A stretch of 26,456 nucleotides of DNA, from positions 1 through 26,456 of IMG/VR virus record IMGVR_UViG_3300047444_000235; one strand, 5' to 3'. Below the pieces are notes generated by a model. It was not told where the DNA came from. It saw only the letters and a program-made list of their open reading frames with translations, and ran no database searches. Position 1 is the stretch's first letter; each line of letters begins with the position of its first letter. Position numbers and translations under genes: made by a program. Positions 1 through 26,456 of the stretch are shown piece after piece. This DNA comes from a virus.

Positions 1-534
1 GAATGGACGCCTGCCGCCTTCGTGACCGATTTCCGCAAGCTTTCCGACCGTGGAAAGGCGCTACTATTTCGCTCGGTAGGTTCCGGCGATGTCCTGCCGT
101 TCCTCAATGACATCGCTGAAGTGAGTCAGAAATTCGTTGACCGTGGGAAACTCGCAAATACATCCGGGACGGCCGGACATAATGCAATGTACGCGGCCGG
201 CGGTGCTGTCCTGTCGGGCTTGGCGCGCGGCTCGCTCAAAGAACCCCTGACCGTCATCGGGGGTATCGCAGGCATAAACGGCGTGGCCCGTCTGTTGGCC
301 CGTCCCGCTACGGCTGCTTCCGTTGCTCGTTGGGCGCGCATCTATAACAGCTTTGCGACTAGCAACGCTCCAACAGCGCGGATCGGGCTCGAAATTGCGA
401 GCCGGAACCTTGCTAATACTGCCGCTGCGAACGGCGTCAGGTTCAACCCTGCGGATCTGATGAAGTCGATAACGACGCCAAGCAACGCAGAGCAGAGTGA
501 CCAGCAAGACGCTCGGCCACCAACCAGTCAATAA
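1..534 (+). CDS. C-terminal part of a large phage protein, probably virion-associated (5' end outside window)
   Basis: The frame is already open at base 1 (reading EWTPAAF) and ends at TAA 532-534. A GTG at 22 has no ribosome binding site, so I read this as the 3' end of a longer gene. About 177 residues are visible. A soluble N-terminal part with FRKLSDRGK is followed by an Ala/Gly-rich stretch with weakly hydrophobic segments (AGGAVLSGLA and TVIGGIAGING), then a polar Gln/Asp-rich tail. It lies directly upstream of tail-fibre genes, which fits the end of a long virion or DNA-ejection protein, but there is no diagnostic motif. The product is not firmly identified. Confidence 0.6.
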   Translation, partial: EWTPAAFVTDFRKLSDRGKALLFRSVGSGDVLPFLNDIAEVSQKFVDRGKLANTSGTAGHNAMYAAGGAVLSGLARGSLKEPLTVIGGIAGINGVARLLARPATAASVARWARIYNSFATSNAPTARIGLEIASRNLANTAAANGVRFNPADLMKSITTPSNAEQSDQQDARPPTSQ

Positions 535-553
535 AACAGAGGCCGCCACGATA

Positions 554-1576
554 ATGCTCAAACGCATCTTCCTTGGGCTAGTAATAGCCGCCGGGCTGCT
601 TTCGCCTGCCTATTCGGCCGGTACATTACCCGGTTTTTCCCTCTCGCAACAGATGGACAAGTTCGGCAAGCCCCTGGCTGGCTGTACCTTGTACATTATT
701 CAGGCGGGAACGACCAGCACCCCCCAAATCGCCTATCAGGACAGCGCCTTAACCATCCCCGTGCCTGGTGGAAGCCAGCTTACTTGCGATGCCGCAGGCC
801 GTCTACCGCAGTTCTTTCTAGCTGACGGGTCGATCAAAATCCGCCTGGCGGACGTTAATGGCGTCCAGCAGGTTGCCGCTGACGGCCTTTTGGTGGTCGG
901 TCCTTCGGGGGGTGGTGGTGGTGGTGCGTCGGTCGATCCGACGACCATTCTCACGACTGGCGATATCAAGGTTTCCTATGGGGTCGGGGTTGTCTCCGGA
1001 TTTGTCCGCACCAACGGCCGCACGATCGGCAATGCGACTTCTGGGGCAACCGAGCGGGCTAACGCGGACACGTCGGCGCTATTCGCATTCCTTTGGAACG
1101 GCGATGCAAATCTGGTCGTATCCAGCGGGCGCGGGGTTTCGGCGGCGGTCGACTATGCCGCTAACAAGACAATCGCACTGCCAGACTTGCGAGGCCGAAC
1201 GATTGCCGGCCTCGATGACATGGGGAATACAGCGGCGGGACGGCTTACTAGTTCTTATTTTGGTTCCGCAGCAACGACCTTGGGCGTATCGGGCGGGGCG
1301 GAAAGTCAAACTCTAACGCTGGCTCAATTGCCGACCGGAATCACTTCAGGCGGCAGCCTCGGTCTGTCGGTGGGGAACCTCGTCTCGTCAAATAACAACA
1401 CGACCACATTCAGCGCGAACAGCGGTGCAGCAATTTGGCAAGCGTTCCCGAACGGCTCTAGCACAGGTCTCAACAATCCTACTACCACGGGTACGCTCAC
1501 GTCGAACAATACGAATGGCACAGCGCATCCAGTTGTTCAGCCGACCATGCTCACAACTATCTATATCAAGCTGTAG
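554..1576 (+). CDS. Tail fibre protein with collar-type C-terminus and apparent Sec signal peptide
   Basis: The protein has 340 residues starting at ATG 554; an in-frame GTG at 497 would only add a polar stretch overlapping the upstream gene. Residues 1-21 look like a Sec signal peptide (LKR, hydrophobic LGLVIAAGLL, then AYS before cleavage). The next ~100 residues, with GKPLAGCTLYIIQAGTTS, AYQDSALTIPVP and FFLADGSIKIRLAD, match the usual N-terminal domain of alphaproteobacterial phage tail fibres. A poly-Gly linker follows at about residue 120. The C-terminal half has the phage collar pattern: LPDLRGRTIAGLDDMG, a GGAESQTLTLAQLP strand and a closing HPVVQPTMLTTIYIKL. The collar family is found in tail fibres that contact the host. 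The signal peptide is the odd feature. Confidence 0.85.
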   Translation: MLKRIFLGLVIAAGLLSPAYSAGTLPGFSLSQQMDKFGKPLAGCTLYIIQAGTTSTPQIAYQDSALTIPVPGGSQLTCDAAGRLPQFFLADGSIKIRLADVNGVQQVAADGLLVVGPSGGGGGGASVDPTTILTTGDIKVSYGVGVVSGFVRTNGRTIGNATSGATERANADTSALFAFLWNGDANLVVSSGRGVSAAVDYAANKTIALPDLRGRTIAGLDDMGNTAAGRLTSSYFGSAATTLGVSGGAESQTLTLAQLPTGITSGGSLGLSVGNLVSSNNNTTTFSANSGAAIWQAFPNGSSTGLNNPTTTGTLTSNNTNGTAHPVVQPTMLTTIYIKL

Positions 1577-1579
1577 CAC

Positions 1580-1930
1580 ATGTCATTCATCAGAAACTTC
1601 GACCAATCCAACAAAGCGGATTGGACGTTCGACATCACTGCGGATGCCTATGATGGAGACGATAATCTTATCGGTCCAGTGGACTTCACGGGCGCAGCCG
1701 TATCATTCGTTGTGAAGGATGAAAACAATTGCCAAAAACTCTCGGCCACGATCGGAAGCGGAATTACTCAGCCTGTAGGCACAACGCTGGAGGTCTTGTT
1801 TACGGCTTCACAGATGGAAGTGCTTTGCCCCGGCTCTTACAAAATAGGGTGTGTCTATTCTCTCAACGGAGAAATCAATCAATTATTGACCGGGACAATC
1901 TCAGTCTATGATGGCGTAGCCAAGCTATGA
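1580..1930 (+). CDS. Small beta-rich phage structural protein (fibre-associated, unknown)
   Basis: A 116-residue protein starting 3 bases after the preceding stop and ending in an overlapping stop/start (ATGA) with the next gene. It has the look of an Ig-like beta sandwich: DWTFDITADAYD, then DFTGAAVSFVVKD, then SYKIGCVYSLNGEINQLLTGTISVYDG. This resembles the N-terminal domain of baseplate/fibre proteins that open with a 'desired property plus tolerance' fold, but I cannot assign a family by eye. Its position between two fibre-like proteins suggests a virion part or a fibre adaptor. Confidence 0.75.
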   Translation: MSFIRNFDQSNKADWTFDITADAYDGDDNLIGPVDFTGAAVSFVVKDENNCQKLSATIGSGITQPVGTTLEVLFTASQMEVLCPGSYKIGCVYSLNGEINQLLTGTISVYDGVAKL

Positions 1931-2433
1931 CCGTTTCATCGATCAAGGTCAAAATCGTCAGGAAGCCGACGCTAAAGCTCAAGGTATTGCCGCGCTTTCC
2001 TTCAAGCGTAACGGTAGCCAGCCCGATCTTGCTGGACACGACAGGCGGAAATTACGCCTTCAGCCTCGATCTAAATACCATCGAAGCATCCATTTTAGCT
2101 TCGGTAGAAGCAGCGCTTGCGGGACTCTATCAGCCGATCGAAAACGTAGATCAGCCCATCACTGCCGGTTCTACGGCTACCGTGAATAATGCCTCTTTCA
2201 CAGTACGGGTTAACAAGACTGTTGGGGGCGCAATCACGCTGACGCTTCCGCTGGCTTCCTTCAAAACAGTGCCGGTCCTCATCGCCGATTGGAAGGGCGA
2301 TGCGGGGACAAACAATATAACCATCAACCCAAGCGGCTCCGAGAAAATTCAGGGTAGGTCGAGCTGGGTCATCGCTGCTGACAATGGCAGCGTTTTCTTA
2401 AGGCCAATAGCCGGGGTCGGATACGCTCTATGA
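1927..2433 (+). CDS. Phage structural protein, fibre-type, unknown
   Basis: A 168-residue protein translationally coupled by ATGA to the genes on both sides. The first ~40 residues are basic and beta-rich (IKVKIVRKPTLKLKVLPRFP). A short helical stretch (NTIEASILASVEAALAGLY) may be a trimerisation helix. The C-terminal ~80 residues are a Thr/Val/Asn-rich beta domain (TVNNASFTVRVNKTVGGAIT ending in FLRPIAGVGYAL) typical of small phage fibre or decoration modules. There is no signal peptide, unlike its two neighbours. It is probably a short fibre or fibre-tip component; no enzyme motif is visible. Confidence 0.75.
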   Translation: MTVSSIKVKIVRKPTLKLKVLPRFPSSVTVASPILLDTTGGNYAFSLDLNTIEASILASVEAALAGLYQPIENVDQPITAGSTATVNNASFTVRVNKTVGGAITLTLPLASFKTVPVLIADWKGDAGTNNITINPSGSEKIQGRSSWVIAADNGSVFLRPIAGVGYAL

Positions 2434-4253
2434 AATCTCTACATCGGTTTGTTGCGGTCGCTTCGGCGACCATTTTTTTTGCCGGTTCGGCTCTTGCTCA
2501 GAATGCGGGTACGGTTGCCAACCATTCCGTACCAGCAGGGCGAGGGGCAGGCGTAGCGGGCTTTGGGAGCGTAGGGCCGGGAACGACCGGGCAGCTCCTT
2601 TCGGGCGTGACGAGTGCAGATCCCACGTTCCTGAGTGCGGGGACTACTAATCAGGTGCTAACGGGCACCACAGGATCGCAGCCGACTTGGCAGCCGCTTT
2701 TGACCGTTTTCAACGCGATATGCACGGCGTCCCCATCAACCTGCGTAACACTACTGGGTTATGCCAACCCGGCATGGTGGGGTGCTGCTCCTGCGGCATC
2801 TGCAGCCACTAACTCATCCGCAATCACCAGCGCCCTCGCCGCCAGCAAACTCATCTATATGGGCTACGGCGCACCCGGTACCTATACGATCAACGCCGCG
2901 ATTTCGATGGTCTCGAATCAGCGGTTCACTTGCTCTCCGGGCGTTACGATCACTCAGGGTAACGCCGCCAACCTCACCGTTTTCTTCGACTTCTTCAACA
3001 ATGTCCCCGCCAACTCTCGGCTCGACCATTGCACCGTTGACGGCAACCTCGCCGGCAATACCAACGCGAGCACCAACCTCGCTAATGTCAACTCTGGCGC
3101 TTCGCACATTACCATTGATTACAACACCTTCACCGGATCGAGCGGCGGCGATATCGTTGTTGCGAACAGCACCTATGCCATCATCGACCACAACTATTGC
3201 GCCAATTCAATTAACTACTGCGTGGCGATGTTGAACTCTGCGGCTGGCTCTCGGGGATATCACCAAGTCACCAACAATGTCGCTATTGGCCCAATGCTGC
3301 ATCTATTCCAAGTGCAGCAGGTTGACGGCAACAGATTCGCCGATAACTTCGCCATAGGTCAATCGGCCTTGGGTGGTGCCAACAGCACCATGCAGGCGAC
3401 CGTGTCCGGTACGACCGCAACCTGGGTAAGCGGCACGAACTTCTCCGGCATCTCTGCCAACGCCACGGCCAATGTTCTGGTCTGCAACGGCGGTTCCGAG
3501 TACCCCATCACCGCATGGGTTTCCAATACCCAGCTAACCATCAGCAATCCTGGCGCGCTTAACTTCACCAACCAGCCATGTGCAATCGGTAGCGGCGATA
3601 TCTATTCGATCATTAATACTTCGTTCAATCAATTCACAGGCAACTTCTCCTCGGGTGGTGTTACCGGCGCTTTTGTTCTCGCCAACCAAGGTGGGGCTAT
3701 TGCCTCTACCGAAAACTCATTCCAGAATGATTTCGTCGGCAATCACATCGAGAATGCCGGTAACTTCTGCTTTGCTCTTGAAGCCGGCACTGCTACCGGC
3801 AGCCCCCATGTGGATCAAACCACCATCACCGGAAATAGCTGCCTGTCTCCGGGGCGGTCTGGTGCGGCCGGGGCCAATCCTGCCGGTGTTCAACTCTTTG
3901 CCGCAGCGGGCTTGATGAACACGGTTGTAATCACCGGCAATTCATTTTGGGATCCGCAAGGCGTTGCCAATGGTGCGTGGCTCACTGGATCGGGCACCAC
4001 CGCTGTCGTCAATCTCGTACTTTCTGGCAATGTCATAAAAGACTTCGCCAACGGTTTGAACTCTCTCAATATCCCCATCTTCTCGAACTTGCCTAGCATT
4101 CGGGGGCAGGATGCTTTCATCATCGATGGCCTTGCAGCCAGTTGCGGCGACTCCGCCTGCACTACCTTTGGAACAACCGTTACCGGAGGCGGCGGCGCCC
4201 TGAAACTGAAAGTATGGCACAACGGCACTAATTACACACTGACTGGCAAATAA
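2430..4253 (+). CDS. Tail-spike-like right-handed beta-helix protein with apparent signal peptide
   Basis: A 607-residue protein coupled by ATGA to the previous gene. Residues 1-23 form a convincing Sec signal peptide (MKSLHR, hydrophobic FVAVASATIFFAG, SALA then Gln). Residues ~25-90 are Gly/Thr repeats (GTTGQLLSG, GTTNQVLTG) seen in fibre shafts. From ~110 onward the Asn/Ser/Gly-rich pattern (TCSPGVTITQGNAANLTV, LDHCTVDGNLAGNT, HITIDYNTFTG, VITGNSFWD, NLVLSGNVIKDF) is characteristic of a right-handed parallel beta helix of the pectate-lyase type, as in phage tail spikes. Catalytic residues cannot be recognised. Probable role: recognising or degrading a surface polysaccharide. Confidence 0.82.
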   Translation: MKSLHRFVAVASATIFFAGSALAQNAGTVANHSVPAGRGAGVAGFGSVGPGTTGQLLSGVTSADPTFLSAGTTNQVLTGTTGSQPTWQPLLTVFNAICTASPSTCVTLLGYANPAWWGAAPAASAATNSSAITSALAASKLIYMGYGAPGTYTINAAISMVSNQRFTCSPGVTITQGNAANLTVFFDFFNNVPANSRLDHCTVDGNLAGNTNASTNLANVNSGASHITIDYNTFTGSSGGDIVVANSTYAIIDHNYCANSINYCVAMLNSAAGSRGYHQVTNNVAIGPMLHLFQVQQVDGNRFADNFAIGQSALGGANSTMQATVSGTTATWVSGTNFSGISANATANVLVCNGGSEYPITAWVSNTQLTISNPGALNFTNQPCAIGSGDIYSIINTSFNQFTGNFSSGGVTGAFVLANQGGAIASTENSFQNDFVGNHIENAGNFCFALEAGTATGSPHVDQTTITGNSCLSPGRSGAAGANPAGVQLFAAAGLMNTVVITGNSFWDPQGVANGAWLTGSGTTAVVNLVLSGNVIKDFANGLNSLNIPIFSNLPSIRGQDAFIIDGLAASCGDSACTTFGTTVTGGGGALKLKVWHNGTNYTLTGK

Positions 4254-4255
4254 GG

Positions 4256-4858
4256 ATGAAAACGTCAGCCGATGGCCGCGCGTTCATAGAGGCGTTTGAG
4301 GGCAAGTTTCTTCACACTTACGATGACGGAACGGGAGTCCTAACAATAGGTTACGGGCACACGACGATGGCCGGGCCGCCCGCTGTTTATCGTGGACAAA
4401 CCATTACCGACGCGGAGTGCGATGCAATACTTGCCGCCGATCTCGGCAATGTCGAAGCCAATGTTTCCAAATGCATCACCGTTTCGATGGGGCAAAGCCA
4501 GTTCGACGCGCTTGTCTCGTTCGACTTCAACACCGGGGCACTCGCCAAGTCGTCTATCGCGGCCAAGATCAACGCGGGCAACCACGACGCGGCCATGTCA
4601 ACGCTGCTGATGTACGACCATGCAGGCGGCCGGCAGATGGATGGATTAACCCGCCGCAGGCAAGCAGAGCGGCTGATGTTCGTCGGTCAAGTTCAGCAAG
4701 CCATGCGGTTGGCTGGCGCTCACGCTACCGCACCAAGCAAGCCGATGCCGCAGGCCCCTACACGGCCTCCGATTATGAAGCCTATCGACGTTCCGCAGCC
4801 CGTTACCGGATGGGCTGCGTTATTTGCGTTCATCCTCTCACTGTTCAAAGGAAAATAA
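4256..4858 (+). CDS. Endolysin, GH24 (T4-type) lysozyme with C-terminal membrane segment
   Basis: A 200-residue protein beginning 2 bases after the tail-spike stop. GH24 lysozymes cleave the peptidoglycan glycan strand. The triad E-8-D-5-T is present as Glu15, Asp24 and Thr30 in EAFEGKFLHTYDDG followed by LTIGYGHT. Helical features such as QFDALVSFDFNTGAL and TRRRQAERLMF are standard for the family. The catalytic domain ends near residue 155. A Pro-rich linker (about 158-180) then leads to a hydrophobic end, VTGWAALFAFILSLF, capped by GK-K, which could insert in a membrane. No N-terminal signal is seen. Small membrane proteins follow, completing a lysis cassette. Confidence 0.93.
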   Translation: MKTSADGRAFIEAFEGKFLHTYDDGTGVLTIGYGHTTMAGPPAVYRGQTITDAECDAILAADLGNVEANVSKCITVSMGQSQFDALVSFDFNTGALAKSSIAAKINAGNHDAAMSTLLMYDHAGGRQMDGLTRRRQAERLMFVGQVQQAMRLAGAHATAPSKPMPQAPTRPPIMKPIDVPQPVTGWAALFAFILSLFKGK

Positions 4859-4860
4859 CC

Positions 4861-5031
4861 ATGTTTACCTGGCTCGCTATCGACTTCGTTGCCGCTGTCT
4901 CGTTTGGTGCCGGCGGCGCCCTCATCTGGTTCTATAAGCCAAAAATCCAGTCGCTTGTGATCGGTGCCAATGCCGTATCAGCCAAGCTGCACGCTCAGGC
5001 CGACGCCATCGCTGCGGCTGTCAAGAAATGA
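4861..5031 (+). CDS. Small membrane protein in lysis cassette
   Basis: A 56-residue product whose ATG lies 2 bases after the lysozyme stop and whose own stop overlaps the next start (ATGA at 5028). Residues 3-24 form one transmembrane helix (LAIDFVAAVSFGAGGALIWF). The rest is an amphipathic, Ala-rich helix with ANAVSAKLHAQADAIAAAV. A single N-terminal helix followed by a helical tail would suit a holin/antiholin regulator or an inner-membrane spanin-like subunit; neither is proven. Confidence 0.75.
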   Translation: MFTWLAIDFVAAVSFGAGGALIWFYKPKIQSLVIGANAVSAKLHAQADAIAAAVKK

Positions 5032-5273
5032 AGAAGGCATGGGCCGCCTGCTTCAACTCGGCAACTATGGCCGTCCAATATGCAGGGCTGGCCTTTGGCA
5101 TCGTGGTGGCGAACATCGACAGCATCGCCGCTGTGGTCGGGGATCAGAGCTTCGTCGCATGGGTTCAATCATGGCTTGGTAATGACCCCAAGGCGCTCGG
5201 CATTGCCATGAGTACCTTTTCCACCGTCACCATGGCGGCGCGAATGCGCACGCTGATTAAGCCGAGGCGGTAA
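5028..5273 (+). CDS. Small membrane protein in lysis cassette, unknown
   Basis: An 81-residue product coupled by ATGA to the gene before and ending 1 base before the next start. It has a moderately hydrophobic segment at about 14-36 (MAVQYAGLAFGIVVANIDSI) and a second amphipathic one at 56-70 (ALGIAMSTFSTVTMAARM), with a basic end KPRR. Two short helices and a charged tail are compatible with a holin-type or holin-modulating protein. I do not recognise the family. Confidence 0.72.
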   Translation: MKKAWAACFNSATMAVQYAGLAFGIVVANIDSIAAVVGDQSFVAWVQSWLGNDPKALGIAMSTFSTVTMAARMRTLIKPRR

Positions 5274-5274
5274 G

Positions 5275-5658
5275 ATGTGGCTTGCCCTCATGCAGTTGAT
5301 CGGCGGCCCGATCGTCTCGGGGTTGATCTCTGCCTATAGCGCTCACTTGAAAGCAACGACCGCAGATATCAAGGTTGCGGCGGATTTGGCTGGGCAGGAA
5401 GTCGCGGCGCAGACGGCGGAAACGCAGGCGCAGACGCAATTGAAAATCGCGGAAATTGGTCACGCATGGGAGCCGGAAAAGCTCGCCTTCTATGTGACGC
5501 TGATTTTCTATGCGAAATGCCTGCTCTGGGACAAGGTTCTGCATCTCGGCTCGACTGACATGCTCGCAGGCGATGTCAGCGTATGGGCTGGAATGATTAT
5601 GGGGTTTTACTTCACCAAGAGGGGGTTTGAAAATGTTGCGCGTATTATCAAGCGTTAG
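5275..5658 (+). CDS. Holin-like membrane protein (GTA/3-TM holin type)
   Basis: A 127-residue protein. An N-terminal hydrophobic segment (LALMQLIGGPIVSGLISAY) is followed by a long Ala/Gln/Glu-rich helix (about 26-60), then two more hydrophobic segments, LAFYVTLIFYAKCLLW and VSVWAGMIMGFYF, and a basic C-terminus. The order of helix, charged coiled region and two C-terminal helices resembles the three-segment holins of alphaproteobacterial phages and gene transfer agents. Holins form the lesion that lets the lysozyme reach the wall. Its 3' end overlaps the spanin-like gene by 26 bases, as is common for nested lysis genes. The holin role is inferred. Confidence 0.75.
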   Translation: MWLALMQLIGGPIVSGLISAYSAHLKATTADIKVAADLAGQEVAAQTAETQAQTQLKIAEIGHAWEPEKLAFYVTLIFYAKCLLWDKVLHLGSTDMLAGDVSVWAGMIMGFYFTKRGFENVARIIKR

Positions 5659-5851
5659 TGTTGTTATCCTTCTTTCTGGCTGTGCAACCCAGTTTGGAAC
5701 GAGAATGACGCATCCTGCGCACCATCAGGTTCAGCGGACCTCGCCCGTTGTCGGTCCGGCCGCTCCCATCCCTCCAATCCCCGTCGCCAAAGAGACATTC
5801 AAGCAGCGCTGGCTCCACAAGTTCTTCATCAAGCGAGCGATCGAGAAATGA
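5633..5851 (+). CDS. Outer-membrane spanin-like lipoprotein (Rz1-type)
   Basis: I choose ATG 5633, preceded by a Gly-rich ribosome site (agaggggg) inside the end of the holin-like gene; a TTG at 5627 is the alternative. The 72-residue product has a lipoprotein signal, LRVLSSVSVVILLSGC, with lipobox LSGC. The mature part is short and Pro-rich (VVGPAAPIPPIPV) and ends in a basic segment FKQRWLHKFFIKR. Small size, lipobox, proline richness and overlap with a lysis gene are the signature of outer-membrane spanin subunits, which help disrupt the outer membrane in the last step of lysis. A generic lipoprotein cannot be excluded. Confidence 0.7.
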   Translation: MLRVLSSVSVVILLSGCATQFGTRMTHPAHHQVQRTSPVVGPAAPIPPIPVAKETFKQRWLHKFFIKRAIEK

Positions 5852-6144
5852 TCGACTACACGATCACAATCGGAAACATCGTCGAAATCGGTTCGATCCT
5901 GCTGGGTGGCATCGCGGTACTCTGGACACTCAAGAGCGACGTTAAAACACTCAAACGAGATTTTGTCGCCATCCAGGACGAAATCAAGAAGCTCGGCGAT
6001 ATTCTAGTAAACCTCGCAGATATTCGCGGCGACATCAAAGCACTTTCTGCGCGTGTTAGCATGGCAGAACAGGACATCCGCGAAATGAAACACGGCGACG
6101 GGTTTGTAAAAGGCCCTCGCGGCGTAGATCGCGAATACAAATGA
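5848..6144 (+). CDS. Membrane-anchored coiled-coil protein, possible inner-membrane spanin partner
   Basis: A 98-residue product coupled by ATGA to the lipoprotein gene. There is one N-terminal transmembrane helix (about 7-26, IGNIVEIGSILLGGIAVLWT). It is followed by a long heptad-like coiled coil (SDVKTLKRDFVAIQDEIKKL through RVSMAEQDIREMK) and a polar tail GDGFVKGPRG. A membrane anchor plus periplasmic coiled coil is the topology of inner-membrane spanins, and the adjacent lipoprotein is the expected partner. The gene order (lipoprotein first) is reversed from lambda Rz/Rz1, so the pairing is an inference. Confidence 0.75.
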   Translation: MIDYTITIGNIVEIGSILLGGIAVLWTLKSDVKTLKRDFVAIQDEIKKLGDILVNLADIRGDIKALSARVSMAEQDIREMKHGDGFVKGPRGVDREYK

Positions 6145-6239
6145 TCTTCGATCACTGGCTGTACTGGCTTGGAGCCTTCCTGGTCGTGATTGGCATTTTA
6201 ACAATCGCAGCCGCGATTCAGGAGGGCAGGAGTGATTAA
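6141..6239 (+). CDS. Single-helix membrane microprotein
   Basis: A 32-residue ORF, MIFDHWLYWLGAFLVVIG through AIQEGRSD, coupled by ATGA to the gene before and overlapping the next GTG start by a few bases. It has one membrane helix (about 7-25). Position at the end of the lysis cassette suggests a membrane modulator. The tight coupling on both sides is the main evidence that it is translated. Confidence 0.55.
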   Translation: MIFDHWLYWLGAFLVVIGILTIAAAIQEGRSD

Positions 6240-6438
6240 AATCGTTGCTGTCCTGTGCAGCCTGTCATCCCCGACAGACTGCCACGAGCAAACCGTCACC
6301 ACCTCGGACTTCGCCGATCTCTCCATAACAGCCTGCATGATGGGCGCTCCGCAACTTGCGGATTGGATGAAAGACCATCCTGACAAACGACTTGCCAAGT
6401 GGAAGTGCGTCATCGGAACTCCATCAAAGGGAATCTAG
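6232..6438 (+). CDS. Small Cys-containing phage protein, possibly exported
   Basis: A 68-residue product from a GTG start at 6232 with a strong upstream ribosome site (ggagggcagg). It has a short hydrophobic start (KIVAVLCSL) and four cysteines (positions about 9, 17, 35 and 59) in a pattern CSLSSPTDCHEQ ... SITACMMGAPQ ... KWKCVIG. Small proteins of this shape recur in rhizobial phages next to lysis genes. Spaced Cys residues suggest disulphides and hence a periplasmic location, but the N-terminus is too short for a confident signal peptide. Confidence 0.65.
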   Translation: MIKIVAVLCSLSSPTDCHEQTVTTSDFADLSITACMMGAPQLADWMKDHPDKRLAKWKCVIGTPSKGI

Positions 6439-6439
6439 A

Positions 6440-7180
6440 TTGAGCGCTCCCAAGCTGCTTTTTCTCGACATCGAAACAAGCCCGATTCTAATGACTTCAT
6501 GGAGCATGCGGCCCCCTTATGCGGGGGCCGTTTATGTTTTACGTGACACCTACATCCTGATGGCATCCTGGAAATGGGGGCATGAGAAAACCGTCAAGAC
6601 GGCGGCATTGCCTGATTTTCCTCGTTACAAGCGCAATAGACACGACGATAAAGATTTGTGCGGTACTCTTCGTGATTTGCTGGACACTGCGGATATCGTG
6701 GTCGCGCATAATGGCGATGCTTTCGACATCAAAAAGATCAACTCACGACTGATTACCAATGGCCTGAAGCCGCCGAGCCCCTTCAAGACGATTGACACCT
6801 TGAAGGCGGCCCGCAGGGCGTTCAAGTTCGACAGCAACAAGCTAGACAATATCGGGCGGTATCTCAACGAGGGCCGCAAGATCCCCAATACAGGGGCGGC
6901 TCTGTGGCGCGGTTGCGTCGAGGATGGCGACCCCAAGTCGTGGCTTATCATGCGGCGATACTGCAAGCAGGATACGGAACTGCTTGCAAGGGTCTATGAA
7001 CGCGTCAAGCCTTGGATGTCGAACCACCCGAACATGAACCTTTACAACGGCGGGACGGCTTGCCCGACCTGTCAGAGCAGCAATGTGCAGCGGCGAGGGG
7101 TGATGATTAAACTTAGCTCCAAACGCAACCGCTTCCATTGCCAGGATTGTGGGTCTTGGTTCTCCGGCGCCAAGGTATGA
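6440..7180 (+). CDS. DnaQ/RNase H-like 3'-5' exonuclease-fold nuclease with C-terminal zinc ribbon
   Basis: I choose TTG 6440 (ribosome site aaaggga, one base after the previous stop), giving 246 residues that begin MSAPKLLFLDIETSP; a TTG at 6392 is less likely. The DEDD-type motifs are present in order. Exo I is FLDIETSP (Asp and Glu), exo II is VVAHNGDAFDIK, and exo III is YCKQDTELL. Such domains remove nucleotides from 3' ends or trim structured DNA. The last ~45 residues form a zinc ribbon, CPTCQSSNV ... FHCQDCGSWF, probably for nucleic-acid binding. It is coupled by ATGA to the SprT-like gene. No polymerase domain is present. Confidence 0.88.
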   Translation: MSAPKLLFLDIETSPILMTSWSMRPPYAGAVYVLRDTYILMASWKWGHEKTVKTAALPDFPRYKRNRHDDKDLCGTLRDLLDTADIVVAHNGDAFDIKKINSRLITNGLKPPSPFKTIDTLKAARRAFKFDSNKLDNIGRYLNEGRKIPNTGAALWRGCVEDGDPKSWLIMRRYCKQDTELLARVYERVKPWMSNHPNMNLYNGGTACPTCQSSNVQRRGVMIKLSSKRNRFHCQDCGSWFSGAKV

Positions 7181-7530
7181 CCCTAGCACTCACCCCGGAA
7201 TTGCTAGCTCATGCCTATGACTATCTTTGCTGCACAGATCCGTTCTCGAAATGGAATATGCCGCCCTCCGAGGACGTTAAGTTTCTAGTCATCAAAACCG
7301 CTGATCGGTACGCACATTATCAAATGATTGATAGCGTCCACCACATCGCGGTATCAACGAAGTGGGTAAATCGCCATCAATCACTGCTTTCAACGCTCGG
7401 GCATGAGATGGTTCACCTCCATATCCGGTCTGCCGGAATCAGGCAGAGGAACGCTCACGGTAAGGTCTTCCAGCGCCTGGCTGACGAAGTGTGCAAGTCT
7501 CACGTCGAATTTGATCGGTTGAATTTCTGA
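7177..7530 (+). CDS. SprT-like zinc metalloprotease domain protein
   Basis: A 117-residue protein coupled by ATGA to the exonuclease gene; an upstream in-frame start at 7138 would lie deep inside that gene. It carries the zinc-peptidase motif HExxH in LSTLGHEMVHLHIR, with a further His in NAHGKVFQRLADEVC that could be the third zinc ligand. Size and spacing match the SprT-like domain (SprT/Spartan), whose eukaryotic members digest DNA-protein crosslinks. In a phage late operon it might clear proteins from DNA. The family call is from motif reading. Confidence 0.8.
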   Translation: MTLALTPELLAHAYDYLCCTDPFSKWNMPPSEDVKFLVIKTADRYAHYQMIDSVHHIAVSTKWVNRHQSLLSTLGHEMVHLHIRSAGIRQRNAHGKVFQRLADEVCKSHVEFDRLNF

Positions 7531-7673
7531 TGTCAGGGCCTTTGATTCTTGTCGTAGGTGCTATCTACCTGTATATTGCTGGTGATTTGTTTTGTGCCGG
7601 TAAAATGGGGCTTTCTCTCACTTTTGCGGGCTACGCATTTAGCAATATCGGGCTTTGGATGGCGGCAAGATGA
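7530..7673 (+). CDS. Small membrane protein
   Basis: A 47-residue ORF, starting ATG 7530 as ATG overlapping the stop of the SprT-like gene (tgATG) and ending in ATGA with the next gene. It has two hydrophobic segments, PLILVVGAIYLYIAG and LTFAGYAFSNIGLWM. Function unknown. The overlaps on both sides support real translation. Confidence 0.6.
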   Translation: MSGPLILVVGAIYLYIAGDLFCAGKMGLSLTFAGYAFSNIGLWMAAR

Positions 7674-7951
7674 ATGCAGTTGATCTAATCGAGACAGCCG
7701 GTGGGTTGGTTGGCGGCGATCGTGCCAAGACCCACGGCGACAAGCATAGAAACTTCGCCAACATTGCATCGCTCTGGAATGCCTATCTACAGCCCAAGAA
7801 CGGGGCACTGATAAGCGCTGCCGACGTAGGCTACATGATGGCCCTCCTAAAGATTGCGCGCACCCAGAGCGGCGCAATGAACGATGACGACGCTGTAGAT
7901 GCTATCGGATACATCGCCTGCGCTGGCGAGATAGCTTCCACGCTCCGCTAA
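7670..7951 (+). CDS. DUF6378-type phage protein
   Basis: The start is ATG 7670 (ATGA overlap), giving 93 residues. The sequence shows the recognisable pattern of this phage family: LIETAGGLVGGDRAKTHGDK, then HRNFANIASLWNAYL, then ISAADVGYMMALLKIARTQ, then DDDAVDAIGYIACAGE. The His/Asn/Asp-rich helical pattern resembles the MazG/NTP-pyrophosphohydrolase-like helical bundle, but I do not claim enzymatic activity. It is the last gene before a 25-base gap and the second structural block. Confidence 0.82.
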   Translation: MNAVDLIETAGGLVGGDRAKTHGDKHRNFANIASLWNAYLQPKNGALISAADVGYMMALLKIARTQSGAMNDDDAVDAIGYIACAGEIASTLR

Positions 7952-7975
7952 CCACCCACCACAGGACAAGACGAC

Positions 7976-7999
7976 ATGACGCTTAGAAAGGCGATCTAA
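7976..7999 (+). CDS. Possible 7-residue leader peptide (MTLRKAI)
   Basis: A tiny ATG-to-TAA frame in the gap before the second structural block. Its stop overlaps the next start as TAATG, the same coupling used between 9428 and 12031. It could couple translation of the structural gene or be chance. Confidence 0.25.
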   Translation: MTLRKAI

Positions 8000-8388
8000 T
8001 GGCTTTTGGTAAAATGGGAGCAAGGGGTGGCTTTGGCTCCCTCGGTCTCCTTGGGGGAGCGGGGATAGCCCTTAATCTGTCCGCCTCGACGTTCCCGGCG
8101 AACTCGGCCCTCAATACCGTGATCGGCACGTTGAGCGTCAAGGGCGGGACCGGCTCCTATACCTATACGTTCACCAGCAACCCCGGAGTGCTGTTCAACA
8201 TCTCGACCAACCAGCTCCGGGTGACGAGCACCACGATTGCCGCAGGGTCTTATCCCGTGACGATCAAGGCCGACAACGGCGCGGGCTCGACGGTTACAAA
8301 ATCATTCCTGTTAACGGCTACCGGCGGCGTTGCGCTGAAAGCCGACCTATCCGACGCAAACGCAAACGAAGCATGGGTGTTCTGGTGA
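7999..8388 (+). CDS. Structural protein with cadherin/Ig-like domain
   Basis: A 129-residue protein. The N-terminus is Gly-rich and repetitive (AFGKMGARGGFGSLGLLGG), a pattern that recurs at the start of rhizobial phage structural proteins. Residues ~28-110 form an Ig/cadherin-like repeat: ALNTVIGTLSVKGGTGSYTY, FNISTNQLRVTSTTIAAGSY, PVTIKADNGAGSTVTKSFLL. Such domains decorate capsids or tails and often bind carbohydrate weakly. Start and TAATG coupling support the chosen ATG. Confidence 0.78.
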   Translation: MAFGKMGARGGFGSLGLLGGAGIALNLSASTFPANSALNTVIGTLSVKGGTGSYTYTFTSNPGVLFNISTNQLRVTSTTIAAGSYPVTIKADNGAGSTVTKSFLLTATGGVALKADLSDANANEAWVFW

Positions 8389-8579
8389 CCTTTAAAATTG
8401 AACTGACCTCGGAAGATATCGAACTGATTGGCCGGCTCCTCGATGAGCAGCCCTACAAGCTGGTAGCCCCGCTCGCGCAGCGGGTTCAGGCCCAGATCAA
8501 CGCGCAACTAGCCCCTGAAATTCCGGTGACGATCCGCGACGAGAATGTGATCGTTCCGAAGAAGCGAAAAGGACGATAA
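8373..8579 (+). CDS. Small hypothetical phage protein
   Basis: A 68-residue protein if ATG 8373 is used. GTG 8385 gives 64 residues and a GTGA overlap with the previous stop, an equally good choice; neither has a clear ribosome site. The product is helical and charged (IELTSEDIELIGRLLDEQPY, LAPLAQRVQAQINAQLAPE), ending in a basic PKKRKGR. It is placed among structural genes and may be a small assembly or linker protein. No family recognised. Confidence 0.65.
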   Translation: MGVLVTFKIELTSEDIELIGRLLDEQPYKLVAPLAQRVQAQINAQLAPEIPVTIRDENVIVPKKRKGR

Positions 8580-8582
8580 ACG

Positions 8583-9428
8583 ATGGCTGTTTCTCTCTCG
8601 GTAATTGCCGCCAAGGATAGCGCGGGAACCGCCATCGCTGGCGGCTTGCAGGCACAGGACAAGTCTGGCGCCGGAACGGGTCCGTTTACGCTCGGCCACA
8701 TCATGATTGATGGCTTGGCTGGCACAAACATGGCGGCTGTCACGGCAGCAAACGCCGTCAAGGTGGACGGGAGCGCGGTAACGCAGCCTGTATCGATCGC
8801 GACGGCTCCGGCGTTGGTTGCCAGTTCTGCCATCATCGGCAAGGTCGGCATCGACCAGACGACGCCAGGAACCACGAACGCCGTTTCGCTTTCCGCCGAA
8901 ACTACCAAGGTCATCGGCGTTACGCGGACGGCGGACGGCTCTGGAAATCTTGTGACATCTACCGCCAACGCGATGGATGTCAACATAAAGTCGGGGCTTT
9001 TGAATGCTGGCGCGGCGGTGTCCGCGAGTTCTGCGCCTTCCGTTCTGGCGACGGACCAAGCAACGCTCTCGGTAGCCTTCGATTCGACGCAGTTGATGAA
9101 TGGCAAGTCTGGCGTGGCTCTCAGTCCGACGAAGGTCAAGATCAGCGTTGCGTCTGCCACGACCACTACGCTTGTTGCCCTGGTGACTTCCAAGAAAATC
9201 AGGATACTGGCTCTCTACCTCGTTTCGACGGCCGCCAATACCGTTACGTTCCAGTCTCACACCACGACTTCCAATAGCGATGGCGGGAGCGCCTTTGCAG
9301 CGAACGGCGGCATCTGCCTTCCCTTCAATCCGATCGGATGGTTCGATACCACGGCTGGCGAGGCGCTTGACATGGTGACATCCGGCGCGGGTCAGGTCAG
9401 TGGTCAGTTTTCCTATGTTGCAATCTAA
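8583..9428 (+). CDS. Phage structural protein, beta-rich (fibre/decoration type)
   Basis: A 281-residue protein, Ala/Thr/Val/Ser-rich with almost no Cys. The first ~180 residues are repetitive beta (AVTAANAVKVDGSAVTQPVS, TNAVSLSAETTKVIGVTR). The last ~90 form a compact sandwich (KIRILALYLVSTAANTVTFQ ... FNPIGWFDTTAGEALDMV ... VSGQFSYVAI) seen in many tailed-phage structural proteins. Its stop overlaps the start of the large propeller gene by one base (TAATG). It may be the attachment or trimerisation partner of that protein. Confidence 0.75.
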   Translation: MAVSLSVIAAKDSAGTAIAGGLQAQDKSGAGTGPFTLGHIMIDGLAGTNMAAVTAANAVKVDGSAVTQPVSIATAPALVASSAIIGKVGIDQTTPGTTNAVSLSAETTKVIGVTRTADGSGNLVTSTANAMDVNIKSGLLNAGAAVSASSAPSVLATDQATLSVAFDSTQLMNGKSGVALSPTKVKISVASATTTTLVALVTSKKIRILALYLVSTAANTVTFQSHTTTSNSDGGSAFAANGGICLPFNPIGWFDTTAGEALDMVTSGAGQVSGQFSYVAI

Positions 9429-12031
9429 TGCTGGGTGGGAATGGCCTTGCGCTTATTCCGACTAATGTTTGGAATAAGCTTCCTATCGGGAACGGCGGTC
9501 TTGTCACGCGGTTTGACATCGCTCCCGATGGAACGATGGTATGCGCGCCTGACGTGGCTGGTGCCTATCTCTGGAGCGCTCAACAGAACAAATGGGTACA
9601 GCTTGTCACGACGGCATCTATGCCAGCCGGAACGACCGCTCTTGATGTAACGACGGTCGCGCCATACGAGATCGTTATCGACCACCTAAACCCCTTCACG
9701 CTATGGATGCACTGGAGCGGTAATCTCTATAAGTCCATAGACAAGGGCACGTCGTGGACGCTGCTTTCCGGGTTCACGTCGCAGCCTTCATACCCGGACA
9801 TGGCAAACACCGTCCCAACCAAGGGATGGGGACCGTACATTGCGGTCGATCCCTATAATTCCTCTGTGGTTTACGTGGGCAATCCGTCTCGCGGACTAGC
9901 TCGAACGATTGATGGTGGAAATAATTTCACCATATTGACGCAGTTCGCGGCTGGATTGCCGGGAGCAATTCAGAATACCGATGCGGCCCCGTCTACGGGG
10001 ACAGGAACGTCCAGCGTCGTCGTCGGGACGGGCAATAAAACGTTCTCATCTCTCTCGTTCAATCCGCTTTCATTCAATTTCCCGTCCACAGCGAGCACCA
10101 CCACATACGTTCAAGTCTGGCGGACGAGCGATCCAACCGTTCAGATGATCGGCAATTTCGTCTCTTCAAGCTCAACCCAATTTGTCATCAACGTCGATAC
10201 GGCGCAGGGTTCCGGGACGTTTACCGACTGGACAATAAGCCAGTTGCAGGCCATCGGTGGCGGCCATCGGATCGTATTCGATACGTCTGGCGGCGCGGTA
10301 ACTGTTTCCGGTCAGATTCGCTGTGCGAACATTTTCGTTCACACCTACCGAGTTGGGACATGGAAAAGCACAGATGGCGGTGTGACTTTCTCTGCTGTTA
10401 GCGCAACTAATCGCCCAACTGCAATTCGGAGAATGACGTGCGATCCGTTCGGCGTATTGTGGTTGACCAATGACCACTACTCTTTTTCTGCCACAAACGC
10501 CGACAAGTATGACGGGACGACTTGGACAAGAGGATTGACCCTCGGAGGCGGCGCACTTTGGTACGATCAGGTTGTGATCGATCCAACGAGGGTAGCGACG
10601 AAGGCGACCACGACAGTATGCTATGTAGAGGGGAATGCGTTTTTCACGTCAATATCCATAGATGGTGGGGCAAACTTTAATCAGTCCGGCACGATTACTT
10701 ATGCTTCCAGTGGGGACGTGGATTGGATCCTTCCATGGTATTCAGCTGGTAACGGCTTCCTCGGTGCCTTCTGTGCTGCTTTTGATCCCCTAAATTCGGG
10801 CCGTCTATACTTCGGCGGCGAGGGGCTTTGGTATTGCGTTCCTCCAGCGGCGGGATCGGGGACGGCAATCACCATCACCCAGCAGACACGCGGCATTGAA
10901 GAGTTCGGCATCGTCAACATTACTTCGCCGGGCGGCGCAGCCTCGGCAAACTCGGTCATTGTCGGGACGTGGGACTTCCCTCTGTTCTATACCAACAACT
11001 TTAGCAAGTACCCTACCGCAATCGGCGGCGCTTATGGTGCCTCCCAAACGCAATTGATGCGGGGCAACGGTTTTGATTGGGTGTGGAACTCGCCTCAAAC
11101 CGTTGTCGGCTTGAACCAGAAAGAGACAGGTCCTCTCGGCACCAATGACGAGCAGTCGGGGTACTCATTCTCTGGTGGTGTGCCGGGGACGTGGACGAAA
11201 TTCGCAACCCCTCCTTCGACTGCACCGGGTGGATGGATAGCGGCATCTGATAAAGACACCGTTCTTTGGGTCACTACAGACGGTTGGAGCGTGCCGCCGA
11301 AGTTCACGACGAATGCCACGGGAAACCCCGTCACATGGAGCAGCATATCCATTCCAGGCGGAACGCCAACAACCGGGTGGGGTCCGAATTCACAGGGATT
11401 CGCGCCAGCCAGCAAGGGCTGCGAGTCTGACAAGGGCAACGGAGACATTTACCTCTACAATTGGAACGACGGGACCGGCAACGACCAGATTTATAAATGG
11501 ACAAAATCAAGTGGTCTCTGGTCAACAGTCCGTCACCCGGCTTTGCCGAACTCAACACTCAATGAGATTATGAAATCAGTCCCCGGAATGCCGGGGCATC
11601 TGTTCATCACGTCGGGCATCGGCGGGAATCCGCACCCAAATCCGCATTCCGTTTCGGCCTGCTACTATACGACTGACGGTTTCGCGACGACGTTCACAGC
11701 GCTCACGGTTGCATCTGGAAACGGCTTTCAGGAAATCATTAGCTTCGGCTTCGGAGCTGTTTTCCCCGGCTTCACCGATCCGACCGTGTTTGTAGCTGGA
11801 TGGAGAACAGGCACAACAACGGTAAACGGCTCGCCGGTTACGCTGACTAGCGAATATGGAATATATATGTGCAAGGACTTCTTTACCGGATCTCAGACGT
11901 GGATTCAGTGCGGCGGAAAGTACCCCGGCGGTTATGTCGGGCTTGTCATCGACATTGATGCCGACAAAACAATCCCAGGCCAAGTTTATATAGGAACGGA
12001 CTATGGATGTCTTTGGGGGAGGTTTAGCTAA
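9428..12031 (+). CDS. Large Asp-box (BNR/sialidase-like) beta-propeller virion protein
   Basis: An 867-residue protein coupled by TAATG on both sides. Asp-boxes (S/T-x-D-x-G-x-x-W/F), the turn motif of sialidase-type and GH74 beta-propellers, occur at about residues 103 (SIDKGTSW), 160 (TIDGGNNF), 314 (STDGGVTF) and 410 (SIDGGANF), with a degenerate one near 755 (TTDGFATTF). Repeated strands such as ADPYNSSVVYVG-like and IVIDHLNPFTLWM fit propeller blades. An insertion at ~183-277 looks like an extra beta domain. No sialidase Arg triad or GH74 acid pair can be assigned, so binding versus glycosidase activity is open. Probable receptor-binding or depolymerase component of the tail. Confidence 0.8.
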   Translation: MLGGNGLALIPTNVWNKLPIGNGGLVTRFDIAPDGTMVCAPDVAGAYLWSAQQNKWVQLVTTASMPAGTTALDVTTVAPYEIVIDHLNPFTLWMHWSGNLYKSIDKGTSWTLLSGFTSQPSYPDMANTVPTKGWGPYIAVDPYNSSVVYVGNPSRGLARTIDGGNNFTILTQFAAGLPGAIQNTDAAPSTGTGTSSVVVGTGNKTFSSLSFNPLSFNFPSTASTTTYVQVWRTSDPTVQMIGNFVSSSSTQFVINVDTAQGSGTFTDWTISQLQAIGGGHRIVFDTSGGAVTVSGQIRCANIFVHTYRVGTWKSTDGGVTFSAVSATNRPTAIRRMTCDPFGVLWLTNDHYSFSATNADKYDGTTWTRGLTLGGGALWYDQVVIDPTRVATKATTTVCYVEGNAFFTSISIDGGANFNQSGTITYASSGDVDWILPWYSAGNGFLGAFCAAFDPLNSGRLYFGGEGLWYCVPPAAGSGTAITITQQTRGIEEFGIVNITSPGGAASANSVIVGTWDFPLFYTNNFSKYPTAIGGAYGASQTQLMRGNGFDWVWNSPQTVVGLNQKETGPLGTNDEQSGYSFSGGVPGTWTKFATPPSTAPGGWIAASDKDTVLWVTTDGWSVPPKFTTNATGNPVTWSSISIPGGTPTTGWGPNSQGFAPASKGCESDKGNGDIYLYNWNDGTGNDQIYKWTKSSGLWSTVRHPALPNSTLNEIMKSVPGMPGHLFITSGIGGNPHPNPHSVSACYYTTDGFATTFTALTVASGNGFQEIISFGFGAVFPGFTDPTVFVAGWRTGTTTVNGSPVTLTSEYGIYMCKDFFTGSQTWIQCGGKYPGGYVGLVIDIDADKTIPGQVYIGTDYGCLWGRFS

Positions 12032-12732
12032 TGTTTAGCAAGATAATCGGTGGCGGCGTAATAGATCCGACTGCCGCTGGCGGCGCGACACTAACTTACA
12101 CCGCCACCGACGTTTCACAGGTGCCCGATACGACCAATACCGGAACATTCACGGTCAACATTGGGACCATAGCCGCCGATAGGGTCGTGGTCGTCCTTAT
12201 AAATACCAGCGCCGCTTCTGGGAGCAATGGCACCCCAACGACCGTTACCCTGAACGGGAACGCAATGACGTTGGCTGTGTCAGAGGCAAGCACCGGCAAT
12301 GGCGGTATTTTCATATATTATCTCCCGGTGCCGTCTAGCCTGATTAATTCGACTACGGCAACGCTGCAAGTAACCACCCCATTTTCGTTCGGAACCGAAG
12401 TTGTTGTTGGCAATCTTAATGGTTCTGCGGCAGCGAGCGTGCGAGCGAGTAATAGCGTCATATGGAGCGGCGGCGGTACGGTGTCTGATCCGCGCGGCGT
12501 TCCAAATGATCTTGCCGCAGTATCCGCTTTAGCTGGCGACATCGTTGTTACGGGTTGGGCTATTGATAGATCAGGAACCTATACCGTCAATGGGGGCAGC
12601 GCTACTGTAGACTTTAATGCTGCGGGTGGGTCTCCGTGGTTCGTAGCGGCGCACGGAACGAGTGGAAGCCCAAGCTTTAACGGCGCCACAAACTTCAACA
12701 ACAGCTTCGCCATAGTCGCATTCAAGCCGTGA
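12031..12732 (+). CDS. Phage structural protein, beta-rich, last gene of the late operon
   Basis: A 233-residue protein coupled by TAATG to the propeller gene. The N-terminus SKIIGGGVIDPTAAGGATLT is a typical short adaptor. The rest is a beta sandwich with TGTFTVNIGTIAADRVVVVL, TVTLNGNAMTLAV and a C-terminal NNSFAIVAFKP. This pattern is common among phage tip or decoration proteins. Its last 11 bases overlap the end of a convergent minus-strand gene, and no terminator is visible between them. Confidence 0.75.
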   Translation: MFSKIIGGGVIDPTAAGGATLTYTATDVSQVPDTTNTGTFTVNIGTIAADRVVVVLINTSAASGSNGTPTTVTLNGNAMTLAVSEASTGNGGIFIYYLPVPSSLINSTTATLQVTTPFSFGTEVVVGNLNGSAAASVRASNSVIWSGGGTVSDPRGVPNDLAAVSALAGDIVVTGWAIDRSGTYTVNGGSATVDFNAAGGSPWFVAAHGTSGSPSFNGATNFNNSFAIVAFKP

Positions 12733-12997
12733 CATTAGGAGATTGACCGAAATCATTTTCAAGTATTTTGCCCATCCGCCGTATCCGTTGAACGCGCATG
12801 AAATATCCGTCCGCGTCCAGCAAAGCTTGGTCTAAAATATGTTGCAGGCTCGACATCTTGAAGTGGATAGGATCGTTATAGGGAACGCCGCTCCGATTCA
12901 AAAGCTCGACACACTCAGAGACGCACAACTCCGTCAGCGTCAGCAGATCACGCTCCGTGCTATCGGCGTCGCTCACGGCTCGGATAAATTGTTGCAT
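12722..12997 (-). CDS. Small helical phage protein (end of leftward operon)
   Basis: I choose ATG 12997 (91 residues, MQQFIRAVSDADSTERDLLT...), preceded by a ribosome site (gaggggt); upstream in-frame ATGs at 13015 and 13084 are possible. The product is acidic and helical, with LTLTELCVSECVELLNRSGV and SLQHILDQALLDADGYFMRV. It ends with an 11-base tail-to-tail overlap with the late gene on the other strand. No family recognised. Confidence 0.6.
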   Translation of the reverse strand: MQQFIRAVSDADSTERDLLTLTELCVSECVELLNRSGVPYNDPIHFKMSSLQHILDQALLDADGYFMRVQRIRRMGKILENDFGQSPNVTA

Positions 12998-13087
12998 CTG
13001 GCGACCCCTCATTAAAGGCAAAGACACTACCCCACGTTGCCATCCCCGCCTAGCCCCTTTGTGGCGGTAGTCCTTGCCCAGCATCAG

Positions 13088-13270
13088 TTATGGCTTTCGA
13101 TGCTTGGTCACGGTATCCTTGAAACCGCAGATATCGCACCGCTCGCCTTCTCCGATTAGGTCACGGTCGCATCGTGGGCACCACGAAAGCCCGCGCTTTG
13201 GTTCGGTCTTGCGGTCTCGGTTGCTTATCGCGCGGACGTCATCCCAATCGTTGTCGCGGTATCGGATCAT
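13088..13270 (-). CDS. Small zinc-ribbon protein
   Basis: A 60-residue protein with a good ribosome site (aaggtgagg). The N-terminus is Asp/Arg-rich and the C-terminal half holds two CxxC knuckles, WCPRCDRD and RCDICGFK, 10 residues apart, a classic zinc ribbon. Small zinc ribbons in phage early operons often bind nucleic acid or host RNA polymerase. That role is only a possibility here. Confidence 0.7.
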   Translation of the reverse strand: MIRYRDNDWDDVRAISNRDRKTEPKRGLSWCPRCDRDLIGEGERCDICGFKDTVTKHRKP

Positions 13271-13288
13271 GTCATCCTCACCTTTCGC

Positions 13289-13411
13289 TTAGGAGTGCCA
13301 TTCTATCATGCCGACTTCGCCACGGCTGTTTAGATAGACATAGCACCAGCCCCAGGTTTCATGGGACGTGACGGTGGTCGGTCTCTGGCGCCAGAATGGT
13401 CCTATCCACAT
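13289..13411 (-). CDS. Microprotein, unknown
   Basis: A 40-residue ORF beginning MWIGPFWRQRPTTVTS and ending GEVGMIEWHS, with a strong ribosome site (agggagcagcgat before the ATG). It is Trp-rich (five Trp). The composition and clear start support a real gene; no family recognised. Confidence 0.55.
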   Translation of the reverse strand: MWIGPFWRQRPTTVTSHETWGWCYVYLNSRGEVGMIEWHS

Positions 13412-13426
13412 ATCGCTGCTCCCTGT

Positions 13427-13600
13427 TTAGGACTGCGGACGTAGCGAAGGCCGCTTCATATAAATGGTGTGGTTCGTGAACTGAACGGATACTGCTACAA
13501 CTTCCCAGCCCTCAGTCCCGAGATTGTTTAGACGCTTTTCGTTGTCTGCCTCTCGGCCGCCTTCCATTCTCAGGACCAGATATTGCCACTGACCTTTCAT
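13427..13600 (-). CDS. Small DUF4177-like protein
   Basis: A 57-residue product, MKGQWQYLVLRMEGG then RLNNLGTEGWEVVAVSV and HTIYMKRP. The order 'W-Y strand, L-N-x-L-G-x-E-G-W-E-V-V, YMKRP' is the pattern of DUF4177-type small alpha/beta proteins. Their function is unknown. The upstream ribosome site is a GGGG run about 6 bases from the ATG. Confidence 0.7.
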   Translation of the reverse strand: MKGQWQYLVLRMEGGREADNEKRLNNLGTEGWEVVAVSVQFTNHTIYMKRPSLRPQS

Positions 13601-13618
13601 AGCGCCCCGACTTTCTGC

Positions 13619-13861
13619 TCAAGACTGGTTATGCGGGCTATCAGGATGCTCCGGCTCCGGCACAAGCATATAGCCCATGTCGATCGCCTTAGCCTCCAGC
13701 CAAGCGAAGCGCTCGTCCATGTTCTCCGTTCCAGGGATTGTCACGTCAGCGCGGAGAATGGCTGCATATTCCCTCAGAAGCTTATCTACGGTTATGTGGC
13801 GCGAATCCTCTGGCGGGAATGAAAGGCGCTCGCACATTTCAGCTTTTTCCAGATCGGCCAT
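13619..13861 (-). CDS. Small acidic phage protein
   Basis: An 80-residue protein, with a modest ribosome site (gagg about 8 bases upstream). It is helical, with LEKAEMCERLSFPPEDSRH and VDKLLREYAAILRADVTIPG, and ends with Pro/His-rich EPEHPDSPHNQS. No family recognised. Confidence 0.65.
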   Translation of the reverse strand: MADLEKAEMCERLSFPPEDSRHITVDKLLREYAAILRADVTIPGTENMDERFAWLEAKAIDMGYMLVPEPEHPDSPHNQS

Positions 13862-13887
13862 TGGTCATCCTCGATGTTCGGTCAGCA

Positions 13888-13977
13888 CTAGAAGTCGGTT
13901 GGCGGAAGCGGATTCATCCAAGCGTGGATAATCATAAAAACTATTAGACCAGAAAGCACTAGAAGGGCGCCCATCAT
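13888..13977 (-). CDS. Single-helix membrane microprotein
   Basis: A 29-residue ORF starting with two Met codons (13977 and 13974), containing one membrane helix (GALLVLSGLIVFMIIHAW) and ending NPLPPTDF. It overlaps the stop of the gene upstream by ATGA and has a ggag site 4-7 bases before the ATGs. A different frame (start near 13989) is less convincing. Confidence 0.5.
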   Translation of the reverse strand: MMGALLVLSGLIVFMIIHAWMNPLPPTDF

Positions 13978-14141
13978 CGATCTCCATTCGTCAGTGCGGT
14001 GCTCATCACCGCTATTGCCTCTGCAATCTTCTGTACAAGATCAGAAGCTGCTACCGGATCGATAGCGAGGTCGTTATCTCTGCACCAATTGCGCAGGATT
14101 TTACGTCCGATCTCGATATCCTGCTTGGTTGGTTTTGGCAT
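13974..14141 (-). CDS. Small helical phage protein
   Basis: A 55-residue product, MPKPTKQDIEIGRKILRNWC and PVAASDLVQKIAEAIAVMST. The protein is helical and slightly basic at its start. It ends in an ATGA overlap with the membrane microprotein. The ribosome site is weak (tagg). No family recognised. Confidence 0.6.
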   Translation of the reverse strand: MPKPTKQDIEIGRKILRNWCRDNDLAIDPVAASDLVQKIAEAIAVMSTALTNGDR

Positions 14142-14150
14142 GGCTGGTGC

Positions 14151-14348
14151 CTACTGATGACCAATGTCGCAAACGACAAAGACATTGTGCTGCGCGGAAT
14201 AACCGATAACAGGATTCAGTCCCTCGGATTTCATCCTGTCATAGTCCTTCAGAATGCGAGCCGAGGCCGACTGATCGCCGGTAATATGGGCGATACGCCG
14301 GACCTTTTCCTCATCAATGGGCTTTAGGTCGCTCGGAAGTTTGGACAT
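14151..14348 (-). CDS. Small hypothetical phage protein
   Basis: I choose ATG 14348, which has a strong ribosome site (caggag, 7 bases upstream), giving 65 residues starting MSKLPSDLKPIDEEKVRRIA. The longer frame from 14498 has no such support. It is an alpha/beta protein with SARILKDYDRMKSEGLNPV and a C-terminal VFVVCDIGHQ. No family recognised. Confidence 0.65.
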   Translation of the reverse strand: MSKLPSDLKPIDEEKVRRIAHITGDQSASARILKDYDRMKSEGLNPVIGYSAQHNVFVVCDIGHQ

Positions 14349-14391
14349 ATCAGCGCTCCTGCATTCATTGGTAGTGTCCTTGCCAGACTGG

Positions 14392-14535
14392 TTACAGGCC
14401 AGTACGCGCCCGCCAGATGCGGTGACACTTCTGGCATTCCATAAATATTTTTGTTGGCTCAGCATCACAAGGACGGAAGCCGCGCCAATTATCGACATGC
14501 CACCACTCGCACCACTTTCTGCACAGCCACATCAT
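14392..14535 (-). CDS. Cys/Trp-rich microprotein, probable zinc binder
   Basis: A 47-residue product from ATG 14535 (two adjacent ATGs), coupled by ATGA to the next gene upstream, with a G-rich ribosome site. Cys pairs CRKWC and CQKCHRIW, plus a further Cys and His between (WWHVDNWRGFRPC), could bind zinc. Unusually Trp-rich (five Trp). Unknown function. Confidence 0.6.
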   Translation of the reverse strand: MMWLCRKWCEWWHVDNWRGFRPCDAEPTKIFMECQKCHRIWRARTGL

Positions 14536-14699
14536 GCCCCATCCCCCTGTCGCACTGGTGGTGGGATGGTGATGTCGCCGCAGTAGCGGCATGTCCCGCC
14601 CTCAGAGCCGCCCTCCAACTCGTCCTCGCCGCAATAGAGGCACTTGCCGTCCCACGGGGCGACGGCTTGATGAACCTCTGGCTCTCTTTCCTCGCTCAT
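14532..14699 (-). CDS. Small zinc-ribbon protein
   Basis: A 55-residue product from ATG 14699 with ribosome site aggggaaa; a longer frame from 14885 overlaps the neighbouring gene and reads as low-complexity shadow. It carries two knuckles, KCLYCGEDELEGG and TCRYCGDIT, forming a zinc ribbon, and ends PPPVRQGDGA with an ATGA overlap. Confidence 0.65.
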   Translation of the reverse strand: MSEEREPEVHQAVAPWDGKCLYCGEDELEGGSEGGTCRYCGDITIPPPVRQGDGA

Positions 14700-14722
14700 G
14701 CCCGATTTCCCCTGCACATCCG

Positions 14723-15112
14723 TTACGAGCCGAAGTACAAACCGGCGTTCTTGCCGATCTTGACGAGGTTCCGGTTCTTGGCCTCGATCGGGTCTAGGAT
14801 CTGCTTCATGCGGTCGTAAAGCGTCTTGTCGTCCCGGCGCCAGCGGGCCTCCAGATCGGGCCAATGTTCGACCAGCGCGGTCCATTCAGGGCCGATCGCC
14901 GCCACCTCGGCTAGACGCTCCCGATACTCCGGAACGGCATCTAGGAGACCGATACAGCGTCCCAGGTCGCCGCCATCGTGCGGATAGCAAAAGCTGGTCT
15001 TCGGCCGTTCGCCGAGCATGACCGTCAGCAACGCGAGGGACGATGTCCCGGTCTTTCCGCTTGCCGCCCATTTTGCTGCGCGTGTTGCAGGTCCGTCCAT
15101 TTCCATCTCCAT
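14723..15112 (-). CDS. Conserved phage protein, unknown
   Basis: A 129-residue product. The start is ambiguous between ATGs at 15112, 15106 and 15100; the agagg site favours 15106. The N-terminal helix ATRAAKWAASGKTGTSSLAL, then YPHDGGDLGRCIGLLDAVPE and ALVEHWPDLEARW, recall a conserved small phage protein that lies among replication or recombination genes. The function of that family is unknown to me. It is the first gene downstream of the gap beside the integrase. Confidence 0.7.
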   Translation of the reverse strand: MEMEMDGPATRAAKWAASGKTGTSSLALLTVMLGERPKTSFCYPHDGGDLGRCIGLLDAVPEYRERLAEVAAIGPEWTALVEHWPDLEARWRRDDKTLYDRMKQILDPIEAKNRNLVKIGKNAGLYFGS

Positions 15113-15137
15113 GCGCCTCTCAGAGGCTGTTAAAGTG

Positions 15138-15149
15138 CCGATGACTGAC
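15138..15149. repeat. Left arm of 12-bp perfect inverted repeat (ccgatgactgac)
   Basis: Exact reverse complement of 15229-15240, with 79 bases between. Candidate integrase or excisionase arm site. Confidence 0.6.
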
Positions 15150-15228
15150 TTGACCCAACGATTTCAGTGGTAAAATCTCCATAGCAGACACTAAATCTAG
15201 TTGCTAAGTATCTGATATGTCTAATGCT

Positions 15229-15240
15229 GTCAGTCATCGG
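15229..15240. repeat. Right arm of 12-bp perfect inverted repeat (gtcagtcatcgg)
   Basis: Exact reverse complement of 15138-15149; the core cagtcatcg recurs in direct orientation at 15256-15264. Confidence 0.6.
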
Positions 15241-15254
15241 TCAGTCGGTCGCGT

Positions 15255-16541
15255 TCAGTCATCGTTCTTCTTGCGGCTTTCCATCCTCATCCGCATGACC
15301 TTGGCGGTCGCTTCGGCTTGGCCGCGGTCATAGTCGGCGGTCTGCGAAACGTCGCTGTGCGTCGCGGCATGGCGGACGAACTCGATCGGGGCGCCGGCCT
15401 GGATGGCTTCCGAGATCGCCCCTGAGCGACTGTCCATATTCCATACCTCGTCCGGTATCCCGCAGGCTCGCGCCACCATCCGCCATTTCCGGCGGTATTC
15501 GTTGCCCGACCACGGCCAGCCGTTTTGATCATTGGTGAGGAGGGGGCCGGACGCCGGCAGCAGGTGCCGGTTCACGGTGACCTTCTTCGTGATGGGATCG
15601 ACCATGATCAGGGTCTCGCCGCCGGCAACCTCCTGCAATTCTTCGAGCACCATCGGCGCCAGCTTCAAGTCGGCCTCCATCAGCTTTAGCTTCTTGCTGG
15701 TGATGTGCCGCAGGATCAGGTTCTCATCGATCTCCTGCCAGACGATACCCCGGAGCCACTTTTCCTTGCCCCTGACTACGGCGGATATGCCCTTTTCGGA
15801 CACGGGCACCCATTCGCCTATCACGTCCTTCTGGCGCAGGGTGCATTCAAACTGGAACGCCTGTCCGAGCGCGATCGAATCCCAGCCGAAGTGCTCCTTG
15901 GCCTTGGCCCGGATCGCGTTGGCGTGCTCGGCCGTGACGCTGACGCCGCGCGCCTTCGTTCCTTTGAATCGCATCTTGCTCATAACACCACATAGGCGCT
16001 CGCAGTCCGGATCTTCAAGCAGGGTCGCGCCGAAACTGAACAGAGCGCGGAGCTGACCGATAAAGGCCGATCCGGTTGCCAGCCGCTTGCCGTCCATGCT
16101 CCAGTCCTTATGCCACGCCAGCAGCACGCGTGCCTTGATGTCGGACAGAGCCTCGGTCCCGTGCCGCGCCGTAATGCGCCGGAGCATGCTGTCGCGATTC
16201 TGGCGGACGTGATAGCGGTTATTTTGATAGGGCGAATCCGCGTCGGAGCGATAGCAGTGGATCAGGGACCGCAGGCTTCCGTTGAAGGCATTGGGTGGCA
16301 GATCGACGCCGCGGCTCCACATGAGCATTTCGGACTGATACTGCTGGCATTGGGTAGAGATGTGAGCCGCCTCTATCGTAGTCGGCTCTACGCCGGACCA
16401 TAGCGTCACGCTTTTCGGCCGATATCCCTTCGTGACGAGATCGGTACGGGCCTGCCATGTCGCGGCCCATCCCTTCATTCGCATTCGCCAGACAAGGCCA
16501 GGCGCTTCGTGAGCCATTTTCGGTGGCTGTCGTTCGGTCAT
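15255..16541 (-). CDS. int: Tyrosine recombinase (phage integrase)
   Basis: I choose ATG 16541 (MTERQPPKMAHEAPG), which has ribosome site aagggg 6 bases upstream, giving 428 residues. The C-terminal catalytic domain shows Arg236 in CTLRQKDVIGEW, a beta-hairpin Lys near 283-284 (TSKKLKL), Arg372 in NMDSRSGAIS, His395 in HAATHSDVS and the nucleophile candidate Tyr404 in TADYDRG. It joins phage and host attachment sites. The usual HxxR box reads MxxR (Met369), a variant noted in findings. The N-terminal ~200 residues should hold the arm-type and core-binding domains. The winged-helix gene immediately upstream ends 2 bases before the start and is a candidate excisionase. Confidence 0.92.
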   Translation of the reverse strand: MTERQPPKMAHEAPGLVWRMRMKGWAATWQARTDLVTKGYRPKSVTLWSGVEPTTIEAAHISTQCQQYQSEMLMWSRGVDLPPNAFNGSLRSLIHCYRSDADSPYQNNRYHVRQNRDSMLRRITARHGTEALSDIKARVLLAWHKDWSMDGKRLATGSAFIGQLRALFSFGATLLEDPDCERLCGVMSKMRFKGTKARGVSVTAEHANAIRAKAKEHFGWDSIALGQAFQFECTLRQKDVIGEWVPVSEKGISAVVRGKEKWLRGIVWQEIDENLILRHITSKKLKLMEADLKLAPMVLEELQEVAGGETLIMVDPITKKVTVNRHLLPASGPLLTNDQNGWPWSGNEYRRKWRMVARACGIPDEVWNMDSRSGAISEAIQAGAPIEFVRHAATHSDVSQTADYDRGQAEATAKVMRMRMESRKKNDD

Positions 16542-16543
16542 CT

Positions 16544-16795
16544 TTATCCCCTTCGGGTTGGTGGAGCATCCACCATAAGCCCATTGTGTTTGTCCAGCCA
16601 CGCTTTAACAGCCGGCCAGTAGCGTCTATCCCCGAATAATGGTTGCTTTTTCGGGAAGCCGAATTTGCTTTCCAGCCCTGGCAACATCGAGCGCATCACC
16701 TTGTCCGGCACGCCGAGGCGGCGGATCAACTCTGAATCCTTCAGATATAGCTTATCCTTCTCGCGCTCGAGCGTTTCCGGCGCCGGCATGCTCAT
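16544..16795 (-). CDS. Winged-helix/AlpA-like protein, candidate excisionase
   Basis: An 83-residue product ending 2 bases upstream of the integrase start. The helix-turn-helix-like part is YLKDSELIRRLGVPDKVMR, followed by SKFGFPKKQPLFGDRRYW and AVKAWLDKHNGL, the 'F-P-x-K, RRYW, V-x-A-W-L-D' pattern of small recombination directionality or AlpA-type proteins. These bind DNA next to the attachment site. A regulatory or excision role is inferred from position and fold. Confidence 0.75.
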   Translation of the reverse strand: MSMPAPETLEREKDKLYLKDSELIRRLGVPDKVMRSMLPGLESKFGFPKKQPLFGDRRYWPAVKAWLDKHNGLMVDAPPTRRG

Positions 16796-16797
16796 GG

Positions 16798-17109
16798 CTA
16801 GTCGTCCGTTTTTCTGAGAAGTTCAGAAATATCGGGGGCCTGGACCATCCAGCCACGCTTACGAAATTCTGCCAACGACCCTTCGGCGATCGTGCATGCG
16901 CGATCTACAACTTCAGACGGGGTAGAATTGCGGATGACTGCGCGACCAGCGGAATCTTCTCCCTCTACTTCGCCAGCGATCATGCCCCAGCGTTCTATGA
17001 GGGCCATTGCGAAGCGCGCCTCTGTATTTGGAACTTCGGTATCGTGGACAGTAAACTTTTTAATGGAATTACGTCCATACTCTTCGGTAACGGCAACTTG
17101 CGTAGTCAT
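16798..17109 (-). CDS. Conserved phage protein, unknown
   Basis: A 103-residue product from ATG 17109 with ribosome site aagga. It has a beta-rich start (TTQVAVTEEYGRNSIKKFTV) and helical end (VVDRACTIAEGSLAEFRKRG, ISELLRKTDD). It overlaps the DUF5131 gene by ATGA and stops 2 bases before the winged-helix gene. No family recognised. Confidence 0.7.
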   Translation of the reverse strand: MTTQVAVTEEYGRNSIKKFTVHDTEVPNTEARFAMALIERWGMIAGEVEGEDSAGRAVIRNSTPSEVVDRACTIAEGSLAEFRKRGWMVQAPDISELLRKTDD

Positions 17110-17891
17110 GTGATTTTCCTTTCAGGGGTGGGTAAATGGTCATTCAACGGGAGCGGGGATGGTGGAAGCTGGCGCACCAGCAAATCGTCGGGGATCGGCT
17201 TCTTGCCGGTCATCTGCTTCATGAAGAAGGCGCGATTGAACCGGGCGCTCCCGTCCCGAAGATCGCGCGCCCATTGCGGGTTCATCTCGCGAGCGCCCCG
17301 ACCACTCTCGCCGCCGCAAATGATCCAGTCCGGTGCGTGCTTATCGAGAATGATCGGCCCGAGCATCGGCTCGAAGCTGCCAAACGTGAACAGCGGCCGG
17401 CATGTCAACATTGCGTCCCATAGCTTCATGCGGTCGCGGTCGTATTCTTCCTGGTTCGCAATGGTGGCGCCGAGCGCCGCATTTTCTGGCAGCAGCGGGT
17501 TACCGTGAAATGGGTCGGTCATCTTGTTGACGTTGCCAATCCGCTTCGTCAGCAATAGCCAGACGAGCGACGGCGTTTCCTCGATCAGCTTAAATAGATC
17601 CCGGCGCCATATCGGGTCCACTTCGTTATCGAACACGTCGGCGAGCGAAGCGCAGAATACAAACGGGCGCGCGCCGGCTGCCTGCGCCTGCTTGTTCCAG
17701 CGCCGCGGCTGTTGCCAATTCGCCGCCGATGTCCGTGACCTATCTTCGCCAGCACCCCACCGCACGCGGCCGTAGCGCGTGTCCATCATGGCTTCCGCAT
17801 AGCAATGGTCGCAGGCTGGCGAGACCTTCGTGCAGCCAATCCACGGATTAAAGGTGTGATCCGTCCACTCGATTTTGCTGTTCTCAGCCAT
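17106..17891 (-). CDS. DUF5131 (phage Gp37/Gp68) family protein, Fe-S type
   Basis: A 261-residue product beginning MAENSKIEWTDHTFNPW, the signature opening of the family. Cys20, Cys27 and Cys30 in GCTKVSPACDHCYAE form a radical-SAM-like iron-sulphur motif. Downstream conserved pieces are FVFCASLADVFDNEVD, WLLLTKRIGNV and WIICGGESGRGAREM. The family occurs in many phages and mobile elements, and its biochemical role is not established to my knowledge. Coupled by ATGA to the following gene. Confidence 0.9.
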   Translation of the reverse strand: MAENSKIEWTDHTFNPWIGCTKVSPACDHCYAEAMMDTRYGRVRWGAGEDRSRTSAANWQQPRRWNKQAQAAGARPFVFCASLADVFDNEVDPIWRRDLFKLIEETPSLVWLLLTKRIGNVNKMTDPFHGNPLLPENAALGATIANQEEYDRDRMKLWDAMLTCRPLFTFGSFEPMLGPIILDKHAPDWIICGGESGRGAREMNPQWARDLRDGSARFNRAFFMKQMTGKKPIPDDLLVRQLPPSPLPLNDHLPTPERKIT

Positions 17892-17893
17892 AA

Positions 17894-18142
17894 CTAATCC
17901 TTCGACGAGAGTGCGAGTGCGGCGCGTGCCTGCGCGAATTTGTCAGCATCAACCGTTAACCTTGTGCTCTCCGGAAGGTAATCAAAGAACGCCGTAAAGA
18001 ATGCGACGGTTTCTTCCAGGGCGGCGATTCGACGGCGCTGCCTGTACCAATCTTCACAAACGGCACTATGACCGGCGCAGCAATCACCACCGTCTGGCAT
18101 CATGCAATCGGGCAGATTTTGATCGGGATGAAAGACGCTCAT
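17894..18142 (-). CDS. Small phage protein with Cys-rich N-terminus
   Basis: An 82-residue product coupled by ATGA to the gene upstream. The N-terminal ~30 residues hold four Cys (DCMMPDGGDCCAGHSAVC). A helical region follows with RQRRRIAALEETVAFFTAFF. Cys spacing allows a metal site but is not diagnostic. No family recognised. Confidence 0.65.
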   Translation of the reverse strand: MSVFHPDQNLPDCMMPDGGDCCAGHSAVCEDWYRQRRRIAALEETVAFFTAFFDYLPESTRLTVDADKFAQARAALALSSKD

Positions 18143-18381
18143 AACGGCTCCTTTGAGGTGACCGTGGGGGACCGGCCTACATTTCCATCGGCCTGATTTT
18201 CGACGGCCGCGCTTTGCGGCGCCGCCCCACGGTGTTCTGAAGCCACCACCTTAGCCGACTCATTCAATCGCACGGCTTCCTGGTGGTCTCTGTATTCCCG
18301 GCAACGGTCGCGGCGTTCTTCAGTCCTGCAAACGTTGCTGAACGACCAGCTTTCGCAGAAATGGCAGTAAACGGCGCTCAT
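18139..18381 (-). CDS. Small zinc-finger-like protein
   Basis: I choose ATG 18381 (80 residues, MSAVYCHFCESWSFSNVC...) because it forms an ATGA overlap with the next gene; a longer frame to 18438 lacks this. A CxxC knuckle (CHFC) plus VCRTEERRDRC could bind zinc. The C-terminal half is polar and probably disordered. No family recognised. Confidence 0.65.
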   Translation of the reverse strand: MSAVYCHFCESWSFSNVCRTEERRDRCREYRDHQEAVRLNESAKVVASEHRGAAPQSAAVENQADGNVGRSPTVTSKEPL

Positions 18382-18560
18382 GGGGTTCCCCGCTCTGCCG
18401 GAGGCACCACGTGAGACTCCTTGACGTGGCGCTTCCATTGACTATGGGCATATACTTCGCCGTCAAAAAACGTGGCGCTTTTCCAGCCGCATTCGCATAT
18501 GATCTGGTCAAGCAACGCGGGGGCACCACCTTCCCACCATGTGAATTTGGGATCATCCAT
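18378..18560 (-). CDS. Small zinc-binding type protein
   Basis: A 60-residue product from ATG 18560 with a good ribosome site (gggagg). It has DQIICECGWKSATFFDGE and HSQWKRHVKES, i.e. CxC plus HxxxxxH, a zinc-finger-like spacing of the C2H2 kind. It ends in VPPAERGTP overlapping the next start. Possible nucleic-acid binding; unproven. Confidence 0.65.
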   Translation of the reverse strand: MDDPKFTWWEGGAPALLDQIICECGWKSATFFDGEVYAHSQWKRHVKESHVVPPAERGTP

Positions 18561-18834
18561 TGCTCGATCCTCCCACAACGCTCCTGAGGGCTTCGCGGGC
18601 AATGCGCCGTGCTTCGCCTGGCATCCTCGCCTCAACGCAAGATTCCAGCGCTTTCACCAGCGAGGCATGGCTGTTCACTGCCTTGACGATGAAGGCGGCG
18701 TTGGCAGCTTCATTTCTGCCGGAAGGGGTCCAGAAAATCGTCTCGTAATCGGCGCCGATAATCGATATCGCGCCTTTCCACGGCTCCCAATCGTCGCCTC
18801 CAATAACCCAAGGCGTTGGCGCGTGCTCAGCCAT
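18553..18834 (-). CDS. Phage protein, unknown
   Basis: A 93-residue product from ATG 18834, with ribosome site agggggc. N-terminal APTPWVIGGDDWEPWKGAIS and SIIGADYETIFW, then a helical half NEAANAAFIVKAVNSHASLV and EARRIAREALRSVV. This pattern (A-P-W-x-x-G, N-A-x-F-I-V-x-A-V-N) recurs in small phage proteins of unknown function. Confidence 0.7.
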   Translation of the reverse strand: MAEHAPTPWVIGGDDWEPWKGAISIIGADYETIFWTPSGRNEAANAAFIVKAVNSHASLVKALESCVEARMPGEARRIAREALRSVVGGSSNG

Positions 18835-19096
18835 TGTCGCCCCCTTGCATGGATGGTGTGGATACATCATCGGTGTGATCAACGACTTCGATATGATCCT
18901 TGAAGCTCGGCAAGTGGCTCCATCCGATCACGGTTGATCCGGGCCACGTTTGCAGGCTCCAGCCATCCTTGCCGTAGTAGCGACCGATATCAGGGTAGAA
19001 CGTGCCGTCCTTTAGTCCGATGAGCACGACGACCGCGCGATTGTCGCAAGGCAAATCGTTGAGAGACGGATAGAACCACTCGGGATCGTCAGACAT
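18827..19096 (-). CDS. DUF551-like small phage protein
   Basis: An 89-residue product from ATG 19096 with ribosome site aggagag. The pattern is W-x-P-S-L-N-D-L-P, VVVLIGLKDGTFY, then WSLQTWPGSTVIGWSHLPSF, matching the DUF551-type layout in which a query-like 'W-x-x-x-x-E-L-P' opens and 'W-x-P-L-P' closes. Function unknown. It overlaps the neighbour by 8 bases. Confidence 0.7.
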   Translation of the reverse strand: MSDDPEWFYPSLNDLPCDNRAVVVLIGLKDGTFYPDIGRYYGKDGWSLQTWPGSTVIGWSHLPSFKDHIEVVDHTDDVSTPSMQGGDNG

Positions 19097-19304
19097 CAGA
19101 GCTCTCCTGGGGAGTGTGCCAGTGGCACTCGCGAATAGTGATGCTGGCTTTGTTGCGTTTGACGTAGAAGTCCTTGACGTTTGGTGCGTCGCCATAGGAC
19201 ATCACGGCATCCTTCTTTAAGGGCTTATCAAGGAGCCATTTCGCGGCACGCACACCAAGAATCCAATCGTCGGGGTCGAGATCGGTTAGAATGACCTTCA
19301 TCAT
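19089..19304 (-). CDS. Small phage protein, unknown
   Basis: A 71-residue product starting with two Met codons. The first, at 19304, overlaps the upstream stop by ATGA and is preferred. Sequence: MKVILTDLDPDDWILGVRAA and AVMSYGDAPNVKDFYVKRN. It looks like a small alpha/beta fold. A long upstream extension in the same frame is shadow. No family recognised. Confidence 0.65.
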   Translation of the reverse strand: MMKVILTDLDPDDWILGVRAAKWLLDKPLKKDAVMSYGDAPNVKDFYVKRNKASITIRECHWHTPQESSDV

Positions 19305-19429
19305 CCCGGCCCCCATGGCAGGAGAAATGGCGTCGGCTTCGACTTGCAGTCTTTCCGAAGCTGGCGCGCGGCCCGGACCGTAATAACCGCCAGCGTGATT
19401 GCGCCGATCGCGGCGAGTGCGTGAATCAT
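19301..19429 (-). CDS. Membrane microprotein
   Basis: A 42-residue ORF, MIHALAAIGAITLAVITVRA then ARQLRKDCKSKPTPFLLPWG. It has one N-terminal helix followed by a basic stretch. Its ATG overlaps the stop of the gene upstream (ATGA) and its stop overlaps the next start, so translation is plausible on both sides. Confidence 0.6.
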   Translation of the reverse strand: MIHALAAIGAITLAVITVRAARQLRKDCKSKPTPFLLPWGPG

Positions 19430-20202
19430 TTGTCACCTTCTGAGTAGGGCCATTCGGCACGGTGATCCTGCGAAGAGAGTGCGTTTGGACATTGCGGGTC
19501 GGCGCAAGGCTCAAGCAAATTGCAGGATTCGCAGCGGGTCTTTTGATTGGCTGGGAACGACAGTGGGCGCGACATCGCGAACCGCCCCTTCGTATCGCCG
19601 CACCCCTCGCTGGTTTCGGCGGCTTCGGCCACATCGCTCTTATCGAAAGAGGGAACAGCGAGGTCGGTTACCTTAACCACGATTTCAGCGATCATTTCAT
19701 TGGCGCGGTCGATATCTTGCGGACAAAGCCAATCACCAACGTCGGTACAGATGGATTTCCCGCAAAGGATTTCGCTTACGGCGTTAAACGCCGCCTCTCG
19801 CGACGGTGGTGAAGCGGCAGGTGCGGGGATGAGGGCGGAGCGGGCTAAAGCTGCGGCGTCGTCAAGCCCCTTTGTAGAGCTATCCTGTGACCCGTAGGCT
19901 TCAACGAACGCTTCCAAAGCTTCCCGCATTTGCGCACTAGAGGCAAGGGCGGCGGCGATAGCATCGCGTTGCCCGACGCAAACATCACCCTTGCATCGCT
20001 TGTGTTCTTGATGGTCCTCTGTGCATTTGCACCAAAGATGAAAATCGGCCAATTCATCGGCGGCGGCGCTCGATGCAGCGGCAGGTGTGGGTATGCGTTC
20101 AATCTCCCTGCGAATATTCTCGCAAGCGGCCCTATATTGCGGACCGGCGTGACCGTTGAGATGGCGATCGATTATCGCCAGTATTTCTTCCCGTTCCGTC
20201 AT
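19426..20202 (-). CDS. Modular phage protein, unknown, with Cys-rich segments
   Basis: A 258-residue product from ATG 20202, which overlaps the gene upstream by ATGA; a start at 20244 is not supported. It opens MTEREEILAIIDRHLNGHAG and has Cys-rich patches at FHLWCKCTEDHQEHKRCKGD and at RCESCNLLEPCADPQCPN. The middle (DIDRANEMIAEIVVKVTDLA) looks helical. Mosaic composition suggests fused small phage modules. No enzyme motif is recognisable. Confidence 0.6.
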   Translation of the reverse strand: MTEREEILAIIDRHLNGHAGPQYRAACENIRREIERIPTPAAASSAAADELADFHLWCKCTEDHQEHKRCKGDVCVGQRDAIAAALASSAQMREALEAFVEAYGSQDSSTKGLDDAAALARSALIPAPAASPPSREAAFNAVSEILCGKSICTDVGDWLCPQDIDRANEMIAEIVVKVTDLAVPSFDKSDVAEAAETSEGCGDTKGRFAMSRPLSFPANQKTRCESCNLLEPCADPQCPNALSSQDHRAEWPYSEGDK

Positions 20203-20399
20203 GTCTGATGGTCCTGTTGAGGCTGCGCTGTACGGCTCGGCCATGTGTCAAGCACAGTGCGGGCTAATTGCCTTGACGTTTCAGCGCCAAGCGGGCGGCC
20301 ATTATCAACACGTCCGCGCGCGATCTCCTGCAAGACACGGCGGTAGCGCAGGGCTTCTTGGCGCAATCCGTCCAAATATTCGCGATCAATTTCGTTCAT
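20199..20399 (-). CDS. Small helical phage protein
   Basis: A 66-residue product from ATG 20399 with ribosome site cgggga. Strongly helical and charged (EIDREYLDGLRQEALRYRRV, then LQEIARGR). Ends in a Gln-rich tail, overlapping the next start by ATGA. No family recognised. Confidence 0.65.
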   Translation of the reverse strand: MNEIDREYLDGLRQEALRYRRVLQEIARGRVDNGRPLGAETSRQLARTVLDTWPSRTAQPQQDHQT

Positions 20400-20432
20400 G
20401 TCATCCCCGATTTGCTGCCGAGTGCGTGTATG

Positions 20433-20552
20433 CTATTCGAACCTGACGCCGCCGAAATATTCCAGAGCTGCAAGGCCAAGGCTGACGGCTGCGATAGTTC
20501 CGAAAACCAGATAGACCATCAGGAACGGACTGTTCTTCACCATCTCGAACAT
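20433..20552 (-). CDS. Membrane microprotein
   Basis: A 39-residue ORF if ATG 20552 is used (36 residues from ATG 20543). Core NSPFLMVYLVFGTIAAVSLG forms one membrane helix, ending GGVRFE. It overlaps the end of the upstream membrane microprotein. Both starts have poor ribosome sites, so reinitiation from the upstream gene is likely. Confidence 0.5.
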   Translation of the reverse strand: MFEMVKNSPFLMVYLVFGTIAAVSLGLAALEYFGGVRFE

Positions 20553-20644
20553 CCGTTCTTGCCGATCAGAATCCCGTCGATTACCCAGAACAAAATCGGC
20601 AGCGCGACTATCCAGATGACGATGGCGAGAGCTATCCAGATCAT
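20537..20644 (-). CDS. Membrane microprotein
   Basis: A 35-residue ORF, MIWIALAIVIWIVALPILFW then VIDGILIGKNGCSRW, preceded by a strong ribosome site (gggaggg) and overlapping the HNH gene by ATGA. It is nearly all one hydrophobic helix. Two such microproteins sit side by side here. Confidence 0.6.
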   Translation of the reverse strand: MIWIALAIVIWIVALPILFWVIDGILIGKNGCSRW

Positions 20645-20997
20645 GATCGTTCCCTCCCAGCTTCCCGAATGCTTCCGTCGAACCGGCGCCAGCGTGTGAT
20701 CGTGCGTGGCTTCTTGATCCCCAGGTGCTTCGCGCGCTTGCGGGCGGTTACTGACTTCTCGGCAACGTCTGTCCTTGTTTTGACCCGGTGACACGGAACA
20801 CACAAAAGTTGCAGATTGGATTCTCGGTGTTCTTCGCCGTTGATGAGGGCGATCGCGTGGTCAAATTGAGCGACGACAACGCGGTTGGTGCAGATCGCGC
20901 AATTTCCGTTGAATAGGTCGAATACGCGGATTTTAACGCGCGCAGGTATCGCCTGATCGTCATTGGCGGCTATCCATTCTGGAAGTTCGCGGCTCAT
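20641..20997 (-). CDS. HNH endonuclease
   Basis: A 118-residue product from ATG 20997, which overlaps the upstream stop (ATGA). HNH nuclease motif: Cys33 and Cys36 (NCAIC), Asp46-His47 (QFDHAIALINGEEH), Asn61 (SNLQLLC), and Cys66, Cys69, His70 (CVPCHRVK). This gives a zinc-bound beta-beta-alpha-metal site. Small HNH proteins in phages nick or cleave DNA, for instance in packaging or recombination; here it lies in the early operon rather than beside a terminase. The basic tail KPRTITRWRRF should bind DNA. Confidence 0.88.
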   Translation of the reverse strand: MSRELPEWIAANDDQAIPARVKIRVFDLFNGNCAICTNRVVVAQFDHAIALINGEEHRESNLQLLCVPCHRVKTRTDVAEKSVTARKRAKHLGIKKPRTITRWRRFDGSIREAGRERS

Positions 20998-21323
20998 CGA
21001 ACGCGCTCCGCAGCTCTGGCGTTGGCGTTCTCCGATTGCCAAACTGAAATAAGCATCTCGGCGGCTCTGGCACGGGCCTTATGCCGCTCAAGTTCCATCA
21101 CCGCTTCTGCCTCCGTATCCTTCAGACTGACGTAAAGCTCATTGGTTTCGACTTGGCTCTCGCGCTCTTTGACTGTGCCGGATGTCTGAAGATAGAACTC
21201 TGCATAGCCATGCCGGGAGCCATTTTCAGAATCGACAACGTCCTTCCGAGCGAGCGCCAGGGGATGGGGATCGATTGCCAAATAGGCCAGCGCATCAGAT
21301 ACGTTCTTGTCGGAAACAATCAT
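20994..21323 (-). CDS. Conserved helical phage protein next to SSB
   Basis: A 109-residue product with a ribosome site (aggtgag) just upstream. It opens MIVSDKNVSDALAYLAIDPH and continues as a long coiled coil (VETNELYVSLKDTEAEAVME, LERHKARARAAEMLISVW). Rhizobial phages carry similar proteins beside ssb. Its function is not known to me; a recombination accessory role is suggested only by position. Confidence 0.75.
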   Translation of the reverse strand: MIVSDKNVSDALAYLAIDPHPLALARKDVVDSENGSRHGYAEFYLQTSGTVKERESQVETNELYVSLKDTEAEAVMELERHKARARAAEMLISVWQSENANARAAERVR

Positions 21324-21330
21324 GGCTCAC

Positions 21331-21777
21331 CTAAAAAGGAATCTCGTCATCCATGTCGGCGTTACGAGCTTTCGGCATTGCGCGCTGGCTGATGGACTGC
21401 TGTTCTTCCTTCGGCTCGTTCCTGGCGGGGCCGTCCAGCATCGTTAGCGTTCCGCCAAACCCTTGAAGGACAACCTCGGTCGAATACTTCTCGACGCCGG
21501 ATTGATCGGTCCACTTGCGGGTTTGAAGTGCGCCCTCAAGGTAGACCTTGCTGCCCTTCTTCAAATACTGCTCGGCAATCTTGCAAAGTGGCTCAGAGAA
21601 GATAACAACGCGGTGCCACTCGGTTTTCTCCTTGCGCTCGCCCGACGACTTGTCGCGCCAGCTTTCCGAGGTCGCAATCGTGAGATTGCAAATCGGCTTT
21701 CCGTCCTGAGTGCGGCGGACTTCGGGGTCTTTCCCGAGATTGCCGATAAGGATGACTTTGTTGACTGATCCGGCCAT
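21331..21777 (-). CDS. ssb: Single-stranded DNA-binding protein
   Basis: A 148-residue protein, of typical length for a phage SSB. The OB-fold covers residues 1-110, with [52 protein letters not shown] and [15 protein letters not shown], the canonical SSB order. A short linker leads to the acidic tip DDEIPF, which recruits partner proteins. It protects single-stranded DNA during replication or annealing. Coupled to the upstream gene by TAATG, with an aagga site further upstream. Confidence 0.97.
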
Positions 21778-22466
21778 TAGCCTGTTTTCCTTTCGATATA
21801 TTCGACTGCATCCCGTTTTTCGAGTTGGCGCAGATGTTTGAGGTAGTCCGTATTGAGCATCGTCCGCCAGCTATCGGATAGGCGCGAAGCCCGGCTCTTG
21901 GCTGTGAGGGTCCACCGCTTGCAGTCCTCCACAGTTGCGAGTGTCTGAATTTCTTTTTGTAGCTCTGTGTAAATGGGCCTCTGCGCGTCCACGGTTAAAA
22001 CCTGGATGCCGTCAGCCCGATTGATGAGGTCTTCGGCGGGGACTTCCCCAATGTCTTCGGGGAGGGTGTCGTGCGTGCTATGGCGCTGCCGGAAGTCGTC
22101 GGATTCTTCCTCGGAGTAAATCGCCGCACCCGTTGCGTTCAGGAGCTTGATGGCAACTCGGTCTTTCGCCCTTTTTTCTGCGATCGACGCAGGATAGGCG
22201 ATCTTGCAGTTGGCAGGAGAAGCCTCGCCAAACGACCATTCCGTTCTGTCGCCCATCTTCCCGAAGACGCAGATGACCATGATCTTCTCGGCGGTATTGA
22301 CCTCAATGATTGCGGGGCGCTCAAACGTGATGCCGCGCGCAGCCACGATCCTCTCAATGGCAGAGTGCTTTACCGCCCACGATCCGGGGCGCACTTCCCA
22401 CATTTCGGATTCCGTAATCCCGTAAGTTTTCTGGAACTCCAGAATTTCTGGCGACTTCTTACCCAT
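21777..22466 (-). CDS. Probable recombination accessory protein (annealing type), unknown
   Basis: A 229-residue product directly upstream of ssb, coupled by TAATG. It opens [20 protein letters not shown], then [37 protein letters not shown], and the conserved-looking [18 protein letters not shown] then YSEEESDDF. The middle 'AEKRAKDR' and acidic 'YSEEE' patch recur in rhizobial phages and resemble the layout of ERF/Rad52-like annealing proteins (basic helix then acidic region). I infer a role in recombination with SSB, but no fold motif is diagnostic. Confidence 0.6.
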
Positions 22467-22728
22467 TTTTCACAATCCTTAACTGCGCTGGAACACTGGC
22501 CTCGACGGCGGTTGCTACCCATTGCAGGCGCGTTGCAGCCTGATCTAGCTCGCGCCAGTTGCCTTTGAACTGTCCGACCGTTTCTTGGTTGGCGGCCAAT
22601 ACGAACAGGTCTTCGCATTCCCGGTAGAGCTGGCTGATGCGCTGCTCTAATAGTTCCTCGGGGGTTGGCTGGTGATCCATCACGCGGCGGATTTCTTCCA
22701 GATCCATGTCGAGTTCGGACATCTTCAT
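22459..22728 (-). CDS. Small helical phage protein
   Basis: An 89-residue product from ATG 22728, with a strong ribosome site (ggaggaag) and an ATGA overlap; a longer start at 22770 is less likely. Helical: MSELDMDLEEIRRVMDHQPT, then PEELLEQRISQLYRECEDLF, and ends LRIVKNG. The opening EEIRRVMD is reminiscent of small DNA-binding or scaffold proteins; no family recognised. Confidence 0.65.
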   Translation of the reverse strand: MKMSELDMDLEEIRRVMDHQPTPEELLEQRISQLYRECEDLFVLAANQETVGQFKGNWRELDQAATRLQWVATAVEASVPAQLRIVKNG

Positions 22729-22958
22729 CGGACTTCCTCCCCCAAAGCCGCCCATGCGCGTTGAATGCACTGCGGAGCCGGTTCGATGCCGTCACCTTCG
22801 CCCCAATAGATGCCGAGCATTTCCGCTAAAGATGCCTTCAGCTCCGCAATGCGTTCGTATTGGGCCTTGATCTCCTCCTCCCTCGCGTCGATTGAGCGAG
22901 AGATGGCAGCTACGTTTTCGGTGAAGCGACCTAACGTGGGATTGTCCTGAAAAGTCAT
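22725..22958 (-). CDS. Small helical phage protein
   Basis: A 77-residue product from ATG 22958 (TGATG overlap with the gene upstream; GTG 22961 is also possible). It has a coiled-coil-like stretch SIDAREEEIKAQYERIAELK and ASLAEMLGIYWGEG. No family recognised. Confidence 0.65.
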   Translation of the reverse strand: MTFQDNPTLGRFTENVAAISRSIDAREEEIKAQYERIAELKASLAEMLGIYWGEGDGIEPAPQCIQRAWAALGEEVR

Positions 22959-23251
22959 CACACTGCCTCATGCTTGCGGAGATCACGGGCATGATCCCAC
23001 GCCCATTCGCGGGCCTGATCTTCGGGGAAATCTTCATTGGCGGGCATCGCCTCGATCTCTTCCAAAATTTCTTCCGTAACGTCGCGAACGGTGCCCTCGT
23101 CCTCGCAAACCTCGATCACCTTGAAGGCGTTGACCTCACCGGAGCGGATCAGTGCAATGACGGAGGCGCGGGAGTTGGTGTCGCGGTCGGTTTCGATGAA
23201 AGCGCAGCCTTGGCGGCCGAAGCTGGCTTCGATGAAGTAGAGTGGCTTCAT
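22958..23251 (-). CDS. Small phage protein, unknown
   Basis: A 97-residue product with a good ribosome site (gggga). An alpha/beta pattern opens MKPLYFIEASFGRQGCAFIE and RASVIALIRSGEVNAFKVIE; the C-terminus is acidic and helical (TEEILEEIEAMPANEDFPED). The acidity might suit a DNA mimic or protein partner, but this is speculation. No family recognised. Confidence 0.7.
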   Translation of the reverse strand: MKPLYFIEASFGRQGCAFIETDRDTNSRASVIALIRSGEVNAFKVIEVCEDEGTVRDVTEEILEEIEAMPANEDFPEDQAREWAWDHARDLRKHEAV

Positions 23252-23266
23252 GGCGGTTCTCCCCGA

Positions 23267-23479
23267 TCAGGCGGCTTTGCGAGCGCGGCGGCGAGGGGCT
23301 TCCTGCGCCTTCTCGAAATTGAACTTTGCGATCCAGTTGAGGTTGGCTTCGATGTGGGCGCGGACTTCATCGTCCGTCATGCCGCAGCCGGTGATGGTGA
23401 GAATGTCCTGATTGACGCAAGCGGGATGGTTCTGGATCTGGGAGAGGGCGCTCAGGAGGTCTTGGCGGGCTGGGGTCAT
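23267..23479 (-). CDS. First gene of the leftward operon, small helical protein
   Basis: A 70-residue product with ribosome site ggag 7 bases upstream of ATG 23479. Helical: MTPARQDLLSALSQIQNHPA and DDEVRAHIEANLNWIAKFN, ending basic APRRRARKAA. It is the promoter-proximal gene, transcribed from the operator-flanked leftward promoter, where lambda-like phages place antiterminators or inhibitors. The basic tail is compatible with RNA binding, but nothing confirms this. Confidence 0.65.
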   Translation of the reverse strand: MTPARQDLLSALSQIQNHPACVNQDILTITGCGMTDDEVRAHIEANLNWIAKFNFEKAQEAPRRRARKAA

Positions 23480-23504
23480 TTGTTTGCTCCGTGCTGGTAC
23501 GAAG

Positions 23505-23534
23505 CACGTTGCCAGATTGGAAACAGGTAGTCAA
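23505..23534 (-). promoter_or_regulatory. Leftward early promoter (P_L-like)
   Basis: On the minus strand a -35-like TTGACT (23529-23534) is followed 18 bases later by a weak -10 (AACGTG, 23505-23510). Operator O1 lies between them. The distance from TTGAC to the operator core equals that of the rightward promoter (TTGACA, 4 bases, GTTTCC), supporting a matched pair. Confidence 0.55.
23508..23525 (+). promoter_or_regulatory. Operator O1 (gttgccagattggaaaca)
   Basis: First of two same-orientation copies of the 18-bp motif GTTGCCA-n4-GGAAACA. It overlaps the -10/-35 spacer of the leftward promoter. The 17-mer is identical to operator O3 in reverse. Confidence 0.75.
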
Positions 23535-23541
23535 TAGGAAA

Positions 23542-23559
23542 GTTGCCAAACTGGAAACA
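23542..23559 (+). promoter_or_regulatory. Operator O2 (gttgccaaactggaaaca)
   Basis: Second copy, differing from O1 at two of 18 bases (AAC for GAT in the centre), starting exactly 34 bases after O1. Confidence 0.7.
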
Positions 23560-23570
23560 ATAATTTTGGG

Positions 23571-23600
23571 CAAATAAAAACCCGCCGTAATCAGCGGGTT
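23571..23600 (-). terminator. Intrinsic terminator after the repressor
   Basis: On the minus strand AACCCGC-TGATTACG-GCGGGTT forms a 7-bp stem (arms 23594-23600 and 23579-23585), followed by TTTTTATTTG. It lies just downstream of the repressor stop and separates repressor transcription from the leftward promoter. Confidence 0.85.
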
Positions 23601-23618
23601 AGGTCCATTTCGGAACTT

Positions 23619-23937
23619 TTATCCTGCCTTCTGGAACATCCGGCGCAGGATATCGGCCGCCATTTCCCGTTGTTCGGGGGTGGCGTCCTCCACAATGGCA
23701 TCTAGGGACGGCGTGCCAGGAGGGTAGAGAAGCTCGCTGGGGTGCATGTCGAGGGCGTGGGCTATCTTGGAGGATCTTGCCCGGATCAAGCCTGTTCTGC
23801 TCTGTGTAGCGCTTCCAGACGGCCTCCCGGCCAATTCCAAGCCGCCCGGCCATCTGCTCGTCGGAAACCCCGAGCCGCTCCATATGCTCTTTGATGTAGT
23901 AATGGAGGCGCGCGCCCTTGCGTATCTTTGTTACCAT
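23619..23937 (-). pseudogene. Immunity repressor (HTH, CI-like small type), apparently frameshifted
   Basis: The frame from ATG 23937 reads a helix-turn-helix domain (MVTKIRKGARLHYYIKEHME, then VSDEQMAGRLGIGREAVWKR) to NRLDPGKIL, then turns into nonsense. The sensible continuation, KIAHALDMHPSELLYPPGTP and then REMAADILRRMFQKAG ending at 23619, is in the next frame. One extra base at the ggagg run (about 23769-23773) explains it; without that base the protein is 105 residues. There is no peptidase domain, so it is a small CI-like repressor. An operator overlaps its start codon and no ribosome site is seen (possibly leaderless). A sequencing error or programmed shift is also possible. Confidence 0.75.
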
Positions 23938-23947
23938 GCCGGAAACT
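23930..23947 (+). promoter_or_regulatory. Operator O5 overlapping the repressor start codon
   Basis: gttaccatgccggaaact matches the O1 pattern at 12 to 14 of 18 bases and covers the repressor ATG (23935-23937) and part of its -10. This would allow repressor to turn down its own gene. Confidence 0.55.
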
Positions 23948-23950
23948 ATA
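23945..23950 (-). promoter_or_regulatory. Repressor promoter -10 (P_RM-like)
   Basis: TATAGT on the minus strand is 5 of 6 to consensus and places +1 at about 23938, one base before the ATG. The -35 position (about 23968-23973, GAGACT) is poor, as expected for a promoter needing activation from O4. Confidence 0.5.
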
Positions 23951-23972
23951 TGGGGGGAGGGGCCAAGAGTCT

Positions 23973-23990
23973 CTTTCCAAGTCGGCAACA
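23973..23990 (-). promoter_or_regulatory. Operator O4 (reverse orientation)
   Basis: ctttccaagtcggcaaca is a degenerate reverse-orientation copy of the motif. Its start is exactly 34 bases before that of O3, the same spacing as O1/O2. Its centre is about 43 bases from the predicted repressor transcription start, a lambda-OR2-like activating position. Confidence 0.6.
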
Positions 23991-23996
23991 AGACGC

Positions 23997-24026
23997 TTGA
24001 CATCACGTTTCCAATCTGGCAACAAT
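23997..24026 (+). promoter_or_regulatory. Rightward promoter (P_R-like)
   Basis: Perfect -35 TTGACA (23997-24002), 18 bases, -10 AACAAT (24021-24026). Operator O3 fills the spacer. The predicted +1 falls on the A of the Cro-like ATG (24033). Confidence 0.65.
24007..24024 (-). promoter_or_regulatory. Operator O3 (gtttccaatctggcaaca)
   Basis: Its reverse complement shares an identical 17-mer with O1. It sits between -35 and -10 of the rightward promoter, so bound repressor or Cro would block transcription. Confidence 0.75.
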
Positions 24027-24032
24027 GCCGGT

Positions 24033-24260
24033 ATGGATCATCCCCTTCGCAAATATCGCCAGGACCACGAGATGACGCGGGCGCAGCTCGCGGACAAGCT
24101 CGGCGTCGGCCGCCCCACGGTGTTCCGCTGGGAAAGCGGCACCCGCAAGATTGATGAAAGCCTCCTGCCGAGAATTACGGAGCGAACCGGAATCCCTGCG
24201 AAGGAACTCCGGCCCGATCTTCTCAAGAGGCATGAGGAAATGTTTGGGGGCTCTCAGTGA
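24033..24260 (+). CDS. Cro-like HTH regulator
   Basis: A 75-residue protein divergent from the repressor. The helix-turn-helix is MTRAQLADKLGVGRPTVFRW followed by ESGTRKI, and the C-terminal LPRITERTGIPAKELRPDL is the usual ending of YdaS/Cro-type phage regulators. It should bind the same operators and drive lytic growth. No ribosome site precedes ATG 24033; the predicted transcription start coincides with the ATG, so the mRNA is probably leaderless. Its last 7 bases overlap the end of a minus-strand gene. Confidence 0.88.
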   Translation: MDHPLRKYRQDHEMTRAQLADKLGVGRPTVFRWESGTRKIDESLLPRITERTGIPAKELRPDLLKRHEEMFGGSQ

Positions 24261-24517
24261 GCCGTCATCAAATCCACTTCGGATCTGGCGATCTGGTTGG
24301 GCTGTCCCAACGCCGCCGTGATTTGCGGGCGGGATTCTACCAAGCCATCTTTGGTGATGAACACCTTGCCTGCGCAGACCTTGTGCATGGAGCCATCTCC
24401 GGATTGCTCCCACTTCCAGAAGCAAAAGCGGACAACGCCGCCGATCATGTGAACCTTTGCCAGCCCGTCTGCGATAATTTCGGCCACGCTGTAGAGTTCG
24501 ACCACTTCGTCGCTCAT
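24254..24517 (-). CDS. Small phage protein convergent with the Cro-like gene
   Basis: An 87-residue product from ATG 24517 (G-rich site 8 bases upstream; TTG 24523 is an alternative). It opens MSDEVVELYSVAEIIADGLA, then VHMIGGVVRFCFWKWEQSGD, KVFITKDGLVESRP and ends SEVDLMTAH. The alpha/beta pattern and codon use look genuine. Opposite-strand frames through this region look like shadows. It could be expressed in lysogens (antisense to the rightward transcript). No family recognised. Confidence 0.65.
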   Translation of the reverse strand: MSDEVVELYSVAEIIADGLAKVHMIGGVVRFCFWKWEQSGDGSMHKVCAGKVFITKDGLVESRPQITAALGQPNQIARSEVDLMTAH

Positions 24518-24669
24518 TCCCAAACCCCGTGTTTTTATTGGTTAGGGAAACAGCAGAACACAACTTCAGCGAACAAAAAACAAAATTCGCAATTGGTACA
24601 TGACAATTCGATTCCGCGCCGCATCGTGTTCCATTTTGGGAACGCGCCCGTAAATCTACGGAGCGCCGC
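24518..24669. other. Non-coding stretch with repeats
   Basis: A 152-base gap with no supported gene. It holds the decamer ttagggaaac (24542-24551, repeated at 25060-25069), an A-rich segment (about 24573-24590), and an inverted repeat gttcc-attttg-ggaac (24628-24643). A weak minus-strand promoter (TTGTGT, 17 bases, CAATAA) might serve the gene at 24254-24517. Confidence 0.4.
24628..24643. repeat. Inverted repeat gttcc-n6-ggaac
   Basis: A 5-bp perfect inverted repeat with six-base spacer, of operator size and unlike the O1-O5 motif. It may bind a different regulator. Confidence 0.4.
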
Positions 24670-24768
24670 ATGAGCATCTTCCAAGTCATCCAATCGGTCG
24701 CTCCCTTTGCCTTTGCTGGCTTCATCATCCTTGCCGCAATCCTAGTCCTGCTTCCGGTGAGCAAATGA
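24670..24768 (+). CDS. Membrane microprotein
   Basis: A 32-residue ORF, MSIFQVIQSVAPFAFAGFII then LAAILVLLPVSK. One membrane helix. It overlaps the next start by ATGA. The ribosome site is modest (gagcgcc). Probably a real phage microprotein. Confidence 0.5.
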   Translation: MSIFQVIQSVAPFAFAGFIILAAILVLLPVSK

Positions 24769-24848
24769 GCACAATCCTTGTCCTTGTTGCGTTGAACATC
24801 GTCGCAATCTGCGTCGTCGGACGGCGCGCTAACAGGAGGCGAGCATGA
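24765..24848 (+). CDS. Membrane microprotein
   Basis: A 27-residue ORF, MSTILVLVALNIVAICVVGR then RANRRRA, coupled by ATGA to the previous gene. One helix plus a basic tail. Its arginine codons (aggagg) double as an apparent ribosome site for a frame starting at 24845. Confidence 0.5.
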   Translation: MSTILVLVALNIVAICVVGRRANRRRA

Positions 24849-24850
24849 CA

Positions 24851-25111
24851 TCATTTCGTTCTGGCAGTCCTCTCAAGGTCTCCCCAGACTCCTCCGACTT
24901 CGGTCGGGGGCTTTTTATCCAGACGTTGACTGACATCGTGGCGGTCGTCTTCGGGGCAATCTTCGTCTGCTCCGTTGCGCGCAGTCTGCCGCTCGCGATC
25001 TTCTTGTTGCTCTTCTGCCAATTTTAGCAGCGCGACCCGGTTTCTAAGACTGTTCAGGATTAGGGAAACCTGAAACCCGAGTGAAGTGTACGTTTTCTCA
25101 TTGTCGTTCAT
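24851..25111 (-). CDS. Acidic/charged small phage protein, uncertain
   Basis: An 86-residue product from ATG 25111, with ribosome site gggga. It opens MNDNEKTYTSLGFQVSLILN, then a charged coiled-coil-like stretch NRVALLKLAEEQQEDRERQT and ends VWGDLERTARTK. A + strand frame (24845-25027, with aggagg upstream) competes for the same DNA; its hydrophobic end looks like the antisense of this charged protein. An intrinsic terminator for the + strand lies inside it. I favour this gene but weakly. Confidence 0.45.
   Translation of the reverse strand: MNDNEKTYTSLGFQVSLILNSLRNRVALLKLAEEQQEDRERQTARNGADEDCPEDDRHDVSQRLDKKPPTEVGGVWGDLERTARTK
24891..24917 (+). terminator. Strong intrinsic terminator (rightward)
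   Basis: An 8-bp stem (one G-U) with a UUCG tetraloop closed by C-G (arms 24891-24898 and 24903-24910), followed by CTTTTT. It would stop rightward transcripts that pass the Cro-like gene and the microproteins, like lambda tR1. Confidence 0.8.
25060..25069 (+). repeat. Direct repeat ttagggaaac (second copy)
   Basis: Exact copy of 24542-24551, about 520 bases away. The site is flanked by ttcagg ... cctgaa (25053-25074), an imperfect palindrome. Confidence 0.35.
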
Positions 25112-25116
25112 GGCGT

Positions 25117-25139
25117 TCCCCATCGTCTGGGGATTTTTT
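25117..25139 (+). terminator. Second rightward intrinsic terminator
   Basis: Stem tcccca-n5-tgggga (arms 25117-25122 and 25128-25133) followed by TTTTTT. It lies upstream of the gene at 25197 and also overlaps the leader of the minus-strand gene ending at 25111. Confidence 0.6.
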
Positions 25140-25159
25140 AAGGAACCAACTTTCCAAAA

Positions 25160-25178
25160 TTCGGAAAATCGTTCCGAA
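25160..25178. repeat. 7-5-7 inverted repeat (ttcggaa-aatcg-ttccgaa)
   Basis: Perfect inverted repeat between the divergent genes at 25111 and 25197, only 19 bases before the ATG at 25197. Probable operator for a regulator distinct from the repressor. Confidence 0.55.
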
Positions 25179-25196
25179 CAGTAAGGAGTAGGGAAA

Positions 25197-25532
25197 ATGC
25201 GCAAGGAAATCGCGATCATTTGCGGGCCGAGGGATTGGGGCGAGACGCGTTCTAGCTGGCTAAACAAGGTGCCTGACACCGTTAAGACGGTCAGCCATCG
25301 GACGGTAAAGGCACTTTGGTACGGGGAAATAAATGATCCAGAACACTGGGCCGCGCGTGACATCCGCCGTGCCGCTGAACTCATTCAAGCCAAGAGAGAG
25401 GCAGCAGCACTTGCCGCACAACTCGAAACCATCATTAGCGGACTCAACGCTACGGACCCGGATTTTCATAAGCCGTCTATTGCTGCGCTTGTCAGCTCTC
25501 TGCGCGGCTTACGCGGTCAAGGTAGCACCTGA
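25197..25532 (+). CDS. Candidate DNA-binding regulator (HTH-like), early rightward gene
   Basis: A 111-residue product with a strong ribosome site (aaggag, 8 bases before the ATG). It opens MRKEIAIICGPRDWGETRSS, then a helix-turn-helix-like VKTVSHRTVKALWYGEINDP, EHWAARDIRRAAELI and a long helix. The 'R-T-V-K-A-L-W-Y-G-E-I' segment resembles DNA-recognition helices found in rhizobial phage regulators. By position, after Cro and terminators, it is the place of a CII-like activator. This role is inferred. Confidence 0.7.
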   Translation: MRKEIAIICGPRDWGETRSSWLNKVPDTVKTVSHRTVKALWYGEINDPEHWAARDIRRAAELIQAKREAAALAAQLETIISGLNATDPDFHKPSIAALVSSLRGLRGQGST

Positions 25533-25583
25533 GATTTTTCGTAGCTAACCCGCGCATCACACTAGCGGGCAACATTGGAGAAA

Positions 25584-26090
25584 ATGGGGCAAATGGCTGT
25601 ACGTTGGAATGAAGAACTGTGCGCGCGCCTGAAATCTCTCTGGCCCGATCACAGCGCGGCGGCAATCTCCGCGATCTTTCGTAGCGAGGGGTTTGACTTT
25701 TCCCGCAACGCCGTGATCGGGATCGCTCACCGCCTGGAACTCACGAGCAAGCTCCAGGTCAGGCTATCAAGACCTCCGACCGTCAAGAAGGGCGTCTTTC
25801 AGCACGTTGTCCGCAAAGCCAATAGGGTCCGGCTTCGCGTCGTCAACTCCGGCGGCAACCAATCCGCTCTGACCTTCAAAACCATCGACGCGAGATTGCC
25901 AGCATTGCGCTGCGTCGAAATCGCACTCCGCAACATCCCGTTGGTTGACCTTGAACCAAACGATTGCCGGTTTATCGCTGGCGATGACTACCTTTATTGC
26001 GGGCATCCTCAGAAGGCCGGTTCGAGCTACTGCCCCGCGCATGATTCCCTGGTTTGGATTCCAGCTAATCCCCGGAGGGCAGCGGCATGA
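25584..26090 (+). CDS. GcrA-family regulator
   Basis: A 168-residue product from ATG 25584 (site ggaga; TTG 25575 and ATG 25593 are alternatives). The N-terminal domain WNEELCARLKSLWPDHSAAA, then SAIFRSEGFDFSRNAVIGIA and HRLEL matches GcrA, which in Caulobacter binds RNA polymerase sigma70 and methylated GANTC promoters. The C-terminal CRFIAGDDYLYCGHP and AGSSYCPAHD carries the family's Cys/His tail. In a phage it may redirect host cell-cycle transcription. A hairpin (cccgc/gcggg) precedes the gene. Confidence 0.88.
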   Translation: MGQMAVRWNEELCARLKSLWPDHSAAAISAIFRSEGFDFSRNAVIGIAHRLELTSKLQVRLSRPPTVKKGVFQHVVRKANRVRLRVVNSGGNQSALTFKTIDARLPALRCVEIALRNIPLVDLEPNDCRFIAGDDYLYCGHPQKAGSSYCPAHDSLVWIPANPRRAAA

Positions 26091-26317
26091 AGCGCGACAA
26101 AGAGATGTCCATGAATAGGGCCGTCGATCTTCTTTTGCACCGCAATGACACACGCATGATGGTCATGCACTCATCTGACGGAGACCATTTTTACATCGTC
26201 CCCGGCGGGAGGGTGGATCGCACCGCCGCGCAAAAGATTCTGAAGCGGCCGGACATCATCGAATTTGACGACGGTCTTTTCCCCGGTAACCCGCAGTCAT
26301 GGAGGCTGCAACATTGA
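26087..26317 (+). CDS. Small conserved phage protein
   Basis: A 76-residue product coupled by ATGA to the GcrA-like gene. Sequence: VDLLLHRNDTRMMVMHSSDG, HFYIVPGGRVDRTAAQKILK, RPDIIEFDDGLFPGNPQSWR. This 'YIVPGG ... GLFPG ... WR' pattern recurs in small phage proteins of unknown function. It overlaps the RusA-like gene at its end. Confidence 0.75.
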   Translation: MKRDKEMSMNRAVDLLLHRNDTRMMVMHSSDGDHFYIVPGGRVDRTAAQKILKRPDIIEFDDGLFPGNPQSWRLQH

Positions 26318-26456
26318 TCGTCCTCCATTTGCCATTCCCACCCAGCTTGAACAATATGTTCATGAACGGCTCTGCGGGCCGCTTCCGTTCGCAACGCTAT
26401 GACTCGTGGATCATGGAGGCGGGGACGGAAATAATGCGCCAGCGGCCTCCTAAGGT
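26314..26456 (+). CDS. RusA-like Holliday junction resolvase, N-terminal part (cut by window end)
   Basis: I choose TTG 26314, which overlaps the previous stop (TTGA) and has ribosome site ggagg 8 bases upstream; ATG 26299 is an in-frame alternative. The visible part reads IVLHLPFPPSLNNMF, then GRFRSQRYDSW, matching RusA, whose 'PFPPSxN' start is diagnostic. RusA resolves four-way junctions in phage DNA. The 3' end is outside the window. Confidence 0.82.
   Translation, partial: MIVLHLPFPPSLNNMFMNGSAGRFRSQRYDSWIMEAGTEIMRQRPPK

Follow-up and report, generated by a model that had tools for sequence, protein, structure and literature searches.

A region with five operator sites in the genome of a soil-type temperate phage very probably constitutes a working lambda-like lysis/lysogeny switch with its own spacing rules, as judged from its sequence and from the recurrence of its layout in other phages. 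The genome, hereafter the window, comprises 26,456 bases and forms a complete viral record. Among bistable circuits the lambda switch is the textbook case, and few others have been worked out beyond the enterobacterial and Gram-positive phages. In the window two operator groups, one for each of two outward-directed early promoters, flank a repressor gene (Table 1), and we hold with high confidence that this would be an immunity region built on the PL-OL-cI-OR-cro logic of lambda, with a small repressor devoid of a LexA-type domain and acting by the mechanism proposed below. The recurrence of the layout, the promoter offsets and the gene order in 17 other contigs supports the lambda-like OL/OR interpretation offered in the original prediction as the best reading of the region.

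Table 1. Features of the immunity region, in window coordinates
Feature	Coordinates	Strand	Remarks
First leftward gene, 70 aa	23267..23479	-	No family match
O1 (OL1-like)	23508..23524	+	GTTGCCAGATTGGAAAC; 4 bp past the PL -35; slot kept in 17 other contigs
PL -35 TTGACT	23529..23534	-	Between O1 and O2; exactly 4 bp from O1
O2 (OL2-like)	23542..23558	+	GTTGCCAAACTGGAAAC; 34 bp from O1
Intrinsic terminator	23579..23600	-	After the repressor gene, directly before O2
Repressor gene	23599..23937	-	Small HTH; frame as read runs to 112 aa
Frame with conserved repressor C-terminal part	23619..23840	-	71% identical to L031 over 48 residues
O5 (OR3-like)	23930..23946	+	GTTACCATGCCGGAAAC; covers the repressor ATG, codes M-V-T
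Predicted PRM-like -10 TATAGT	23945..23950	-	7 nt before the repressor ATG; similar hexamer kept in relatives
O4 (OR2-like)	23973..23989	-	+ strand CTTTCCAAGTCGGCAAC; centre 44 bp upstream of the repressor ATG
PR -35 TTGACA	23997..24002	+	Exactly 4 bp before O3
O3 (OR1-like)	24007..24023	-	+ strand GTTTCCAATCTGGCAAC; 4 bp after the PR -35
Predicted PR -10 AACAAT	24021..24026	+	6 nt before the Cro-like ATG
Cro-like HTH protein, 75 aa	24033..24260	+	HTH_3, E=4.8e-12

The operator unit spans 17 bp and is nearly palindromic, GTTGCC-N5-GGAAAC, its general form being GTTKCC-N5-GGMAAC. O1, O2 and O3 each combine one GTTGCC arm with one GTTTCC arm; O4 and O5 each have one arm base off this pattern. 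All five copies proposed earlier were confirmed in position, including the placement of O5 over the repressor start, and the motif length of 18 bp given for them needs correction, the 18th base (A) lying outside the 17-bp dyad. Start-to-start spacings are 34 bp for both O1-O2 and O4-O3, as had been claimed for these mutually inverted pairs, and 43 bp for O5-O4. O1/O2 and O4/O3 are in effect two inverted copies of a single promoter-operator module and correspond to the inverted repeat I1 (50 nt, 74% complementarity). The window contains three OR and two OL operators, and the centre of O4 (23981) lies 44 bp upstream of the first base of the repressor start codon (23937).

A search with the 18-bp motif allowing up to three mismatches recovered 11 matches against 2.1 expected, a number reached in none of 100 shuffles. 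An independent matrix, built solely from the five sites of the related contig L002 and run over all 17-mers of the window, returned O3, O2, O1, O4 and O5 as its top five (scores 23.3, 23.3, 23.3, 18.5 and 15.9), with the sixth-best match at 14.3 and the best match in 40 shuffled windows at 17.5. O4 and O5 are weak singly, overlapping the shuffled maximum, and are convincing by position: the joint score of the five sites is 104.5 versus a null of 62.6 (s.d. 2.4, maximum 76 in 300 shuffles), i.e. 17 s.d. above it. The sixth-best operator-like match, a palindrome at 24627-24643 (TGTTCCATTTTGGGAAC), was considered as a further operator and rejected: its arm is shifted by one, its score is in the noise, and it has no counterpart among the top matches of L002. 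It is probably not a site.

The same layout, comprising in order an OL pair by the leftward early promoter, a small repressor gene, O5 on its start codon, O4 and O3, recurs in at least 17 other viral contigs from uncultured phages, giving 18 loci with the window. The search of related phages that had been suggested as a check thus recovered not just equally spaced sites, but the five-site layout together with its promoter offsets and gene order. Four of these contigs (L002, L003, L004 and L008) came from Cro similarity alone; further relatives came from a DNA scan for paired GTTGCC sites, which constrains the spacing of the pair (31-37 bp) and leaves the second pair, O5 and the gene starts unconstrained. 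An unconstrained site listing already gives the 34/43/34 pattern. L002 has the same five sites as the window, and in L003, L004 and L008 the layout is kept with another half-site sequence, GTRACC. Across the 18 loci the O1-O2 spacing is 33 (two loci), 34 (11) or 35 bp (five), O4-O3 is 34 (nine), 35 (seven) or 36 bp (two), and O5-O4 ranges from 41 to 45 bp. The O4 centre is 42-45 bp from the repressor ATG (the start in L034 being placed by hand at its O5) and the end of O3 is 9-11 bp from the cro ATG, whereas the O1-O3 distance is not fixed (442 to 1019 bp). L009 and L010 were left out of the 18; they keep most of the layout and have GTRACC-type sites (2347-2406 and 2453-2514 respectively), with the OL pair 43-45 bp apart instead of 34.

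Among the phages sharing the layout the repressors drop to about 15-30% identity. The half-sites of the operators vary in step with the repressor (Mantel r = 0.39, p = 0.0002, in a test confounded by ancestry), and operator divergence shows no such relation to the Cro-like protein (r = 0.07, p = 0.27, with the same confounding). Given that at least 18 phages keep the layout while their repressors diverge and some operators change, selection appears to hold the spacing rather than the sequence.

The promoter-proximal operators O1 and O3 sit between the -35 and -10 elements of PL and PR, both of which have weak -10 elements, and the equal 4-base gap from each TTGAC to its operator that had been noted earlier is indeed 4 bp at both promoters. 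In spacers read by eye, this gap is 4 bp at PR in 17 of the 18 loci (5 in L019) and at PL in 14 (3 in L003, L008 and L021; 5 in L019); some loci show TTGC instead of TTGAC at the -35. The weak PL -10 of the window (CAACGT/AACGTG) was missed by a consensus promoter scan, which only PR passes. The repressor promoter has a -10 and no good -35. In most loci a TATAGT-like hexamer ends 6-7 nt ahead of the repressor ATG; across the loci, the PR -10 stands 6-8 nt ahead of the cro ATG. As these -10 elements lie so near both ATGs, leaderless mRNAs are predicted for the repressor and the Cro-like gene.

A blind scan with a pattern representing the PR core alone (TTGAC, O3 and ATG) retrieved eight new contigs. 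All seven that extend far enough to either side have O4 and the OL pair at the predicted places (each p <= 0.02 against shuffled sequence); the eighth, L086, had too little flank and was left out. The OR pattern is therefore of practical use as a signature, having led to new phages and foretold where their OL sites lie. Of the seven, L083 has a clear O5 and L082 and L085 have a weak one, while L079, L080, L081 and L084 lack it, indicating that not every such locus carries this autoregulatory site. In L081 and L084 the repressor start, too, is absent from its expected position.

The repressors of the 17 intact relatives are 103-119 residues long and contain only an HTH domain, with no S24 match in any of them. 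Since they have no LexA/S24 domain, SOS cleavage of the lambda type is not expected. The model of the L031 repressor (mean pLDDT 74.6; fold predicted with moderate confidence) comprises an HTH bundle and a low-confidence C-terminal helix. Profile searches weakly matched the structures of the P22 C2, 434 and lambda repressors (E 0.0006-0.008), and a Foldseek search gave weak matches, none with E <= 0.001. Thus, the modelled HTH fold and the profile weakly resemble the DNA-binding domains of the P22, 434 and lambda repressors. O5 fixes the first residues of the repressor as M-V/A-T in nearly all loci. Over its first 55 codons the window repressor shares 80% identity with that of L031, after which the frame is lost; intact homologues are present in L002, L027, L023 and L031. 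As assembled, the window repressor is without its normal C-terminal part, which may reflect an assembly error or a clear mutant.

Integrase and SSB are encoded leftward in the window, and the integrase shares 61% identity with its counterpart in the Bradyrhizobium phage ppBjS10J-1 (OP596615). This kinship, together with a GcrA-like cell-cycle regulator at 25575-26090 (+; Pfam E 3.9e-17), suggests an alphaproteobacterial host, probably one that is Bradyrhizobium-like. ppBjS10J-1 likewise has divergent small HTH genes, but its immunity region and palindromes are of another kind: CCTACC-type palindromes lie at 3649-4273 of this record (L018), and the five-site layout was not seen there by eye. 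The shared integrase beside a different immunity region would be a sign of immunity-module exchange. The window additionally codes for a DUF5131/phrog_2045 protein at 17106-17891 (-; E 1e-62 in Pfam and 2e-79 in PHROGs).

Measured from the lambda record NC_001416, the OR1-OR2 and OR2-OR3 spacings are 24 and 23 bp, the -35 elements stand 4 bp from OR1 and from OL1, the OR2 and OR3 centres are 42 and 19 bp from the cI ATG, and the end of OR1 is 27 bp from the cro ATG. The window shares with lambda the gene order, 17-bp operators, an HTH repressor with a Cro counterpart, the 4-bp offset at both promoters and nearly the same distance from the middle OR operator to the repressor start (44 versus 42 bp). 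It differs in the 34/43-bp operator spacing, in having two rather than three OL sites, in the location of O5 on the start codon (1 bp), and in the 10 bp that separate O3 from the start of its Cro-like gene, which is predicted to be leaderless. Unlike CI, repressors of the window type have no LexA/S24 domain and no recognised similarity to cI beyond the HTH. The spacings of 34 and 43 bp could be read as those of lambda lengthened by 10 and 20 bp, or roughly one and two turns of the helix, so that the sites would keep much the same relative face.

The immB regions of the telomere phages N15 and phiKO2 also have five operators (three OR and two OL) and a prophage repressor without a RecA cleavage site or catalytic Ser/Lys (PMC4997575). 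Their operators are, however, 16-bp TA-N10-TA sequences, and their OL controls the plasmid replication gene repA (PMC4997575), where the window has the 70-residue protein, and encodes an integrase. The Cro of phiKO2 binds only OR3 (PMC4997575), so operators laid out as in lambda are not necessarily used by Cro as they are in lambda. In PY54, RACE showed the cI and cro mRNAs to be leaderless (PMC4488713), as is predicted for the window, but a single operator, OR3, is recognised there (PMC4488713). Mycobacteriophage BPs resembles the window in its small repressor (gp33-103, 103 residues) and in operators placed between the PR -35 and -10 and by the repressor gene; it differs in its half-site pairs with a variable spacer, genome-dispersed sites and integration-dependent immunity (PMC4557955).

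We propose that dimers of the leftward HTH protein would bind O1 and O3 between the -35 and -10 elements and, paired with O2 and O4 beyond each -35, would turn off PL and PR. Bound at O4, 44 bp upstream of the leaderless start, the repressor might touch RNA polymerase and raise its own weak promoter, comparable to lambda OR2. At high level, the repressor or the Cro-like protein at O5 would block the repressor promoter and the start codon, in the manner of OR3, and competition by the Cro-like protein for the same sites would fix the lytic state. As lambda-type self-cleavage of the repressor is not expected, induction should need another route, be it an antirepressor, proteolysis or some further signal. 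The firmest part of this scheme is that the repressor would silence PL and PR. Of the earlier proposal that O4 occupies an activating position, the distance stood, being close to that of lambda in all 18 loci; activation itself we infer from this conserved O4-ATG distance and the want of a good -35. Least certain is whether the Cro-like protein would use the repressor's sites, given that operator divergence follows the repressor and that phiKO2 Cro binds OR3 alone.

The main alternative is a simpler circuit, in which the repressor alone uses all five sites, the Cro-like protein acts at O5 only and O4 activates nothing. This is a real possibility, if on the doubtful side. It agrees with the tracking of operators by the repressor and not by the Cro-like protein, with the precedents of phiKO2 (PMC4997575) and PY54, whose Cro binds a single site (PMC4488713), and with the 34-bp pair at OL, where no repressor promoter adjoins and repression alone explains the pair spacing. 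Yet the O4-ATG distance is held at 42-45 bp, near lambda's 42, a repressor promoter with a -10 and no good -35 fits activation, and ancestry confounds the Mantel test.

A swap of roles, with the rightward 75-residue protein as lysogenic repressor and the leftward one as Cro-like, is very unlikely. Neither of these small HTH proteins has a peptidase domain and HTH_3 is matched better by the rightward one, but it is the leftward gene that lies between OL and OR with its own terminator and a PRM-like O4/O5 arrangement. The rightward gene, like lambda cro, heads an operon that in L002 reaches genes for DnaA-C and RusA proteins, with a Rad52-type recombinase encoded leftward. That the sites are chance palindromes or serve a host regulator is scarcely credible: the single scores of O4 and O5 do overlap the shuffled maximum, but the joint layout stands at z = 17, recurs in 17 other contigs and yielded confirmed blind predictions.

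The lambda-like switch is already known as a kind; the combination and the fixed 34/43 geometry appear to be new, and a literature search for this layout, with subscription papers outside its reach, surfaced no report. More tentatively, at a little short of an even chance, these phages might form a distinct widespread lineage defined by the 34/43-bp spacings, a small non-cleavable repressor, leaderless transcripts, O5 in the start codon, cooperative pairing across the -35, activation from O4 and SOS-independent induction. With this layout one can ask what distances are required in a CI-type switch, and by what means a dual-operator switch operates with a repressor that is neither cleavable nor C-terminally cooperative.

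Searches of phage records with the window DNA and with an intact repressor gave no match, and those with the Cro-like protein gave weak HTH matches and nothing better. Scans of genome contigs recovered no relative with the Cro alignment and mostly scattered chance pairs with the DNA pattern; the repressor alignment (A3) was too divergent to serve in the locus scan. L017 has no region comparable to the five-site layout, and L011 and L012, considered as relatives, proved to be different HTH loci. In Vineibacter terrae (L043, 5988-7480) GTTGCC-N5-GGCAAC sites form a related arrangement but with different spacing, and to the left of its right-hand sites lies an ORF that seems longer than those of the small repressors. 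As a pattern search over 76 genomes of the order of V. terrae also gave no match, the exact layout is seen in no named host. A different arrangement is found at 3115-3236 of L037, where four to six GTTGCCAAATCGGCAAC-type palindromes stand in tandem at steps of 18-24 bp.
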